The notes under the pieces were generated by a model, which saw only the letters and a program-made list of their open reading frames with translations, was not told the DNA's origin and made no database searches. This document shows, piece by piece, positions 1 through 64,000 of a stretch of DNA of 64,000 nt (positions within the stretch are counted from its first letter, which is position 1; every line of letters starts with the position of its first letter). The translations under genes were made by a program, and so were the position numbers. This stretch comes from a virus: IMG/VR virus record IMGVR_UViG_3300042691_037870, positions 1 to 64,000 of that record; one strand, written 5' to 3'.

Positions 1-556
1 TTTCTTCATCAGTAAATTCATGTACACCTTTAATATGTTCTACACCTAAAGCACCATGAAATTTACCACTTGCATTTTTTAAAGAAACTAAAAATAAAGA
101 ACGACAGCCAGTTTCATATGCTGTATCTCGAAGACCGTATGAAGTAATATTGCGATCTTCCATATCTGTTACATACAAATCATTAAAATCATGTATGTGT
201 TTTAAAGCTCTACTAAAAAAACTTGTAGGAATATTTTGAAATTGGTGTTGAATAATTGCAGTACCTGGACTTACTACTTCATAAAAAATACTAAACTTTT
301 TAATTGATACACCTGAAGAATAAAAATGTCCACCGTTATGAAATTGTGTTATCCAGATTCTATCACAATCCAAATTGTTTAATAAGATTCTTAGCTGCTC
401 TTCAACCTCAACATCAACTTCCATTTGTGTATACATGGAGTCAGAAGTATTTGTCTTATTTTTATTAAGACGATTTCTAACTAGCTCTAAAACCATCGGT
501 CCTAATACCGCGGTAATAAATGCAACGATGATTGTTCCAACAATTGTCCAATTCAT
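1..556 (-). CDS. Membrane-anchored GAF-like protein (3' end beyond window)
   Basis: The frame opens at an ATG at 556 and stays open for 185 codons to the window edge, so the C-terminus is missing. Residues about 3-24 form a hydrophobic helix (start MNWTIVGTIIVAFITAVLG), followed by a basic stretch (RNRLNKNK) that suggests a cytoplasmic C-terminus. From about residue 45 on, the sequence has the look of a GAF sensor domain: RIWITQFHNGG near the start of the domain and KFHGALGVEHI near the window edge. Ligand and role cannot be read from the sequence. It follows the -1 frame of the neighbouring DUF3008-like gene by only two bases. The GAF assignment is by pattern only; the membrane helix is directly visible. 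Confidence 0.65.
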   Translation of the reverse strand, partial: MNWTIVGTIIVAFITAVLGPMVLELVRNRLNKNKTNTSDSMYTQMEVDVEVEEQLRILLNNLDCDRIWITQFHNGGHFYSSGVSIKKFSIFYEVVSPGTAIIQHQFQNIPTSFFSRALKHIHDFNDLYVTDMEDRNITSYGLRDTAYETGCRSLFLVSLKNASGKFHGALGVEHIKGVHEFTDEE

Positions 557-558
557 AA

Positions 559-705
559 CTATCTTCCTTGTCCTCTATAAGGTTTTGGTTTTTGTTCTTT
601 AGGGCCATATTGCTTTTTTGCTTTCCCTGTTTTCTTAGAATTTGATTTGTAAGCTACTGTTGCTGATCCTGTTGAGCCTTTTTTGCTCCCTGTTGATTTT
701 GCCAC
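559..705 (-). other. Candidate -1 frameshift extension of the DUF3008-like gene
   Basis: Near the 3' end of the DUF3008-like gene the minus strand reads A AAA AAG in the zero frame (684 down to 678), the same heptamer used for -1 frameshifting in E. coli dnaX. The -1 frame is open from 708 to a stop at 559-561. A slip would replace the last seven residues by a 39-residue, strongly basic tail (motifs KSNSKKTGKAKKQ and PKPYRGQGR), giving about 244 instead of 212 residues. The only conventional independent start in this frame is a GTG at 705-703 without a visible ribosome-binding site. I saw no convincing downstream stem-loop. Alternatives are a tiny overlapping gene or a homopolymer sequencing error. 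Confidence 0.45.
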
Positions 706-1292
706 TGTTTAATATTCATTTTTTTAAACGTTTCATAGTTAACGATTCCCGCTTGATATTTGTATCTTTTTTTCTTTTCTTCATCTTCATCTTCAAGATT
801 ATCAAAACGGTCACCAGAACCTATTGAACCAGGCCCGCCCGGTGTAACATTACCCATACCTGGTGTATTTGCAGGACTTGACTGCGGCGCTGAATAAGAA
901 GAAGGTGCAACAGCATCTTCTTGAAGTTGTAATTCAGTTTTTTCTTTTTCATCTGGTGTTTTTCCAGATTCAATAAATTCTATGAAGGACTTAATAAGAG
1001 GATCGTTAGTATCTTTTAAACCAAAACCATAATTTGCGTTACTTTGAGAAATTTGTGTATACCATTTATGACCAGCAGCAACTCCAGGTAACCATTCATT
1101 TACATCTGATTCTTCAACATGGTCAGGTAACCCTTCATGTTTAGTTTCTGCATAGTCTTTAAGTTGTTTTAAAGTCATGCTATCAGCAAGATCTTTTACT
1201 TCTTGACTTGCATCTTCAGGTTTCATATCACCTTTCTTTAAGGCGTATGCCATTCCCATTAGTCTTTGTTGCGCTTTGCTTGTTGCTGGCAT
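654..1292 (-). CDS. DUF3008-like phage protein
   Basis: This 212-residue protein starts MPATSKAQQRLMGMAYALK and has SMTLKQLKDYAETKHEGLP at about 38-56, a layout I recognise from the small phage/bacterial family DUF3008, whose function is unknown. The middle contains SDVNEWLPG, a possible (V)-N-E cleavage site of the kind used by the tagged proteins upstream, and a long low-complexity Ser/Pro/Gly/Gln region ending in an acidic-then-basic stretch. It begins two bases after the stop of the preceding tagged gene, so it is co-transcribed with the cargo cluster. A dnaX-type slippery heptamer near its end could extend it in the -1 frame. The family call is from memory of the motif. Confidence 0.7.
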   Translation of the reverse strand: MPATSKAQQRLMGMAYALKKGDMKPEDASQEVKDLADSMTLKQLKDYAETKHEGLPDHVEESDVNEWLPGVAAGHKWYTQISQSNANYGFGLKDTNDPLIKSFIEFIESGKTPDEKEKTELQLQEDAVAPSSYSAPQSSPANTPGMGNVTPGGPGSIGSGDRFDNLEDEDEEKKKRYKYQAGIVNYETFKKMNIKQWQNQQGAKKAQQDQQQ

Positions 1293-1293
1293 A

Positions 1294-2247
1294 TTATTTA
1301 ATAAAGTCTTTTCTAGATGCTACTTTGTTTTTATTCTTTTCATAAAACGAACCTAACATACCAATTTGAGCAACACTAAATGTATGTTCTCCACCATTAA
1401 CTTTATCTTTAATAAAAATCATTGGTTGAATTTCGAATTGTTTATTAGGTGTGAATTTTGCATTTAGTATAGTTTTGGAAGAACTTAAAATTTCTTCAAT
1501 ATCTTCAGATGTGAAAGGTATACTGAAGTGATAAATTAACCCGGTTTGAGAATCCAATGATGGTTTATCATTAGCTTCATTTATCATATCTTTGGATTCT
1601 TTAATACCGAAGATATCTTTAACTTTATCCAATTCAGTTTTTTCACCTGATAAAGTTAAAACCCCTTTCATATTTCCAATAATCTTAAACTTAATTTGAT
1701 CTAACTCTTTTTGAACTTTTCTGTCATTCCATATATTATATGCATGACCTGATATTTCTAAAGTGTCTTCATTAAGATTATCTTCAGATTCTATAAGAGG
1801 ATATCCTTCATCACTCCAACCAGCTATAAATGATACATCTCCTTTTGCTGAACCTTCTAAAAATTTAACCTTTGTATTTTGATTTTTACCTAACTCAATA
1901 ACTTCAAACTTACCATATCTTGGATGCTTATAAACGTGGCCTACTTTAAATTTTGTTATAGAACTTTCATTAGTATCAGACTCATTTACAAATTGCTCAA
2001 TAAACTTTTCTCTGCGTTTCTTATCTGCACCCATACCTGTTCCTGCAATCATATCACGAACCTCGTATTTCTCTTTTGAGTCTTTGTGTTGTTTAACATA
2101 GTCGGCAAGTTTCTTACCATCTATATTATTATCATCTATAAAGTTTTGTGCGGATGTTTGACCACTACCAGTGATTTGGTGGATGTAGACAGCCTCCATT
2201 GAAAGTGCTTCATTTATGAAGCTGTCAAATTCTTTAATATGTTTCAT
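1294..2247 (-). CDS. Tagged cargo protein with multiple internal cleavage-like motifs
   Basis: This 317-residue protein begins with the tag MKHIKEFDSFINE, predicted to be cut before Ala14. The motif recurs inside: VNE89/S90, LNE160/D161 and INE224/A225. Cutting at all sites would release four pieces of roughly 75, 70, 65 and 90 residues. The second piece contains a compact beta-rich stretch (KVGHVYKHPRYGKFEVIEL), and the last piece ends with a predicted alpha/beta region. I recognise no enzyme family in it. The stop and the next start (DUF3008-like gene) are two bases apart. The start is preceded by AAAATAAGATG and no Shine-Dalgarno sequence, as is typical in this window. Confidence 0.85.
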   Translation of the reverse strand: MKHIKEFDSFINEALSMEAVYIHQITGSGQTSAQNFIDDNNIDGKKLADYVKQHKDSKEKYEVRDMIAGTGMGADKKRREKFIEQFVNESDTNESSITKFKVGHVYKHPRYGKFEVIELGKNQNTKVKFLEGSAKGDVSFIAGWSDEGYPLIESEDNLNEDTLEISGHAYNIWNDRKVQKELDQIKFKIIGNMKGVLTLSGEKTELDKVKDIFGIKESKDMINEANDKPSLDSQTGLIYHFSIPFTSEDIEEILSSSKTILNAKFTPNKQFEIQPMIFIKDKVNGGEHTFSVAQIGMLGSFYEKNKNKVASRKDFIK

Positions 2248-2253
2248 CTTATT

Positions 2254-2640
2254 TTATTTATTGTTTAATCTTTCTAGGTAAGCTATTGATGCATCTTTAA
2301 CTTTGCCAATAAAATCGTTTAATGTATAATTTCCTTTTTCAATATTAACTTTCAGTCTAGATTTCCCTTTGTTATTAACTAAAACACAGAGTTCATTTTT
2401 CAAAATATCTATATCAAAATAATCGTATGGAAATTTAAAATTTTTATTCAATTCTAACCCTATACCAACTGTTGCTTTAGGTATATCAACTCTGCTTATG
2501 TTATAACTTATCGGATCTATACCTAAAGGAATAGATACTTTATTTTTTAATTGTTCAAATCCTTTAAATAAACCTTTAGATACAAGTTCTTCATTTAAGG
2601 ATTCATTTAAGAACTCTTCAAAAAGTTTAATATGTTTCAT
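2254..2640 (-). CDS. Tagged cargo protein, unknown function
   Basis: A 128-residue protein with a double-site tag, MKHIKLFEEFLNESLNEEL, offering cleavage after Glu13 or Glu17. The body is a mixed alpha/beta sequence with a short hydrophobic-aromatic stretch (FKFPYDYFDIDILKNEL) and a helical C-terminus (KDASIAYLERLNNK). No family is recognised. It lies between two other tagged genes with gaps of 6 and 15 bases and the same orientation, so it is almost certainly part of the same transcript. A small single-domain protein packed into the capsid is the most reasonable reading. Confidence 0.85.
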   Translation of the reverse strand: MKHIKLFEEFLNESLNEELVSKGLFKGFEQLKNKVSIPLGIDPISYNISRVDIPKATVGIGLELNKNFKFPYDYFDIDILKNELCVLVNNKGKSRLKVNIEKGNYTLNDFIGKVKDASIAYLERLNNK

Positions 2641-2655
2641 TTTACTTACTTGTTT

Positions 2656-3099
2656 TTATCTTATGTCTCCCGTTCTTAGCATAGAAGATATATCGGTAAA
2701 ATATTTCATTTCTTCAGGAGTTAATTTAGACTTAATGTATTTACCAATTTCAGTTAATTGTTTTTGTCTAACTTTATTATCTAAAATTTGATTTTTGTTT
2801 AGGCCTTGTGTGTAAGGAGTAAGATCTTGATACATTTTCTTAAGCTTTTCATCGCCATCAAATTTCTTAATGATTTCTCCAATTAGTTCTTTTCTTTGAC
2901 CTTTTGCAGCCTGTTTAGCTTTTGCAGCAGCTTTGTCCGCTAAAGTTTCTGCTACATCTCCAAGAACTTTATTTACTGCACTAGTGCCTTGGACTACTGC
3001 CCAAAGACCCATCAGACCAACTGCAACACCCATCGCAACGTCTACAACCATTCCCATATCTTCATTTACAAACTCCTCATATAGTTTTACATGTTTCAT
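2656..3099 (-). CDS. Tagged cargo protein with a membrane segment
   Basis: This 147-residue protein has the tag MKHVKLYEEFVNE with the cut predicted before Asp14. Directly after it lies a hydrophobic helix (residues about 16-38, MGMVVDVAMGVAVGLMGLWA) that would become the N-terminus of the processed protein. An alanine/lysine-rich amphipathic helix follows (LADKAAAKAKQAAKGQRK), then a helical C-terminal domain. A membrane segment exposed by tag removal suggests that the mature protein inserts into the host envelope after ejection; that step is inference. A DNA-condensing role for the Lys/Ala-rich helix is an alternative. Confidence 0.85.
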   Translation of the reverse strand: MKHVKLYEEFVNEDMGMVVDVAMGVAVGLMGLWAVVQGTSAVNKVLGDVAETLADKAAAKAKQAAKGQRKELIGEIIKKFDGDEKLKKMYQDLTPYTQGLNKNQILDNKVRQKQLTEIGKYIKSKLTPEEMKYFTDISSMLRTGDIR

Positions 3100-3102
3100 A
3101 TC

Positions 3103-3447
3103 TTATATGCTATTTAATTTTTGAATTGCGTTATGTACTTTTTCTCCAAAGGATGATAACTTATAAGTTTTTACGCCATTCTTTTCGGTTACTTTAAAGT
3201 ATTTGGTATTTTTGTTTAACCATTTTCTGGATGTGTTACCACCTGTTTCTTCGTTAATACTTTTAACAAACTCCATCATTTCAGAATATGTAACGGATCC
3301 CTTTTCTTTAAGAAACGATAATATCTTTTCACGAATAGGGCCATTTGTATTTACATATTTTGCAGGATAATTTTCAGTGTATTTTCTTTTAACTGAAACT
3401 TTACCTTCATTTAAAAATTCCTCATATGTAGCAACAAAGTCTGTCAT
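3103..3447 (-). CDS. Tagged cargo protein with winged-helix-like fold
   Basis: A 114-residue protein with a diverged tag, MTDFVATYEEFLNE, cut predicted before Gly15. After a basic linker (KVSVKRKYTENYPAK) the body reads like a winged helix-turn-helix: helix (PIREKILSFLKEKG), turn-helix (TYSEMMEFVKSIN), then KWLNKNTKYFKVTEKNGVKTYKL as recognition helix plus wing. A packaged DNA-binding protein, possibly acting on host or phage DNA immediately after injection, is a fair inference. A copy of the late-promoter-like motif (3465-3479) lies about 20-30 bases upstream of its ATG, overlapping the stop of the preceding gene. Confidence 0.8.
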   Translation of the reverse strand: MTDFVATYEEFLNEGKVSVKRKYTENYPAKYVNTNGPIREKILSFLKEKGSVTYSEMMEFVKSINEETGGNTSRKWLNKNTKYFKVTEKNGVKTYKLSSFGEKVHNAIQKLNSI

Positions 3448-3464
3448 AATTTGTTAAAATTGTT

Positions 3465-3479
3465 CTTTTCTTATATATC
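3465..3479 (-). promoter_or_regulatory. Late-promoter-like motif
   Basis: Minus strand reads GATATATAAGAAAAG, a variant of the motif found at 8118, 20743 and 52928. It resembles the T4 late promoter core (TATAAATA) and lies just before the start of the tagged winged-helix gene. It overlaps the stop codon of the ligase-like gene, where a new transcript start would make sense. Confidence 0.4.
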
Positions 3480-5220
3480 AATTGTAAGTATACTTATCAA
3501 ATGAACTTTTAACTTCATTCCAATAAGGATGCATACATGGCGGAGTATATTTACAAAAATCTTTATAAGAATCGTTAGTTAAAGAATCTTGAAACTTTTG
3601 TCTATCAAGATTTTTAAACATTCCTATTTTAATACCTTTCATAAAACCAACAGGATTTGAATAAACTGCATTCATACCTTCAGCTTCTTTTTGTAAGCTA
3701 ATAGTATTATGTTCTGAATGAATCATTAAAGGCTCATATTTAGGTCTCAACTTTTTTAGTATATTTGACATCGAGACATAAGGTATCTTATAGTATCCTT
3801 CAAACACATCAGGATTATCTACGACAAGACGAGCAATGATTTTTTCAACGCTATCTTTATTAGCACCAAAGTTTCTTTTATATAAATCTTTAGCGTGTAT
3901 AATGACGGTTTTAGTTTTTGTTTTATCAAAAAGATTAACTGCTTCTTGAACTACACGATTTGTAATACACCCACCATTTAACACAATTACATTAATTGGA
4001 GTTTTGCCTGTTACAAATTTTCTTTCAGGATTAAAAACTTTAGTTAATAAATGTACACCTTTTTCATAGTCAGGATCTTGTTGTGATGGTGTTGTTAATA
4101 CTTTGTCTTCTTTAAGAATTGTGTTAAACTCTAAGAAACTGTAATCATCACCAATTACTTTATCAATTTCTTCAATCTTAGAATTAAAACGATTTGCAAC
4201 AGATTCATTAAGTAACCCACTTGCAAATTTAGGTTTTCTTAAGTTTGCAATAAACACTGAAAGAAGATATTCATATTGAGAATTCTTTTCAATTATTGCT
4301 CGTGTTTTAGGATTCTTAATCCACTTATTATTAAACTTACCAGTTTTTTCTAAAAAGACAGGTTTTTTCATTCCTGACTCTAAGTAATTCTTTCCACGTT
4401 TATCTACATAATCATTAAAGATTTCTGAAACCGTCTCGATGTATGCTTCATCAATCGAAGTGGAAACACATCGGGTACCCAATATGTTATAAGTTTCTAA
4501 ATGTTCTAAAATATCTAAAAGTAAAATGTCAAACATATGACTTCTCTTTTCGGATATTATATGTTCTTCATTTTGAGAAACTTTAAAAAGTTGGTTTTCA
4601 CTTTCAAAGATTAAAGCTTCTACATTAGGATGTATTTGATTAAGATATCCTTTAGTATCAAAACTTTCTGTTAATAAACCTGGTACTTGATGATTTTTGC
4701 CAATACTGATTAATGTGTTAACTATGGATTCATCAAGAATTCCTTCAAAAACAGGCTTTGCGTATTCCACATTTAGAATCTTTGCGTATCTTTCATAAAC
4801 CTCAGACTCCGTAACTTCACGAGTTACATCATTCTTTCTATCACGAATTGTAATATCTGTAAGTATTAAACCGTTTTTAGGTCTTCTTTCATATTCTGTA
4901 TGAATTGGTTTTGAAGTAGGAAACCAAGAGAATCCAAAACGGTGACGAACTGGTAGGTCTTTACGAATTTCGTAAGGTAACGATTCAATATAATTAATTG
5001 CGCTTTCATAAAGATCACTAAGAGTACGATCTATTTTGCTGATTGAAGTTTTACCGTTCTTTCCGTAAAAGAACAGCTTATATGTTTTTGCGCTTTTTTC
5101 AAAAGAAAAACGAAAAGCATCAAATTTTTCTGTAATGCGAACAGGGCGATTAAGTATCTCTCTTAATTCTTTTTCCCCATACTTTTTATAAAGGTCTGAT
5201 ATATGTTTAATTCCTGCCAT
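3478..5220 (-). CDS. Ligase-like nucleotidyltransferase, probable fusion protein
   Basis: This 580-residue protein lacks the tag. Residues 28-38 (RITEKFDAFRF) match motif I of the covalent nucleotidyltransferase superfamily (DNA/RNA ligases and capping enzymes), with Lys32 as candidate AMP acceptor, although the usual Lys-x-Asp-Gly has Ala in place of Gly. PVFEGIL near 156-162 and EALIFES-LFKV near 201-214 could be motifs IV and V. The C-terminal third (about 410-580) looks like a separate alpha/beta domain starting INVIVLNGG, perhaps a degenerate HIGH-type nucleotidylyltransferase with the catalytic His motif lost. It would therefore act in the cytoplasm, perhaps on nucleic-acid ends. The ligase relation is moderately supported; the C-terminal call is speculative. 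Confidence 0.55.
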   Translation of the reverse strand: MAGIKHISDLYKKYGEKELREILNRPVRITEKFDAFRFSFEKSAKTYKLFFYGKNGKTSISKIDRTLSDLYESAINYIESLPYEIRKDLPVRHRFGFSWFPTSKPIHTEYERRPKNGLILTDITIRDRKNDVTREVTESEVYERYAKILNVEYAKPVFEGILDESIVNTLISIGKNHQVPGLLTESFDTKGYLNQIHPNVEALIFESENQLFKVSQNEEHIISEKRSHMFDILLLDILEHLETYNILGTRCVSTSIDEAYIETVSEIFNDYVDKRGKNYLESGMKKPVFLEKTGKFNNKWIKNPKTRAIIEKNSQYEYLLSVFIANLRKPKFASGLLNESVANRFNSKIEEIDKVIGDDYSFLEFNTILKEDKVLTTPSQQDPDYEKGVHLLTKVFNPERKFVTGKTPINVIVLNGGCITNRVVQEAVNLFDKTKTKTVIIHAKDLYKRNFGANKDSVEKIIARLVVDNPDVFEGYYKIPYVSMSNILKKLRPKYEPLMIHSEHNTISLQKEAEGMNAVYSNPVGFMKGIKIGMFKNLDRQKFQDSLTNDSYKDFCKYTPPCMHPYWNEVKSSFDKYTYN

Positions 5221-5255
5221 TTGTTTTTCGGCTTTAAAGGTTGTGTTTTACCTAA

Positions 5256-5474
5256 TTATTTGTTTTCATATGTTGCTGCTACTGCAGTAATAGGAACATT
5301 TACTTCTTTTCCTGTTTTATCATCAATAACAACAATTTCCTTACTTGTTTTCTTTACCACTTTACCTGTATGAACTATTTTAGTACCAGGCACTACAAAT
5401 TCAACAATGTTGCCTATGTGGGTGCTAATATAGCTTTCATTCATAAAAGATTCAAATGTTTGTATATGTTTCAT
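5256..5474 (-). CDS. Small tagged cargo protein, SH3-like beta barrel
   Basis: A 72-residue protein with tag MKHIQTFESFMNE, cut predicted before Ser14. The remaining 59 residues alternate beta strands (GNIVEFVVPGTKIVHTGKVV, EIVVIDDKTGKEVNVPI) in the style of a small SH3-like or KOW-like barrel. No catalytic residues are evident. The first 25 bases of its start region (5451-5475) are identical to those of another tagged gene at 7021-7045, so the tag is conserved at DNA level as well as in protein. Confidence 0.8.
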   Translation of the reverse strand: MKHIQTFESFMNESYISTHIGNIVEFVVPGTKIVHTGKVVKKTSKEIVVIDDKTGKEVNVPITAVAATYENK

Positions 5475-5475
5475 T
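5451..5475 (-). repeat. Tag-encoding DNA repeat, copy A
   Basis: These 25 bases, covering the start and the first eight codons of a tagged gene, are identical to 7021-7045 although the downstream genes are unrelated. Near copies with a few mismatches begin other tagged genes, for example at 7844-7867 and 8092-8106. Confidence 0.85.
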
Positions 5476-5490
5476 TATTTTATGATATAT

Positions 5491-6375
5491 TTATCCGATG
5501 TCATCAGGCAGCGGTAATTTAGCATCTATAAGTTTTCTTTCAAAATCTTTATAAATAGCGCTTCTTACTTCAGGGTATAAGAAATCTGAAGTGTCAATCA
5601 ACGACTTTAATTTCTCGTATGTATTTATATCTGTTGGAGAATGATCACCTCTAAAAAGTAATTTTACTACATCAGACGGTGTGTTGGTGACAAATTTATC
5701 AAATTCTTTTAACAGTGCCGCGTTTTTCAATAATCCTTTCTTACCTTCAAAAGATTTTCTTACTTGAACGATTCCTTGATTGAGGCGAACTACGTAAGCT
5801 TCAAATTCTTTAGTTTCGCCAGCTTCTGTTTGTGAAACTATTTTCTTAAAAGAATTTCCAATTGCTGACATAAGTAATAGGTTACGATAAGCACCTTTAT
5901 AACGAGATTCAGCAATACGAAAATCAGGTGAATGATAAATGAAACGGCTCCAGTCAAGATCTGTTGATAACATCAAGTCAACTTGTGCAATTCCTTTTTT
6001 TGTATCACCTGCGATTGGAGCACCTATACTTACTTGATTGAAACCTGGTGCCATTTTGGTAGAATATCCTAATGACTTAAGTTTATCGTTAAGCGCAAAA
6101 AGAACGTTTTGCAATGAAGAGCCTAAATGCGCAGCAATTTTATCAGCAGAAACCGCTAAATCAATATCACCGCTAGTTTGTTCTGGTAATTTCTTACCCG
6201 CACTTCCAATAATTGCAGCATCATCATCAAGACCAACTAATCCAATTTTAGGGAAGATAGTTTTTTCTACCCACTTAGCAGTAGGGATTACATCTGCTTG
6301 TGGAATTGGTTGAGCATTATCTATGCTGTTACCACTTTCATTAATGAATTGCTCAAATAGTTTTATGTACTTCAT
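5491..6375 (-). CDS. Tagged pol-beta-fold nucleotidyltransferase
   Basis: This 294-residue protein starts with the tag MKYIKLFEQFINE, cut before Ser14. It then shows the hallmark of the pol-beta nucleotidyltransferase superfamily: GSAGKK at 57-62, the metal-binding pair Asp70-x-Asp72 in SGDIDLAV, and a third acid, Asp133, in AQVDLML. The C-terminal half is helical. Family members transfer nucleotides to nucleic acids, antibiotics or proteins (as in MNT toxins); the substrate here cannot be told. It overlaps no neighbour and lies between tagged genes. A packaged, ready-made nucleotidyltransferase could modify a host target or cancel a defence at the moment of infection. That role is inference; the active site is visible. 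Confidence 0.8.
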   Translation of the reverse strand: MKYIKLFEQFINESGNSIDNAQPIPQADVIPTAKWVEKTIFPKIGLVGLDDDAAIIGSAGKKLPEQTSGDIDLAVSADKIAAHLGSSLQNVLFALNDKLKSLGYSTKMAPGFNQVSIGAPIAGDTKKGIAQVDLMLSTDLDWSRFIYHSPDFRIAESRYKGAYRNLLLMSAIGNSFKKIVSQTEAGETKEFEAYVVRLNQGIVQVRKSFEGKKGLLKNAALLKEFDKFVTNTPSDVVKLLFRGDHSPTDINTYEKLKSLIDTSDFLYPEVRSAIYKDFERKLIDAKLPLPDDIG

Positions 6376-6376
6376 T

Positions 6377-6703
6377 CTATTTTAATTTGTATTTTACAAG
6401 CTTACCCTCTATCTCGACAGTGATTTTGCCTTTTGATAGTTTTTCAACTTCTTTCTTTGTAACTTCTGGAGTTTTACTTGCGTGGTAAAAAATACTTTTG
6501 ATTTTATCAGATTCACCTGGTTTAGCATTAAAGTTTTTAACAAGATCACCTTTATCATACCCTACACCACCTATGTTTACAACATTCCAGCTATCATTGT
6601 AGTATACATCATAAGATGGTTTTGCATTCAGAAGAAGATCCACTAAATACTTGTAGTCAGCTCCTTCATTGATAAACTCTTCAAATAGTTGAATATGTTT
6701 CAT
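6377..6703 (-). CDS. Tagged cargo protein, unknown function
   Basis: A 108-residue protein with the tag MKHIQLFEEFINE, cut before Gly14. The body begins with a helix (YKYLVDLLLNAKPS), then a beta-rich stretch with YYNDSWNVVNIGGVGYDKG, and ends in a very basic strand pair (KITVEIEGKLVKYKLK). No family is recognised. Its ATG overlaps the stop of the upstream GNAT gene by four bases (ATGA type), indicating translational coupling. Confidence 0.8.
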   Translation of the reverse strand: MKHIQLFEEFINEGADYKYLVDLLLNAKPSYDVYYNDSWNVVNIGGVGYDKGDLVKNFNAKPGESDKIKSIFYHASKTPEVTKKEVEKLSKGKITVEIEGKLVKYKLK

Positions 6704-7044
6704 ATTTTATTTACCCCCCATTTTTTATTAGCACTATTCCAAAGAGCCTTGCCATCAGGTGTTAGTACTTCATCATTTTGAACAAACTTTGTCTTAAGTT
6801 CTTTTTCAGCATATACATACATTGAAGTGGCTATTCCTTGGCGCCTGTGATTAGGATCTACCGAAACAATTGTAGCCTTTAGTACGGGTTTAAATTTACT
6901 CTTAATAAAGCGGAGTTCACCTACCTCTTTGCCACCTTTAGTTGCTTTTATTACATATTCATTGTCATCAAGTTTCTTAATACTGAGGTCATAACCATTA
7001 GCAGACTCATTTAAAAAGCTTTCAAATGTTTGTATATGTTTCAT
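6700..7044 (-). CDS. Tagged GNAT-like acetyltransferase
   Basis: This 114-residue protein carries the tag MKHIQTFESFLNE, cut before Ser14. After a beta meander it shows the acetyl-CoA-binding motif A of GNAT enzymes: VSVDPNHRRQGIATSMY, with Arg67-x-x-Gly70-x-Ala72, followed by the expected helix (VYAEKEL). The C-terminus (LTPDGKALWNS) matches the end of small phage-type GNAT domains. At about 100 mature residues it is short for the family but keeps the core strands 3-5. It would transfer an acetyl group from acetyl-CoA to an unknown host or phage target. Its stop overlaps the next start, and its own start overlaps the preceding gene by 23 bases. Confidence 0.75.
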   Translation of the reverse strand: MKHIQTFESFLNESANGYDLSIKKLDDNEYVIKATKGGKEVGELRFIKSKFKPVLKATIVSVDPNHRRQGIATSMYVYAEKELKTKFVQNDEVLTPDGKALWNSANKKWGVNKI

Positions 7045-7045
7045 T
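7021..7045 (-). repeat. Tag-encoding DNA repeat, copy B
   Basis: Exact 25-base match to 5451-5475, at the start of the GNAT-like gene. DNA-level identity, including synonymous positions, points to recent copying or gene conversion of the tag. Confidence 0.85.
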
Positions 7046-7303
7046 CTTTTTTGTTATTTTAACAATTAGTGGAACTGTTCCCTTAATTACACGGTGAATT
7101 TCCCCAGCTGGTATATTTATCATTTTTTCAAATGGGATTGGAAGCTGATTATCAAACTGAAATTGCCAATCATTTTTATTAAGAGCTTCAACTAAACGAT
7201 CTTCTTCGTCCCAATGCCATTGAAGTTCTTCTTCAGGTATATTAACAGAAAAAGTCCGTATTATTACGGACTCTGAAATTTTATGTTCTTTATAAGGTTT
7301 CAC
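7022..7303 (-). CDS. Small cupin-like protein
   Basis: A 93-residue protein with a weak tag-like start, MKPYKEHKISE followed by Ser12. The body resembles a minimal cupin barrel: ELQWHWDEEDR (possible metal ligands His and Asp/Glu), then WQFQFDNQLP, then PAGEIHRVIKG, which matches the second cupin motif (Gly-x-x-His). Small cupin-like proteins of this pattern occur in other T4-like phages without known function. It overlaps the following tagged GNAT gene by 23 bases and follows the preceding gene directly. Whether it is packaged is less certain than for its neighbours. Confidence 0.65.
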   Translation of the reverse strand: MKPYKEHKISESVIIRTFSVNIPEEELQWHWDEEDRLVEALNKNDWQFQFDNQLPIPFEKMINIPAGEIHRVIKGTVPLIVKITKKNETYTNI

Positions 7304-7867
7304 TTATTCTTCTGTTTCTTCGTTAAACATTACACTTTCTTTAATAGTAAAAGTTTTAGATCCTACTTTTACTTGTTTTCCTATCAATTCATCAATATCA
7401 TATTTTTTACCACCTTTATCTTGAAACATCATATCATCAGTCCATTCATCAGGAGTCTGTAAAACTTTTGCAATTACGTCAGGTTTTTCCGAGGATTCTG
7501 TTCTGCCCCAGTTATCAAGAACTTCTGAATAGTAAACAATTTCAATAGCTTCATTTACAGATTCATTTAAAGAAAACTCACGAATATCACTTTGCCCACT
7601 ATCAAAAGATTTTTGGATAGCAGCCAAGGCAGTTCTTCTTTCACCGGCTGATTCAAATCCTATTTCGTTATCATCAAATGCTCTTGCATTTTTAGACCAG
7701 GAATCGCGTGATAGATTAATAAGTTTTTTAAGATTAATCTTTGTTGAGTCTATTCTATATCTTGCAACTACTCCAGACGGGTTATCAAATGTGGATAATC
7801 CTAAATCCATTTTTGCTTCGTTTAAGTTTTCATTTAAGAAACTTTCAAATGTATGTATATGCTTCAT
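7304..7867 (-). CDS. Tagged two-part cargo protein
   Basis: This 187-residue protein begins with a double-site tag, MKHIHTFESFLNENLNE, and has further motifs in the middle (FSLNESVNEAIEI, about 98-110), predicted to split it into two parts of about 85 and 75 residues. Part one contains STKINLKKLINLSRDSW and reads as a small alpha/beta domain. Part two starts with EIVYYSEVLDNWGR and has a beta-rich end (GKQVKVGSKTFTIKE). No family is recognised. The internal LNES-VNEA pair is a nearly exact copy of the tag's cleavage region, as if two tagged proteins had been fused. Confidence 0.8.
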   Translation of the reverse strand: MKHIHTFESFLNENLNEAKMDLGLSTFDNPSGVVARYRIDSTKINLKKLINLSRDSWSKNARAFDDNEIGFESAGERRTALAAIQKSFDSGQSDIREFSLNESVNEAIEIVYYSEVLDNWGRTESSEKPDVIAKVLQTPDEWTDDMMFQDKGGKKYDIDELIGKQVKVGSKTFTIKESVMFNEETEE

Positions 7868-7868
7868 C

Positions 7869-8105
7869 TTAAGAATTTATTTTTACCCATGAAAGTATAG
7901 CTTCTTTCATAGCTTTTTGTAATTTTACGGAATCGCTGGGTGAAAAGTCACCCGTCTTTACTTCTGGAAAAGAACCAGCAACTTCACTCCAGAAAGCATA
8001 TTCAGCTGCATGTACTGCATCATCAATTCTTTTTCCGCTAATTGTAGCACCTTCTTCTAACGTTGTTTCACCTAAGAAACTTTCAAATGTTGGTATATGT
8101 TTCAT
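7869..8105 (-). CDS. Small tagged helical cargo protein
   Basis: A 78-residue protein with the tag MKHIPTFESFLGE, cut before Thr14, and a possible second cut after LEE (residue 18). The remainder is a compact helical domain with AEYAFWSEVAGSFPEVKTG and a C-terminal amphipathic helix (KAMKEAILSWVKIN). Proteins with this YAFW-xx-V/I pattern occur as small orphan proteins in other phages, without known function. A late-promoter-like motif (8118-8132) lies just upstream. Confidence 0.75.
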   Translation of the reverse strand: MKHIPTFESFLGETTLEEGATISGKRIDDAVHAAEYAFWSEVAGSFPEVKTGDFSPSDSVKLQKAMKEAILSWVKINS

Positions 8106-8117
8106 TACAGTTTGTAA

Positions 8118-8132
8118 TTTTTTCTATTTATC
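8118..8132 (-). promoter_or_regulatory. Late-promoter-like motif
   Basis: Minus strand reads GATAAATAGAAAAAA, containing ATAAATA as in the T4 late consensus TATAAATA. It differs in one base from the exact pair at 20743 and 52928. It lies between the stop of the gene ending at 8136 and the ATG at 8105. Confidence 0.45.
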
Positions 8133-8135
8133 ATC

Positions 8136-8666
8136 TTACCAAGGTTTATCAGAAGATAAACCGAGAGCTTTTCCGAACAAGCTCGGACCGTAACAAGCCC
8201 AGAACTTAGGAGTTAGTGGATCCATTGATTTTTTAAGATCACATTGTTGTCTTGCCCAAAAACTTGCAGCTGCTCCGGGATCGTCGTTTTTAATACTTAA
8301 TCCTGTAGCATCTCCCCACTCAATTCTTGTTCCAATGATGTTACCTTCATCATCTTTTTTACCGCTGTTATGATATACATAAAACTTTTTATCTCCACCA
8401 CGTTTAGGTGTATCAAGTTCAATTTTACGACCATCAGAATCTACAGCATCTTTACCTACTTCAAGATTTGCCGCCATCCATGCTGCTTTATCTTTAAGTA
8501 TGATATTACCTTCATCCCAGTATTTTTTTGTTTCTTCAAAAAGTTCTTTATAAGCTTGACTGCCTATACGATAAACAGAATTGGTAATGTCTAACCCATT
8601 TTCCATGTGGTAACGAAAACCTTCTGATACTACAAAATCGTTAAAATCTTTAATGTATTTCATCAT
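8136..8666 (-). CDS. Tagged cargo protein with Trp/Cys-rich C-terminus
   Basis: The frame is open up to 8702, but the best start is one of two consecutive ATGs at 8666/8663 in an ATGATGA overlap with the stop of the PAP2 gene. That gives the tag MKYIKDFNDFVVSE, cut before Gly. The mature body of about 160 residues has a helical middle (GSQAYKELFEETKKYWDEG), a beta stretch around KKFYVYHN, and a C-terminus rich in aromatic and Cys residues (SFWARQQCDLKKSM, KFWACYGPSLFGKALGL). No family is assigned. The overlap with the phosphatase gene indicates coupled translation. Confidence 0.75.
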   Translation of the reverse strand: MMKYIKDFNDFVVSEGFRYHMENGLDITNSVYRIGSQAYKELFEETKKYWDEGNIILKDKAAWMAANLEVGKDAVDSDGRKIELDTPKRGGDKKFYVYHNSGKKDDEGNIIGTRIEWGDATGLSIKNDDPGAAASFWARQQCDLKKSMDPLTPKFWACYGPSLFGKALGLSSDKPW

Positions 8667-9814
8667 TCTTGTATTAGATTGTTCTTTATTATAATATCGC
8701 AAATTTCTCGTGAAACTTGTGTATCTGATGGGTAATGTATTCCTGTCAGTTCTCGGCTATTTGCAATCTTTTTACCAAGTTCTAATAGCTTATCACCTAC
8801 TTGTGGATATTTACGAGTATAGTACTCACTCGTCATAAAACCAAGAAGAGCATGACCACTTGGATATGAAGCACTCATTGCATCTGTACGAATTAGCGGA
8901 TAGATAGGATAGTTATAGTATTTTGCTAATTGATAAGGTCTTGGACGATTTATGATATCTTTAAGAAAATGTAATATACCTTCAGATTGACTATCAATTC
9001 TAAAGAAATCACCCATAGTAATTTCTACATCGTGTTCTTTAAGAATATCAATAAACATTTGTGCAATGTTACTTGGGTCATCCACAAAACGTGCAAAGGT
9101 GATTTCTTCAGCTGTTGCTTTAGTAGTTTTATCAACAAGAATTTGTAAATCACTTTGAGTAATTTCACTGTTATTTAGCGGTGCTTCTTGTTTAAATTTT
9201 TCAGTTAATCCGTTTTCAATAAACCAATTCTTAATATAGTCATCAGGTTTTTGCATGATTTCTATATACTCAAGTGGCGGATTCCCATAGTTAACAGAAT
9301 TAATCTCTACTTGTGTATCAAGAATACCCATTTGTGCTTCATACAATTCTGTTTTCTTTTTCTTTCCTTTATCAGGGCCTCCTTCATGAGGAATCATACC
9401 TTGAGCAATCAGAGAAGTTTTTATACCAAACGGAATTTCTTTACCCTCTTCATATTCTTTTTTATACTTAAGAAGAGTTTCCTTTTTATATGGAGATTCT
9501 TTCTCATCAAGAAGATCTTCTCTACCTAATTGACGATAAACCTCTTTACGAGTTTTTTCCATTTTTTCAGCATACTCAGGATCGTCATTTCGGTTAAACA
9601 CAATTTGCTGAGTTAAACTACCGCTAATTTTCTTTACATCCTTTTTACGAGTTTTGATTAACCAAGCTGCTAAGTCTTTAATACTTAAATCACGAAAACG
9701 GCCTTCTGCATCAGGTGCATCAGAATCTTTCCATTCAGGTGCACCAGCAGGTTTTTTCTTTTCATTTAACCACTCGTTAAAGGATTTTATATTATTCATC
9801 TCCGTAAAGTTCAT
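8663..9814 (-). CDS. Tagged PAP2/class A acid phosphatase-like protein
   Basis: This 383-residue protein starts MNFTEMNNIKSFNEWLNE, a tag variant with the cut before Lys19; a second ATG at residue 6 would give a more usual length. Residues 39-97 form a basic helical domain (DLAAWLIKTRKKD, ISGSLTQQIVFNR). The C-terminal 120 residues carry all three PAP2/vanadium-haloperoxidase motifs: Lys285-x6-Arg292-Pro, Pro318-Ser-Gly-His321, and Ser343-Arg344-x5-His350-x3-Asp354. The enzyme should hydrolyse phosphate monoesters or lipid/nucleotide phosphates through a phospho-histidine. No signal peptide or membrane helices are seen, unlike most bacterial relatives. It overlaps both neighbours by a few bases. 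Confidence 0.85.
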   Translation of the reverse strand: MNFTEMNNIKSFNEWLNEKKKPAGAPEWKDSDAPDAEGRFRDLSIKDLAAWLIKTRKKDVKKISGSLTQQIVFNRNDDPEYAEKMEKTRKEVYRQLGREDLLDEKESPYKKETLLKYKKEYEEGKEIPFGIKTSLIAQGMIPHEGGPDKGKKKKTELYEAQMGILDTQVEINSVNYGNPPLEYIEIMQKPDDYIKNWFIENGLTEKFKQEAPLNNSEITQSDLQILVDKTTKATAEEITFARFVDDPSNIAQMFIDILKEHDVEITMGDFFRIDSQSEGILHFLKDIINRPRPYQLAKYYNYPIYPLIRTDAMSASYPSGHALLGFMTSEYYTRKYPQVGDKLLELGKKIANSRELTGIHYPSDTQVSREICDIIIKNNLIQE

Positions 9815-10352
9815 GGTATTTTTTTGTATGTGTTGAGGGTTTTAAGTTCTTTTTGCCTTTTGTATCACCAGGCATTTCTTTATAAGCATCAGGATCATCA
9901 TCGTCCATTGCTGCTTGCTTTGCCATTTGTGCCTTTTTCTTTGCCTCAGTACTTTTACTGATACCTACAAAATATTCACGAGCTTCATTTTTTGCTTTAG
10001 GATCATGACCACCATCACGCACTTCTTTTGCAAGATCAGCGTCAGCTTTGCCCCAAGTACCTTTTCCTTTAGTTAAAAATGAGTTTACACGAGCATAACC
10101 CCACTGCTCTTGCCCTGCTCCAGGACGATGACCAGATTTCCAAGCAGCCATACCTCGTCTCATAACAGCACGAATAATTCCAATAGGAACCCCTGTTTCA
10201 TCTGCCTTTTTCTTTAATCCTTTCTCAATGGCATCATTATCAATTGGCGATCTATCGGTTGATTTCTTATCGTCATCATCAGCTTCATTTAAAAAGATTT
10301 CTTCAAGCTGATTCTCAAATACGAATTGTTCGAACGTAGTTATATGCTTCAT
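9792..10352 (-). CDS. Tagged DUF5824-like protein
   Basis: A 186-residue protein with a long tag region, MKHITTFEQFVFENQLEE then IFLNEADDDD, so cleavage could follow Glu18 or Glu23. The central part contains RRGMAAWKSGHRPGAGQEQW and ARVNSFLTKGKGTWGKADADL, which I recognise as the phage domain DUF5824 (function unknown). The C-terminus is charged and low-complexity and ends KPSTHTKKYHELYGDE. The protein is small, basic and probably nucleic-acid or capsid-core associated, but this is inference. The stop lies inside the start of the PAP2 gene (23-base overlap). Confidence 0.75.
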   Translation of the reverse strand: MKHITTFEQFVFENQLEEIFLNEADDDDKKSTDRSPIDNDAIEKGLKKKADETGVPIGIIRAVMRRGMAAWKSGHRPGAGQEQWGYARVNSFLTKGKGTWGKADADLAKEVRDGGHDPKAKNEAREYFVGISKSTEAKKKAQMAKQAAMDDDDPDAYKEMPGDTKGKKNLKPSTHTKKYHELYGDE

Positions 10353-10360
10353 ATTTTTTG

Positions 10361-11614
10361 TTATATTATTGTACCCATTTGTAATGAGCCTGGATTATCA
10401 CCAACGAATGGGTTTAATGCTGAATAAATTGCACCTACATTTGTTGCGTTATGATTATTACCACTAATATCTAATAACTGCCCATTTTCAGAAGATCCCG
10501 TAAAAATTAGCATTACGGTTTCAGGCCCATTAGTTAAAGGTGCTGTTGGTACAGTAAATCCTGACGTGTTATATATTACAGTGTCAGACCATCTAAAGTT
10601 ACTCATTAATCCTTTAAACTCTGACTGAGACTCATTACCATATCCTATTGTTAATGGTAAATTTTGACTAGAAATTGGAACACTATATGTTGTTTGGTTT
10701 AATAGAACTCCATCAGCATACATATAAAGAGTTGTTTCTGATCTTTGTATACAAATATGATGCCACGTTCCTGGAGTTGGTTCAAATGTACCAGCAATTA
10801 CATCGTTATTATTTGCCCAGAAGTATAATAGAGTCCCCCCTGCTTCAATAGATATTGCATTTGCTGCTGGATATGAACCAAAGCTATATAAACGCGGAAA
10901 ACCACCAAATACACCAGGAATATCCGTTGCATTAATAAACATTTCAATTGTAAAATCTCCAGCAATATCAAAGTCTGTACTTGCAGCTACAGTAACATGT
11001 CCAGGGGGCGGTGTGTTTACATCCCAAGACCAACCCTTTTCACCTAAAATTACAAGAGCTGCATCACCAGCAGTACCCGGTATTGCATTAGTTCCACCTG
11101 AAAGATCTATATACCCATTAGTTACTTCACTTTCACTTAATGTTACAAGTATATTATCTACTGCGGTTTGAGTAAGAGCACAATTATGTACATATAATTC
11201 ATTACCATCAAAGCCTAATGGCTGAGAAGATGATATTATTAATTCAGTTAATTCTTCATTTTGGCTAAAGTCAAAACGTTCTAATAAAGGAAGATAAGAT
11301 ATATCTATGGATCCAACTAAGTCACAATCGTCAAAATCTATGTAACGTAAATTATTTAATTCACTAAGATCAGGAAAACCATCAGAAAAATCACTATCAT
11401 CTACACGCAACTCTTCGAGTGAATCGCAACCTGATAAATTTATAGATGTTAAACTACTTATACTTGTGCCTGGAAAATCACAATCACTAATGTCAACATA
11501 TAATAAATTAGGAAGATTTGATAAATCAATAGATTCCAGAGAATGAAATTCTAAATTTATACTTTGTAAGTTTACGAGATTTTGTAAACCTATTATTGAT
11601 GTTATTTGTGCCAT
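10361..11614 (-). CDS. Leucine-rich-repeat plus LamG-type adhesin
   Basis: This untagged 417-residue protein has two clear parts. Residues about 5-135 are leucine-rich repeats in 20-24-residue steps (NLVNLQSINLE, NLPNLLYVDIS, SLTSINLSGC, ELNNLRYIDFDDCDL, YLPLLERFDFS). Residues about 210-400 form a LamG/concanavalin-type jelly roll (FDIAGDFTIEMFINATD, TPGTWHHICIQRSETTLYMYADG, FKGLMSNFRWSD). The combination points to an extracellular ligand- or glycan-binding virion protein, such as a fibre tip or head-surface decoration. No signal peptide is visible, which fits a virion protein. It sits next to another PKD-like protein and interrupts the tagged series. Leucine-rich repeats are uncommon in phage structural proteins. 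Confidence 0.75.
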   Translation of the reverse strand: MAQITSIIGLQNLVNLQSINLEFHSLESIDLSNLPNLLYVDISDCDFPGTSISSLTSINLSGCDSLEELRVDDSDFSDGFPDLSELNNLRYIDFDDCDLVGSIDISYLPLLERFDFSQNEELTELIISSSQPLGFDGNELYVHNCALTQTAVDNILVTLSESEVTNGYIDLSGGTNAIPGTAGDAALVILGEKGWSWDVNTPPPGHVTVAASTDFDIAGDFTIEMFINATDIPGVFGGFPRLYSFGSYPAANAISIEAGGTLLYFWANNNDVIAGTFEPTPGTWHHICIQRSETTLYMYADGVLLNQTTYSVPISSQNLPLTIGYGNESQSEFKGLMSNFRWSDTVIYNTSGFTVPTAPLTNGPETVMLIFTGSSENGQLLDISGNNHNATNVGAIYSALNPFVGDNPGSLQMGTII

Positions 11615-11627
11615 ATCATATTATTTT

Positions 11628-12059
11628 TTAATCGTTTGATGAATAAAATTCAGTAACAATACTTGCATCATCAAAGCAAATTCTAACTGTGTACTGTTGG
11701 TCAGATTCTGGGAATTCATGAAATTCCTCATAAAATCCGCCGTAACCTGAATCATCATGTGTTGTACCATCACCCCAGTCAATCGTAAAATTAATAGGAC
11801 CTGTTGTATTAAAGTTAAAATAAAAATTAGTTCCTTCTGTAGTATCTACCACAAGTTGTATGCAATTTCCAGGTAGACTATCTATGGCACCACCACCTCC
11901 TGCGCCTGTTGATGTAGACTGACTTTGATTATTTACTTGAATAGCTTCTAGCATTTGATCATACTCAAGCTGTTCTTGATATAATCTCCACTTTCTTTCA
12001 AGTTCTGCTTGACTAATTTGTGAATGATTAAATCTATTAATGAATTGATCTTTTTTCAT
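11628..12059 (-). CDS. PKD-like virion protein with helical N-terminus
   Basis: A 143-residue untagged protein. Residues 1-45 are a charged helix (QAELERKWRLYQEQLEYDQM) that could form a coiled coil or an attachment peptide. A Ser/Gly-rich linker (about 46-60, with GAGGGG) leads into a beta domain with INFTIDWGDGTTHDD, the signature strand-turn of PKD domains, followed by QYTVRICF. It ends 13 bases before the LRR-LamG adhesin gene, so the two probably form one surface structure, with this protein as the anchor. That pairing is inference from order and domain type. Confidence 0.7.
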   Translation of the reverse strand: MKKDQFINRFNHSQISQAELERKWRLYQEQLEYDQMLEAIQVNNQSQSTSTGAGGGGAIDSLPGNCIQLVVDTTEGTNFYFNFNTTGPINFTIDWGDGTTHDDSGYGGFYEEFHEFPESDQQYTVRICFDDASIVTEFYSSND

Positions 12060-12079
12060 TACTTTACTTATGATTTTAA

Positions 12080-12643
12080 TTAAAAGTACGTCTGTTCAAA
12101 ATATAATACTTCAAATTTATTAGTTGGGTTAATTAATTCAAGAGCGTTTAAGTAATCTGAATACTCGGATACTTCTCCTACTTGAATATCAACATATTTT
12201 TGAATAAAGTTAAACGTAGCAGGGTCCCTATCAAGAACTACTTTTTGATCATCTGAGTATTTCATTAACAGTCCATATTCTAATTCATAAGCACGGTTAA
12301 TAATTTCAACAAGACCGCTGAAAGTTAAAGATGTTGGAACACTCGGTATTACCGGAATTAAATTCCATTGAGTTAAGTAATCTTGAATTCCTTGTGCGTG
12401 ACTAAGTTCTCCTTCAGCTTCTGCATTAAAAAAGTCAGCAGCTTTTTTATAATTTGCATTTTTACACCAGTTAGCAGCATTACGATAAAAATAATAAGCA
12501 GTATACTCATCACCTAACCTTTCGTTAAGCATTTTTTCAATATCTTCTTCAAGCGGCTTTGGTTTGATAGGATTGATATTAAAGTTCATTGCTTCATTAA
12601 TAGCTTGAACTTTGTTTTTTCTAAATGTCTTAAATTCTTCCAT
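12080..12643 (-). CDS. Ferritin-like diiron protein, weakly tagged
   Basis: This 187-residue protein is a four-helix ferritin: Glu46 in LGDEYTAYYFYRNAANW, Glu79-x-x-His82 in EGELSHAQGI, Glu113/Glu120 in the third helix and Glu157/Glu160 in the fourth match the ferroxidase ligands of bacterial ferritin (FtnA E17, E50, H53, E94, E127). It should oxidise Fe(II) and store or detoxify iron. The first 30 residues are an extra segment, MEEFKTFRKN followed by KVQAINE and Ala18, compatible with a diverged cargo tag. It overlaps its upstream tagged neighbour by one base. A phage ferritin is unusual, and one possibly packed in the capsid more so. Confidence 0.8.
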   Translation of the reverse strand: MEEFKTFRKNKVQAINEAMNFNINPIKPKPLEEDIEKMLNERLGDEYTAYYFYRNAANWCKNANYKKAADFFNAEAEGELSHAQGIQDYLTQWNLIPVIPSVPTSLTFSGLVEIINRAYELEYGLLMKYSDDQKVVLDRDPATFNFIQKYVDIQVGEVSEYSDYLNALELINPTNKFEVLYFEQTYF

Positions 12644-12957
12644 TATAAATTTCCGATTCTTTTGATTTTTACATCTTGATTTCCTTTTGATGTAATTGCT
12701 TTGACAGTGGTTCCTTTTTCTAACTTAAACATATCACTATTTTTTACAATAAGTGATCCTATAATAGGCTTTAGTTTATCACTGTCCATTAAATAGAGAC
12801 TATCAGAATCGTCATTTTGTCTTTCAAATCCAGCAACAGTTATGTTTTCTTTGTTTCCTCCAATAATCACTTCATATTTTCCCGCTATCTTAACCAGAGG
12901 CCCAACTTGTTTATAAGCTTCTGTAATAAATTCATTAAATGATGGTATGTGTTTCAT
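12643..12957 (-). CDS. Small tagged beta-rich cargo protein
   Basis: A 104-residue protein with tag MKHIPSFNEFITE, cut before Ala14. The body is rich in short beta strands (GPLVKIAGKYEVIIGG, ENITVAGFE, TTVKAITSKGNQDVKIKRIG), suggesting a small barrel. No family is recognised. Its stop and the ferritin start share a base, so the two are likely made together. Confidence 0.8.
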   Translation of the reverse strand: MKHIPSFNEFITEAYKQVGPLVKIAGKYEVIIGGNKENITVAGFERQNDDSDSLYLMDSDKLKPIIGSLIVKNSDMFKLEKGTTVKAITSKGNQDVKIKRIGNL

Positions 12958-12987
12958 CTTATTATATATTTTACTAAAAACTTAAAT

Positions 12988-13650
12988 TTAATCGTAAGCT
13001 TCTAAGTCCCATTGTAATCGTTGGATCATTTGATTAGTCGTTCTTAACATTGGATAATCTTTTTCAATTCTTGCACGAATTCCTGGATCGTATATCATTG
13101 ATTGAGCCATATCATGAGCATATTCATTCCCACCTGCATCGCTAATAGCACCTTTTAAAATTCTTTGATATTCTTGTGGAGAATAAGCATCTGATTTCAT
13201 TCCTTTATTCCAAGCTGCAGGTCTAGGTTTTTTAGGTTTTACGTCAACACCAGGATTTTGTGCTACAACTGCGGATAATCTAAAGGATTTTTTATTTTTC
13301 TTGGAATCCATTACATTAACAAGATCATCTTCAACAGAACTTATGATATATGAAAATCCATTAAATTGAATTGCGGATCCTACCATAAAATCATATTTAC
13401 CTTCATTAACTAAAGATTCGGTTAACCCTAAAGCCTTTTTAGCAGAATTTATAATGATTTCTTTTTCTTCATCGGAAATTAATCTACTTATAGGCATTGA
13501 ATCTAATCTGCTTCTTAAATCAGCCTCAGTATATTTTTTACCTTTTATTTGCTGTGCTATAGTACGCCCTGCTGCTTCTAACCCACGAACGGGCATTCCT
13601 TCATTAAGGTTTTCATTTATGAATTGGTCAAATGTTGGTATATGTTTCAT
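12988..13650 (-). CDS. Tagged cargo protein with internal cleavage motif
   Basis: A 220-residue protein with double-site tag MKHIPTFDQFINENLNE, cut before Gly18, and another motif, SLVNEGKYDF, near residue 81. Processing there would leave an N-terminal helical piece of about 65 residues (TEADLRSRLDSMPISRLISD) and a larger C-terminal piece beginning with a small beta barrel (GSAIQFNGFSYIISSVEDD), then a basic linker (KPKKPRPAAWNKGMKSD) and a helical end. Function is unknown. The start overlaps the stop of the 67-residue tagged gene by one base. Confidence 0.8.
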   Translation of the reverse strand: MKHIPTFDQFINENLNEGMPVRGLEAAGRTIAQQIKGKKYTEADLRSRLDSMPISRLISDEEKEIIINSAKKALGLTESLVNEGKYDFMVGSAIQFNGFSYIISSVEDDLVNVMDSKKNKKSFRLSAVVAQNPGVDVKPKKPRPAAWNKGMKSDAYSPQEYQRILKGAISDAGGNEYAHDMAQSMIYDPGIRARIEKDYPMLRTTNQMIQRLQWDLEAYD

Positions 13651-13853
13651 TACTTCATTTTTTTTAAAATTTTACAAAGCTCATCAATCTGATCTTTATC
13701 TATGATAAACTCTACTTGAGTTTTGCCAATAAATGGCATTTGCATCAATTTAACATAATGATTGTTACTTTGAATAGCAATCTTTTTATCTTCATTATCT
13801 TTATTAATGTATTCAACGTTTGCCTCGTTTAAAAACTCTTTAAATGATTCCAT
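13650..13853 (-). CDS. Very small tagged cargo protein
   Basis: A 67-residue protein whose shortened tag, MESFKEFLNE, is cut before Ala11, leaving only 57 residues. These form a beta-beta-alpha unit (KKIAIQSNNHYVKLMQM, TQVEFIIDKDQIDELCKIL). It is preceded by a tagged nucleotidylyltransferase-like gene one base away. Function is unknown; at this size it may act as an inhibitor or adaptor, which is speculation. Confidence 0.75.
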   Translation of the reverse strand: MESFKEFLNEANVEYINKDNEDKKIAIQSNNHYVKLMQMPFIGKTQVEFIIDKDQIDELCKILKKMK

Positions 13854-13854
13854 C

Positions 13855-14436
13855 TTATATGTATGATTTTAATTCTTCATAAAAAGGCCAAACACTTTTT
13901 GGCACAAGTTTCTGAAAATCTTTTTCGGTTCCTGTTTTTAATGTTTCACGAACTTTTGTACCACTTGGACCATCTTCATCACGATTCATTACGCTCTCAA
14001 GTGAAAACTCATTAACCTTAACATCACTCTTAGGTGATACTAAATAATCTACTTGACGCTGATAATCTTTAAGACGATCAGCACCACAGCCCATAGCAAC
14101 AGGATCATAACCAGCCTTCATAACAACTTTTGCCATTTGAGGAATCACTGTTTTTAAGTGATCCGGGAAAATTATCCAATCAGCAAGAATGTTACGATAT
14201 TCAGCAGCGACAGCTTTACCGATTCTTTGTAACAGCTCAATAGGAAATGGAGAATCCGGCCCTGCTTTTACAATTTGAATTGGTATAACTCTCTTATTTC
14301 CAAATTCTTTAGAAGTTCTCTTAAATGCCTCAATGTGTCCATTGTGCACAGGCATAAAGCGGCCTGGAAAGATTGCTACTTTTTCTCCGCTGTTTACTTC
14401 AGAAATGAATTCCTCAAATAGTTTAATATGCTTCAT
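13855..14436 (-). CDS. Tagged NMN-adenylyltransferase-like nucleotidylyltransferase
   Basis: This 193-residue protein carries the tag MKHIKLFEEFISE, cut before Val14. The body opens at once with the HIGH-family signature GRFMPVHNGH (25-34) and ends with PSGTKVRETL (157-166), which corresponds to the (I)SST-x-x-R motif of NMN and pantetheine-phosphate adenylyltransferases. MGCGADRLKDYQRQVDYL in the middle corresponds to the substrate region of NadM/NadR-type enzymes. The likely reaction is transfer of AMP from ATP to a mononucleotide such as NMN, forming a dinucleotide. If packaged, it would supply NAD synthesis at injection. CDP-type substrates remain possible. It is one base from the next gene. 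Confidence 0.8.
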   Translation of the reverse strand: MKHIKLFEEFISEVNSGEKVAIFPGRFMPVHNGHIEAFKRTSKEFGNKRVIPIQIVKAGPDSPFPIELLQRIGKAVAAEYRNILADWIIFPDHLKTVIPQMAKVVMKAGYDPVAMGCGADRLKDYQRQVDYLVSPKSDVKVNEFSLESVMNRDEDGPSGTKVRETLKTGTEKDFQKLVPKSVWPFYEELKSYI

Positions 14437-14437
14437 C

Positions 14438-14683
14438 TTAAAATGTAAGTGTAAATCCTTTTGATGATGGCGTAATATGTTTTAAGCCGCCTTTACATAA
14501 GATCATAAGTTGATCGCCGGTTAATTTTTTCACAGCAATATCAATGATAACAGATTCTGTTGTTAAAGATTTTGCTGTCATTGCAATATCAGCGTCTTTT
14601 AGGTCAGCACTTTTAAGTGTAACCCCAATAGCGCCCAATTCAGCTATTTTGTTTTCGTTAATATGTTCTGAAAACGTTTTCAT
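14438..14683 (-). CDS. Small protein with tag-like start
   Basis: An 81-residue protein starting MKTFSEHINE followed by Asn11, closer to the T4 internal-protein tag (MKTYQEF) than to the local consensus. The body is a small alpha/beta unit (GAIGVTLKSADLKDADIAMT, ESVIIDIAVKKLTGDQLMILC). No family is recognised. The start overlaps the stop of the preceding tagged gene by one base. Confidence 0.7.
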   Translation of the reverse strand: MKTFSEHINENKIAELGAIGVTLKSADLKDADIAMTAKSLTTESVIIDIAVKKLTGDQLMILCKGGLKHITPSSKGFTLTF

Positions 14684-15138
14684 TAGAATGTAGAATCCAT
14701 GATTACATTAGCAACCATATCAATTAATTGTTTTTGTGATTTCTTTGTATCTGGATGTAAAAAGTTTTGTTTATCTAACATGTCAACAATAACAGTAGCA
14801 AGAACTTTAGCTCCAGATGGTTTACCGTGACCAGCAACTTGAACTGATGCTTCATTAACTTCTTCAAATTCATAAATGGTCCCCATCACTTCTTCTTTGC
14901 TGTTAAATCGTTTTACTGCCTTTTTAACTTTATCCAAGTTTCTGGTAACGGTATCAAGTACTCCAGGATCAATATCTCTACCTGCAGATGTGTTTTGATA
15001 AAAGTTCATTAAATTTTTTGCAACAAGATATAACTCATTACTGATTACATCTTTAGGAAGTCTATAAAAAACTCCTTCGTTAACTTCAGCAACTTTTAAG
15101 CTTTCATTAAATTGTTCGAATGATGGCAATTTGCTCAT
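14683..15138 (-). CDS. Tagged cargo protein with three cleavage-like motifs
   Basis: A 151-residue protein starting MSKLPSFEQFNES, with a further VNE motif before Gly22 (KVAEVNEGVF) and another in the middle, EEVNEASVQVAGHG at about 92-96. Cutting would give a helical piece of about 73 residues (VISNELYLVAKNLMNFYQN) and a C-terminal piece of about 55 residues (AKVLATVIVDMLDKQ). Function is unknown. The ATG follows a short A/T-rich leader with CATATATACATG. Confidence 0.75.
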   Translation of the reverse strand: MSKLPSFEQFNESLKVAEVNEGVFYRLPKDVISNELYLVAKNLMNFYQNTSAGRDIDPGVLDTVTRNLDKVKKAVKRFNSKEEVMGTIYEFEEVNEASVQVAGHGKPSGAKVLATVIVDMLDKQNFLHPDTKKSQKQLIDMVANVIMDSTF

Positions 15139-15156
15139 GTATATATGTTTTATTTT

Positions 15157-15453
15157 TTAAGATTCTTGTGCTATCATTGCGTCAATAACATCAGAAGATA
15201 TCCAACCTTTTGCTTTAGCAAATTGTTTTGCTAAAGCTATGACTTTCTTTTCACCAGCAGGTTTAACTTCATTGCTTGGACCTTCTTCGTTATTATCGTT
15301 CCATTCTTCAACACAAGCTTCAACTTCGTGTTGAATTTGTAAATCATTCGGATTTTTAATTTTACCTTTTTCTCCGCTATTATGATAGCCTTCCCAGTAC
15401 TTAGCGTCAAACCCTTCATTTACGAACTGCTCAAATGTAGGTATATGTTTCAT
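15157..15453 (-). CDS. Tagged acidic cargo protein
   Basis: The frame extends upstream to 15483, but the ATG at 15453 gives the exact tag MKHIPTFEQFVNE, cut before Gly14, so that start is preferred. The mature part of about 85 residues is acidic (VEACVEEWNDNNEEG) and ends with a small helical domain (KKVIALAKQFAKAKGWISSD, DVIDAMIAQES). It could be the C-terminal half of a DNA-mimic-like or helical binding protein; no family is recognised. The upstream gene's stop at 15458 lies five bases before the chosen start. Confidence 0.75.
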   Translation of the reverse strand: MKHIPTFEQFVNEGFDAKYWEGYHNSGEKGKIKNPNDLQIQHEVEACVEEWNDNNEEGPSNEVKPAGEKKVIALAKQFAKAKGWISSDVIDAMIAQES

Positions 15454-15457
15454 TTCT

Positions 15458-15973
15458 TTATTTCTTTTTATATTCATCAGCATTTTTCTTATCCGCAGAA
15501 GAAAGTGCTTTATATAGTTTATCTATATATTCAGCATGAGTTCTTCCCGATGTATAAGCACGATTATCATCAGCATACATATAAGTTTTATCACTCATAT
15601 CATAATGTCTTTGCCATTTTTGATATGGTGTGTAAATCTTGTCTTCAAGATAATTTAAGATATCTTGCTTAGATGTTTTTTTCTTATTTAAGTACCATTC
15701 CCAAGATCCACGAAAACTACCTAACTTATACGCATGAATTGCATCTCCGGTTTTAAGCTGAATTTCAAATTTAATACCTTGCTTATCATCGCTTTGATCA
15801 ACTGTAGATTTTATGTACTTTTCAGATTCACGCCAATCAACAGGGATTAAATGTTTAACGCTTATTAAAACATCATCTTTAAGGTCCTGAGGAGTTCCCC
15901 AAGACCCTTTGCGATAATCAGCGTATGTTTGGTATTCATTTAAGAATTCATTAAATGATGGAAGTGTTTTCAT
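15458..15973 (-). CDS. Tagged cargo protein, unknown function
   Basis: A 171-residue protein with tag MKTLPSFNEFLNE, cut before Tyr14. The body has a beta-rich part (GIKFEIQLKTGDAIHAYKLG) and a charged helical C-terminus with several Tyr residues (TPYQKWQRHYDMSDKTYMY). RGSWEWYLNKKKTSKQDIL suggests a nucleic-acid or phosphate-binding surface, but this is weak. Upstream (15974-16039) is an A/T-rich gap that may hold a promoter; I could not settle on one. Confidence 0.75.
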   Translation of the reverse strand: MKTLPSFNEFLNEYQTYADYRKGSWGTPQDLKDDVLISVKHLIPVDWRESEKYIKSTVDQSDDKQGIKFEIQLKTGDAIHAYKLGSFRGSWEWYLNKKKTSKQDILNYLEDKIYTPYQKWQRHYDMSDKTYMYADDNRAYTSGRTHAEYIDKLYKALSSADKKNADEYKKK

Positions 15974-16039
15974 ATGTTATTAATATTTGTATAAAATTAA
16001 ACAAAAAAATTGACATAGCAAAATTTTTGTGAAACTTTT

Positions 16040-16315
16040 TTACTTATTTTCATTCCACACAGTTTGTAGCCAAGCTTCTAATTCTTTAAGTTCTTTTACA
16101 GATTTAGGTTTTCCATATTCATCCATAAATGCCTTTCTGAATGCTGTAAACGAATCCGATTCTTGTGCCATAATATGAATTTCACCAATCTTGGATTCAT
16201 CAATATTTGGTCTGTATACCACAGGTCTATGCATATAATCGACTCCAATCGGAGTGCCATCAGGCATATGAAATGATTCATTTAAGAATTGATTAAATGT
16301 ATGTATATGTTTCAT
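16040..16315 (-). CDS. Small tagged cargo protein
   Basis: An ATG three codons upstream exists (16324), but the ATG at 16315 gives the standard tag MKHIHTFNQFLNE, cut before Ser14. The remaining 78 residues include GTPIGVDYMHRPVVYRPN and an amphipathic C-terminal helix (SVKELKELEAWLQTVWNE). Function is unknown. It overlaps the end of the methyltransferase gene by a few bases. Confidence 0.75.
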   Translation of the reverse strand: MKHIHTFNQFLNESFHMPDGTPIGVDYMHRPVVYRPNIDESKIGEIHIMAQESDSFTAFRKAFMDEYGKPKSVKELKELEAWLQTVWNENK

Positions 16316-16980
16316 ATTTTCCATAAAGATAATGTCTTATCTTGTAATTTTATGTACTTACCATTTCTATAAATTCGATAAGCTTCTGATATTTCTTCAA
16401 TTTCTTCAAGAGGTTTATCAAAATTAAAAGGCTCTAATAAAAGATTCACTGGCCTCCATTGACCGGCTATTTTTAAATTTGTGTTTCTATCAATGGTTTT
16501 AAAATTGGTAGCAAACACATACTGTATACCTGAGTTTCTTAAATTAGTAATAATTTTTTGAATGTCTTCAGCAGGTAAATGAACTAAAACATCTCTTAAG
16601 ATAACAGCGTCAAAGTTTTTGTCATTGACAATTTTTTCTATAGCATTTCCATGTTCAAATTCAATTAAGTCTTTTTGAAAATATTTTTTATGATTATCTT
16701 CAATAAGATCTTTAACAATGTCTACACCTTTATAATACTCAAATGTAGATACAATTTCTTTCATCCAATTAAAATCACCACATGCACAATCCAAAATTCT
16801 TTTAATACCGTACTTTTGACAGATTTCAGGTAATAAAGAACGCGTGTTTTGTGTATGTTTTAAATCAGACCCTTTTCCAGAGAATGATTTATTTTCACCT
16901 GCTTTCCAATAAGCAGTTTCATAAATATAACTAAAAGTTTCTTCAGTAGATAACCCTTTTAGTTTTTTTGCATTGTTCAT
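16312..16980 (-). CDS. Class I SAM-dependent methyltransferase
   Basis: This 222-residue protein lacks the tag. It has the Rossmann motif I RILDCACGDFNWM at about 80-92, with acidic motif II (YKGVDIVKDLIEDN) and NFDAVILRDVLVHL as motif IV/post-IV. This pattern matches small-molecule or trans-acting methyltransferases rather than a DNA methylase: no DPPY/NPPY is present. The substrate is unknown. It sits inside the tagged cluster but is presumably made and used in the infected cell. The last codons overlap the start region of the next tagged gene. Confidence 0.8.
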   Translation of the reverse strand: MNNAKKLKGLSTEETFSYIYETAYWKAGENKSFSGKGSDLKHTQNTRSLLPEICQKYGIKRILDCACGDFNWMKEIVSTFEYYKGVDIVKDLIEDNHKKYFQKDLIEFEHGNAIEKIVNDKNFDAVILRDVLVHLPAEDIQKIITNLRNSGIQYVFATNFKTIDRNTNLKIAGQWRPVNLLLEPFNFDKPLEEIEEISEAYRIYRNGKYIKLQDKTLSLWKI

Positions 16981-17010
16981 TATATAAAGTTTAAAAGTTA
17001 TAAATTCCTT

Positions 17011-17103
17011 TTAGTTTTTAAAATCTCTAACGAGTACTGTTATAGCCATAATTGCTACAATGATTGCAATTACAGTGTACGGAACCGTTGGTTCTGTGTA
17101 CAT
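17011..17103 (-). CDS. 30-residue single-span membrane peptide
   Basis: Reading the minus strand from the ATG at 17103 gives a 30-residue frame ending TAA at 17011. Residues 9-25 are a hydrophobic helix (TVIAIIVAIMAITVLV) and the end is basic (RDFKN). It fits exactly in the gap between the tagged gene ending at 17116 and the methyltransferase start at 16980. The leader is A/T-rich. Such peptides in phages can be holin-like, antiholin-like or exclusion factors, but nothing here decides that. The coding status rests on position and hydrophobicity only. Confidence 0.5.
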   Translation of the reverse strand: MYTEPTVPYTVIAIIVAIMAITVLVRDFKN

Positions 17104-17115
17104 GATTATCTAATT

Positions 17116-17364
17116 TTATTTTGCAGTTGTTAAGTTTTTCATTTCTGTTTGAAAGAAATTGCAAACTTCTTCAATATCATCTTTACTCGTTGCAATATGA
17201 TCCGCTGCCCAGTTATGCCCATTTTGTAAAATACTGTCTACTTGTGCAGGATCAAGGGCAAGAAGCATTTCAGCATGTCTTTTAATTGTTTCTAAATTGG
17301 CAAAAAACATATAGTTTTGTGCTTCTTCATTTAAAAATTCCTTATAAGTTGGTATTTGATTCAT
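17116..17364 (-). CDS. Tagged helical cargo protein of a phage-wide family
   Basis: An 82-residue protein with the variant tag MNQIPTYKEFLNE, cut before Glu14. The body reads ETIKRHAEMLLALDPAQVD then NGHNWAADHIATSKDDIEEV, a pattern I recognise from small orphan proteins of other T4-like phages (NGH-x-WA-x-DHI-x-TSKDDI). It is fully helical with no evident active site. The neighbouring gene at 17370-17702 has almost the same tag (QIPTYKEF), so the two may have acquired it from one another. Confidence 0.75.
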   Translation of the reverse strand: MNQIPTYKEFLNEEAQNYMFFANLETIKRHAEMLLALDPAQVDSILQNGHNWAADHIATSKDDIEEVCNFFQTEMKNLTTAK

Positions 17365-17369
17365 AATGA

Positions 17370-17702
17370 TTATATAAGTTTAAATACGACTACAAAGTTA
17401 CTATCTTTTGGCCAAGGTTTAAAATCATCATATGAATCGATGATTTGTATTTCGATTCCTTCCCCACTTAAAGCTTTTTTAAGTTGATCTGCAACACTTT
17501 TTGGGGATTGACCGTGTCTATAAAAATACCCACGGCGCCCTTCAATAGTACCGTCTTTTTTAAATGTTAATTTATCTATGCCAGTTATAACAGTTTCAAA
17601 AGCTGTTTTAAGTTTTTTCTTATCAGCTGGTGTTAAAACTTTATCAACTGATACTTCCTCAGCTTCGTTAACAAATTCTTTGTATGTAGGTATTTGTTTC
17701 AT
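17370..17702 (-). CDS. Tagged cargo protein, unknown function
   Basis: A 110-residue protein with the tag MKQIPTYKEFVNE, cut before Ala14. The body starts with a helical section (ADKKKLKTAFETVITGIDKL) and goes on through RRGYFYRHGQSPKSVADQL into a beta-alpha-beta end (IEIQIIDSYDD, SNFVVVFKLI). No family is recognised. It starts three bases after the ligase-like gene's stop. Confidence 0.8.
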   Translation of the reverse strand: MKQIPTYKEFVNEAEEVSVDKVLTPADKKKLKTAFETVITGIDKLTFKKDGTIEGRRGYFYRHGQSPKSVADQLKKALSGEGIEIQIIDSYDDFKPWPKDSNFVVVFKLI

Positions 17703-17705
17703 AAT

Positions 17706-18992
17706 TTATTTTTTATAAGCAAGTATGCTTCTTATTTGATGTAATGGCGCAAAAATGCCTGTGTACTTATAAAGTTTTCCATTATATAAGAAAGTAATTC
17801 CTTCAGTAGGTACGATTGCTTCTAATCCACCTGCTGCAGCAACACGAGATAATTCATGTTCTAATTTAGAAACATCTGCTTCATCACCATTTGTTCTAAT
17901 TGTTGAAATTGTTTTATCAATATCTTTTCTCATAGATTCTGCAGCCGCGGTTGGGTTTGCTGATAAGAAAGCTGAAAGATTCTTCATCATTTCAGTACCT
18001 ACCTCTAAGAATAAATTTTCAAGAGGCGCATAAACTCGACGTTTAAGATCTTTTCCTTTGTTCTTTTCCAGGTTAATAAACCAATCAGCAGCATCACCAA
18101 GATCTTTCTTAATTTGTGGAACACTGTAAGATTTGTCAATGTCAGCAATTCTACGGGCAAGACCGTCAATACTTATTTCTGGAAGATTAACTCTTGCGGA
18201 ATTTGCTTCTGCCATTAAAATTCTTTTACCCATACCTAAGGCATAGTCACCTACAGTAGAACTTAAAGTACTACCGCTGTCTTTCATTACATCAGCAAGT
18301 TTTTTCTGATAATATGATAATCGGGTTTTGGTATTTGGGAAAGGTTTAGAAGCAATATCTTGTGGACCACGTACATAGAAAGTTTCCTGAGACGCTGCAT
18401 TTGCATCAGATATTAATTTACCAATATCTCTTCCTGCCTGCTTGTCTTCGCCTATAGGGTTGCCTGCAGGGTCCATTTCTACTATTCCATGAAATACCAA
18501 AATATTTTGACCGTATGGGACAGTGTTTTGTGTAATAGGAGTGATTACTTCAACAGAAGCAAACTTTTTACCCTCTTCAAAAAATCTTTTCTTATCAGCG
18601 TCAGAAAGTTTACTGATAGATGATGTAAGATCTTTCATTGCTGAGTTATAAGCTTTTTCAATATCTCCACGCCCTGCAAATAAAGAAGCAATGCCGGCAG
18701 AATCTAAAGCATTCGCGCCGGCATCTTTTAGATGTGATTTGTTTCTTGCGGCAATAAGTTTACCATTTTTCCAAGAAATCATAATATTTTGACCGTCTGT
18801 CTTTTCTTGTACGAAATTCTCTGGCCCAAAGGCACCATTTACAGTTGTGGTTATCATTTTCTGCAAATCACCCATAGTCAAACCAAAATCATCAAACGGG
18901 TGTGAAAGATGACCATAGGCACCTCCTTCATTAATGACACCTTCATTTAACGATTCATTTAGTATGAATTGATTGTAGCTTAGTAAACTCAT
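17706..18992 (-). CDS. Tagged polynucleotide-ligase-like adenylyltransferase
   Basis: This 428-residue protein starts MSLLSYNQFILNE, then SLNEG and VINEG, three cleavage-like motifs in 24 residues. It then shows superfamily motif I VQEKTDGQN with Lys64 as the likely AMP acceptor, AARNKSH (Arg83), and FASVEVITP (Glu148) and ILVFHGIVEMD, resembling motifs III and IIIa of RNA/DNA ligases. Homologues of this layout occur in other T4-like phages, usually annotated as hypothetical or ligase-like. The C-terminal 200 residues are helical. It would seal or adenylate nucleic-acid ends using ATP or NAD. It is the second ligase-like protein in the cluster and the only one with a tag. Confidence 0.75.
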   Translation of the reverse strand: MSLLSYNQFILNESLNEGVINEGGAYGHLSHPFDDFGLTMGDLQKMITTTVNGAFGPENFVQEKTDGQNIMISWKNGKLIAARNKSHLKDAGANALDSAGIASLFAGRGDIEKAYNSAMKDLTSSISKLSDADKKRFFEEGKKFASVEVITPITQNTVPYGQNILVFHGIVEMDPAGNPIGEDKQAGRDIGKLISDANAASQETFYVRGPQDIASKPFPNTKTRLSYYQKKLADVMKDSGSTLSSTVGDYALGMGKRILMAEANSARVNLPEISIDGLARRIADIDKSYSVPQIKKDLGDAADWFINLEKNKGKDLKRRVYAPLENLFLEVGTEMMKNLSAFLSANPTAAAESMRKDIDKTISTIRTNGDEADVSKLEHELSRVAAAGGLEAIVPTEGITFLYNGKLYKYTGIFAPLHQIRSILAYKK

Positions 18993-18994
18993 GA

Positions 18995-20374
18995 TTATTT
19001 AACGATTGATCTTCCTTCAATCCATTTTTTTGCGTTTAAGTCCCACCAAAGTGAATCCCAAACAAAATCAGTTCCGTTAGAGCCTCCAGATGGGTGTTCA
19101 TACCAAAGTTTAGGGTTAAACCAGATTGATTTTCCATCACCAGTTACATTTCCACCCCAGAACCCAATTTCTACTTTAGTAAAGATTGTTTTAACCAAAG
19201 TTCTACCTAATTCATTAATAATATCATTAGAAGTTATCTTAATAACGCCTCTTTCAATTCCAGCGTTTAATGCTGGTTTAAAACCAAGTTTTTTCTTGAT
19301 AAGTTCTTCTAATTGAGGTAATGCCTTTTTTACTTCATCAAGATAAGGTGTTACATCAGCAGCTTCATTAATGTCTACATTTTCATTAGTTTCTTTTTCT
19401 TGATAACATTCACAAGGATCGCATTTGCACATTGGGCATTCTTCACCTTCATTAGTAGAAGATTCACCAAGAGAACTTGTAAGCATTCCTATAGCTGCGC
19501 CGTAATCCCCATCACATTTCTTTAAGATTCCATTAATCGTATCGTTGGCTTTGTCTTTATCAAAATCATCTGGGTGTGCTTTCTTTAAAACTGCCATTGC
19601 ATATTCTTTAAAGTCAGCTTCTGATTTTACATCTTCTTCTTTAATAACTGCTTCATTAACATAAGATTCTAATACAGGAGTATCATCTTTATCCCATTCA
19701 CCTTTTCTAACAAAACCGTGAACTGTGAAATTTGCTTGTGTTATTCCGGTTGCCTTTACTAACTTATCAATAGCAGCGTTTTCAACACTAACATTGCTAG
19801 TTCCTTTAACATATTTAAACTTATATGACTTTTTGTTTTTAAAATCTAGAACAATAAATCCATCATAAAATTTAGTCATGTCAGCTTCATTTACTTCAGA
19901 TTCTGAAACATTTTCAATTTCAAAAGATTTTGCCAAGTCTTCAATCTTAGAAGCAAATTTAGCATCTGTTCTAATTAAGATACTGTTATGAGCGCTGTTG
20001 ATATCAACTTTAATTGACTTATCGATTGTTGAATGAATTTGAGACTTAAATTCTTCAAGTTCAGATTTGCGATTTGTAGTAGCATCATAAATTAACTGAA
20101 CTTCTTTGCCTTCATTAACTTCCTCAGATTCTTTAACGCCATGTTTTTCAACATCAGCTTGTCCAGCTTTAGTTGCTCCTTTACCACTTTCCCAGTCTTT
20201 TGAAATTTCACTAAAGAATTCAGATTTTTTTGCATCATCAAGATCAGCCGGCGATTTTACACCAAACTTGCTTAACTTTGCAGTAAAGTAGTCTTGATAG
20301 GATTTTTGTAATTCTGACTTTGCAGCGGTTTCCGCTTCATGAATAGCCGTAATTGATTGTGAAAACTTTTTCAT
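18995..20374 (-). CDS. Polyprotein-like cargo protein with Cys-rich linker
   Basis: This 459-residue protein has a weak tag (MKKFSQSITAIHE, Ala14) but the densest set of internal cleavage-like motifs in the window: VNE88/G89, VNE163/A164, VNE241/A242, LGE304/S305 and INE337/A338. The pieces would be 62-122 residues long with different compositions: a charged helical piece, an alpha/beta piece, a beta-rich piece (FKNKKSYKFKYVKG), a helical domain (KAHPDDFDKDKANDTINGIL), a linker with five Cys (CPMCKCDPCEC, 313-323) that could bind zinc, and a C-terminal beta domain (TKVEIGFWGGNVTGDGKSIW). No enzyme is recognised. It begins 19 bases after the preceding tagged gene. Confidence 0.8.
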   Translation of the reverse strand: MKKFSQSITAIHEAETAAKSELQKSYQDYFTAKLSKFGVKSPADLDDAKKSEFFSEISKDWESGKGATKAGQADVEKHGVKESEEVNEGKEVQLIYDATTNRKSELEEFKSQIHSTIDKSIKVDINSAHNSILIRTDAKFASKIEDLAKSFEIENVSESEVNEADMTKFYDGFIVLDFKNKKSYKFKYVKGTSNVSVENAAIDKLVKATGITQANFTVHGFVRKGEWDKDDTPVLESYVNEAVIKEEDVKSEADFKEYAMAVLKKAHPDDFDKDKANDTINGILKKCDGDYGAAIGMLTSSLGESSTNEGEECPMCKCDPCECYQEKETNENVDINEAADVTPYLDEVKKALPQLEELIKKKLGFKPALNAGIERGVIKITSNDIINELGRTLVKTIFTKVEIGFWGGNVTGDGKSIWFNPKLWYEHPSGGSNGTDFVWDSLWWDLNAKKWIEGRSIVK

Positions 20375-20393
20375 TTTAAATTGTCTTTTTAAT

Positions 20394-20732
20394 TTATCCT
20401 ATGATATTTGGTTTCTTGTCATAAAATTCTCGAGTATCATCTGCAAGTTCTTTTGCCATTGCCTCAGAATCTTTACCTAAAGCATCAGCAAGAAGATCCA
20501 CAATATCACCGTCAATTTTAAGTTTTTTATCAAGCGCATACACATATGTGCTAATACACTTATTTACGGTTTCTTGCTTTTCTTTATCAAGATCTCCCAG
20601 ATATTTGTCAAGAAAATGTCTTCTTAATCCTTCAAGAGTTTCATCAGAGTAATTTAAAGTCAACGGTTGTTTAATAGGTTCAGATAAATCTGCCTCTAAT
20701 AAGAAATCCGTAAAGTTTAAGACATGTGACAT
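20394..20732 (-). CDS. First gene of the cargo cluster, tagged helical protein
   Basis: A 112-residue protein starting MSHVLNFTDFLLE followed by Ala14, a diverged tag that keeps the Phe-x-x-Phe spacing and the Leu-x-Glu cut. The rest is helical and charged (ETLEGLRRHFLDKYLGDLDKE, DIVDLLADALGKDSEAM). Its start codon lies inside a perfect inverted repeat (20731-20763) that also holds the late-promoter-like motif. It is the first gene after uvsW and marks the switch from the replication block to the cargo block. Confidence 0.75.
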   Translation of the reverse strand: MSHVLNFTDFLLEADLSEPIKQPLTLNYSDETLEGLRRHFLDKYLGDLDKEKQETVNKCISTYVYALDKKLKIDGDIVDLLADALGKDSEAMAKELADDTREFYDKKPNIIG

Positions 20733-20763
20733 CTTGGATATATTTTTTCTATATATCCAAGAT
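20731..20763 (-). promoter_or_regulatory. Perfect hairpin over the start codon of the first cargo gene
   Basis: ATCTTGGATATA (20731-20742) and its exact reverse complement (20752-20763) form 12-bp arms around a 9-base A/T loop. The repeat fills the gap between the uvsW stop (20764) and the next gene, and covers that gene's ATG (20732-20730). There is no T-tract on either side, so it is not a typical intrinsic terminator. In a read-through RNA it would hide the start codon; in a transcript starting at the internal promoter-like motif the upstream arm would be missing and the start free. Confidence 0.65.
20743..20757 (-). promoter_or_regulatory. Late-promoter-like motif inside the hairpin
   Basis: Minus strand reads GATATATAGAAAAAA, identical over all 15 bases to the copy at 52928-52942 and one base from that at 8118-8132. 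The TATATA core fits a T4-type late promoter and would serve the cargo cluster. Its distance to the ATG is only about 11-25 bases. Confidence 0.45.
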
Positions 20764-22311
20764 CTAAAACTGAACCGTGTACTTTTTAAACGGGAAACCT
20801 TGCTCTTTATAGATTTTCATACGTTCTTCTCCGTGTTTAAGTAAGTAATTTTTACCACCTCGAGGTAAGGAGTAATCATCAACAAAATCTATAATGTTTA
20901 CTTTTTCTTTGCCTTCACAAAGACGCATACCTCGACCAATTGATTGGCGAACTATTTTTTCACTCTTATAAGATTCAACAAAGAATACATTATGAATGTT
21001 ATTAATTGAAATACCTGTACTAAAAGTACCAAATGATGCAACCAGGATTTTATCATTACCTTCTTCCATTCTTGCAATATATTCATCACGTAATGAAGTA
21101 GGAGTAGAACCATCTACATAAAAAACTGTCTTATCACTTGTGTGTTCTCTTAAGTAATCATAAATTCTTCTACCATATTGATCCTTAACATTCTGAAAAA
21201 GAACAAGTGTGTTTTTAGTAGTTTTGGAAATGAAGTTACATATATACGTAAATCTACCGCGATTTTCAACTACAAGTCTTTTTTCAATATCAAGTAATTT
21301 AGATCCGTCAATTTCTGACTTACGACTACGAAGCTCTTCAAGTTTTTCTCGTGATTCACGCTCTAAATAATCTAACATTACTACTTTTACAACAATAGGT
21401 GTTGCGTACTTATTTGAAGTTAAGTAAGAAGCACTAATATTATTTACAAGTGGGCCAAGATATGCCTGGATTGTTAAAGCTTCAGTACTACCATTTTGCA
21501 TTAGAGTACCTGAAACTCCAAAAGCATAACGAGTATTCATACAGTTTACAATAATCTTCTTGATAGAACTTGCTTGCGTTCCATGTGCCTCGTCAATACA
21601 AATTGAGTCAACATCATCAAAGAAATTCATATCACGTTTCACGAGAGATTGATACGTACCAATAATAAAGTTTACATCTTTCTTGGTTTTATCAGTGCCA
21701 CCATGAATCATTTGAGTAGTAAAGTTTAACTTACCGTTATTGTAAAACTCAAAATCTTCAATAGACTGTAATATTAAGTTGGTGTTAGGTACCACCATTA
21801 GAAATTTATTGGTTTTGCCTCTTGCATGTAAATAAGCAAATATCATAAAGATAATGAAAGTCTTTCCTGCTGATGTAGCAATTTCAGAAATACTTCTACG
21901 GTATCTTAAGATAGGTACAGCAGCATCGATTTGATAATCACGAGCTTTTACTTTAGGATGATCTCTAAAGAACTCGTCAACCCATTGACGAAAGTCATGC
22001 TCATCAAAGTCATAGTCAATTACATTTTGCATATCATCAATACCTAATGTAAATCCGTACTTCTTACATACTTCGTTAAGCTCATTCCATAAACCAACGG
22101 GAATTCTCTGGTACTTATCGATAAAAGATATGTAGCCGTCCCATATCTTTTTCTTCACAAGTGGGTGAAAGCGCCAATTAGAAATTCTACGTTTAAAAGA
22201 ATGTCTTATTTGTTCAAGCTCAAGCTCCGTATAGTCAGTAAGTTGTATAAATCGATTATCAGGTGTAACCCTTGCTCTCACTTCCATATTCATTATTTTG
22301 AATCCGTGCAA
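20764..22311 (-). CDS. uvsW: UvsW-type DNA helicase
   Basis: This 515-residue protein aligns by eye over its length with T4 UvsW: the N-terminal double-stranded-DNA-binding region (FHPLVKKKIWDGYISFID), Walker A ATSAGKT (145-151), the DEAH box in SICIDEAHGT, the SGTLMQNG motif III, and motifs V/VI in ILVASFGTFSTGISI and RQSIGRGMRL. UvsW unwinds branched DNA and R-loops, switching T4 from origin-dependent to recombination-dependent replication and promoting fork reversal. The longest frame starts at 22311 and overlaps the exonuclease gene by 19 bases; Met9 (22287, MEVRARVT) is an equally good start. Downstream is the hairpin that separates it from the cargo genes. Confidence 0.92.
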   Translation of the reverse strand: MHGFKIMNMEVRARVTPDNRFIQLTDYTELELEQIRHSFKRRISNWRFHPLVKKKIWDGYISFIDKYQRIPVGLWNELNEVCKKYGFTLGIDDMQNVIDYDFDEHDFRQWVDEFFRDHPKVKARDYQIDAAVPILRYRRSISEIATSAGKTFIIFMIFAYLHARGKTNKFLMVVPNTNLILQSIEDFEFYNNGKLNFTTQMIHGGTDKTKKDVNFIIGTYQSLVKRDMNFFDDVDSICIDEAHGTQASSIKKIIVNCMNTRYAFGVSGTLMQNGSTEALTIQAYLGPLVNNISASYLTSNKYATPIVVKVVMLDYLERESREKLEELRSRKSEIDGSKLLDIEKRLVVENRGRFTYICNFISKTTKNTLVLFQNVKDQYGRRIYDYLREHTSDKTVFYVDGSTPTSLRDEYIARMEEGNDKILVASFGTFSTGISINNIHNVFFVESYKSEKIVRQSIGRGMRLCEGKEKVNIIDFVDDYSLPRGGKNYLLKHGEERMKIYKEQGFPFKKYTVQF

Positions 22312-23072
22312 TAGTTTTGTAAGTAATACTCACGGATAGGTTGAACATTCCAATTATCATGAAATGTTTTACATAATGATAAAAATTCCTTTTTCATTAT
22401 TTCCAATTCTTCACCTTCAAGAATCTCAATTTGCATACCTTCTGGAGTAGAAATCCAGATTTGAAAGTTCTTTATTGGTTTTTTATATATCTCCTCAAAA
22501 GCTATGACATACGCAGCACCCTGTTTCTTATATTTACGAACTGTTTCTTCACCGCGATACCCACTTGCGCTTTTAAAATCTGTAATAATGTTTTCATCGG
22601 TTAAACATATAAACCCAAAGTCAGCAGTACCTGCATATTTATTATGTAATGACCATAAAAATTGCTCAGTAAATAAAACTCCTTTAATGTCCTCAAATAC
22701 ATTTTCATGAATGAAGTTATAAAAAAGATCTCGCCCATATGCAATTCTATCATCAGCAATACCCTCTTCCTTTAATTCTACTGGAGTTTTCTTTTGTGTG
22801 TATAAAAGACAACGATCACTGTCACCACCTTGTTGAATGCAAATAAAGTAGTTTTCTAAAAACTTATGCATTGCTGTTCCACGAAATGCAGCACGTTCAC
22901 TAATTTTAGCAAGTTCTTCTTTTCCAATCTTTTCTTCTAAATCTGTAAGATATTGTGAAGGTTCTGAACCTAATATTGTTGTAACAGATGGCATAAGTAT
23001 TGCATCCGCTCCTTTGCCGTAAGCGTATACTCGGCCGTAAGGTGTGTCAATTCTTTTTACTCTTCTTTGCAT
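22293..23072 (-). CDS. PD-(D/E)XK-family exonuclease
   Basis: A 259-residue protein with the Cas4/RecB-like nuclease layout: MPSVTTIL near the start, RGTAMHKFLENYF (His motif) at about 64-76, GTADFGFIC (Asp), then IITDFKSASG with Asp-x-Lys, and QGAAYVIAFEEIY (Gln-x-x-x-Tyr motif). Relatives in T4-like phages are annotated as exonucleases acting in recombination or host DNA breakdown. It stands between the UvsY-like and uvsW genes, with one-base overlap upstream, which supports a role in recombination-dependent replication. No helicase domain is attached. Confidence 0.85.
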   Translation of the reverse strand: MQRRVKRIDTPYGRVYAYGKGADAILMPSVTTILGSEPSQYLTDLEEKIGKEELAKISERAAFRGTAMHKFLENYFICIQQGGDSDRCLLYTQKKTPVELKEEGIADDRIAYGRDLFYNFIHENVFEDIKGVLFTEQFLWSLHNKYAGTADFGFICLTDENIITDFKSASGYRGEETVRKYKKQGAAYVIAFEEIYKKPIKNFQIWISTPEGMQIEILEGEELEIMKKEFLSLCKTFHDNWNVQPIREYYLQNYCTDSK

Positions 23073-23533
23073 TATCCTCTTTTATATTCTTCAAGTGCTA
23101 TACGATGTTTAATACCGTAGCACATTGCGTCAATTGTTCGGATAGTTTCTCTAAAGAATTCTAAATGATTTTGAACTAAATCTTTACGTTCTACAATATC
23201 AGCAATATCAACATAAATATGTAATTCTTTAGGATCTTTATCCATTCTTAAATCATAATTTCGTGTGTAATGTTCCCATCTTTCAATTTTCTTTTCACGA
23301 AATATACGATTAATTTTTGTTAAGTTTGCCATTAAGGCGTGTGTGTAATCCGCTGCAATTTGACGGTTAGAATACAAATCAGTCTGTAAATCAGCTATTT
23401 GATAAATGTCACGTAAACGATTTGACATATCACTGACTTTTTTACTCCACTCTTCACGTTCGTTTTTAAATCTTACAAAGATTGCATCGTTAGAAGAGTT
23501 CTGAGCCTTTTCGAGATTTTGGTTTTCTTCCAT
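23072..23533 (-). CDS. uvsY: UvsY-like recombination mediator
   Basis: This 153-residue protein is helical and fits T4 UvsY (137 residues) in size, order of charged helices and end pattern: LTKINRIFREKKIERWEHYTR, then DPKELHIYVDIADIV, and the C-terminal helix RTIDAMCYGIKHRIALEEYK, comparable to the T4 end with its IKH motif. UvsY loads the UvsX recombinase onto gp32-covered single-stranded DNA. The gp32, primase and uvsW genes around it make the same case. The start overlaps the preceding small gene by 44 bases; a later start is possible. The call is based on pattern and synteny rather than strong identity. Confidence 0.65.
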   Translation of the reverse strand: MEENQNLEKAQNSSNDAIFVRFKNEREEWSKKVSDMSNRLRDIYQIADLQTDLYSNRQIAADYTHALMANLTKINRIFREKKIERWEHYTRNYDLRMDKDPKELHIYVDIADIVERKDLVQNHLEFFRETIRTIDAMCYGIKHRIALEEYKRG

Positions 23534-23720
23534 CTTTAATTACAATTTCATGTTTTCTTTTTTTCTTTGGAACTACATCAGGTAAAATAGGATTAAGATC
23601 AATCTTTTCATGGTTACTAAATGAAAATTCAGCAATACCACGAATCTTTTTACCTTCTTCGTCTAATCCTATTATGTCAGAATCTTTGTGTTCCATATAA
23701 TCTATTTTATACAGCCACAT
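23490..23720 (-). CDS. Small basic-tailed protein in replication operon
   Basis: A 76-residue protein with an N-terminal mixed segment (MWLYKIDYMEHKDSDIIGLD) and a lysine-rich C-terminus (VPKKKRKHEIVIKDGRKPK) that could bind nucleic acid. No family is recognised. It sits between the primase and UvsY-like genes, overlapping the latter by 44 bases in another frame, so one of the two starts may be wrong. The internal ATG at Met9 is an alternative start. Confidence 0.6.
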   Translation of the reverse strand: MWLYKIDYMEHKDSDIIGLDEEGKKIRGIAEFSFSNHEKIDLNPILPDVVPKKKRKHEIVIKDGRKPKSRKGSELF

Positions 23721-23732
23721 AGGTTTTGTTTT

Positions 23733-24869
23733 TTAAATCCAGTACGCATCAAACTTATCGTTTGAAAAATACTGTGAAAGTCTTGGTAACTTTATTCGTT
23801 TTCTTTTACAATAAATCAATAAATCAGTTAAGTCCATCTTTTTCATTGGTTCTTCAATACCTGCTTCTGTAAATAACTTTTTCCATAAGAACACACTTTT
23901 GCCTGAGTGAAGTTTTTCCAAGGCAACATCTCGACCTGCTTTATCATAATCATACATATATCTCAACGTACTTAATTGAATTGGAGAATCAATATTTGAT
24001 GAACAAGTTGCAATTGAATTTTTATAAAGAAAAGAATCAAGAGGGCCTTCAAATACTGTCACAGGTTGTGTAATGTCCATTTCAAGAATACCAAATGAAG
24101 TTGAAATATCATCATAAGATAAAACTTCTTCTGTAACTGTTCTGCCCAATTCTTCATAAATTCTCGATAGCTTAAAAGTCAAGTATTTGGGAGTTGACTT
24201 AAAATTACGAATTTGATAACCTAATACACGGGTTGTGTTAGGAATTAAATGAAATATGTATAGCTGTTCCCTCTCTGCGCTCCAAGAAAACCTACGCATG
24301 TCAGGTTGTAATCTTTTGTATAAATAAGTAGAAATAGCTGCTTTGTCTACCTGCACAAGATTAAACTTTTCTTCAATCTCTGTACGATCGATACTCCATT
24401 TCATTAATTCATCTATGTTATGTAGCATCATTGGGTCAACGAATCTTTGCTCAGGCTTACCACTTTCAAAAAATTCACGAGCAAGAACAAGTTCATTAGT
24501 ACTTAATTCTTTCTTAAAATCTTTTAAGAATCCTTCAAGATTTCGATACTTACCACAATTATAACACTTAAAGTAATATGTTAATGTATAAATGTTACCT
24601 CTTTTCTTGTGTGTATCAAAATGTGAATCTCCACAATAAGGACAAGCAAAGTTAAGACGATTAATCTTAGGATCTATCCTGCGTTTTTCAGAATCATTAA
24701 ATCTTTCATTAAGAATAGATTGTAATTCCGTCTTGACAGTATTTAATAACTGTTCAGGTGATGCCTTTTGATTTTCGTCTAAAGAAAAAGAGAACGAGAG
24801 TAAATTCTCGTTCTCTTTAGATATTTTGTCAGTATTTTGATTATAGTGATCCATAAAGTTCGTCATCAA
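23733..24869 (-). CDS. 61: T4 gp61-type DNA primase
   Basis: A 378-residue primase. The zinc-binding motif is Cys76-Pro-Tyr-Cys79 and Cys102-Tyr-Asn-Cys105, within CPYCGDSHF and YYFKCYNCGKYRNL. The Toprim core follows: VTVFEGPLDSF holds the catalytic Glu, and YMYDYDKAGRDVALEKL the Asp-x-Asp pair. It makes RNA primers for lagging-strand synthesis together with a replicative helicase encoded elsewhere. The longest frame overlaps the gp32 gene by 29 bases; the ATG at Met6 (MDHYNQN) lowers this overlap. About the length of T4 gp61 plus a short N-terminal extension. Confidence 0.88.
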   Translation of the reverse strand: MMTNFMDHYNQNTDKISKENENLLSFSFSLDENQKASPEQLLNTVKTELQSILNERFNDSEKRRIDPKINRLNFACPYCGDSHFDTHKKRGNIYTLTYYFKCYNCGKYRNLEGFLKDFKKELSTNELVLAREFFESGKPEQRFVDPMMLHNIDELMKWSIDRTEIEEKFNLVQVDKAAISTYLYKRLQPDMRRFSWSAEREQLYIFHLIPNTTRVLGYQIRNFKSTPKYLTFKLSRIYEELGRTVTEEVLSYDDISTSFGILEMDITQPVTVFEGPLDSFLYKNSIATCSSNIDSPIQLSTLRYMYDYDKAGRDVALEKLHSGKSVFLWKKLFTEAGIEEPMKKMDLTDLLIYCKRKRIKLPRLSQYFSNDKFDAYWI

Positions 24870-25800
24870 AAGAACCGCTATTTAATTCATCAATTCCTAA
24901 ATCATCCATACCTGAACCAAAATCTAAATCAAGAGATGAAGATGCTGGAGCTGCAGGTGCTGCAGGTGCAGCTGGCGCCGGAGATGAAACTACCGGAGCT
25001 GAAGCAACGGAAGTACGGTTACTTTTTTCAACGGACTCAATCATTCTGCCTCCTGGGACAGTATTGCGAATCACTTCATTTACGAAATCTTCAGTTTGCT
25101 GATCCCATTCTTGGTAATCATAAGCACCTAAATCAGGAGAAGTTTCTAAGAATTCTTTGATTTTTGCCAAGCTCTCTGGAGTTTTTTCCATTTGAGCACC
25201 GTCAATTGTAAGAGGTGCTTTTTCATCTAAGAATCGGCAGTTATCGTAATTGTTATAACCTGCTACTTGTGTAATATGCACAAAGAAAGGTTTCCCATCA
25301 AACAAGTCAAATGGTATATGAGGTTTACCAAATTCAGGTTTCATTTCTGCTTGGAGTTTATTGTAAATTTTAACTCCGTAAGGCCAGATCATGATTTTAC
25401 CTACGTTTTCAGGATTGTTGTCATCTTTAAGGATTTGCACAAGAGAAGCAAATCTTTGACGACGAGAGAAAGTTTCGGCCAATTTCTGTTCAGCAACAGA
25501 ATCAGATTTTTTGAATTTCCAAAACAGGTCTTGGATTATAGATTTTTGGCCGATAGTTGAAGGACAGTCAATATACTTACCTTCATTGGTAGCTGGATTA
25601 ACCATCCAACTTGACCATTTTTTCATCACTGATTTTTTTACGTCTTTATGCCAAGGCAAGAAACGAACTACGGCTTTGTAAACACCGTCTTTACCAGATT
25701 TTGCTTCAGGTTTAAATGTATTACGACCTGAACCGCCTGTTTTTTCTGGTTCTTTGAAGTCATCAAGTGAAAGATTAAAAATGTCGTTTAGATTTTCCAT
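24841..25800 (-). CDS. 32: gp32-type single-stranded DNA-binding protein
   Basis: This 319-residue protein has the gp32 layout: an N-terminal basic segment, an OB-fold core with VYKAVVRFLPWHKD and KWSSWMVNPATNEGKYIDCP, then a low-complexity Ala/Pro linker (SPAPAAPAAPAAPASSS, about 271-287) and an acidic tail (DLDFGSGMDDLGIDELNSG) that in T4 recruits replication and recombination partners. In T4 the core binds zinc through one His and three Cys; here only two Cys are visible in the whole core, far apart, so the zinc site appears lost. It is followed directly by the primase gene. Confidence 0.88.
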   Translation of the reverse strand: MENLNDIFNLSLDDFKEPEKTGGSGRNTFKPEAKSGKDGVYKAVVRFLPWHKDVKKSVMKKWSSWMVNPATNEGKYIDCPSTIGQKSIIQDLFWKFKKSDSVAEQKLAETFSRRQRFASLVQILKDDNNPENVGKIMIWPYGVKIYNKLQAEMKPEFGKPHIPFDLFDGKPFFVHITQVAGYNNYDNCRFLDEKAPLTIDGAQMEKTPESLAKIKEFLETSPDLGAYDYQEWDQQTEDFVNEVIRNTVPGGRMIESVEKSNRTSVASAPVVSSPAPAAPAAPAAPASSSLDLDFGSGMDDLGIDELNSGSFDDELYGSL

Positions 25801-25890
25801 GTTCTTTTAGATTTTTTTAGAAATTGTTAGTAAAAAATTAAGGTACCTTTAAGTAATAAAAGTAACTGAGTTGACTGGTGTGATACTATA

Positions 25891-26064
25891 TTACTTTACA
25901 GTTTTTGTAGTATCTACAGCAGTGCTATCAGCTTGTACAGCAGTTGTGTCAGCTTGTACCTCTGTGCTGTCAGTGCTAGTTTGAGTTTCTGTTGAGTTTA
26001 CATTTTTGCAAGATACTGCAGTAATTGTTGCAATAACCGCTAAAGCTAAAAATACTTTTTTCAT
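25891..26064 (-). CDS. Small lipoprotein
   Basis: Reading the minus strand from the ATG at 26064 gives 57 residues ending TAA at 25891. The start is a classical lipoprotein signal: MKKVFLALAVIATITAVSC, with lipobox Ala-Val-Ser-Cys19. The mature part of 38 residues is Thr/Ser/Asp-rich with repeats (QADTTAVQADSTAVDTT). No folded domain is expected. It would be anchored in a host membrane. Phage lipoproteins of this size can block superinfection or serve lysis as outer-membrane spanins; neither is proved. The upstream leader is A/T-rich without a Shine-Dalgarno sequence. The frame fills most of the 300-base gap between gp32 and the next gene. Confidence 0.7.
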   Translation of the reverse strand: MKKVFLALAVIATITAVSCKNVNSTETQTSTDSTEVQADTTAVQADSTAVDTTKTVK

Positions 26065-26107
26065 AATGGTTGTTTTTTGTTAGTTAAAAAATTATTTAGT
26101 TGAGATA

Positions 26108-26428
26108 TTATTTATTCATTAAGGTTTCATTAGTTTCAGCATTTTTTGCTAAATTTTCTCCGCCCTCTTCATTAATTTTGTTTAAAACAAGAGTTGCTGC
26201 TTCTTTACGAATTTCCAAAGAATCTTTACCTGTTCTTTGAGTAGCGCTTTCATATACTTGTTGTTCAATAGATTTTAAAGATTCCATCTTTTCAAGCAAG
26301 GTTTTCATTTCATCTTCCATCTTTGTCATTTCAATTGATAGAAATGCTGCTCTTTCATAAATTGCTCGGTAGTCATTAATTACTGTATGTAATTGATTTT
26401 CTTCTTCTGTGGTAAATATCGTACTCAT
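26108..26428 (-). CDS. Coiled-coil protein, unknown function
   Basis: A 106-residue, highly helical protein with a heptad-like stretch (MTKMEDEMKTLLEKMESLKS, about 33-52) and a charged C-terminal half (RKEAATLVLNKINEEGGENL). It holds one INE motif but no N-terminal tag. Size and place before gp32 recall the T4 gp33/gp59 region, but I see no clear match to either. The 76 bases upstream (26429-26504) are A/T-rich with TTTATAAGATAAAAAAG and may hold an early or middle promoter. Confidence 0.7.
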   Translation of the reverse strand: MSTIFTTEEENQLHTVINDYRAIYERAAFLSIEMTKMEDEMKTLLEKMESLKSIEQQVYESATQRTGKDSLEIRKEAATLVLNKINEEGGENLAKNAETNETLMNK

Positions 26429-26504
26429 TATGTTTAAAATTGTTACTTGTCTAAGACTTTTTTATCTTATAAAGATATTGCCATATTAATATACATACAA
26501 GACT

Positions 26505-27140
26505 TTATAGTTCTTTATGATGTTCTGTGGTTTTCATAACCCACCAGCTATCAACGATATCATCTATAGGTTTTAACCAGGCTCCGCGTTTTGTTTGAAA
26601 TAGTTCTGGTTGGGTTTTCATTGCTTTGTGAAACCCTGTTGCTTGTAATTGTGGATCTTCACAATCAATAAAAGCTTGTATCATTTCCTCTTTCTTAAAG
26701 TTACCTTTACCTGCTGTTGCTTTAACAGTCATTGGTGAAAAAACCCAAAAACTATCTGAAGACATGCCAAGTTTAAGTAATTCCCAACGAAGTACCCATT
26801 GATAACCACTTAACTGCGCAAGGCGATTACCTGTAGAAGCAAATGAAAATCCTTCAATTCCATAAGCTATTAAAGGTAAATCAGAAAAGTACTTAATAAT
26901 ACTTGGAATTTGTTGATTTGCATCAAGCAATGAGGATCTTTCCCTATCTGTAATACTTGCTTTTTTAGGTAGTGTAGGCTCATCAGGTATAAGTTCTACA
27001 ATAACGCCTGCTGCCTTTAAAGCTAATTCTGTATCTCCTTTTACAACTGACTTACGGGCAAAAGTATAAAAAGTATATGTATCGCCGGATTTTAAAGTAG
27101 CGGCCGGTGACTTAATCGAATAGTCGATTCCTAATATCAT
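26505..27140 (-). CDS. RuvC-fold Holliday-junction resolvase-like nuclease
   Basis: This 211-residue protein has an RNase H-fold pattern: Asp6 in MILGIDYSIKS, Glu96 in AYGIEGFSFAS, and the C-terminal acids Asp193/Asp194 and Asp197 in DDIVDSWW. KATAGKGNFKKEEM resembles the basic DNA-binding loop of RuvC enzymes. T4 uses the unrelated endonuclease VII, so this is a replacement seen in other phage lineages and poxviruses. It likely resolves recombination intermediates before packaging. It ends 76 bases before the coiled-coil gene and starts three bases after the next upstream gene. Confidence 0.8.
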   Translation of the reverse strand: MILGIDYSIKSPAATLKSGDTYTFYTFARKSVVKGDTELALKAAGVIVELIPDEPTLPKKASITDRERSSLLDANQQIPSIIKYFSDLPLIAYGIEGFSFASTGNRLAQLSGYQWVLRWELLKLGMSSDSFWVFSPMTVKATAGKGNFKKEEMIQAFIDCEDPQLQATGFHKAMKTQPELFQTKRGAWLKPIDDIVDSWWVMKTTEHHKEL

Positions 27141-27143
27141 AAA

Positions 27144-27464
27144 TTAAAGATTTTTCTGAATAGCAGAGCCAAGTGCGGCTGATACTAATCGAGAGGTTAA
27201 CATATCGTAAAGAATTCCTTTTTCAACACCTAAAGCACGAGCAATAACTTTTCCTACAGATGGTCCTATTAAAAAACCTGCAATACCACCAAGAAGACCT
27301 TCTTCTATTTTTGCTTCCACAAGTTCAATACCTCCTTCTTCATAAGCTTCATTTAACTTATGATAAATTTCTACTGATTTGTGTAATTCTGCTTCTGTAA
27401 GATAAGATACATCAATACCTTCAAAAACTGAAGTGTCACTAAGTATTTCGTTAAAGGTTTTCAT
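27144..27464 (-). CDS. Tagged protein with glycine-zipper membrane helix
   Basis: A 106-residue protein starting MKTFNEIL, close to the T4 internal-protein tag, with cleavage-like motifs SYLTE before Ala24 and HKLNE before Ala40. The C-terminal half contains GLLGGIAGFLIGPSVGKVI (about 57-75), a glycine-zipper helix, then a second helix (TSRLVSAALGSAIQK). Such segments insert into membranes and can form channels. It lies apart from the main cargo cluster, next to a single-span membrane protein. Inferred as a packaged or virion protein that acts on the host inner membrane; a prohead-core role is the alternative. Confidence 0.7.
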   Translation of the reverse strand: MKTFNEILSDTSVFEGIDVSYLTEAELHKSVEIYHKLNEAYEEGGIELVEAKIEEGLLGGIAGFLIGPSVGKVIARALGVEKGILYDMLTSRLVSAALGSAIQKNL

Positions 27465-27980
27465 TTACTTATTTTGTTTATATTTATTCACAATCTGTAA
27501 AGCAGAATCTATTGCTTTTTTCTGTTGCTGCTCAACATCGTTTTTAATTATTCTTTTCTTCTTAGTGACCTTTTTTACAGGTTGTGGCTCTTCAACAGGT
27601 GGCGGTGACATTGCAACCGTTGAATCAACACGTGTTTCAGAAACTACATCACTGTATCTTGGGTTATAAACAAATTCATCAGTTTTCTCTTTACGAGTTT
27701 CGTAAACAGTTGGTGTCTTGCATTTGTTTGCGTCTTCAAGAAGTTTTGCAATTTTTAAAATGTCTTCTTGTTTTTGATTGTTATCAGTTATTAATTCATT
27801 GTTAATTTTCATAAGTCTTGTATGATTATTAACAAGTGTTTCATATTGATCTGATAAACCTCTACAATCATCAGTTGCTAAGTATGACGTTAAAAATGAT
27901 GTGACAGTTGTTAATACTGTTGCAACCAAGAATGCGTAAAACTTCTGAGTTGGATTAAGGTTCTTAATTACTTCCCACAT
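27465..27980 (-). CDS. Single-span membrane protein with coiled coil
   Basis: A 171-residue protein with an N-terminal membrane helix (residues 13-36, FYAFLVATVLTTVTSFLTSY), then a coiled coil (YETLVNNHTRLMKINNELIT, about 46-90), a Pro-rich region (SPPPVEEPQPV) and a basic end (KKVTKKKRIIK). N-in topology, one span, coiled coil and a Pro-rich stretch match an inner-membrane spanin (Rz-like), though no Rz1 partner overlaps it. It is one base from the tagged zipper gene. Spanin function is a hypothesis. Confidence 0.7.
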   Translation of the reverse strand: MWEVIKNLNPTQKFYAFLVATVLTTVTSFLTSYLATDDCRGLSDQYETLVNNHTRLMKINNELITDNNQKQEDILKIAKLLEDANKCKTPTVYETRKEKTDEFVYNPRYSDVVSETRVDSTVAMSPPPVEEPQPVKKVTKKKRIIKNDVEQQQKKAIDSALQIVNKYKQNK

Positions 27981-27982
27981 TG

Positions 27983-28540
27983 CTACTGTAATCTTTTTTG
28001 AACCTTAAAGTAGTTATACTTAAAGGTTACTGTAAATGTTCTAAATTCAGCCGTGTTTGATGAATAGTTAAGCTCAAGTTCAGAAATAGAAGTCATTAAT
28101 ATTTGATGAAAGTTTAATGTAATAAACTCAAATCCTGTTTGGTCAAGAAAGGATATATTTACATCAGGCAAAAATTCTTCTTTGTTGTCTAAATCATAAA
28201 AAGCACGAAAAAGATCAAACATCACCCAATAATTTATGTACCCTTCATATGTCTTAAACGTAATTGTAAAAGTTCTATCAAGATAAGTTTCAAATCTTTT
28301 ACCACCTTTGAAAGATACGGGATCTTCATAAAGAGTTTGTTCAACCGGTTCTACACTTAACTGCGGAAATGTAATTGCTTGAATTGATGCAGTTACATAA
28401 TCATGTAAGTTTTCATACGGTATAGGTAATCTTTTAAGATAAGTTTCATAACGCTTAGTAATATCAGGATAGATAAATCCACGATTTAGCGTAACGATAA
28501 AGTTGTTATTTTTTGAATTTAGTATGATAAGGCGTTCTGT
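27983..28540 (-). CDS. Tail-tube-like protein (gp19 fold), start out of frame
   Basis: The minus-strand frame is open from just after a stop at 28541-28543 to 27983 (185 residues), but the only conventional start inside is a GTG at 28225 that would discard the first half. The translated frame reads like a T4 gp19/gp54-family tube protein: FIVTLNRGF near the N-terminus, ITFPQLSVEPVEQ, FKGGKRFETYLDRTFTITFK, and a C-terminal strand run FRTFTVTFKYNYF. It sits just after a large tail protein. The natural ATG at 28605, four bases after the previous stop, lies in another frame and runs 28 codons to a stop inside this frame. Either frameshifting, a sequencing error or an unusual start is involved. 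Confidence 0.6.
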   Translation of the reverse strand, partial: TERLIILNSKNNNFIVTLNRGFIYPDITKRYETYLKRLPIPYENLHDYVTASIQAITFPQLSVEPVEQTLYEDPVSFKGGKRFETYLDRTFTITFKTYEGYINYWVMFDLFRAFYDLDNKEEFLPDVNISFLDQTGFEFITLNFHQILMTSISELELNYSSNTAEFRTFTVTFKYNYFKVQKRLQ

Positions 28541-28608
28541 TTATTTTTGGTTACTAATGTTTTAATAGATCTTAGCGTATTTTTAATTTTATGATTTAAG
28601 ATCATGTA

Positions 28609-30801
28609 TTAGATTGATTGGTTATTTGCAATATCTTTTATATCTCCCTCTGATAGTCTTTGATAAAGTTCTCCACTTGATTTAGGTTTTGATGGACGAA
28701 TAACTTTTGGTATTACTGATAATGTAATAGGTGCTCCTAAAGAAGGCGTAACTCCAGGTACTTCAGGAATGTTTAAATTTACTGTTGGAGTTTCTTTTGT
28801 GGATTCTGCCGCGGCTTGTTTAATTGCATTATCAATACCTTTAACAGTATTTGTTACAAATGTTGTTGATTCATCAATTACTTGTGTTGCTGTTTGTTGA
28901 TTTTGAGAAACTACTGCGTTTGCTGGACTACTTTGTGATGCCGCTGCTACTGCATTGGCAACAGTTGTACTCGCAACAGTTTTAACAGTTGGTTTTGTTA
29001 GCTGTTCTTGTGCTTTTTGTAACTTAGCAATTTGTGCATTAAGATCACTAATTAAAGTCTGATTAATTTTTGCCATCATTTCAACTTTCTTATCTTGAGA
29101 ATCAAACTTACCAGCATAAATTAAAACTTCATCACCTTTGTCATTTTTATTTACAATGTAATAGTCACGTGTTACTCCTTTAAGTAATTTTAAACTTAAA
29201 GTATCATCAATTCTAAAAAGTAATTCACCAGCACCTGGATTCGCTGCACCCATATCTTGTACTGGGTCAAGATAGATTTTAGTATCGTCATCAAGAATAA
29301 AAGCCAGCTTTGCATTCATTCCAGTTGAAGCAAAGTCAAGTGTAACGTTTTGTTTTCTGTCAGCAGACTTAGAAAAAACTTTAAACTTAACATAATTATC
29401 AAACTTATTAATAAATATGTAGTTTAAACCTTGTGGGTAGACAGTTTGCCCAATTACATCTCCAATGTTAGTAGTACTATCAACTGAAATGTTATTTACA
29501 TCAAAATAATTATTGACATAAATGTTTTGTGTAATTATCTTAGGAGTTCCAAATCCATAAGCGCCTTCATTATCAGCTATACTGTTTGTGAGTGCATTAC
29601 TTTGAATTTTTTCAATTTTGTTATACACTTTAACTGGGCGGAAACCTTCAAGTACGTTAATCTTTTCTAATGAAAGACCATATTTCTTAGGTTCGGTTGA
29701 TGTAAATGTTGACTTACGAATAATTTCTTGGTTATCAACTTTATTCATCAAGCGCATAATGTACTCAACAGTAAATGAATACACAAAAGCAGCGTTTCGT
29801 ATTACTGGACGAAATATTCCAGGTTCATTAAAGTTATCATCTTGTAACAAAGTATTACTTGATGTTCTTAACATATTGGTACCTGCTTGTTCGTAAACAT
29901 TTAGTTGATTAATTACAATCCAATCACCACCTGGAGCAGCATTAAGTTCTGCAATATAATCTTCTAAAAAACCACCGTTAAATGTTGGGTAATATTCTAT
30001 GTAATCATTTTCAGCATTCTCTTTAACTACACAACCTAAATAAGAATAGATATCAGCTGCATTAAATGATGAACGATATACGTTACCTGTTGTAAAGTAA
30101 CGATTATCATTTGTAGTTGAAGTAGAGTTAATTTCATAGATATTAGTATAGATCTGTGAGTTTTTGTTAAAGCCTACATTATCAAAAGTATACTGATATC
30201 CTAATGTATTACTTGCTGATGGCGAATTCCAAAAATCGTTATTTGCTTCGGCAAGTGAAGGTACTTTAAATTCTACGTAACGATCATAAAAACGATCACC
30301 TAAAAATAAAGGACTTGTGTTAAAGTTAATTGTCTGTTCACTCTTTAAGTAAACTTGTGCACCTGCTGTAAATCTTTTTCCACCTGTACCACGAGCTGTC
30401 CACTCTTCCCATTGTAATTCTATGATTATACCGTCAATTCCGGGAAAATCATATCCTGCAACAAAGTGAACTTTAACAGTATCATATTTTTGATTAACGA
30501 TTAAAAGAGACGTTAAATCGTTAAGTGTAAAATTAGAATCAATTTGTACAATTGGAGTAGTAGAATCAATATCTTGGTATGCCCAAGTAGTTGAATCAAT
30601 ACCTAATCTACTTGCACTACGGTCAAGAACGTTTCCTGTAATATTAACAGCAGTCGATGAATTAAGAAATTGATACTCGTCTGTATAGCCATTTTTAAGA
30701 CGCAAAGGTCTTGCCTTAGTTGTTGTAATAGTCTCACTGCTGTAAGTATATTCAACTAATGCGTAATTCGAAAGCTGTACATATGTAGATGTTCCTGGCA
30801 T
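28609..30801 (-). CDS. Tail/baseplate structural protein
   Basis: A 730-residue virion protein. The first 560 residues are beta-rich with Ser/Thr/Asn/Tyr (start MPGTSTYVQLSNYALVEY), no enzyme motif and no signal peptide. From about 580 the protein turns helical (INQTLISDLNAQIAKLQKAQ, a coiled coil), followed by a long low-complexity Ala/Thr/Gln/Pro region and a short folded end (LYQRLSEGDIKDIANN). It is placed between the coiled-coil membrane protein and the tube-like gene, suggesting a baseplate or tail-tip part. The exact T4 counterpart cannot be named. Confidence 0.75.
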   Translation of the reverse strand: MPGTSTYVQLSNYALVEYTYSSETITTTKARPLRLKNGYTDEYQFLNSSTAVNITGNVLDRSASRLGIDSTTWAYQDIDSTTPIVQIDSNFTLNDLTSLLIVNQKYDTVKVHFVAGYDFPGIDGIIIELQWEEWTARGTGGKRFTAGAQVYLKSEQTINFNTSPLFLGDRFYDRYVEFKVPSLAEANNDFWNSPSASNTLGYQYTFDNVGFNKNSQIYTNIYEINSTSTTNDNRYFTTGNVYRSSFNAADIYSYLGCVVKENAENDYIEYYPTFNGGFLEDYIAELNAAPGGDWIVINQLNVYEQAGTNMLRTSSNTLLQDDNFNEPGIFRPVIRNAAFVYSFTVEYIMRLMNKVDNQEIIRKSTFTSTEPKKYGLSLEKINVLEGFRPVKVYNKIEKIQSNALTNSIADNEGAYGFGTPKIITQNIYVNNYFDVNNISVDSTTNIGDVIGQTVYPQGLNYIFINKFDNYVKFKVFSKSADRKQNVTLDFASTGMNAKLAFILDDDTKIYLDPVQDMGAANPGAGELLFRIDDTLSLKLLKGVTRDYYIVNKNDKGDEVLIYAGKFDSQDKKVEMMAKINQTLISDLNAQIAKLQKAQEQLTKPTVKTVASTTVANAVAAASQSSPANAVVSQNQQTATQVIDESTTFVTNTVKGIDNAIKQAAAESTKETPTVNLNIPEVPGVTPSLGAPITLSVIPKVIRPSKPKSSGELYQRLSEGDIKDIANNQSI

Positions 30802-30817
30802 TCCTGTTTATGATTTT

Positions 30818-31594
30818 TTAGAATTTAATGAATCCATAGTTTATACCCAATCCAACTCCTACATATAAAGCAGGCTGTACTCCAGTAGGTGTAAAAGCAG
30901 CGCCTAGTCCACCGTTAAATGTTGGACCTATGCTCCATTTTTGTTTCTTTTGTGGTGGGAATAAATCTTTTTGTGGGATAAAAGCACCGTCTATTTTTGA
31001 AGGCTTAAATCCTGGATAGTTTGAACGAATAAAGATTTCGTAGTGATCGTCTTTCTTTTCAAGACCTGTAACAATATCAAAATTCATTTCATCTTGTTTA
31101 ACTTCATTCGTTGCATTTGTGATAGCACCTTTATTCATAGTAAATGAGGTAACTCCGTTTAATTTTCTAGAATTATTTGCATCAAATGTTTTATCAGAAT
31201 TCCAAGGTAGAGTGTAGTTTGCAATAGAATCACAAGGATTACCACTTTTACCTATAAGCCCAGTATCTATATTGGTAGGACCATCGTGTTGTGTTTGGAT
31301 TCCTGAAACAATTTTTGCAAGATAAGCAACTTTTCCTGATTGCGCTTTTACTTCTGCAGCAATTTCAGAGTTTAATTCTTTTAATCCTGCTTCACTACTT
31401 ATAAGAACACTTTTTTCAAATTGAACTTGTCCAAGATCATTTTTAGTTTCTTCAATTGTATCTTGAAGAGCTCGCATATTATTATCTTTCATAGCCAGAT
31501 CTGTTTTAAGATTTGATAATGAACATTGTTGTACGCAAAGAATCGCTATTAAAATAGCAATGAAAACTCCGATGTAAAAATGTTGTTTTTTCAT
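30818..31594 (-). CDS. Membrane-anchored coiled-coil protein, spanin-like
   Basis: A 258-residue protein with an N-terminal membrane helix (residues 6-24, FYIGVFIAILIAILCVQQC), then a coiled coil (about 30-90, DLAMKDNNMRALQDTIEETK), a loop region and a C-terminal Gly-rich beta stretch (IGPTFNGGLGAAFTP, LYVGVGLGINYGFIKF). This layout is frequent in phages of Bacteroidota and is often suspected to be a spanin or envelope protein. The cysteine after the helix (QQC) is not a convincing lipobox. It lies among tail genes, so an infection-stage membrane role is also possible. Confidence 0.7.
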   Translation of the reverse strand: MKKQHFYIGVFIAILIAILCVQQCSLSNLKTDLAMKDNNMRALQDTIEETKNDLGQVQFEKSVLISSEAGLKELNSEIAAEVKAQSGKVAYLAKIVSGIQTQHDGPTNIDTGLIGKSGNPCDSIANYTLPWNSDKTFDANNSRKLNGVTSFTMNKGAITNATNEVKQDEMNFDIVTGLEKKDDHYEIFIRSNYPGFKPSKIDGAFIPQKDLFPPQKKQKWSIGPTFNGGLGAAFTPTGVQPALYVGVGLGINYGFIKF

Positions 31595-31606
31595 ATAACT
31601 TATTTT

Positions 31607-32671
31607 TTATATTACACTTGATGTAGCTGTTATTATGTAACGATAATTAGTGGTATCAATTGTGTGCCAATGAGGCGCGACTGTCTTAACGTAACCTTGA
31701 ACAATACTTCCAAGTGGATCTGTATCATTATACTGGCCGTTTGTAACAATGTTTATTGTGTAAGGTGGTATTCTTAATTGTTGTTCTAATCTTAAAAATA
31801 CACTGGACTCTCCTGAGCTTTCACCGCCATTTACAGCTGAAATAAAAGATCTAATTTGATCACCATTTTGTAATTCATTAGAACCACTACCAATTGGGAT
31901 AGAACCGCCGGTATTACCCAATGTGTTTATTGGATTCACCAAATATGTTGTTACTCCTCCTCTTCTACGTTGAATATAAAAAGATGGTAAGTTATTCACC
32001 CCTGTTAATCCTGCAGTCCAGTCTAATGCAGAAGGAGAAGGCTCATTACCTGTAACGGTGACAGTCATAGAATCTGTTCCTGTTTGACCAATTGAGTCTG
32101 TTACCAATAAGTTAAATGTATAAACTCCATTTGTTAAAAAATCACCTACATCTGGTGATATTTGAAACTCATCCGGAGTAAAATAAGTAGGTTCAGGATT
32201 AAGAGGGTCTGCGGACCATTGCCACACAGTAACTCCTGTTGCATTTGATGCGGTAGCACCACTTAAAGTTATTGTCGCTGGCGGACTAGTAATCGATTGA
32301 TCAGGACCAGCATAAACCACTAGAGATGTACTAGGTAAAGCAGTATAATTTAAATGATTGGACTCTCCTTCAACGCCTGAAGCATCTTTTACGTAAATCC
32401 AAACTTCAGCTGTTCCTGTAAACCCATTAGGATAAAAGATTCCTGTTAGTGATGCTTTATTTGTTCCTGGTATTGCACAAGGAACGTTACTGGAATTAAT
32501 GTAAGGAGTACCTGTTGCAGCAGTTGTACCAGTTGCAGAAATTAGCCCTGTTGCACCATTGCTTGCAGTATATCCTCCTGCCCATCTTGTACACAGGTCA
32601 TATGGTAGAATTCCACCACTTAATTCTGTTGATAGATTTGCTGAGCTATTACTTAAAATGTTAATTGACAT
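31607..32671 (-). CDS. Virion protein with PKD/Ig-like domain
   Basis: A 354-residue beta-rich protein. Residues about 130-215 form a PKD/Ig-like domain (YAGPDQSITSPPATITLSG, WQWSADPLN, GVYTFNLLVTDSIGQTGTDS). The flanks are Gly/Ser/Thr-rich with low charge. No signal peptide. It is placed 14 bases after the giant fibre gene and probably attaches to or caps that fibre. Surface display or glycan binding is inferred from the domain type. Confidence 0.7.
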   Translation of the reverse strand: MSINILSNSSANLSTELSGGILPYDLCTRWAGGYTASNGATGLISATGTTAATGTPYINSSNVPCAIPGTNKASLTGIFYPNGFTGTAEVWIYVKDASGVEGESNHLNYTALPSTSLVVYAGPDQSITSPPATITLSGATASNATGVTVWQWSADPLNPEPTYFTPDEFQISPDVGDFLTNGVYTFNLLVTDSIGQTGTDSMTVTVTGNEPSPSALDWTAGLTGVNNLPSFYIQRRRGGVTTYLVNPINTLGNTGGSIPIGSGSNELQNGDQIRSFISAVNGGESSGESSVFLRLEQQLRIPPYTINIVTNGQYNDTDPLGSIVQGYVKTVAPHWHTIDTTNYRYIITATSSVI

Positions 32672-32685
32672 CTTATTTTTTATTT

Positions 32686-35600
32686 TTATGATATTTCACT
32701 TTCAAGAATAACTTCTGGTCCATTTAAGGCTGTATTAGTTGAATCAGAGTATCTTACGATTGCTTGTCCATTTACTGTTAAATATTTATACGGATGAGCA
32801 GGATCCGTATTACCTAAAGAACTAAAGTTATAATTAGCAAACGGAGTATCTATATGTAAAATAGGCTTATCAAACATAATCTCTAATGTAAATGAAGCAT
32901 TCTTTAAATTTGTAGGTTCAGCAAGATCAGCTCCAGTACCGTAATGATTACCTAATCGTGGAACTACTCTCCATGTACAGTTTCTTACTCGAGAAAGATA
33001 ATCGTTTCCTAAGATAGAATAAGCTTTACCCATAAAACTACCAAATACATATGATTTTGATCCATCAAAATTAGATGGCGCATCCCAAATTAACATCTTG
33101 GCAATATTTGCATTAAAGAATTGATTTGCAAAGAAAGGAGTAAGATATCCGTTAGGTTGCACAAGAGTTTGATTAGATACTATTTTATTAAATATTTCCC
33201 CATTATTAAGATTACCCATGTTCGAGTTTACAGAAGAACTCATAGTAGCATCATAGAAATTACCACTCCATACAAGATTTTGCGTATGTGCAGGGTCATA
33301 TACATGATTCATTGTATAATTAGGGCCACCTGTATTGCTTAAAGAATCTCCAGGATAAATTGCTGGTGTAGTTGTAGGGAAAACTGTTTCAGGGTCGCTT
33401 GTGATAGCGGTACCTGGGTACCACTGATTAAATGAAGACCAATTCATCAATGATAATGAATTACCAAATAGTCTCATAAAATAATCATAATTATCTGCTG
33501 TGTATAATGAAGGAAGATATGATAATCTTATGTATTGTGTCCATCTTGGAGACCCCCAGTCAATTAATTGTGTTTCTCCACAATCATCATATGAAAAACC
33601 AGCGCTTAAATCAGGATTCTTAACCTCAATCGTCATGTTGAAGTCAATTAGCGCAAACTCTGAGTTAATACGCTTAAATCTAAATTGTGATGCTCTATTT
33701 TCTATTTCACCGTTGCTATTCCATCCGTTATCAAAATTAGTTGTTGGGTTATAGATTGAATAATATTTGTCAACATTACGTAAAAGTGCAAGACCGGTTG
33801 CACCAGATGCAACTCCTCTATATGGGCCGGTATTTGATGTAGTATAAAATAAATTACCAGAACTTAATTCGTATGCTATTAAAGTTATCTCTGTAAAAGT
33901 CATAGGACTAAACCCATCAGTTCTGATTATTCTATAATACCAATTTCCTGAAACAGGATTATCTACCCAATGTAGATAAAAATTGGCTTGATCATGCGAC
34001 CCTGTATCCGCCCCAAATATAGGTCCTATATTGGTCCAAGTAGTCCCATCAGGGGATCTTTGGAATTGCATAAGATAATAATTTTCGTTACCATTAGTAG
34101 TTCCTTCAGCTGTTAATTGTATAGGCTTTCCTGTTGCAGAAATAACAATTGGTGTGGAGCCAGCTGTACTTGAAAGAGCTTGCGTAAATGGACCAAGTTG
34201 GGTATAATTAGGTCCTGTTAAACCTGCATTTTGAAAAGAAAATCCATAATTATATTGTGTAGTTGGACCGCCTGTTACACCTAATGGCTGTCCAAATAAA
34301 TTAACTTTTCTACCGTATTGAGAAGGCGTAAAGGCATTTCCTCCAGTATTACCAGTAATTCCATATTTTGGTACTCCCATTAAAGTATTATAATACTTAA
34401 CGTGTAGAGGATAATCGTTATCAAATTTACCACTTGCATTTGTGGCAGTTGAACTAATATACTCATTACCAGCTGTTGTTCCTGTATAACTCGGTACAAA
34501 TTCAAGAGCTACTACTTCTTCAACATAGAATCTGCTTGTTGCGATTGTGTTTGTGTCAAATCCAGAATCCTTTTCCTTTTCTCCGTAATGATCTGTCCAT
34601 ACCATAAATGTACCACCAGAATTATCCGCTTTAGGAATCCAATATTCACGCAATGATGATTCATTTTGTGCAGATGCAATAACCGTGTTTACTTTACGAT
34701 AAGCATCAGTACCACTCACAGGACGATTCTGACCTATTGTTTCTGTTGTGTTAATTGCACGAGAACCTGGTATAACTGTGTTATCAGCTTCAAGGAATGA
34801 AAGAATAAGTTTTGGTGATTCTTGTCTTGCTTCTTTAATTTGATCTCTAACCCATTGTTGCTCGGTAGAAACGTTCATACCTTCACCAAGAACAAAGTTA
34901 TTTAATCTTAAGTTTGCATATTGTTTTTGAGTTTGTACAAAACTTTCATTTGTGATATCCCAATAACCTTGTGTATTGTATTCATTGATTACCCAATTAG
35001 AATCAATATCATAATTCCAAAGTTCAGCTGCACAAGCACCTTGTGTTGCTGTAAATCCAACTTGAGCCCAAGGAGTTCCACTACCAGCATTAAATTCGGT
35101 TGGGTGAGGTAAGACAAAGTTATAAAAATAAGGTTTAAAGTCTACCAATGCACCACTACTTGTTGCATTTTGTAACTTGATTTTGATGATTCTACCTTCA
35201 AAGTCAGTATCTAGTGACATTGTAAAAATATTGCCACCTGCTGTTGTATATGCTGCCCAATCTAAGAATAAGTAATTGCGAATACTGCTACCTGTAATTG
35301 TTAAAGTCTGTAAAGGTGGATAACCGTATCCAGCTTTTAGGGTTGATCTTGAGTTACTTCCATATACTTTACCAGCACCAACTTCAAGTCTTATATAATC
35401 ACCCATTGAAGTAGCACGATTAATTTCAGCAGCAGGACTACTTGAAATTGTTTCAGCATATGTAGCACTTAATCCTTCATAGCTGATTAATCCATAAGGT
35501 TTATTTTGGTTAGAACCCGTACCCATTGTTGCTGTACCAGAAGAATATGGATTAGGATATGGGAATAATTGTCTTGCATCACCTTCTGCGGAGGTTCTTA

Positions 35601-38600
35601 CATAATGTACATATCCATTTACTCCACGTTCACGAGATGAATAAGTATCACTATCAAATCCAGGACGATTACCAATACCAATATCCCCATCACGAGTCAT
35701 CATCATCGTAATGTTATTTAAAACATCACGAGTACTTAAACCTTGTTGCTCAAAAGTTCTATAAAGTAAACCACCATCACGACCTGACGAAATATTTACA
35801 AATGCAAGATCACCACCATTAGAACCAATGATTGCCGAACCACCATTATCAAAAGTAGTACCTGTTCTCCAAACTGTATCTACACTATCTCCCTGATTAA
35901 GAAGATCTCTAAATAAGTTAAATCCAACGTAATGTCGGGCAGTCCATAAATTATCAAAGATATTTCCATGTGGGAATGAACCATTAAGTGCGGCTGTACC
36001 ACTATAAGCAGCAATATTTCTTGTGCTTAATGCCCACGGAGTAACCTGTCTTGTAGGTGCTTGATATTCTCTCCAAGCATAGTTAGCAGCATTAGGTGAT
36101 CCACTAGATCCTGTTGCTGGACGACTACCCATAAGAGCTGTTGCTCCTACAACTCCATAAGCTTCATAAGGATAATCTCTAAATCCAACGTTATATGTCC
36201 ACACATGATTATAGTCAAGATAATCAACGATTACTTGTTGCCCTGCATAACCTGCTCCAGGATAGTATCCCGTTATTCCAACTACATTTCCTGTTTGTCC
36301 TGCAAGAAAAGCATATCCTGGTGACCACGGATCATTACCATCTCGGCCTTCGTTATTTGTGTTTTTACCAAATAAGTGAACTCGAGATCTTGGATAAAGA
36401 TTATGAATACCTACACCTACCGGAGTTTCTGTTGTAGTTTTATAAGTAGGTCCATACATATTAGGGTTAAGCGGTGAAAGACCTACAGGAAATTCTGTAG
36501 CAACATGCGATGCAACAAGACTAATTTCTCCAGCGCTATTTGCTGAAACACCAAGTCTTAAAATACTTGTTTGTTTATTTCCTGCTAGGTTTACCCAAGT
36601 TTCTCTACGAATAGCAGTATCAAGATTTGTAGTTGCTACATTATTACGTTTACCACTTGATAGGTAAGGATTTGCTGTTTCATTAGCAGCTGGTATAACT
36701 CCGCCTAAGTAAACATCGGTATATGTAGCTGTTAACCCTGTAGCAAAATCTTGTGTAAAGGCACCTACTTTCATTACCTTTGTAGGATAGTTTGACCAAA
36801 CAGAAGTTCTATCTATAACTGCAGGATTAATGCTGCTTACATCAATATCATTAGAACGAATAAACGCATTTATATGTAATCTTGCAGCAGGCTCATAAAC
36901 ACCAGAATCATCAGTCGTAAATGTACCAACTCCAAGATTTCTAAATGGAGATACGTAAAATACAGGTAATGAGTTTTGCTGGTTTGCAGTTAAATTAGGT
37001 GTTGCTTCGTGTTGAATACTTTGTTGCTGAAATTGAGATGTGTAAAAAATTAATTCACTTAAAAAGTTTGTATAATTTGAACCATCCCAGTTCTTTTTAC
37101 CTCTTTCACGCATACCTGCAATACGGTATGTTCTATCAGCCGTATGTGTATCAAGATTTGAAGGATCACCAGAATCCAATAAAGTTGACCATAGATCTGG
37201 TGAAACGGTTGCAGCTGATCCATACCAAGATGATCTTGTATAGTTTCCTGTTGCAAAAGTAGTAGGTGTATCGGTTAGGTTACCATAATTAAGTGGCGCT
37301 ACAGTAGATCCTATAAGTGACTTACCATTTATTGAACTAATATATCCTTGTGTTACAGTATAAGATACTATATTACCGATATTAGATTCAGCGTAATTAC
37401 CTCCTGTGATATAATCAGAAGAGCCGTACATATCTTCAGGTAAAGAACATACATATTGATTAGATGTTATTAATTTTTTAACATCTAATAACATTTCTCC
37501 AATATTAACCGTATCATTATATGTTAATGGAGTACCAAATTGATTATTAACAGGGTTTAATGAATATCTTGATGAAAATACAGATAGTGATTTCTTAATC
37601 TGAGTTCCTGTTACACCATCATATGAACCTACACCTGAATATAAGTACATACCTAAAGACCCAAATACATATTCTGTTCCTGGTGTGTAAGTTTCATCAT
37701 TTCTTCTTTCAGTAAAATACTGAATAGGTGAAAACTTATCTAATGTAACATCGTATAAAGGTTTTACCCAATATTGATCTCCTTCAATCCAATTGCCATT
37801 TTGTATAGGAAACCCTATAGTAGGTTCAGATGGGTATTGGCTTGTTAATCCTGATGGGTATGTCCAGCTTCTAGCGGTTACATTTGAAAAATATGGTAAA
37901 GTATCAATACTTTGTTTAAAGTAAAGGCGATCTATACCTGCATTATATCTTGCAGGCTGTGGTAATGTTAACGAATCGTTAGCACCCCAGTCATATATTG
38001 TAGGCGAATCTAATGTGCTGTCATCATCGTTACCTCCAGAATCGATAGCATTACCAGAAGAAATCCACACAGTACCGTACTTACTTAGCATTCTTGCATT
38101 TTTTACGGTTAGTGGAGAAGACGCGTTTGATGAAAACGGACCTGTTGCATACGGAGGTGCAGTTTGGTATGTAGTAATATCGTTTACCCACACATCACCA
38201 GCAACCCCACCAGATGTTACATTAAGTGGGTAAAAATACCAACCCGTTCCGCTATAATAGCCTGTTCCGCCTGGAGGATATGTTCCTGCAAATACATTTG
38301 AATAAGGGCTATTTGTATAAGCTGTAACAGCGTCATTAGTATCAAGAAATTTCCAAAACCCTTGATTCCAATGATCTACCCAAATTTGCCCTACTACATT
38401 AGAACCTGTGCCTACATATGTATTTAAGTATTCTAATGAATAGCTATTCCAGGGCCCTCCAACTGAAGACGGTCCAGTTTGACCACCAGCAGTACTACCA
38501 AATGGTATGATACCCATTACTGTTCCTGTAGGACCTTGTACTCCAGTAGGACCGATTGGTCCTTGCTTACCCGGAATACCTGGTAATCCTTGTTCACCTG

Positions 38601-38712
38601 GTAATCCTTGTGGTCCACCACCGTAAAGGCTAACTGTTTGGAAGTTATTATTTAACTTGGAAATAAGATCAGATATACTGTCGTTTTCAAGTAGTCTTTG
38701 TAAAGTTAACAT
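32686..38712 (-). CDS. Giant tail fibre/adhesin with collagen-like collar
   Basis: A 2008-residue protein. The N-terminal 30 residues (LLENDSISDLISKLNNNFQT) resemble the start of the 281-residue structural protein at 52058-52903 (SDN...TINENFK), perhaps a shared docking peptide. Residues 33-65 are Gly-x-y repeats (GLPGEQGLPGIPGKQ), as in trimeric phage fibres. The remainder is beta-rich, with many Gly/Ser/Thr/Asn/Tyr/Trp and very few Lys, and no recognisable enzyme domain. The length suggests a long host-binding fibre. It is separated from the 2512-residue gene by 71 A/T-rich bases that may hold a promoter (AATAAATA on the minus strand). Confidence 0.8.
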   Translation of the reverse strand: MLTLQRLLENDSISDLISKLNNNFQTVSLYGGGPQGLPGEQGLPGIPGKQGPIGPTGVQGPTGTVMGIIPFGSTAGGQTGPSSVGGPWNSYSLEYLNTYVGTGSNVVGQIWVDHWNQGFWKFLDTNDAVTAYTNSPYSNVFAGTYPPGGTGYYSGTGWYFYPLNVTSGGVAGDVWVNDITTYQTAPPYATGPFSSNASSPLTVKNARMLSKYGTVWISSGNAIDSGGNDDDSTLDSPTIYDWGANDSLTLPQPARYNAGIDRLYFKQSIDTLPYFSNVTARSWTYPSGLTSQYPSEPTIGFPIQNGNWIEGDQYWVKPLYDVTLDKFSPIQYFTERRNDETYTPGTEYVFGSLGMYLYSGVGSYDGVTGTQIKKSLSVFSSRYSLNPVNNQFGTPLTYNDTVNIGEMLLDVKKLITSNQYVCSLPEDMYGSSDYITGGNYAESNIGNIVSYTVTQGYISSINGKSLIGSTVAPLNYGNLTDTPTTFATGNYTRSSWYGSAATVSPDLWSTLLDSGDPSNLDTHTADRTYRIAGMRERGKKNWDGSNYTNFLSELIFYTSQFQQQSIQHEATPNLTANQQNSLPVFYVSPFRNLGVGTFTTDDSGVYEPAARLHINAFIRSNDIDVSSINPAVIDRTSVWSNYPTKVMKVGAFTQDFATGLTATYTDVYLGGVIPAANETANPYLSSGKRNNVATTNLDTAIRRETWVNLAGNKQTSILRLGVSANSAGEISLVASHVATEFPVGLSPLNPNMYGPTYKTTTETPVGVGIHNLYPRSRVHLFGKNTNNEGRDGNDPWSPGYAFLAGQTGNVVGITGYYPGAGYAGQQVIVDYLDYNHVWTYNVGFRDYPYEAYGVVGATALMGSRPATGSSGSPNAANYAWREYQAPTRQVTPWALSTRNIAAYSGTAALNGSFPHGNIFDNLWTARHYVGFNLFRDLLNQGDSVDTVWRTGTTFDNGGSAIIGSNGGDLAFVNISSGRDGGLLYRTFEQQGLSTRDVLNNITMMMTRDGDIGIGNRPGFDSDTYSSRERGVNGYVHYVRTSAEGDARQLFPYPNPYSSGTATMGTGSNQNKPYGLISYEGLSATYAETISSSPAAEINRATSMGDYIRLEVGAGKVYGSNSRSTLKAGYGYPPLQTLTITGSSIRNYLFLDWAAYTTAGGNIFTMSLDTDFEGRIIKIKLQNATSSGALVDFKPYFYNFVLPHPTEFNAGSGTPWAQVGFTATQGACAAELWNYDIDSNWVINEYNTQGYWDITNESFVQTQKQYANLRLNNFVLGEGMNVSTEQQWVRDQIKEARQESPKLILSFLEADNTVIPGSRAINTTETIGQNRPVSGTDAYRKVNTVIASAQNESSLREYWIPKADNSGGTFMVWTDHYGEKEKDSGFDTNTIATSRFYVEEVVALEFVPSYTGTTAGNEYISSTATNASGKFDNDYPLHVKYYNTLMGVPKYGITGNTGGNAFTPSQYGRKVNLFGQPLGVTGGPTTQYNYGFSFQNAGLTGPNYTQLGPFTQALSSTAGSTPIVISATGKPIQLTAEGTTNGNENYYLMQFQRSPDGTTWTNIGPIFGADTGSHDQANFYLHWVDNPVSGNWYYRIIRTDGFSPMTFTEITLIAYELSSGNLFYTTSNTGPYRGVASGATGLALLRNVDKYYSIYNPTTNFDNGWNSNGEIENRASQFRFKRINSEFALIDFNMTIEVKNPDLSAGFSYDDCGETQLIDWGSPRWTQYIRLSYLPSLYTADNYDYFMRLFGNSLSLMNWSSFNQWYPGTAITSDPETVFPTTTPAIYPGDSLSNTGGPNYTMNHVYDPAHTQNLVWSGNFYDATMSSSVNSNMGNLNNGEIFNKIVSNQTLVQPNGYLTPFFANQFFNANIAKMLIWDAPSNFDGSKSYVFGSFMGKAYSILGNDYLSRVRNCTWRVVPRLGNHYGTGADLAEPTNLKNASFTLEIMFDKPILHIDTPFANYNFSSLGNTDPAHPYKYLTVNGQAIVRYSDSTNTALNGPEVILESEIS
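38518..38616 (-). repeat. Collagen-like Gly-x-y repeat in the giant fibre
   Basis: Codons for residues 33-65 of the fibre encode eleven consecutive Gly-x-y triplets (for example GLPGEQGLPGIP). In phage fibres such a stretch makes a short triple helix near the attachment end, implying a trimer. Confidence 0.85.
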
Positions 38713-38783
38713 TCTTTATTTGGTTTATCTTTTTATACAAATTATTTATTCATCACCTTATATGATCCTATATAGGTATATAT
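38713..38783 (-). promoter_or_regulatory. A/T-rich gap between two giant tail genes
   Basis: This 71-base gap is the largest within the tail block. It contains the palindrome CCTATATAGG and, on the minus strand, GAATAAATAATTTG, near the T4-type late consensus TATAAATA. A promoter for the fibre gene is plausible but not established. Confidence 0.3.
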
Positions 38784-41700
38784 CTATATTCGCTTTATAA
38801 TAGCTGTTACAGAATAACCAAATGGTTTCTTAGTATCAAGTTGTTTATCAATTCTTACTGTAAACTCATCAATATTAATAACTTTACAATCTTTATCAAC
38901 ACGGTATCCAGCATCCGCTTTTTCAATATCGTCAAGTGTAATATCAAATATAGGAATGCCTTCTTCAGAAAGAGCATACAATTTTATTTCACCGATTTCA
39001 TATAACTGTATGATATTCTTATTTAGATAATCCTTTTTAAGATTTTCTATGTCAACAGTTGTTAAACTTTGTAATTCGGTTATCCCTAAAGTAGTTAACC
39101 AATCAAACTCATCGAAGCTAGTTGGTAATTCAATATCATCAAGTAATTTTCTAAGAAGTCTTGCTCTTAAATCCAAGTTAACCGTTAATGTAGGTTTACT
39201 TGTACCTTCTACATCAGTTAATTGAATTTCTTTTTTAGATAATAACTTAACCCCAACTTCTTCAGAAGGAGCTGTAACAGTAAAAGTAGCTTCAGTATCT
39301 AAGAAAGTATCAAGTATATGAGTATTAGGGATATTCATTACTTTAGAACCTAAGAATGACTTAAATTCTTTCATTTCATTAAAACCGTCTATAGGATTCC
39401 AATTTTGTGTATCATAATACTTACGATAGTAATTTTTATCCCATGTACTGTTTAAGACAAATTGTTCTTTAGTATCAACAGATACTTCACCTACAAGAGG
39501 GTAAACACTTTTATATGCGGAACCTCTTGCAATTTTTAGTATCTCTGCATCAGCAACTTTATTTATTCCGTAATTTCTTAAAATTCCTGTTAATGATGAT
39601 TTGTCATTAAAGTGTGTATTTACTAAAAGATAATCTTTTTCAAAATGTTTTGTAAAAGTTTCATCTTCACGAACCCAAAATGAAAGCACATCATTTGCAC
39701 GTGGTTCATAAGACCCACGATGACGATAAATTACTTCGTTTTGATTTGTATCAACTATATTATAACCAATGTTTGCTGCACCTAAATATTCGATAGGTTT
39801 ATCTTCATCATTTACATAAGCAAGAACTCCTGTTTTAATAATTTGATCAGGGTCTATAAATTGTAAGCGGTAGTCAGTTACTGCTACTGTAGTATTATTT
39901 TCAACTTTATAGTATTCAATAGATGAAGGGTGTGCATTATTGTCTACAGGCACGTAATTAACAAGTTCTTTAATTGATGCGTATGTTAATAAGTTTTTAA
40001 TATGTAGATATGCTGATGTACCACCTTTAATGTTATAAGTTTCAAGAGGCTCTGGGTTTATCGTTGATAATGCAACATTCATTGTTGTCATTAAGAACTG
40101 TACAATATTTAAACTTCCTGGAGTTATACTTGAGTAAATTGGGTTATTACTTCCACCAAAAGTAGTCTGTACAGGTAGGTAACTATCATTGTAAATTCTT
40201 GAATTTGTTCTATCTATATGTCTATATTGAGATCCTAATTTTACAACCTCAATAAGTTTAAATAAGGAACCATCTTTTGTAAATGAAGTAGGAACCACAT
40301 TTAACCCACCTGTTACTGTAAACGCATTATCTTTATTTGTGTAATTATCATATGTAGGTACAATTTCATTAATAACCGAAAAGTTATATGAAGGTTTAAT
40401 AGGCTCCCAATTCATTGTAATCTTGCCTCCATTAAATACCGGCTTTAAGGAATTGGTTAAACTATCAATGATATACCCACCAATACGAGTATCACCAAGT
40501 TCAAGATAGCCTCCACCTAAAAAACCTTGTCGAGGTCTAAGTATTGAAAGATCTTCATATGATGTTGTAGTTGGTGCATAAGGCAAGAACTGATTAATGC
40601 TTAAGATATCTTGTGATGCCAAAGTATTTCCGCTGTTAAATAAACCACCTAATGGAACTTGCTTTTGATTAATATTCTTTAATTGATCATTCATTGCATA
40701 AAAGAATAAGTAATCGTTTAATCCTGACTGTACACGATAATCTTGAATATGAATGTTAATAATCATCACAATTGATTTGAACTTATCATTACGATAAACT
40801 TCAATATCAACAGGTTTTTCAGCTAATAAAGGTGTGACAGGAACTATTCTTGCAATAGATGCAAATTTATAATCATTATACTTTTTAGATTCTGATACTT
40901 CTTCTCCAAGTGCATTATTAATATCAATTACTTGTACTTTTGCACCTCTGAATAATGTTTGTGATCTTTTAACGCCATCAGAATATTGCATAAAAGTATA
41001 TCTTTCATCGCGTGATTTAGTTATTAATTCATTTAGATCGTTAATCTCATTAGGATATCCTAATGCAAAGTATTTAGTAAACCAGTCATCAGTATCATCA
41101 CTCGTTAGTAAATCATACCACGTAGAATTTCCTTTTGCAATATCACTAAGTTTTGCAAACATATAAGAACGTGATCCTTCTAAAGATTCTGTAGGATAAT
41201 CTTTAGGAACAGTATCAAGATAAGGGAATTCATTAGTTAATAAAGAAGGTTCAGCAAACTTAACACTTGTGTCAGGTGAAAAGTTAGTTATACCAAAAGC
41301 TTTTGATATGTTAAGGCGATAGTAATTATCTCTTGCATCAGTTCCTTCTTGAACCCACTTATTAATGTAAGGAACCACTTTTGATTTAAGTGCATAATCT
41401 TTATTAAAGTTTTCTCTAAGTCTATCGTATTCTGAACGTAATGACTGTCTTAAGAAAGCATCTACATATAACTCGTCATTAAGTAAACCGCGAATAGCTT
41501 CAGCATCTTCAGGTGAATATAAGTCGCTAATAGCAGAGAATCCCGAAAACGTCTTTAAGTCTTTATCAAAATAATAGTCATTCTTAACAATTTTTACTCT
41601 TGCATTAGTATTTGATAAACTGTTAACTACAATTTTATATGAAAGAGGTTTTGCTTCTGTTACCGCTCCTGAATCGTTAGTAACAGAAATTCTTCTTCTC

Positions 41701-44700
41701 ATGTAATTTCTTAAACCTACACCTTCTGGGAAATATGAAGGCGCATCTTCCCAAGTTCTTGGGTGCTCAAATTCATCGTATACATAAAAAGGATAATATG
41801 TGTTAAGAATAAGTTCTGTAGGATATCCTGAAGATGCACCGTTAAAAGTTATTTCTTCAATCTTATTCCATTCTTTAGTATTAGGATTAAGTCCATAAAT
41901 ATCTAGTACTGCATTTGTGTTAACAGGATTTTTGTCTTCATCAATAAAACTTAATAAGTAATTTTCATCCGCAGGCAATATTAGTTCACCGCCTTGTTGT
42001 AAAGTTTCATTAAAGTAATATCTTAATGCTTCAAGAATAGGCGTATACGAATAATCAGAAAAGTAAAAATCAAAGTCAAATTCTTTGACCGGGAAAATTG
42101 AAAAGATTCCCAATATAGGACGATATATGTTATATGCAACTACTCGTTTATCACCAGTCTGATAAAATTCTTGAGTACTATCATTTAGCTGAATAACACT
42201 ATACTGATTAAGATTTGTAAAATCAACAATGTCATTCATTTCATTAAAGACAGGCTCTTCAAGATATGGAAGTGAGTAAACATATTTACCTTGAACTTCC
42301 CAACCTTTCATTGGTGAGTACTTGCCTTTTTGTGCCTGATACCACTGATCTTGAATCTTTTCAAGATTTAGGATTGATAACTCAGAAGAAGTAATAACTG
42401 TAGTAACTGGAGAAGTAGTAGTTCCTAAAGTTGCTGCATTAGAAATAGTAATTGCGTTTGCTGCATAATCTATATAAGTTATGTATGAATCATTAGGAAT
42501 ACCTTTGCCTGTAACTTTTGCACCTACATAGAGGTTATCTAATAGTACATTAGTGATAACTTTAGATCCTGATATAATATTACCCGTTAATTTAACACTA
42601 CGATCTGCAAAGTATCTTTGTGAATCTACATATCCTATTCTTGCACGATTTCTTTCACGCTGTACTCCACCAATAAATAATTGCTTAATTTCATTAGGCG
42701 TAGTAGAAACTTTAATGATATATTCATAAACACTGTTAATTGGCAAATTACTCATGTTAACAGAAAATGGAATAACTGAATAACTAAATACATCTAAACT
42801 CGGAACAGTAACATAATAGTAGCCGTCTCCTGTAGTTGATGCAGTTATTAAATTAGTAGGATTAACATCCGTTCTAATTTTAATAGCTGACCCTCCAATC
42901 GTTTTTGATATTTCTAAATAATAATATATGTCACCAGCAATTCCAGTGTTATTGATTATTTCTACAGGTAAGTCGTAATTGGTATTGCTTGCTACTTCAA
43001 CATTTACAGATGTGTTAACATCAATGTTTCCTTTTTCAAAAAATCCTAAATTAAATATTAAACTTTCTCCATTTACCATTCTACGAGTAAGCTGAATTGC
43101 GTTACCTTCAAGACCTGGTCTTTTAGCTTTTAAGTAAACTTCTTCACCTAAAGCAACTGCATAACATGGCCCATTTTCAAATGTGTTAATACATTTTGCT
43201 AAAGCAGAAGCAACTTGTGTAGCTGTGCCTTCATTGCTAAATGTTGATATGTAATCATAACCATTGGGATCCGCTATAGGATAATCCCAAGCATCACCGG
43301 CTTGCATTCCTGTACTTTTTGCAATCATTCTCCAGCGAAACTGTTGATACGAAGGCATAAGAATAGGTGTTAAGTTTGCAAGTGTGCCACCCAAGAATGT
43401 AATATTTAGTTCTGTTGAATTAACATCTATTCTATATGATTCATTACCTGTATAAGATGTTAGTGGTTCAAGCTGTAAACTTAAAAGAGTATCAACTGCA
43501 AGATTATTTGATAATGGGTTATAATTATAAGTAATGTTATAAGTAGGACCAGCCGTTGAAATTAATTCATCTACAGAAATGAGTGTAAGTGGAGCAACAT
43601 TCGTTGGATTACCATCGTTAACTATATCAATCGTAAGAATATTAGGATTAATTCCCGTGACTGTAAAATAACTTCCAAATGTAACTTCACTGTTTATTGT
43701 AAGACCAGGAGTTGTTATGTATACTTGCTGACCAATAAAAAAATTATCAATTTCATTAACAAATACACCACTTAATGTACCACCAACAGCAGGCATTGTA
43801 AGTGATGATCCAAGCCTTCTTGTATATTGATCTTTAAAGACTGTAAATGAAACATTTGTTGGTGAAACATTTTGTGTTTTTAAGTAATATGTATGTAAAC
43901 GTGGTCCGTGAACATACGTATTAATTGTAAGTTCAAGTTCTTCTTCATCAGCAAATACGGGGTCAGAAGTAACCTGGGCTAAATGAAGTCTTAATTGTGA
44001 ATATCCTTTATCTAATAACTTTGCATCAAATTGAGATGTTATTTGATTAACACCTGCATAATTACTAATATCTTCTTGTGTATCAAAAAGTTTAAGTTGA
44101 GATACTCGACGATAATCTTCAGTACCCGGATTTCCATAATCAACTTCTTTTAGCTCGGTAATTCTTTTAAACGCATCATTGCGATCTTTAATGTAGAAGA
44201 TTCTTAATGGGTCTTCTACTAAAGATGGTAAAGGAAACTTACCTACTACTTCTCCTTGAAAAGTTGGAACATTCGTATTATTTACAATACTTGTTGGATT
44301 ATGATAATAATGAACAGGTATTTGAATACCTTCAGGATTTGTCTGTACAAATTCTTTTGTGCTATATGGCTGTCCGTCAATCCCTGCTTTAGGTATTGGA
44401 GTTTGATTTGGTATTTTTGCTAAAGAAATTGGATCAATCTCAAAATTTGCTAATTGATTTTCTGTTACATATAATCCAAAGTAACGATTAATAGAATAAG
44501 GTGCTGCCTCGGAATCATCAAATAAGAATTCCAAGTTAACAAGATTTGTACTAATTATACCTTGACGTTCAAACCCACCAGTAATATATTCCTCAAATTC
44601 AATAATAGGTCTATCTTTAGTATAGTAGTCATTTAAAAACTCACCTTTGCCTGTCATTGTACCATCTACATAAGAAATCCCATTCCAGGTTGTTGCAATA

Positions 44701-46322
44701 TCAGTATCAAAACTAACATCAAGAGGTCTTTCTTTGTAACGAGGATCATTTACAATCTTTCTTAAATATGAACCTAATTTAGAAGTTTCACGCATATCAA
44801 AAGTTTTTACAATACGTGCATCTTTAAAGAAAGAATCATAAATTTGTGTATTATCCGCTGACATATAACTTTCAACAGATAATGGGTGATCTAATCTAAA
44901 TATGATAAAATAGTCAGGTATTACTTTTCTTAACCAAAGAGGCGCAAAGAAAGAAAATCCTTCATCATAATATTTACTTTTAAGTTGTTCTACTCCGTAG
45001 TTATAAAAGTTATCATATTGTTCGGCAAGAGTTCTTTTAGTATTTTCATATTGATTGTCTGTTTGGTATAAATCAAATATGATTGATGTTGGGGTTTGCC
45101 CATTTTTAAAGAACTTATACAAATCTCTTGCATATGTAGATAGTGGAGATATTGCATACTTTTTATATGCTGAATCAGCTAACTCATTATTTGCATCAAT
45201 AGAATTTAACCAAAGATTTCCTGTTGAATCCAGAGTTATTTTAACATTCCCTGAAAGTTTAGGATTAGTTTTTAAAACACCGTAAGAAGAACGATCATCA
45301 TAAACTTTTATTTCTGACTTATAATCATTTTGCCAGGTAGTTCTTGTAGGTCTAATGCTAGTTTCTTTATATCCCATAAAGTGAACTTCTTGATAATCAT
45401 AAGAAGTTGATAAAGTAGCAGCTGATTTTAAACCGTATGACGTAGTATTATTTGATAAAGTATCTAATGGGGGTGTTAAAGCTCCTACCACAGCTGCGGG
45501 TGGAGCTGAAATGATAATCATATTAAATTTTAAATGACTATCATCAACCCCATCATAATCTATTCTTAATGTTGCTGAAGCATTTGGCACGTTATTATCT
45601 TTAGCTATACGAACTGCTCCACCTAAACCAGAACTTACTTTTCTACCTACAAACCCGGTGCCTTCAAGAAAGTTTGTTGAAAAATTTTCAACTGTGCCAT
45701 CAAATAAGTTCTTTAAAGATACCACATTTTGTGAAGATATCCAAGGAGTAGTATATGAAATGTATTCATATTCAGATATTGATTTTCCATTTAAAGACCA
45801 TCTTTCATTTGCGTTCTCATCCCAGAAACCTACATGCATAGTGCCAGTAACACCTACGCCCATAGAAGGTTCAATTATAATTGAGGAACCTGTAACTCCT
45901 GATAAGTCTGTTATATATGAACCAGGCTGGTTAGGAATGTTTATAACACCTGTACCACCAGTATTGCCTACAAGTATAGGCCCTAATTCACCAAGACCAG
46001 TTGGTCCTACATTTGCATAATCATGTGAATTTTTAACAAACATTCCAGGCTGAACATTTGAAAAACTTAATTCATTTGTATTGGGATATGTTGATGTAGT
46101 TAATTCAACGCCTGACACTTGTGTCCCTGTTAAACTGTTTGTAAATTTTGCATCTGCAGTAGCATAGGCATCAAATGTTCTTGCATGTGGAAACACAAGA
46201 ACATATAATGCATTATTCCCAAGAACGGAATCGTTTCTACCAATAGTTATAAAAGTAGTTGACTTTCCTTGTAAAACTTGTTCTCGCGAAAAATCAATAC
46301 TATAGAAATTAGGTCCTGTCAT
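38784..46322 (-). CDS. Giant baseplate/tail protein
   Basis: At 2512 residues this is the largest gene in the window. It lacks a signal peptide and starts MTGPNFYSIDFSREQVLQG. The composition is mixed alpha/beta, not fibre-like, with a conserved-looking block at about 450-560 (SFFAPLWLRKVIPDYFIIFR, then KTFDMRETSKLGSYLRKIV) and many Asp/Asn/Tyr residues further on. I see no catalytic motif. The one-base overlap with the 1181-residue gene and the flanking tail genes mark it as a baseplate wedge or tail-side component. In T4 the corresponding genes (gp7, gp10) are far smaller, so it may combine several functions. Confidence 0.75.
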   Translation of the reverse strand: MTGPNFYSIDFSREQVLQGKSTTFITIGRNDSVLGNNALYVLVFPHARTFDAYATADAKFTNSLTGTQVSGVELTTSTYPNTNELSFSNVQPGMFVKNSHDYANVGPTGLGELGPILVGNTGGTGVINIPNQPGSYITDLSGVTGSSIIIEPSMGVGVTGTMHVGFWDENANERWSLNGKSISEYEYISYTTPWISSQNVVSLKNLFDGTVENFSTNFLEGTGFVGRKVSSGLGGAVRIAKDNNVPNASATLRIDYDGVDDSHLKFNMIIISAPPAAVVGALTPPLDTLSNNTTSYGLKSAATLSTSYDYQEVHFMGYKETSIRPTRTTWQNDYKSEIKVYDDRSSYGVLKTNPKLSGNVKITLDSTGNLWLNSIDANNELADSAYKKYAISPLSTYARDLYKFFKNGQTPTSIIFDLYQTDNQYENTKRTLAEQYDNFYNYGVEQLKSKYYDEGFSFFAPLWLRKVIPDYFIIFRLDHPLSVESYMSADNTQIYDSFFKDARIVKTFDMRETSKLGSYLRKIVNDPRYKERPLDVSFDTDIATTWNGISYVDGTMTGKGEFLNDYYTKDRPIIEFEEYITGGFERQGIISTNLVNLEFLFDDSEAAPYSINRYFGLYVTENQLANFEIDPISLAKIPNQTPIPKAGIDGQPYSTKEFVQTNPEGIQIPVHYYHNPTSIVNNTNVPTFQGEVVGKFPLPSLVEDPLRIFYIKDRNDAFKRITELKEVDYGNPGTEDYRRVSQLKLFDTQEDISNYAGVNQITSQFDAKLLDKGYSQLRLHLAQVTSDPVFADEEELELTINTYVHGPRLHTYYLKTQNVSPTNVSFTVFKDQYTRRLGSSLTMPAVGGTLSGVFVNEIDNFFIGQQVYITTPGLTINSEVTFGSYFTVTGINPNILTIDIVNDGNPTNVAPLTLISVDELISTAGPTYNITYNYNPLSNNLAVDTLLSLQLEPLTSYTGNESYRIDVNSTELNITFLGGTLANLTPILMPSYQQFRWRMIAKSTGMQAGDAWDYPIADPNGYDYISTFSNEGTATQVASALAKCINTFENGPCYAVALGEEVYLKAKRPGLEGNAIQLTRRMVNGESLIFNLGFFEKGNIDVNTSVNVEVASNTNYDLPVEIINNTGIAGDIYYYLEISKTIGGSAIKIRTDVNPTNLITASTTGDGYYYVTVPSLDVFSYSVIPFSVNMSNLPINSVYEYIIKVSTTPNEIKQLFIGGVQRERNRARIGYVDSQRYFADRSVKLTGNIISGSKVITNVLLDNLYVGAKVTGKGIPNDSYITYIDYAANAITISNAATLGTTTSPVTTVITSSELSILNLEKIQDQWYQAQKGKYSPMKGWEVQGKYVYSLPYLEEPVFNEMNDIVDFTNLNQYSVIQLNDSTQEFYQTGDKRVVAYNIYRPILGIFSIFPVKEFDFDFYFSDYSYTPILEALRYYFNETLQQGGELILPADENYLLSFIDEDKNPVNTNAVLDIYGLNPNTKEWNKIEEITFNGASSGYPTELILNTYYPFYVYDEFEHPRTWEDAPSYFPEGVGLRNYMRRRISVTNDSGAVTEAKPLSYKIVVNSLSNTNARVKIVKNDYYFDKDLKTFSGFSAISDLYSPEDAEAIRGLLNDELYVDAFLRQSLRSEYDRLRENFNKDYALKSKVVPYINKWVQEGTDARDNYYRLNISKAFGITNFSPDTSVKFAEPSLLTNEFPYLDTVPKDYPTESLEGSRSYMFAKLSDIAKGNSTWYDLLTSDDTDDWFTKYFALGYPNEINDLNELITKSRDERYTFMQYSDGVKRSQTLFRGAKVQVIDINNALGEEVSESKKYNDYKFASIARIVPVTPLLAEKPVDIEVYRNDKFKSIVMIINIHIQDYRVQSGLNDYLFFYAMNDQLKNINQKQVPLGGLFNSGNTLASQDILSINQFLPYAPTTTSYEDLSILRPRQGFLGGGYLELGDTRIGGYIIDSLTNSLKPVFNGGKITMNWEPIKPSYNFSVINEIVPTYDNYTNKDNAFTVTGGLNVVPTSFTKDGSLFKLIEVVKLGSQYRHIDRTNSRIYNDSYLPVQTTFGGSNNPIYSSITPGSLNIVQFLMTTMNVALSTINPEPLETYNIKGGTSAYLHIKNLLTYASIKELVNYVPVDNNAHPSSIEYYKVENNTTVAVTDYRLQFIDPDQIIKTGVLAYVNDEDKPIEYLGAANIGYNIVDTNQNEVIYRHRGSYEPRANDVLSFWVREDETFTKHFEKDYLLVNTHFNDKSSLTGILRNYGINKVADAEILKIARGSAYKSVYPLVGEVSVDTKEQFVLNSTWDKNYYRKYYDTQNWNPIDGFNEMKEFKSFLGSKVMNIPNTHILDTFLDTEATFTVTAPSEEVGVKLLSKKEIQLTDVEGTSKPTLTVNLDLRARLLRKLLDDIELPTSFDEFDWLTTLGITELQSLTTVDIENLKKDYLNKNIIQLYEIGEIKLYALSEEGIPIFDITLDDIEKADAGYRVDKDCKVINIDEFTVRIDKQLDTKKPFGYSVTAIIKRI

Positions 46323-49300
46323 TATGAATAGATTCGTTTAATAGTTGCTTTATCATAAGTTACTTGTTTAACATCTTTAATAGCAGTAGGTAATCCTGTT
46401 TCATAAAGTTGTACTAACGAGTCTTTCTGATATGTAGCTGATACTTGAATATCAAATGAGAATACTTGTTTATCCATTTGATATAAGTCAATACCTAATT
46501 GTCTAACATAAGTTAAATTTTTAGGTGGTACTGTAATTGCTGGGTTATACCCACCTAAAATACCATCGCCACCCGCTGTAGACGAAGAAGATATTGAAGG
46601 ACCATAATAATCTGTCATTCTGTATTGGAATATCACAGGTATTACAATTGCATTATTTAAACCAGGTTCAAGCTGACGATTTGCTCTTGCGTCTACTCCG
46701 TTTACAAGTAACTGATTATATGTTACAGGTCCTAAAAATAAGTAAGCACCACAGGTATCAGATCCTATTAAATATCTATCATTGTCTATAAATCCATACT
46801 TGTCAGGTAAATCTGTTATTGCAGGAACGTATGTAGAAGTTGTCCCACCTGTTATACCAGGCCAGTTATTTTTATACTCTAATTGTTTAGCAGGTATGTT
46901 TCTATCACCAAGAGCATTAAATCCATAAGAATGCCTAAAAGCACTTACTGCTTCTGGAGATTGCGGATTTCCTGTTACAAAATCTATTGATATAGTTGGA
47001 GTTTGTAAACTTGTAAATGTTGCAGTTGCACCATTCGTAGGTATGTTAATTACCGGATGGTCAGTATGTATACAAAATGCATTAGCTGTACCACCACCAG
47101 CAGGTGCAATACCTGGAGAAACTGTTGTCTTATCCCAAATCCACGGTTGTGTTACACCTAAGCCTGTACCTGTACTTGGTAGAATTGCTCTACTTGATGC
47201 AGTTATGCCTTGATAAAGATTATTAACTAACCCAATATCTGTGTATCGATTATATAAGAACTGCCCTTTTAATTGACCACTTTGATAAAATGCTGATGCT
47301 ATTTTGTTTGCATTATTTGTATCAGCAGGATTCACAGAAGGATTAACAATAGGTGTTATATCATATTTTCTATAATTATTATAGTCAGGATCATTAATAC
47401 CTGGAGGAACTGTTCCTGTTCCACTTACAGGTAAATTTTCAGCAATACCGCCTGGGATTCTTGAAATAAGTTGAAGTGGTGAAGCTTCTTCATTTTCAAG
47501 ATATATCTTATAAGATTTTGAAATAATAGCACCTCTACGATTTGCCGCAGGAAGTAAATTAACTGCATCAGTATAATAACCGGCAAACAATGTAACAACA
47601 TCACCTGCTTTAACAGGAAGTTTGGCGTTTTTATCTTCATCAACAAGATAAACTTTAACATCGCCTACAACTTTATTCAGACGGTTTTCAAGATCTTGAA
47701 TTCTTAGTGTTAATGATTTTATGTAATCTTCTAATGAAATTACAGTTCCTTGAGCTGTATAAAAATTTGAAGAGATTACTGATGTATCGTGTGCATAGTA
47801 TTTTTCAATAGCATTAAAGGAAGAAGCAAGGTGAACATCTAATCCTTTAGCAGCTAAATCATTTTCAAGATCCACTCTTACAGCATCTTGTGATGCTTCT
47901 TTAAGAGCAATAGTTGCTTCATCTTCAACCACAAGATCGTTTGGAAATGTAATAGCAATTAAGTTTGAAGGTATTGAAAGCATTGGGTTATCAGGCCACC
48001 CAGCTTCAGAAACTGAAACAACATAAAACTCAACTTTTTCACCATTAGATATTGGAATGTCTACTTGATTAATGTTTACCGCATCAGGATCTTCAATGTT
48101 TTCAGTTAACCAAAAATACTTACCTGATACAGGGTCATATTCTTTTTTACGAATATCTGATTTGATTTCATTTAAGTTACTGTAAGTAGCTCTCTTAATG
48201 GCTCCGCTTGTATCTGTATAATCATATTGCTTAACATCCGATGCACTACCATCAGGTCTTACATAACGATAATATGTGTAAAATTGTATTACACTTTGTT
48301 CCCTACCTGTAGTATCTTTTACTGGGTCAGGAATAGCAAAGAATCCTCGTATACGATATTTAGGCGTATCAAGTGCAGCAGGTTTTTGTTGCGCTGTTAC
48401 TGCTAACTCTTTCACGATTGAAGCGTATAATGCTGTCTTTGTATCTTTTTCACGAATAAGGATGTCTAATTGATTTTTTACAGCTCGACGTTCTGTATCA
48501 GAATTAAATTTGGTTGTGTTTAATTCGTCTTTCTTTTTATCAATTGACTTTTGTAGTTCTGTGATTTCGGATTGTAACTTAACTTTATCCGATTGCTTTT
48601 TACGTATAGCTTCAATTTCAGCCTGGTTTAATTTGTGATCGTTAATTGAAACTACTTTAAAGTTAGCTTCATTTAAAACCGGCGCATTAGGTACTAAACC
48701 GTCAACTGCGGATATTTTGTTTTCTTTGGCACTTGCCATTAACATACTACCAAAATCAAGAACTGACTCTTTATAGAAATCGTTAAGGGTTTTGGTTCCG
48801 CTTGTTAAATCAATTGTTAAGTCATTTGTGTAAAAGGCAATACCTGGAGAATATTTGGAAGAAAGTAAATTTGCTTCATCATTTACACTCTTAAAGAAAA
48901 GAACTTCATATTCATCATAACCAATACCTACATTTGCAACTTTAGGTGAATACGTTTCAGAATAAAAAGCTACAGGTTCACCTATTACAAAAGGATCATA
49001 CCCTGATGTTCTTTTTACTCTTATAAAATTTGTAGCATTATCAATTTCAGAAATTTCATATATTGATTCACCTTTTAAAAGTTTATCACCAGGTTTTAAA
49101 ACCATCGTTTCTTTTGATAATGACAAGTTATCATTATACTTTAAGGTATTAAATAAATACCATCTTTTAGTACTTGTACTTCCGTCAGGATTTGAAAAAG
49201 TTCTATCTTCAATATTAACTACAACGAAATCACCTGTGTATCTTACAACTGAAAGAGGTAAGTCAACTACGCCTTCATCAAGAAAATATGTAATGTTTCT

Positions 49301-49867
49301 TTTTTGTAGTTCAATTAAGAATTGAACATAATCAATATCATTTTTTCCTCTAACTGAATCATTAAAGTAGGCAAGTTTATCAGGAGTATCAAGAGTAAGA
49401 ATCATTCTTTTAACAAAGATTTTTGATTCTTGCTGTGGTACATATTTAGAAACATCAACGCTAACTTTAAGAGCAGGTGAAAGCAAACTCTCAAAGAACC
49501 AATTGTTTTCAGCTATAAATTTTGCAGGAACTGTTACTTGACCTACTGGTGATGGGTCTGTTACTGTTTTTGCTTGGTAAATCTTCTTTAAAGATCCATC
49601 AGGCATACGAATATAGGCATCTGAACCATCAAACCCAAGCATCGTACTAACTGTTTTGTCAATTCTTTCAACACTTGACTTTAACCACCCAAAAGATGGT
49701 AATGTAAATGTAGATGTTGTTCCATCTGCATTCGTTTGTGTAACAGTAATAGTATCAGCATTAGTAGTTACAGCTTGTGAAACTTTTTGTAACTGCTCAA
49801 GTGAATTATTCTGCAATCTTATAAAATCTGCAAGTATAGTTGCAAAACTGTTTGATGTGTTTGCCAT
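46322..49867 (-). CDS. Large baseplate protein with internal coiled coil
   Basis: A 1181-residue protein. The N-terminal 100 residues start MANTSNSFATILADFIRLQN and contain a helix followed by PSFGWLKSSVERIDKTVST, typical for a docking region. Residues about 410-470 form a charged coiled coil (KQSDKVKLQSEITELQKSID). A second helical region at about 700-730 (LEDYIKSLTLRIQDLENRLN) precedes a beta-rich C-terminus with Gly/Pro/Asn-rich loops. The same pattern of helix plus SLLSP block is found in the 717-residue neighbour, suggesting related roles in one baseplate wedge. Translationally coupled to the 2512-residue gene. Confidence 0.75.
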   Translation of the reverse strand: MANTSNSFATILADFIRLQNNSLEQLQKVSQAVTTNADTITVTQTNADGTTSTFTLPSFGWLKSSVERIDKTVSTMLGFDGSDAYIRMPDGSLKKIYQAKTVTDPSPVGQVTVPAKFIAENNWFFESLLSPALKVSVDVSKYVPQQESKIFVKRMILTLDTPDKLAYFNDSVRGKNDIDYVQFLIELQKRNITYFLDEGVVDLPLSVVRYTGDFVVVNIEDRTFSNPDGSTSTKRWYLFNTLKYNDNLSLSKETMVLKPGDKLLKGESIYEISEIDNATNFIRVKRTSGYDPFVIGEPVAFYSETYSPKVANVGIGYDEYEVLFFKSVNDEANLLSSKYSPGIAFYTNDLTIDLTSGTKTLNDFYKESVLDFGSMLMASAKENKISAVDGLVPNAPVLNEANFKVVSINDHKLNQAEIEAIRKKQSDKVKLQSEITELQKSIDKKKDELNTTKFNSDTERRAVKNQLDILIREKDTKTALYASIVKELAVTAQQKPAALDTPKYRIRGFFAIPDPVKDTTGREQSVIQFYTYYRYVRPDGSASDVKQYDYTDTSGAIKRATYSNLNEIKSDIRKKEYDPVSGKYFWLTENIEDPDAVNINQVDIPISNGEKVEFYVVSVSEAGWPDNPMLSIPSNLIAITFPNDLVVEDEATIALKEASQDAVRVDLENDLAAKGLDVHLASSFNAIEKYYAHDTSVISSNFYTAQGTVISLEDYIKSLTLRIQDLENRLNKVVGDVKVYLVDEDKNAKLPVKAGDVVTLFAGYYTDAVNLLPAANRRGAIISKSYKIYLENEEASPLQLISRIPGGIAENLPVSGTGTVPPGINDPDYNNYRKYDITPIVNPSVNPADTNNANKIASAFYQSGQLKGQFLYNRYTDIGLVNNLYQGITASSRAILPSTGTGLGVTQPWIWDKTTVSPGIAPAGGGTANAFCIHTDHPVINIPTNGATATFTSLQTPTISIDFVTGNPQSPEAVSAFRHSYGFNALGDRNIPAKQLEYKNNWPGITGGTTSTYVPAITDLPDKYGFIDNDRYLIGSDTCGAYLFLGPVTYNQLLVNGVDARANRQLEPGLNNAIVIPVIFQYRMTDYYGPSISSSSTAGGDGILGGYNPAITVPPKNLTYVRQLGIDLYQMDKQVFSFDIQVSATYQKDSLVQLYETGLPTAIKDVKQVTYDKATIKRIYS

Positions 49868-49886
49868 TTAAGTTTGTAATTAGTTT

Positions 49887-52040
49887 TTAGTAAATGTCAA
49901 CCGCAAATTGAAATGTTGCTGGGTCAATACAGATAACTTCAATTATTGGTGAATTTCCTTTATTTTCAAAATCAAGATATGTTACATAGGCAGCTTCTGC
50001 TGAATATGGGAATCCTGTGTCAAGTTTATCATTTGCATCGGTATAAACGATAAAGTTAAAGTTACCGCTTGTGTTTGATAAATCTAATCCATATTTGAAT
50101 GAAAATCTCATTGTTTGTCCAGCCTCCCAAGGTAAATCAGCATCATTAATATAAATGATTACATCACGATCTGGTGCATACATTGTACTTGCTGTCCCAT
50201 CAGTTAATTTTAGGTAATTTGTAAAGTTAACCAATTTATGTATGTAAGAAAAACTTGAAGGATTAACAGAAAAATCATTTGCGATTGACACAATTGGTTT
50301 TGTTCCTACATTTATCATTTGATTTGTATTAACAACACGAACAGAACCTGCTTGTGATTTATCTAAAAAGATACCACGCCCACTTGTTAGCAAGTCAATA
50401 TTATATGACATCTGAACACTTGTGAAGTTCTTATAGATATTTGTTATCTCATCATAGTTTCTTTGAATTAAACTTAATAAGTTTGCATTATTTGCAAAAA
50501 CTCCTTGATTTTCTGTAATTAAAGTTTGAACATTTTGTATCTGTTCATTAATTTCAGAAATACCTGAAGATGTTAATACTAATGATCTTAAGTTTGCAAC
50601 TTCAGTTGTAAGGTTTGCAAGAATTGCATTATTCTGTAGCATTATATCATAAGAATCTGTCATCTTATTTAATGCGTCCATGTATAACTCTAATGAATAT
50701 GGGTTATAATCATTTACTGAAGTTTCAATCGCAACATCTTGTGAATTGACATCAAACTTAACATTAATTCTAAATGCATATGAATTACCGTTATCTCCTG
50801 TAAAAGAATTAGGTTTATACTTGGTTAATCTTGGAATATATCCTCCACCAGTTGCAAGAATATCTACATTATCCAAGAATAAAACACCGAACAAGTTAGT
50901 GGCACTTACAGCTCCAGATGCCGGATCATATAAGTCATAATAAACAAGTACAGCATTAAAATCAAAAGTTTGTGCAGCTGGCGTTTCATTAAATGTTCCA
51001 AAATCAGTTGAAGCACCCGTTGAACTAATACCTGCATATACAGCAGGATCAAATTCCATTGTAATACCATCGAGTCTTGAACGTGTAAAAGCTACTTCTT
51101 TATTTACACTTTCAATTTTAAACTTATCATTAGTTACATCTAAGAAAGAACTTGGTTCAGTGAAATATGTATTGGCAATAGGATTAGAATACCACCACTG
51201 AAATCCTGGAGTAGTTGAACTATAATAAGTACCTGTTGTTGGGTCTTGGTAATAAAAAGTACCCGGAGCACCAAATGGGTCATTTACACCGTAAGTACTT
51301 GTGTCACTATCAAAAAATGCTTCAATACTTAATCCTGCAGGTTGAACGGTTGCTCCGTTTCTACCGTATATGTATTCATTATTTAAAGGATCTGTTGGTG
51401 TATTTGTAATTACTTGACCCGGAAAATAGTTTGCATCAGATACTGACTTAAATAAAACTGTTGGCGTATTACCGTGAGAAGTAGGGATATAAACATAAAC
51501 TTCTGAAAACGCATTTGCATTATTCTTGATGTTATTTAAAATGTTAATATCACCAATGTAACGAATTACTCTTGAGTATGTTGTTGATTCATCTTCCTCT
51601 ACATAATGAGTACCATATAAAGATGCTGATTGCTCTGTTCCTACAACTGCTTCACGAAAACGAATTGCACCCATTTCCTTTAACCACTTAAAGAAAACTC
51701 TTTCACTAACAGTAGTATCCACATTTGCATCATAATCTTCTGATGAAGATATCATTGTCTCTAAGTTAAGACAATAATTTTGAAATGATTCCGCTAAGTA
51801 ATCATTAAGTGTTTTTGATCCGTCAATTGAAGCAAAAGCTCCAGGTGAATTTGAAAAGTTAATTAGGTTTTCTCCTAACGCAGGGTTACCTATATCAGGT
51901 ATGTTAAGTAAAGAAAATTTTGAAAATCTAAACTTCTTTTGAGAATCATTAAAGGAAAGACCTAAGTCCTCAGAGGCAGATGAGAACGTATAAAAAGTTC
52001 CACCTTGTACTCGGATAGGTTTAATTAATGGTGCTACCAT
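49887..52040 (-). CDS. Baseplate/tail structural protein
   Basis: A 717-residue protein starting MVAPLIKPIRVQGGTFYTFS. Its first 170 residues contain SKTLNDYLAESFQNYCLNLE and VFFKWLKEMGAIRF, comparable in style to TKTLNDFYKESVLDFGSMLM in the 1181-residue neighbour, which indicates a shared helical module. The middle is beta-rich; residues about 460-550 are helical (MQNNAILANLTTEVANLRSL type coiled coil), and the end is beta-rich. No enzyme motif is seen. It starts 17 bases after the 281-residue structural gene. Wedge subunit is the best guess. Confidence 0.75.
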   Translation of the reverse strand: MVAPLIKPIRVQGGTFYTFSSASEDLGLSFNDSQKKFRFSKFSLLNIPDIGNPALGENLINFSNSPGAFASIDGSKTLNDYLAESFQNYCLNLETMISSSEDYDANVDTTVSERVFFKWLKEMGAIRFREAVVGTEQSASLYGTHYVEEDESTTYSRVIRYIGDINILNNIKNNANAFSEVYVYIPTSHGNTPTVLFKSVSDANYFPGQVITNTPTDPLNNEYIYGRNGATVQPAGLSIEAFFDSDTSTYGVNDPFGAPGTFYYQDPTTGTYYSSTTPGFQWWYSNPIANTYFTEPSSFLDVTNDKFKIESVNKEVAFTRSRLDGITMEFDPAVYAGISSTGASTDFGTFNETPAAQTFDFNAVLVYYDLYDPASGAVSATNLFGVLFLDNVDILATGGGYIPRLTKYKPNSFTGDNGNSYAFRINVKFDVNSQDVAIETSVNDYNPYSLELYMDALNKMTDSYDIMLQNNAILANLTTEVANLRSLVLTSSGISEINEQIQNVQTLITENQGVFANNANLLSLIQRNYDEITNIYKNFTSVQMSYNIDLLTSGRGIFLDKSQAGSVRVVNTNQMINVGTKPIVSIANDFSVNPSSFSYIHKLVNFTNYLKLTDGTASTMYAPDRDVIIYINDADLPWEAGQTMRFSFKYGLDLSNTSGNFNFIVYTDANDKLDTGFPYSAEAAYVTYLDFENKGNSPIIEVICIDPATFQFAVDIY

Positions 52041-52057
52041 TTATAGATTTGATATTT

Positions 52058-52903
52058 TTATGCTATCGTAACAGTAGCTCCTACTGCGTGTAATACTCTC
52101 CAACCATTTGTATCTGCTACAAAAGTAATTACAGCTTGTCTTAGACGTGCATCGTCAGCAGGAACACCAGGATCTGTATTAAAAGTAATTGATGAATATG
52201 AGCTGTCTAAATTAGTAACATCAATTGATAAATCAATACCTGTAGTTCCACTTGGTGCAGGGTTATCTACCATTACAGTAAGAATTTGACCTTGTGTTAC
52301 ATTAGGATCCGTCACAGCTGGTAAAATAATACTATCACAATTAAAGGTAGTTGCTCCAGTATAGTTACTCCAATTTAAACGAATTACACTTGTTTTAGGA
52401 AATGTTGATGTGGTTACAATATTTCTCGTAGTACTTGTGGTAGTAGGAGTTGTTAACGTTTGCGGATCAATTACTAATGAGTTTGATGTAGCTGAGGCAT
52501 AAAATTGAGGACTACTAAATGCAGCGTTTACATCAAATGGTATCGATGCTGTTACTTTATTTCCTACAGCATTTGTTCCATCAAGAACAAGATTACCATG
52601 AATTGTATGATGTCTTCCTGTTACAGCATCACGTGTAACACCTAAATCTTGAGATACATTTAAGTTACCTCCAAATAAACCTGTAGCTTCACAAGTAAAT
52701 ATTTGATCAGTGATAGGTCTTGTGTATTTTTTAACAAGAGCACTACCTACATTAAGTGCTGCACCAGGTACAAATGAAGTATCTAAATAATTTTCAATTG
52801 TATTAATAGCATCAGCGACTTTCTTAAAGTTTTCGTTAATCGTAATTCTTGAACCTGCGACATTATCGCTGCCAAGCATTTCCGTAATTGTAATTGTTGC
52901 CAT
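52058..52903 (-). CDS. Small baseplate/fibre protein
   Basis: A 281-residue protein with N-terminal EMLGSDNVAGSRITINENFK and a helix (KKVADAINTIENYL), a docking segment also hinted at in the giant fibre. The rest is a beta structure with many Thr/Ser/Asn (NIVTTSTFPKTSVIRLNW). It is the first gene of the tail block and is preceded by an exact copy of the late-promoter-like motif. It probably makes a short fibre or a connector. No tag and no signal peptide. Confidence 0.75.
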   Translation of the reverse strand: MATITITEMLGSDNVAGSRITINENFKKVADAINTIENYLDTSFVPGAALNVGSALVKKYTRPITDQIFTCEATGLFGGNLNVSQDLGVTRDAVTGRHHTIHGNLVLDGTNAVGNKVTASIPFDVNAAFSSPQFYASATSNSLVIDPQTLTTPTTTSTTRNIVTTSTFPKTSVIRLNWSNYTGATTFNCDSIILPAVTDPNVTQGQILTVMVDNPAPSGTTGIDLSIDVTNLDSSYSSITFNTDPGVPADDARLRQAVITFVADTNGWRVLHAVGATVTIA

Positions 52904-52927
52904 GTAAAATGATATTTTTTCTAATCC

Positions 52928-52942
52928 TTTTTTCTATATATC
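52928..52942 (-). promoter_or_regulatory. Late-promoter-like motif before the tail block
   Basis: Minus strand reads GATATATAGAAAAAA, an exact 15-base match to the copy at 20743-20757. It lies in the 44-base gap between the glycosylase stop and the first tail gene, which is where a late promoter for structural genes is expected. Confidence 0.5.
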
Positions 52943-52947
52943 ATAGG

Positions 52948-53793
52948 TTATTTTTCTAAGTACTCCTTTGGAACATATTCTTCCCAAATAGGATCGTACC
53001 AAAAACGCCTACCAGAATTGTCAACTACAGAAGATTTAATTCCGTAACATTTCATCCATTCTTTAAAAGATTTTGCATCTGTCTTATTAGGATTTTCCCA
53101 GTCTTTTAATTGACCACCACCTAATTCATATGCATCAGAAGTACAAGAATAACATAGACTAATCAATTCATCAACTTTATTAGATGGGATTTCATTTGCT
53201 GGAGTAAAAGGATTAATATCAAGACGCCAAAGAATTTCAGCCCTTAAATAATTACCAATACCATTAAAGTATCTTTGGTCCATTAAGAGTTCATTAATTC
53301 TTGACTTAAAATGTTTATGTGTATACCATTTAGTTTTTAAGAATTCTTGAAATTCATTGTATTCTGTTAATGGGCAAGGGCCTCTACCTGGTGTCCAATC
53401 TTCACCCCATTTCCATTTAGCAAATCTTCTTACATCATGCAAAACAAGATAGTTACCACGAGTGGTAATAAATCTTAAATGAGCGTGTTTCAGTACTTCT
53501 TGTAAATGTTCACTGTCTTTTCTTAAATAAACCCAGTTTCCACTCATACCCATTGAGAGAAATAAATTTTTTGTAACTGCTCCGTTTAAATCACCTCCAA
53601 TTAATTCCATGTGGAGACGCATTTCTTTACCTCGGGTTTTTGCATACATCGTAAAGACTCCACCTTCAAAAGCATTAAGATCTGTTTTTACTTTTGATAC
53701 TGGTGATTTTTCTATTCTTTCAATATAAGGATCTTGTTGAACTATATGATTCACAAAATCTCCCATTATTTTTACTTCTGCTAATTCTGGCAT
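52948..53793 (-). CDS. Fpg/Nei-type DNA glycosylase without zinc finger
   Basis: A 281-residue base-excision repair enzyme. It starts MPELAEVK, giving the catalytic Pro2 and Glu3 of Fpg/Nei proteins; TRGKEM (Lys56) is the conserved beta-turn lysine, and QRYFNGIGNYLRAEILW is the helix-two-turn-helix. The C-terminal zinc finger of bacterial Fpg (four Cys) is replaced by SGRRFWYDP, as in zinc-less relatives such as NEIL1 and mimivirus Nei. It removes oxidised purines or pyrimidines and cuts the backbone by beta/delta elimination. It overlaps the preceding gene by 13 bases. Confidence 0.88.
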   Translation of the reverse strand: MPELAEVKIMGDFVNHIVQQDPYIERIEKSPVSKVKTDLNAFEGGVFTMYAKTRGKEMRLHMELIGGDLNGAVTKNLFLSMGMSGNWVYLRKDSEHLQEVLKHAHLRFITTRGNYLVLHDVRRFAKWKWGEDWTPGRGPCPLTEYNEFQEFLKTKWYTHKHFKSRINELLMDQRYFNGIGNYLRAEILWRLDINPFTPANEIPSNKVDELISLCYSCTSDAYELGGGQLKDWENPNKTDAKSFKEWMKCYGIKSSVVDNSGRRFWYDPIWEEYVPKEYLEK

Positions 53794-54104
53794 ATTTTTT
53801 GTCTTAAGATATAAACTTCGTCTAACTTATAAAAATTTCTATTTTCTGATACAACAGAAAATTCAGCTTTTTCGGCTGAATATGTGCATCCTTTTGTAGC
53901 ATTATCAACGTCTTTCTTTGGAGTAGAAATTTTATTCTTACTTATTGTTTTTGATAAACGTTTTTCAGTTTCTTCATCAAAGATAATTTTATATGTTACA
54001 GATATGTCAGTAATTTTACTTTTGATATGACCTCCATATTTTGACTTATAGATAAATTCTTTACCTATAAGTTCCTCTTTCATTGTTTGAATAACCTTTT
54101 CCAT
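53781..54104 (-). CDS. Small protein, unknown function
   Basis: A 107-residue basic protein (start MEKVIQTMKEELIGKEF) with strand-rich middle (SKITDISVTYKIIFDEE) and a helical, Lys-rich part (KRLSKTISKNKISTPKKD). A nucleic-acid-binding role would fit the charge and its place between an exonuclease and a DNA glycosylase, but no family is recognised. It overlaps the glycosylase start by 13 bases and follows the exonuclease directly. Confidence 0.7.
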   Translation of the reverse strand: MEKVIQTMKEELIGKEFIYKSKYGGHIKSKITDISVTYKIIFDEETEKRLSKTISKNKISTPKKDVDNATKGCTYSAEKAEFSVVSENRNFYKLDEVYILRQKICQN

Positions 54105-54105
54105 A

Positions 54106-54810
54106 TTAGATTAATTGTGTGCCAAGACTTGGCTTATAATAAATGTGATGTACTTTTTCTATCATGCGAATCATACCAATAACATCTTTTTCACAGTACT
54201 TAATGATTCCGCTTTCATTGTGGTTTGCCCAAAATTCTTCATGTACCTGAGATCCATTCATTTCATCTTTGGGCGATGGTAATCCTAAAGAATACATTGC
54301 TTCTTCAAATGTAACATCGAGATTTGAAAAAGATTTCCACCATTCTTTTAAATCAACAATATTAACTTCCCAAGGCTTCTTACCCCAAGTATTTAAACAT
54401 TCAGGTACTTGTAAACCGTATATTAAGAATTTTCGATAAACCCAAGGAATATCAAAATTCTTAATATTCCAACCGCAAGGGATTAATCCGCTTGCTGTTG
54501 CTTTATGAAAAAGATTAGCAACTTTCTTTACAAGATCAGCTTCATTCAATTCATATATAGTTGAAACTTGTAGTTCTCCATTTTTATAAATCCCATAAGA
54601 TAAGCAAGCGATTCTTCCATATTCTGGGAATAATGAGACTTGTCTTAAATATGCTTCTGAAGGATCTCCAAGATTAAGTCTTTTGCATTTGCCTTCAAAT
54701 ATTTTTGCACCATCAGGTTCTTGAGATTGAAATTCTTCAAATGTAGGATATTGACCGCATGTTTCAATATCAAAAAATAGTAGCTTTGAGAGGTAACTTT
54801 GAGTAAACAT
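54106..54810 (-). CDS. DnaQ/DEDD-family 3'-5' exonuclease
   Basis: A 234-residue protein with the exonuclease motifs: LLFFDIETCG (Asp14, Glu16; ExoI), GWNIKNFDIPWVYRKF (ExoII), and IKYCEKDVIGMIRM (ExoIII with Tyr-x3-Asp, DEDDy type). Proteins of this size in phages act as proofreading or DNA/RNA-degrading exonucleases separate from a polymerase. It starts at the edge of the divergent promoter region and heads the minus-strand repair genes with the small protein and glycosylase. Confidence 0.85.
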   Translation of the reverse strand: MFTQSYLSKLLFFDIETCGQYPTFEEFQSQEPDGAKIFEGKCKRLNLGDPSEAYLRQVSLFPEYGRIACLSYGIYKNGELQVSTIYELNEADLVKKVANLFHKATASGLIPCGWNIKNFDIPWVYRKFLIYGLQVPECLNTWGKKPWEVNIVDLKEWWKSFSNLDVTFEEAMYSLGLPSPKDEMNGSQVHEEFWANHNESGIIKYCEKDVIGMIRMIEKVHHIYYKPSLGTQLI

Positions 54811-54933
54811 ATAGATATTTTTTGATGATTATATACTTTATAGCGATTAAAGTTTTAAGAACTAAATTCAAATTGTGTATAAAACTAATATCTCAATTAG
54901 GGAAAGGAAAGGATAGACAAATAACTTAATATA
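54811..54933. promoter_or_regulatory. Divergent intergenic region
   Basis: These 123 bases separate the minus-strand exonuclease gene from the plus-strand zinc-ribbon gene and must hold starts for both directions. The plus side has TTGTGTATAAAACTAATATC followed by a polypurine run (AGGGAAAGGAAAGGATAG) about 20-35 bases before the ATG; the minus side has GCTATAAAGTATATAATC. I could not assign promoter boxes with certainty. Confidence 0.45.
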
Positions 54934-55179
54934 ATGGAAAACATCAAACAACCAAACTTAAACTTAGACTCATTACCTTGGATTAGTTGTTCATGTGGAG
55001 GGATGATCTTTGATTCAGCTGTCATGGTCAAGAAAGTTTCAGCTTTACTCAGTCCTACTGGAAGAGAAGAAATGATACCTGCTGATATGATTATCTGCAG
55101 ATCTTGTGGTAAGATACCTGAGTTCTATGCAAATAAAGTAAAAGGAATACCTGAAGAGTTAATTGCAAAAAATTCATAA
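54934..55179 (+). CDS. Small zinc-ribbon protein
   Basis: An 81-residue protein with two Cys pairs: SCSCGGMIF near residue 19-24 and IICRSCGKIPE near 54-64, spaced as a zinc ribbon. Between them is a helical loop (VKKVSALLSPTGREEMI). Small zinc ribbons of this kind occur in many T4-like phages, sometimes as transcription-related factors; the role here is unknown. It opens the only plus-strand operon of the window, and its stop overlaps the SET gene start by one base. Confidence 0.8.
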   Translation: MENIKQPNLNLDSLPWISCSCGGMIFDSAVMVKKVSALLSPTGREEMIPADMIICRSCGKIPEFYANKVKGIPEELIAKNS

Positions 55180-55601
55180 TGAATCCTTTTATATCAGATT
55201 TTATTGATGTAAGAGATGTACCTGATATGGGATTTGGAGTTTTTACTACTCAAGATATTGATAAAGATTGTTTAATAGAAGTATCTCCTATTTTTACATA
55301 CCCACGACAAGTAATAGATACTGCTTATTACATTTTAATGGCTGAAGGGGCTCAACCTGGAGAATTTAAGTTAGATCAATATTCTCTTTTACTACCTGGT
55401 AATTATGATAAATGCGCTATCATGCTTGGATACTTAAGCATCTATAATCATAGTGATAATCCAAATGCTGAATTAACTTTTATATCAGAAAGAAAGGTTG
55501 CTGTAAAGACTACGCAACCTATTCCTGCTGATTCACAAATTTTTATAAGTTATGGCTCTGGATGGTTTGAATCCAAAAAGTCATATATTCAAAAGATTTA
55601 A
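55179..55601 (+). CDS. SET-domain protein, probable lysine methyltransferase
   Basis: A 140-residue protein with the SET-domain motifs in order: GFGVFTTQDIDKDCLIE (strands and SAM contact), LGYLSIYNHSDNPNAEL (the Asn-His-Ser-x-x-Pro-Asn signature), and SQIFISYGSGWF with the final catalytic Tyr. SET proteins transfer methyl groups to lysine side chains. A minimal SET domain without pre/post-SET parts is found in some bacteria, phages and giant viruses; the target here could be a host protein. It is made from the plus strand with the zinc-ribbon protein and converges with phoH, its stop lying against the phoH stop. Confidence 0.85.
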   Translation: MNPFISDFIDVRDVPDMGFGVFTTQDIDKDCLIEVSPIFTYPRQVIDTAYYILMAEGAQPGEFKLDQYSLLLPGNYDKCAIMLGYLSIYNHSDNPNAELTFISERKVAVKTTQPIPADSQIFISYGSGWFESKKSYIQKI

Positions 55602-56332
55602 GAATTACTTTCAAAGATATCCTCTATCTTAATAATTAGAGGATGTCTTACAATATCTTCTCTAAGAAATTCCATTACTCCAATTTCTTCTACATTATTA
55701 AAGAATTGAATTACTTTGTCAAGTGAAGATATCTCCGACTTTTTAATGTCAATCTGCTTTGTATCACCAATTATGATCATTTTTGAATCTTCACCTAGTC
55801 TTGTCATTGTGGATCTCATATTTCTTAAAGAAATGTTTTGAGCTTCATCTACAATAATAATTGTGTTATCAATACTTCTACCACGGATATAAGCAAGTGG
55901 CATAACTTCAATTAAATCTGTTTGTTGCATAGCAACAGTTAAATCTTTACCAATGATTTTATGAAAGTTATCCATAAAGGATATCATAAAAGGTTCCATT
56001 TTTTCTTTCATGGTGCCTCTTAAGAAGCCAATTTCTTCACCTTCCAAAACATTTACAGATTTGACAATAATAATTTTATTGTATAGATGACTTTGTGTTG
56101 AGAGTAATCTTAGCGCTTCAGCAACAGCAACATAAGTTTTTCCTGTTCCTGCCGGTCCTGCGCAGATTGTTATGTCTTTTGTATTAATAAGTTTAGCAAA
56201 CTTTTTTTGGCGATCAGTTTTGCATTTAAGAATAACTTTAATCTTTGAGATAATTTTTTGTTGAGGTGTTAATTCAATCTTATTAGAATTAACTTCTTCT
56301 ACGTCTGCTTTAGTTTTCTTTCTTACTGCCAT
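55598..56332 (-). CDS. phoH: PhoH-like ATPase
   Basis: A 244-residue protein with Walker A GPAGTGKT (59-66), VKSVNVLEGEEIGFLRG, Walker B IIIVDEAQNIS, and SKMIIIGDTKQID, the standard order of PhoH. PhoH is a widespread phage ATPase related to superfamily-1 helicases; its exact role, probably RNA-related, is unsettled. It lacks the RNase (PIN) domain of PhoH2. The gene converges with the SET gene, sharing four bases at the stops. Confidence 0.9.
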   Translation of the reverse strand: MAVRKKTKADVEEVNSNKIELTPQQKIISKIKVILKCKTDRQKKFAKLINTKDITICAGPAGTGKTYVAVAEALRLLSTQSHLYNKIIIVKSVNVLEGEEIGFLRGTMKEKMEPFMISFMDNFHKIIGKDLTVAMQQTDLIEVMPLAYIRGRSIDNTIIIVDEAQNISLRNMRSTMTRLGEDSKMIIIGDTKQIDIKKSEISSLDKVIQFFNNVEEIGVMEFLREDIVRHPLIIKIEDIFESNS

Positions 56333-56344
56333 AATGTTGTGTTT

Positions 56345-56599
56345 TTACCAGTAGCCGCCTGGGCAGGTGCATTCTTTACACAGAACTTTTTTATCTATGT
56401 AACATCCGCAACCTGTAAAAGGTGAGCCCCAAGAATTAGTGTGTTTTTTGTTTTCATCACAGATGTTTTGAGTACGTACAGGACATTTGGAACAAATAGA
56501 CATGCGTTTTTGCCCAAGTTCTTTAATCTGTGTGTCAAGAAGATTGAGGGAATCTAAGAAACTATTAAACCAGCCTTCCGCTATATGTAATATTGACAT
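56345..56599 (-). CDS. Cys-rich small protein
   Basis: An 84-residue protein with an N-terminal helix (IAEGWFNSFLDSLNLLD) and eleven Cys in the last 50 residues: CSKCPVRTQNIC, GCGCYIDKKVLCKECTCPGG. This pattern is recurrent in T4-like phages and probably binds metal, zinc or an iron-sulphur cluster. Function unknown. It lies between PhoH and the HAD phosphatase in the same direction with gaps of 3-12 bases. Confidence 0.75.
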   Translation of the reverse strand: MSILHIAEGWFNSFLDSLNLLDTQIKELGQKRMSICSKCPVRTQNICDENKKHTNSWGSPFTGCGCYIDKKVLCKECTCPGGYW

Positions 56600-56602
56600 A
56601 TG

Positions 56603-57184
56603 TTAAACTTTAACAGTTTTAACTTTAACATCTTTTTCTTTTTCAATTTCCTTAGCCAGTTCTAAGTTTTCGTGATTGTCATCAAAGAAGATAAAATCAG
56701 AATATCCTTGTTCTACAAGTTGATGAAGCGCTTGCTTTTTTCTTTGTGCAATATTTCCAGTGTACTTATAACGTGGGTCATTAACAGCTATCACTAAACT
56801 AGGATGAATGTCAATTCCATTTTCTAGAAAAAATCGTCGAATCATATCACTATTAGATCTTGCTGTTACAATAGCAACATGAACTCCTTGCTTATAATAA
56901 GCTAATAACTTATCAAGAATCTCAACAATAAATTGAGACTTTTTCAATATTTCGTAATCTTCAAATTCTGAAAATGATAAGCTGGTTTTCTTTGTGGGTT
57001 TAAAAAAATTAAACTGTGAGGGTGTCAAAGTTTTAATAACTTTGTGTGTATTTATATCAAGAACTTGTATCATTGCTGAAGATATGATAAGAGTATCATC
57101 AAGATCAAAGACAGCAAGTTTATCAGACTTTTTACCTTTAATTGTTACTTCATTTATATGATGAATTTCGTTTCCTCTGACCAT
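56603..57184 (-). CDS. HAD-superfamily phosphatase
   Basis: A protein of about 193 residues with HAD motif I LAVFDLDDTLI (two nucleophile Asp), motif II IVTARSN, and motif IV FIFFDDNHENLE. The substrate is not evident; T4-like phages use HAD enzymes as nucleotide 5'-phosphatases or 3'-end repair phosphatases. Open frame reaches to 57208; the ATG at 57184 (MVRGNEIHH) gives a smaller overlap with the upstream structural gene (which ends at 57154) and a more usual N-terminus, so it is preferred. Confidence 0.8.
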   Translation of the reverse strand: MVRGNEIHHINEVTIKGKKSDKLAVFDLDDTLIISSAMIQVLDINTHKVIKTLTPSQFNFFKPTKKTSLSFSEFEDYEILKKSQFIVEILDKLLAYYKQGVHVAIVTARSNSDMIRRFFLENGIDIHPSLVIAVNDPRYKYTGNIAQRKKQALHQLVEQGYSDFIFFDDNHENLELAKEIEKEKDVKVKTVKV

Positions 57185-58539
57185 TCTGAATATGTTTTTT
57201 GTTCGCAATCAAATACTGAAGATATTGAAAAGTAATATGTGCCTTGATTATATAATAGTCCAAAATATGAAGCTGGGATGTAAAACTTAATACCTTCTTT
57301 ATATTTATCATATGAAAACTTAATCTTAGATATATTTGAACTACCTGGAGTGTTCCATACTCCGGTGTGTACCTTAATGGTTTTTCCAATTAGCGCTTCT
57401 TGAGCCTGTGACAATGTATATGTTATATTATTAAGTAACTTAATAGTTGTAGATATCTTTTCATCTAATAATGACGCTGTAATAACATACCCATCACCAA
57501 ATTCATTACCAAATTCAATATACATAGAAGGATTTGGTAAATTAAAAGCATTAGGAGAAATGCTATTATTATTTTTCTTTAAAATACATGTTACTTGATT
57601 AGTTGTTACGTTTGTAACATCAACTATTACATAATCGTCAATAGTTAAACTTCCACAATTACTAGGATATAATAATACGATTGGTGGAAACGTTGCTCCT
57701 TCATTACATTGCACATTAATTGGGGACCCTCCAAAAAATGGTACATTTAATGAATATGAATATCCTGGATCTACTATCTTAACAGATTTTAAACTACCGC
57801 CTTCAAGTATTGGTTCAAGAACTCCATTAAAATTAGGATTGTTTCCCGTTACATCATAAATATCATTAGTAACAGTATCTTCAGATCTTAGACGAAATCT
57901 ATAAGATACTGCTAAATTAGTAGGGTCAGACCAAGAAAATAAAACTTTATCAGTTGTTTGATTAACACTAATATCTAAATTAACAGGCGCTTGTAAATTG
58001 TTATCTGTAAAAATTCTACGATTTGTACAAAAGAATCCTGGATATAACCCTGTCCCACCGTCATCAAGAGATGACATATCACCTTCTGTAATTGCTATTC
58101 TTATCTTATATACTAATTCTTCAGTTGGCCACACATTTAGTCCTGGATATACATCTATAACATTTACCACATATCCTTTTATATAATTAAAATAACTGGT
58201 AAATATGTTAGCATCAGACACAATTGTAAAAGGCTCACCATTCTTAATAAGATTTGATCCAAAGAACCCTTCTGGAGTGTCAAGAGGACCTTCTTGCTCT
58301 AATGTATATCCTACTTCAAGTACATAATAATAGTTTGTACCTGTAGTTCCTTTTTCTTGCGTGATTGAATAAATTAAAGACTTATAAGCGTATTCATAAC
58401 CACTTTGATTAATTTCAGAAGTGTAAATATATCCCTGATTAATTGAATCAGCAGGTGTATTACCATCTTCTATTGGATTAACCACAAGATTAGTTTCAAG
58501 GTCTCGCTGTCTACTTGATTTTTTACTCTGCGGAATCAT
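57154..58539 (-). CDS. Virion protein with fibronectin-III-like domain
   Basis: A 461-residue protein without signal peptide. Residues about 185-230 read as the start of a fibronectin type III domain (APVNLDISVNQTTDKVLFSW, VSYRFRLRSED). The end repeats the type (YYFSISSVFDCEQKTYSEWS). It is beta-rich and Asn/Ser/Thr-rich throughout. It overlaps the giant tail protein gene by 17 bases and thus belongs to the tail block. A surface or adhesion role is inferred. Confidence 0.7.
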   Translation of the reverse strand: MIPQSKKSSRQRDLETNLVVNPIEDGNTPADSINQGYIYTSEINQSGYEYAYKSLIYSITQEKGTTGTNYYYVLEVGYTLEQEGPLDTPEGFFGSNLIKNGEPFTIVSDANIFTSYFNYIKGYVVNVIDVYPGLNVWPTEELVYKIRIAITEGDMSSLDDGGTGLYPGFFCTNRRIFTDNNLQAPVNLDISVNQTTDKVLFSWSDPTNLAVSYRFRLRSEDTVTNDIYDVTGNNPNFNGVLEPILEGGSLKSVKIVDPGYSYSLNVPFFGGSPINVQCNEGATFPPIVLLYPSNCGSLTIDDYVIVDVTNVTTNQVTCILKKNNNSISPNAFNLPNPSMYIEFGNEFGDGYVITASLLDEKISTTIKLLNNITYTLSQAQEALIGKTIKVHTGVWNTPGSSNISKIKFSYDKYKEGIKFYIPASYFGLLYNQGTYYFSISSVFDCEQKTYSEWSEETKFII

Positions 58540-61500
58540 ATATAGTTAAAAATGATTTTTTCAGTTGTGTTTTCTTATTACCATTTGTGTCAGTGATAGT
58601 TAATTCTACATCAAAATTACCAGGATATTCAAATGTCCATAATAGTTGTTCATCAATTACTTCAGCTAAAGTAGTTTCACCATCTATAAGTTTCCAATAA
58701 TATTGAGTCTTACCTACGATATCACTTGCATTAGCACTAAGTAAGACAGAAGTACCTGCAGGTAACTTTCCATTATATTTACCTACTCGCGTTTCTTCCC
58801 ATGTATAAACACCACCTATTGCACGGCTATAAGGTAATCTTTCAGATTGTGCTTTTGCTTCTAAGTAATTACTAAATGTAGGACTGTTGCTATAAGAATA
58901 ATTATATGAAAGATCATCAGAAGGATACCATCCTGGAGTTCCGTATGGTGAAGTTCCTTCATATAAATAAGTTTGTGCATATCTATAATTAGTTAAGAAA
59001 TCCTGTAACCCACGTTTAAAAGCACCTACTCGGTTTTCTCCGTAACCAAACCATTTATAGTAATTACCTACAGGGTATGTATGCGCAGTTGTAGTACTTA
59101 TATTAGTAGAACTAATTTGAGGTGGTAAAAATTGAACACCGTTTGTACCTACAAGATACCCTAAGTTATCAGTACTTGGGTTTTTAGCAGAAGCAATAAT
59201 TTGTACGTCCGCGTTTGTAATTGTGCTTACTAACCAAGGAATCGTTATAAACGTATTTGCGGCTGTTATCCACTCAACATTAAAACTACCATTTAATTTG
59301 GTTCCTGAAAGTGGTGTGTCAAGAACAATCTCTCTAATTTTACCGTCTCTAACAAGAAGTTGTAAAACTTTTGCAGGATTTGATGGGTAAGACGGTAGAA
59401 AATCTCCAGAAAGATATTCACCAACTCGTAAGTCACCTGATTGTAAACCTTTAACGTTTTTAATAACATACTTTCCTGAAGTTGTGTCACCTACAAATGT
59501 TGCTTTCTTAGGAATATTTTTATCTACATAAACAACGTTATATCCAGTAAACATTGGATCAACAGTAGATCCAGGTACAACAGATGTAACGGTTGTTGCT
59601 GGTTCAACAAAGTAACCATAGTAAGCATCACCAGGAGATACCAATGCAGAAGTTTTTGTAATGATTGCATCGGGTAATGCATAAGTATTTAAAGCAGATG
59701 CACTTATTTGATCTTGAGTAGCATAAGAAACTAAATAATCATCTGAATAATCATTGTCAACATATAAACCTGAAATGGAACCTCCATAAATAGCATAGTT
59801 AAATTTACTAACACCAGGATTATTTGTTGCATTTAATTCATATAGAGCCTGTGAATATTTTTGTGCTACTGACATACCTCCAATTATACCTTGAAAGTTA
59901 AATGTAGGATATTCATTAAATTTGATACCGCCATTTGAATCAACATTATTAATTACATATCCACACCATAAACTATCAGTAAAATCAAGAGTGTCCCAAG
60001 TATTACCACAAAATTCGGACCATACCATTTCTTTGTAGTTTCTCCAAGTTTGTACACGTGTACCTAAATGCTCTTCAGCATAATCTTGATCAAATGTTTG
60101 CTGACATGCTGTAAAGAAAGTATCACTACGATAAAGTTCCGCGCTTAAATCATCAACAGTAACAAGTGTTCCAATACCGCCATTCCATACTCCAGTATTT
60201 GTGATTTTCATAGAGTATGAATTTGAAACAATCCCATGATCGTAAAACCAATTTGTATGATCTGTTACATAACTTGGACCAAAATTAGTACTTGATAGGA
60301 AAGAACCATTAGCAGGAAACTTATTATAATTTGCATATATTGTTTCATCAGAACCGTTTGTGGCAAAGTATCTTTCTTGTGTTGTAAATTCATCATATTC
60401 ATATTCAAGAAAAATACTCGGTGAAGCTAATGTAGACCAATATGATGAAAGATTAGAATTGAGTTCTGATAATTTACCACCACTAATTCCTAATACATCA
60501 ATTACATAAGCATTACCAGAAAAAATGTTATAAATATCTCCAACATTACTTGTGCTTTCATATGCATGTACAGTTCTAAATATTTGCTTATATATAAGTT
60601 CGGATCCGTCGTATACATATAGTTTAATTCTTGTAAATCCTGGGCGAATTTCATTTAAAGGATTAATCAATATAGATGATGGGTCAAGAATTAACTGACC
60701 TTTATAATCTGATACTTGTTGGCTTTGTTCAAGCACTTCTTTAAATACCCAAGAAGTTGTAATTGGACCCCATACTAAATTACCATTTACATTTACATAA
60801 TCTCTTATTTTGTAAATGCGACCATAAGCACCCGGTTTTTGTAGTACTGCATTTGTAGAACCATTAAAGATATCAAACCCATCAGCATTTCTTGCAGAAA
60901 CAATATTTCTTGCAGAAACAGGAGTATTTCCTTCTTTTGTAATTACTACATTGTTGCCTATTTTTAAACCTGTAGGATTAGTTTCTTCATTATAAATTTG
61001 GTTTCCTGCAACAACGAATGTTCCACCCACTTCTCTTAACACTTCCCATGTGGTAGGACTTTGTGTAAAAGCAAGAGGTGGTACTTGAGATATTTCAATC
61101 TTGGTAATTCCCGGCGATGAATAGTCAGCACTAATAACTTGATAGTTATAAACAACTCCGTCTCTTCTTATATAGATTACATCATTAGGATCATATATAG
61201 GGTCAAGTTTTGGCAAATCATACTGTCCTGCTACCGTAATGGTAGGGTTTATCGTAGACACAGGAACAGTAGTATTATCCGTGTAAGATATAATAGAACC
61301 TTCATAAACATCTTCAGAACTTATCTGTAAGATTTCCATATCTAAACAAGTTGGGAACGTAGGACTATTAATATAAGATAAATCAGAAATACTTAAACTA
61401 TCCCAGTTAATATCATAATCATCCCATCTTGTATCATTAAATGTTATATTAACCCATCTACCTACTGCATTATCCCATGTATATTCAACAGGATTTGGTT

Positions 61501-64000
61501 TATCATTTGGAGTACTTAGCATAAAGCTATTGTCAGAAGGTGGAGTTGGTATTTGTTCAAATTCTTTCCAAGTATCTTTACACTCTTCAACAGTTTTTGC
61601 AATATAAGCAAAGTCAGCTTCAGGCATATACACATCAACAGCTTTTACTTTTATTGCATTTGACTTGGTATTATTTGTATCATAAACATTTAACTCTAAT
61701 GTATACTTACCTGTATATGGTAAAGTTATGGTATGATTAATTAAAGAATCAATTGTATTAATACCTGAACGATAATTGTAAACTGTTCCTGGTACTGTAG
61801 GTTCATCAAGATATGCAAGCCATTCCATTTGGTAAAAATCGCCTCTGCCAATTTCAGCCCAAGTGTATAAACTACTTGTATGTCCGCCATTAGGAGAGAT
61901 TGTAGGTTCTGATGTATAGCCCACACCACCTGCTGTCACAGAAACTCCTTGATGAATATAAATCTTATCTCCTATAGATAAAGATGTTGCGATTGAACTA
62001 CCATCATAACTCAATAAGTACAAGTCATTACCAATAATACTATCAATAATTGTTCCTTCAGGTATATTAGTATCTGATTTGATAATTTTACCAGCTGTGA
62101 TAAAATTTAAACCACCTGCAGGTAATGCTGGAGTAACAGTAATAATATCGTTAAAAGCACCTGGTGATACTGTTGAAGATAAATTTTGTACTTCATATTC
62201 AACAATATTAAGTTTACCACTTCTTAAACTATTACTCACAACAGTTGCACCGAATCCTCCACCTCCATTAACGGTAAATGTAGGAGCAAAGTTGTAATCA
62301 GAACCTTGACTTATAATTTCAACAGCAATAAGATCTCCAGTACCTGCAGGTAATGAATAAACCCAAGCTTTAAGTGTTGCATCATTACTACCTGTAAAAG
62401 TATTCCAAGGATACACTAACTCATCCCAAGTAACATCAAATGTAGTAGACACATTTACAAGTGCACCTACTGGAATATTAGGTGCATCACTATAAGGTTT
62501 AACTGTGTCGGAATCATTAAAGTAACTTATAGGTGCTGATTCATATTCTTTAACAGTAAGAGTTGCTGTTGGTGTTAAGCCTGTAATACTATCCCATAAG
62601 AATTGAATCGTAGGATATGTTGCATATCTTTTACCTAAATCAAAGAGGGTAACTTCTTGTAATTCAAAAGGTATTTCAGTAGCTGCTATTTCAAAACCTA
62701 TTGCATCGACAGGAATTTCATATTGATTACCTACAGGTCTAACAACTGTTCTTTGAGAAAACGTAGTTGGTAAACTCGTATAATTGCTTCCTTGTTGAGG
62801 ACCTGCATTAATCTGTATATCAGTGACAGACCCATTAACATCTACAGCGGTTACTTCAATACGAAACGGTATTTCATAGGAACCACCACTTAATGTTATA
62901 ATATCACCTGCTTGATAATCAGCACCAGCAGGAGTAATTGAATATGAAGCGATTGCCATTGCTTTAACTCGACAACGACCTCTTGCTTGCTGAACAGCTG
63001 ATCCTGGAAAAGTAACTTGTGGGATTTCTCCATAAAAGTTACCACCCGCCCCTGTTACTATTACATCATTAATATCATAATAAGTGGAATAAGGTAAAAG
63101 TGAATTGTCAACTTCAGGTGTAAGTAATCCTCCTAAACGGTCATACGGTCTAAGATCAATAATTTGAGATTTTTTATCATACGTAAAATCAAGTTTCTTA
63201 CCAGAGTTTACAATTAATCTGTCATTTCGATCACTCCAAGAATTAATTGCGTATCTTTCATAATAAACACCTTCACCAGTAATATCAACAATTCTTGTAT
63301 TAAGTGGTAAGAATTTTTCTTTTAAGTAGGCCTTTAAAGCAAATAGCTTAATAAGAACTTCTTCATTGGTGTAGGCAAATGCATCTTCAGTAATTGGGAT
63401 ACCGAATTCATCAGTATCTCCAGAATCACGATTAATGTCATAAAATAAACCAAAAAGATTTGTTTTCTTATAGTGTTTACTTGGTAAAAGATTAATCTGT
63501 TCTGGACTTACCTTTTTATTCTTAAGTTGTAAAGTTATAGGAACTTGACGATATCTATTAAAATAAGTATCATCTGCATTTACATTTAACCAATATTCTT
63601 TAATACGAATATCATAATAACCAAACCAATTAATGATATTTACAAGACCTTTATACGAACCTACATACGGCCATATTTGGTCTCCTTGTAATAGCATTTC
63701 TTTTCTTTTCTGGTTTAACAGAATATAATCAGGATTATCTTCATTAATATCAGAATCTCTTAATATTAATTCTTGGTCAATTGTGATGTCTCTACCAAAG
63801 TTTTCTAAAAGTAATCCTAATCTTTCGTCTTCAGCAATTACTTCACATTCAATAGGGATTTCTAATAATATTGGACTGTAATTGCTAAAAGTAGTATCAG
63901 AGATTTTTAGATACCCTACGTAAGAGCCTTCCACATCAGCTTGAATCCCATAGTTAATTTGTAGTAACCTTTTTTCTAAATCTTCAAACACAATACGTAT
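58523..64000 (-). CDS. Giant tail/baseplate protein (5' end beyond window)
   Basis: The frame is open past the window edge; a GTG at 63991 exists but the frame continues upstream, so the true start is probably outside. At least 1825 residues. The first 200 (RDITIDQELILRDSDINED, IWPYVGSYKGLVNIINWFGY) resemble tail-protein-I/gp7-like baseplate segments. The middle is beta-rich with long Gly/Ser/Thr loops; a PKD-like stretch (LPYTGKYTLELNVYDTNN) lies near 765, and the last 80 residues are again PKD/Ig-like (VLLSANASDIVGKTQYYWKL, FDVELTITDTNG). Such length for a baseplate component, with adhesin-like domains, is unusual for T4 relatives. Confidence 0.75.
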   Translation of the reverse strand: MRIVFEDLEKRLLQINYGIQADVEGSYVGYLKISDTTFSNYSPILLEIPIECEVIAEDERLGLLLENFGRDITIDQELILRDSDINEDNPDYILLNQKRKEMLLQGDQIWPYVGSYKGLVNIINWFGYYDIRIKEYWLNVNADDTYFNRYRQVPITLQLKNKKVSPEQINLLPSKHYKKTNLFGLFYDINRDSGDTDEFGIPITEDAFAYTNEEVLIKLFALKAYLKEKFLPLNTRIVDITGEGVYYERYAINSWSDRNDRLIVNSGKKLDFTYDKKSQIIDLRPYDRLGGLLTPEVDNSLLPYSTYYDINDVIVTGAGGNFYGEIPQVTFPGSAVQQARGRCRVKAMAIASYSITPAGADYQAGDIITLSGGSYEIPFRIEVTAVDVNGSVTDIQINAGPQQGSNYTSLPTTFSQRTVVRPVGNQYEIPVDAIGFEIAATEIPFELQEVTLFDLGKRYATYPTIQFLWDSITGLTPTATLTVKEYESAPISYFNDSDTVKPYSDAPNIPVGALVNVSTTFDVTWDELVYPWNTFTGSNDATLKAWVYSLPAGTGDLIAVEIISQGSDYNFAPTFTVNGGGGFGATVVSNSLRSGKLNIVEYEVQNLSSTVSPGAFNDIITVTPALPAGGLNFITAGKIIKSDTNIPEGTIIDSIIGNDLYLLSYDGSSIATSLSIGDKIYIHQGVSVTAGGVGYTSEPTISPNGGHTSSLYTWAEIGRGDFYQMEWLAYLDEPTVPGTVYNYRSGINTIDSLINHTITLPYTGKYTLELNVYDTNNTKSNAIKVKAVDVYMPEADFAYIAKTVEECKDTWKEFEQIPTPPSDNSFMLSTPNDKPNPVEYTWDNAVGRWVNITFNDTRWDDYDINWDSLSISDLSYINSPTFPTCLDMEILQISSEDVYEGSIISYTDNTTVPVSTINPTITVAGQYDLPKLDPIYDPNDVIYIRRDGVVYNYQVISADYSSPGITKIEISQVPPLAFTQSPTTWEVLREVGGTFVVAGNQIYNEETNPTGLKIGNNVVITKEGNTPVSARNIVSARNADGFDIFNGSTNAVLQKPGAYGRIYKIRDYVNVNGNLVWGPITTSWVFKEVLEQSQQVSDYKGQLILDPSSILINPLNEIRPGFTRIKLYVYDGSELIYKQIFRTVHAYESTSNVGDIYNIFSGNAYVIDVLGISGGKLSELNSNLSSYWSTLASPSIFLEYEYDEFTTQERYFATNGSDETIYANYNKFPANGSFLSSTNFGPSYVTDHTNWFYDHGIVSNSYSMKITNTGVWNGGIGTLVTVDDLSAELYRSDTFFTACQQTFDQDYAEEHLGTRVQTWRNYKEMVWSEFCGNTWDTLDFTDSLWCGYVINNVDSNGGIKFNEYPTFNFQGIIGGMSVAQKYSQALYELNATNNPGVSKFNYAIYGGSISGLYVDNDYSDDYLVSYATQDQISASALNTYALPDAIITKTSALVSPGDAYYGYFVEPATTVTSVVPGSTVDPMFTGYNVVYVDKNIPKKATFVGDTTSGKYVIKNVKGLQSGDLRVGEYLSGDFLPSYPSNPAKVLQLLVRDGKIREIVLDTPLSGTKLNGSFNVEWITAANTFITIPWLVSTITNADVQIIASAKNPSTDNLGYLVGTNGVQFLPPQISSTNISTTTAHTYPVGNYYKWFGYGENRVGAFKRGLQDFLTNYRYAQTYLYEGTSPYGTPGWYPSDDLSYNYSYSNSPTFSNYLEAKAQSERLPYSRAIGGVYTWEETRVGKYNGKLPAGTSVLLSANASDIVGKTQYYWKLIDGETTLAEVIDEQLLWTFEYPGNFDVELTITDTNGNKKTQLKKSFLTIYDSAE

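What the first reader, a model, noticed from the sequence alone, without database searches (positions are those of the whole stretch)
18995..20374. Probable packaged polyprotein with five internal cleavage motifs
The 459-residue protein carries VNE88, VNE163, VNE241, LGE304 and INE337, each before Gly, Ala or Ser, at spacings of 33-78 residues between domains of differing composition. A prohead protease would cut it into six fragments, one holding a five-Cys segment. Multi-part maturation of one injected protein into several effectors has no T4 counterpart that I know.
Basis: partly seen in the sequence, partly recalled or inferred. Interest (0 to 1): 0.78.

Follow-up and report, generated by a model that had tools for sequence, protein, structure and literature searches.

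The report
Phage head polyprotein of detachable modules
A T4-like phage gene encodes a chain of small independent protein modules joined by the phage's own capsid-protease cutting sites, and relatives shuffle the same modules between such chains and single-module genes, so these viruses probably load several small proteins into their heads as one cuttable precursor.

Summary
The ORF (minus strand, 459 aa) carries every motif listed. [ILV]xE|[AGS] occurs 9 times against 1.9 in shuffles; [ILV]NE|[AGS] occurs 4 times against 0.1.

Three tests favour a packaged polyprotein. (1) Relatives in the same locus are 409-1029 aa chains with up to about 12 internal sites. Modules occur in different orders and combinations. 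Homology breakpoints lie within 6 residues of a site in 168 of 302 cases, against 57±7 for circularly shifted sites. (2) The same modules occur elsewhere as single genes with a T4-type capsid-targeting leader, and one locus slot holds either a polyprotein or a string of such genes. (3) AlphaFold puts all five internal sites in low-confidence linkers between folded segments; the C-terminal module folds alone at pLDDT 84.

One correction: comparison places the fourth border at STNE309|G, not LGE304. Most junctions carry paired sites (ES-x(1-2)-NE|A/G).

Relatives that are complete enough encode a T4-type prohead protease and gp23-like capsid protein. The window's own record, a fragment, holds neither. 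Cleavage, packaging and injection are inferred, not shown. Module functions are unknown. I found no published precedent in the open-access library; the nearest are T4 internal proteins and 'polyvalent' proteins.

The parts
18995..20374 (-). 459-aa predicted packaged polyprotein
   Evidence: ORF and motif counts; same locus slot as the 409-1029 aa polyproteins of relatives
20336..20374 (-). Leader, residues 1-13 (MKKFSQSITAIHE|), capsid-targeting-like
   Evidence: Five relatives keep MKKFxxWxxxxRE|A or, where the first E is Q, shift to MNE|A
20111..20335 (-). Module 1, residues 14-88, helical; ends EEVNE|G
   Evidence: Stand-alone 110-142 aa genes in L005-L008 (60-76% identity); phrog_28651; AlphaFold low-confidence linker 74-89 at its end
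19886..20110 (-). Module 2, residues 89-163, predicted beta-alpha-beta-beta-alpha-beta; ends SEVNE|A
   Evidence: AlphaFold folded block between low-confidence 74-89 and 158-164; no homologue found
19652..19885 (-). Module 3, residues 164-241; ends SYVNE|A
   Evidence: Border-exact in L002 (81%) and L003/L037 (69%), near border-exact in L054 (76%) polyproteins and in the 261-aa CTS gene L042:3224-4009 (65%)
19448..19651 (-). Module 4, residues 242-309 (DFKEYA), helical; ends LGESSTNE|G
   Evidence: Found in more than 25 polyproteins, preceded by [VLT]NE/VTE|A and followed by SVVTE| or by the end of the protein
19364..19447 (-). Module 5, residues 310-337, 28-aa five-Cys peptide; ends DINE|A
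   Evidence: Sequence; whole stretch 303-338 is pLDDT below 50; no homologue found
18998..19363 (-). Module 6, residues 338-459, C-terminal alpha+beta domain
   Evidence: Related to stand-alone CTS genes L041:4851-5384, L046:13079-13600, L028:2272-2799 (27-33% identity, 32 invariant columns); AlphaFold of the module alone pLDDT 84.4, pTM 0.78
15157..15483 (-). Stand-alone leader-bearing gene whose body is the last module of the L002/L003/L054/L059 polyproteins
   Evidence: 55-69% identity beginning at the cut site in both
14683..15138 (-). Two-module gene (FYRLPKDV module, EVNE|, VQVAG module)
   Evidence: First module lies inside polyproteins L002, L054, L059, L065; second is a separate 66-70 aa CTS gene in G003, G004, G005
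1294..2247 (-). 317-aa CTS gene whose two ends are separate CTS genes in G001 (C-terminal end also in G002)
   Evidence: residues 1-90 = L020:7451-7885; residues 215-315 = L025:3952-4272 and L038:2188-2508 (82-87%)
9792..10352 (-). 186-aa CTS gene that is two separate CTS genes in G006
   Evidence: residues 1-119 = L041:10543-10887; residues 122-185 = L041:12395-12628

Best explanation
The gene encodes a packaged polyprotein. Its N-terminal leader brings the chain into the prohead core, as the capsid-targeting sequences of T4 internal proteins do. The phage's T4-type prohead protease then cuts after Glu in the ES-x(1-2)-NE|(A/G) linkers (about E13, E88, E163, E241, E309, E337). This releases six small mature proteins (75, 75, 78, 68, 28 and 122 aa), which stay in the head and enter the cell with the DNA. 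Fusing modules behind one leader loads several cargos in equal number from one gene. Because the linkers are near-repeats in DNA as well as protein, modules can be swapped, fused or split at them. Shown here: module borders coincide with the motifs, modules alternate between polyprotein and single-gene form, and linkers are predicted unstructured. Inferred: actual cleavage, packaging, injection and function.
For: Motif excess. Border-exact modules in different neighbourhoods. 168 of 302 homology breakpoints within 6 residues of a motif versus 56.7±7.1 (maximum 83 of 5,000) for circularly shifted sites. 229 segments of median 77 aa in 28 non-redundant polyproteins, with mosaic order. Same modules as CTS genes, and one locus slot filled by a polyprotein or by a row of CTS genes. 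AlphaFold segments below pLDDT 50 at 1-12, 74-89, 158-164, 229-242 and 303-338 contain every internal site; module 6 folds alone. Peptidase_S77 found in 11 of 15 related records searched and gp23-like capsid protein in 10 of 15. Six of six protease-scaffold fusions examined carry R[VI]NE|A/S after the protease domain, and six of seven capsid proteins start with LINE|A/S. Internal cut sites (V/I/L-N/T-E|A/G) match the leader sites of 177 CTS proteins (L/I/V-N-E|A/G/S). Linker synonymous codons agree 0.68 versus 0.34 expected.
Against: No proteomic data; cleavage was never observed. The window's record is a 126 kb fragment without a detected protease or capsid gene. Modules 2 and 5 have no homologues. 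No module has a known function. Some relatives' polyproteins begin with a leader (MAQVNKISSFKSF...) that is not a textbook CTS. Breakpoints in related proteins are not independent, and 45% lie away from a motif.
Confidence: 0.77

Rival explanations
1. It is a prohead core protein like T4 gp22, gp67 or gp68: many cuts shred it so that its peptides leave the head. The modules have no function after assembly.
For: T4 gp22, gp67 and gp68 are cut into several fragments that mostly leave the head (PMC9026906). Propeptides in SPN3US and phiKZ carry redundant sites (PMC10052503; PMC9026906). Fragments here are small.
Against: Sites lie between folded modules, not within them. Modules are conserved and occur as separate CTS genes. 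A separate coiled-coil scaffold candidate, fused to the protease, exists in relatives.
Confidence: 0.1
2. It is an uncut multidomain internal protein. Only the leader is removed, and the linkers are shared because they are recombination seams.
For: Linker DNA is repeated more closely than codon usage predicts, which recombination seams would explain without cleavage.
Against: The linkers keep the protease consensus (Glu at P1, small residue at P1') that also ends leader peptides. Separate CTS genes are each predicted to be cut at that site.
Confidence: 0.1
3. It is not packaged: a cytoplasmic multidomain protein in which NE-A/G is a compositional accident.
For: The leader of some relatives is atypical; no virion data exist.
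Against: Motif excess, location in a block of about 30 leader-bearing genes, module exchange with those genes.
Confidence: 0.03

Closest known systems
T4 internal head proteins (IPI, IPII, IPIII, Alt) with capsid-targeting sequences, processed by gp21
   Same: Short N-terminal leader ending in L/I-x-E, T4-type protease, small cargo packed before DNA (PMC9026906); single-module CTS genes in the window look like this
   Different: T4 internal proteins yield one mature product each (Alt is also trimmed at its C-terminus); here one chain carries six modules
Polyvalent proteins of phages and plasmids (phage P1 DdrB, DarA; Iyer et al. 2017, PMC5512222)
   Same: Many cargo domains in one delivered chain, domain shuffling, predicted release by proteolysis
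   Different: Those rely on a built-in metallopeptidase and large enzymatic domains; here there is no recognisable peptidase or other Pfam domain, and cutting would be in trans by the prohead protease at explicit sites
Multiply cut head proteins: T4 gp22/gp67/gp68; SPN3US gp53 and phiKZ inner-body propeptides
   Same: Several prohead-protease sites in one head protein
   Different: There the extra cuts shred scaffold or propeptide, and one (or no) mature protein is left

Membership tests
T4-type internal (CTS) proteins | Short N-terminal leader ending at an [ILV]xE cleavage site | tested here: met
   MKKFSQSITAIHE|A; site kept or shifted to MNE|A in relatives
T4-type internal (CTS) proteins | Phage encodes a gp21-type prohead protease | tested here: inconclusive
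   PF03420 found in 11 of 15 related records, not in the fragmentary window record
T4-type internal (CTS) proteins | Protein is in the mature virion and is ejected | not testable with these tools
   needs virion proteomics
T4-type internal (CTS) proteins | One mature product per gene | tested here: not met
   Five further predicted sites at module borders, though cleavage itself is not shown
Polyvalent proteins | Built-in metallopeptidase or other recognisable polyvalent-protein domain | tested here: not met
   No Pfam family above its cut-off in the window protein (best sub-threshold RNase_H, E 4e-4) and none at E 0.01 in ten related polyproteins
T4 core/scaffold proteins (gp22, gp67, gp68) | Cuts fall within the protein without regard to stable domains; fragments leave the head | tested here: inconclusive
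   Sites fall in linkers between folded modules; fate of fragments not testable

The most novel reading that the evidence does not exclude
A large group of uncultured T4-like phages uses the prohead protease to release several different small proteins from one packaged polyprotein. A common store of modules moves between polyproteins and single CTS genes through a short repeated linker that is both protease site and recombination seam: a plug-in cargo system for injected proteins.
Probability: 0.6. Interest if true: 0.87.

Novelty: new variant of a known kind. Interest (0 to 1): 0.78.

Why it matters
Tailed-phage head proteases are known to trim leaders and clear scaffolds. Using one to turn a single packaged chain into several mature cargos would be a new use, closer to the polyproteins of RNA viruses. 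It would also give a rule for reading the unknown genes of these phages: cut at the NE|A/G linkers and treat each piece as a protein. The linkers could also mark where injected cargo is swapped between phages. The claim is directly testable by mass spectrometry of virions and by an in vitro cleavage assay.

Tried and rejected
LGE304 as the fourth site: comparison favours STNE309. RNase_H (E 4e-4, below Pfam's cut-off) and PDDEXK hints are sub-threshold, and the RNase_H stretch 96-208 runs across the E163 border, so both were set aside. A simple all-HSP breakpoint test gave only twofold enrichment because alignment ends are noisy; requiring support from three subjects and testing against circular shifts was clearer. 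Alignments mixing fragments of all modules misaligned, so a smaller set was folded. PDB fold search of module 6 gave nothing; BFVD gave one weak uncharacterised match (A0A248SK72, E 1.2e-3, TM 0.64). No relative of the L002 polyprotein in isolated phages or in bacterial/archaeal genomes; only the N-terminal helical domain is shared with isolates (Erwinia, Pseudomonas, Dickeya and Vibrio phages), where it lies in unrelated proteins. The largest segment cluster (M0, 88 segments) is a chain-linked artefact and was not used to name modules.

Full report
The thing itself. The coordinates hold a minus-strand ORF of 459 aa in a 126,447-base virus record. The neighbourhood has a T4-type make-up: UvsW-like helicase, primase and gp32-like single-strand binding protein. 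It sits at the end of a block (654-20732) where about 30 small genes begin MKHIxxFExFxNE or similar, the form of T4 capsid-targeting sequences. They exceed chance strongly. The rest of the window has 9 [ILV]NE|[AGS] sites in 17,733 aa; this one protein has 4. Nine T4-consensus matches fall mostly in pairs 5-6 residues apart inside one linker form, ES-x(1-2)-NE|(A/G).

Relatives. The first scan found nine loci, each matching different parts of the protein. In L002 the syntenic gene is 825 aa and in L054 and L059 it exceeds 1,000 aa. A scan with the L002 protein gave 79 loci. The long syntenic proteins among them are strings of conserved blocks separated by ES-V-N/T-E|A/G. In L004-L008 the same slot, between the helicase and a conserved KxDG-containing gene, holds two to nine small genes instead, mostly leader-bearing, and a window-like N-terminal module stands alone in L005, L007 and L008.

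Borders. Module 164-241 aligns from cut site to cut site with L002 and the L003 polyprotein, and nearly so with L054 and with a 261-aa CTS gene in G006, although its neighbours differ. Module 242-309 does the same in more than 25 polyproteins, which places its end at STNE309 rather than LGE304. Over 28 non-redundant polyproteins, 168 of 302 well-supported homology breakpoints lie within 6 residues of a T4-consensus site; circular shifts of the sites give 56.7±7.1, maximum 83 in 5,000 (first version, 153 of 279). Cutting at the sites gives 229 segments of median 77 aa, and many recur in different orders.

Fusion and fission. The body of window gene 15157-15483 is the last module of several polyproteins. 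Window gene 14683-15138 is two modules, one found inside polyproteins and the other a separate 66-70 aa CTS gene elsewhere. Window genes 1294-2247 and 9792-10352 each correspond to two separate CTS genes in relatives. The C-terminal module of our protein is related to stand-alone CTS genes in three relatives (27-33% identity, 32 invariant columns).

Structure. With a nine-row alignment AlphaFold gives pTM 0.24. Stretches below pLDDT 50 are 1-12, 74-89, 158-164, 229-242, 303-338 and parts of the C-terminal region, where the alignment had no depth. The five internal sites (88, 163, 241, 309, 337) all lie in these stretches, with folded blocks between them. Low pLDDT can also reflect thin alignments, so this is support, not proof. 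The C-terminal module folded alone reaches pLDDT 84.4, with its first helix starting at residue 5 after the cut.

Protease. PF03420 (T4 gp21 type) is found in 11 of 15 related records and gp23-like capsid protein in 10 of 15. The window record has neither, being a fragment. In six of six protease-scaffold fusions examined an R[VI]NE|A/S follows the protease domain, and six of seven capsid proteins begin with LINE|A/S. The consensus of 177 leader sites (L/I/V-N-E|A/G/S) and 174 internal cuts (V/I/L-N/T-E|A/G) agree at P3-P1', although both sets were selected by patterns that require Glu, so only the other positions are informative.

Linker DNA. In polyproteins with several ESxxNE linkers, synonymous codons for S, V, L, I, T agree in 68% of comparisons against 34% expected from codon usage (comparisons overlap). 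The linker is therefore repeated at the DNA level and may be where modules recombine. That is an inference.

Known parallels. T4 internal proteins are the nearest system. T4 gp22, gp67 and gp68 are cut into several fragments that mostly leave the head (PMC9026906). In SPN3US 13 of 14 mapped sites remove N-terminal propeptides, and gp53's propeptide is cut several times (PMC10052503). Polyvalent proteins (PMC5512222) are the nearest idea, but use an embedded peptidase. I found no report of a packaged chain cut by a prohead protease into several retained proteins; only open-access papers were searched.

Limits. Cleavage, packaging, injection and function are not shown. No isolate carries the polyprotein. 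Modules 2 and 5 have no relatives. The word 'effector' rests on analogy.

Noticed in passing
window 654-20732: About 30 consecutive genes, many with MKHIxxFExFxNE-type leaders, including a ferritin-like protein (12080-12643), a nucleotidyltransferase-like protein (13855-14436) and a PAP2 phosphatase-like protein (8663-9814): a very large predicted packaged cargo set.
   Followed up: partly
window 17706-18992: 428-aa leader-bearing protein (FILNESLNEGVINE|GGAYGH) with a KTDGQN (KxDG) motif like nucleic-acid ligases, conserved at this place in relatives; no Pfam or PDB match.
   Followed up: no
L011, L149-L153, L155: Prohead protease fused to a long coiled-coil, scaffold-like tail (560-780 aa ORFs), with R[VI]NE|A/S between the two parts.
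   Followed up: partly
L095:4029-6176: The protease-scaffold fusion contains a 30-aa NAFGDAVRKAK..EFEFEGKTYKVEE module also seen in the polyproteins, plus long acidic repeats.
   Followed up: no
L157 (G014:36115-36369) and the same place in G013, G015: A second, short (132 aa) Peptidase_S77-like ORF far from the main protease.
   Followed up: no
L003/L037 (G002): The polyprotein is split into two ORFs of 308 and 757 aa inside one module, by a frameshift or an assembly error.
   Followed up: no
L134:6117-8927 (Tenacibaculum phage pT24): The helical N-terminal domain of the window protein also occurs in a gene annotated DNA ligase 1, and in a protein between portal and protease of Pseudomonas phage Illi-2: a small mobile domain.
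   Followed up: partly
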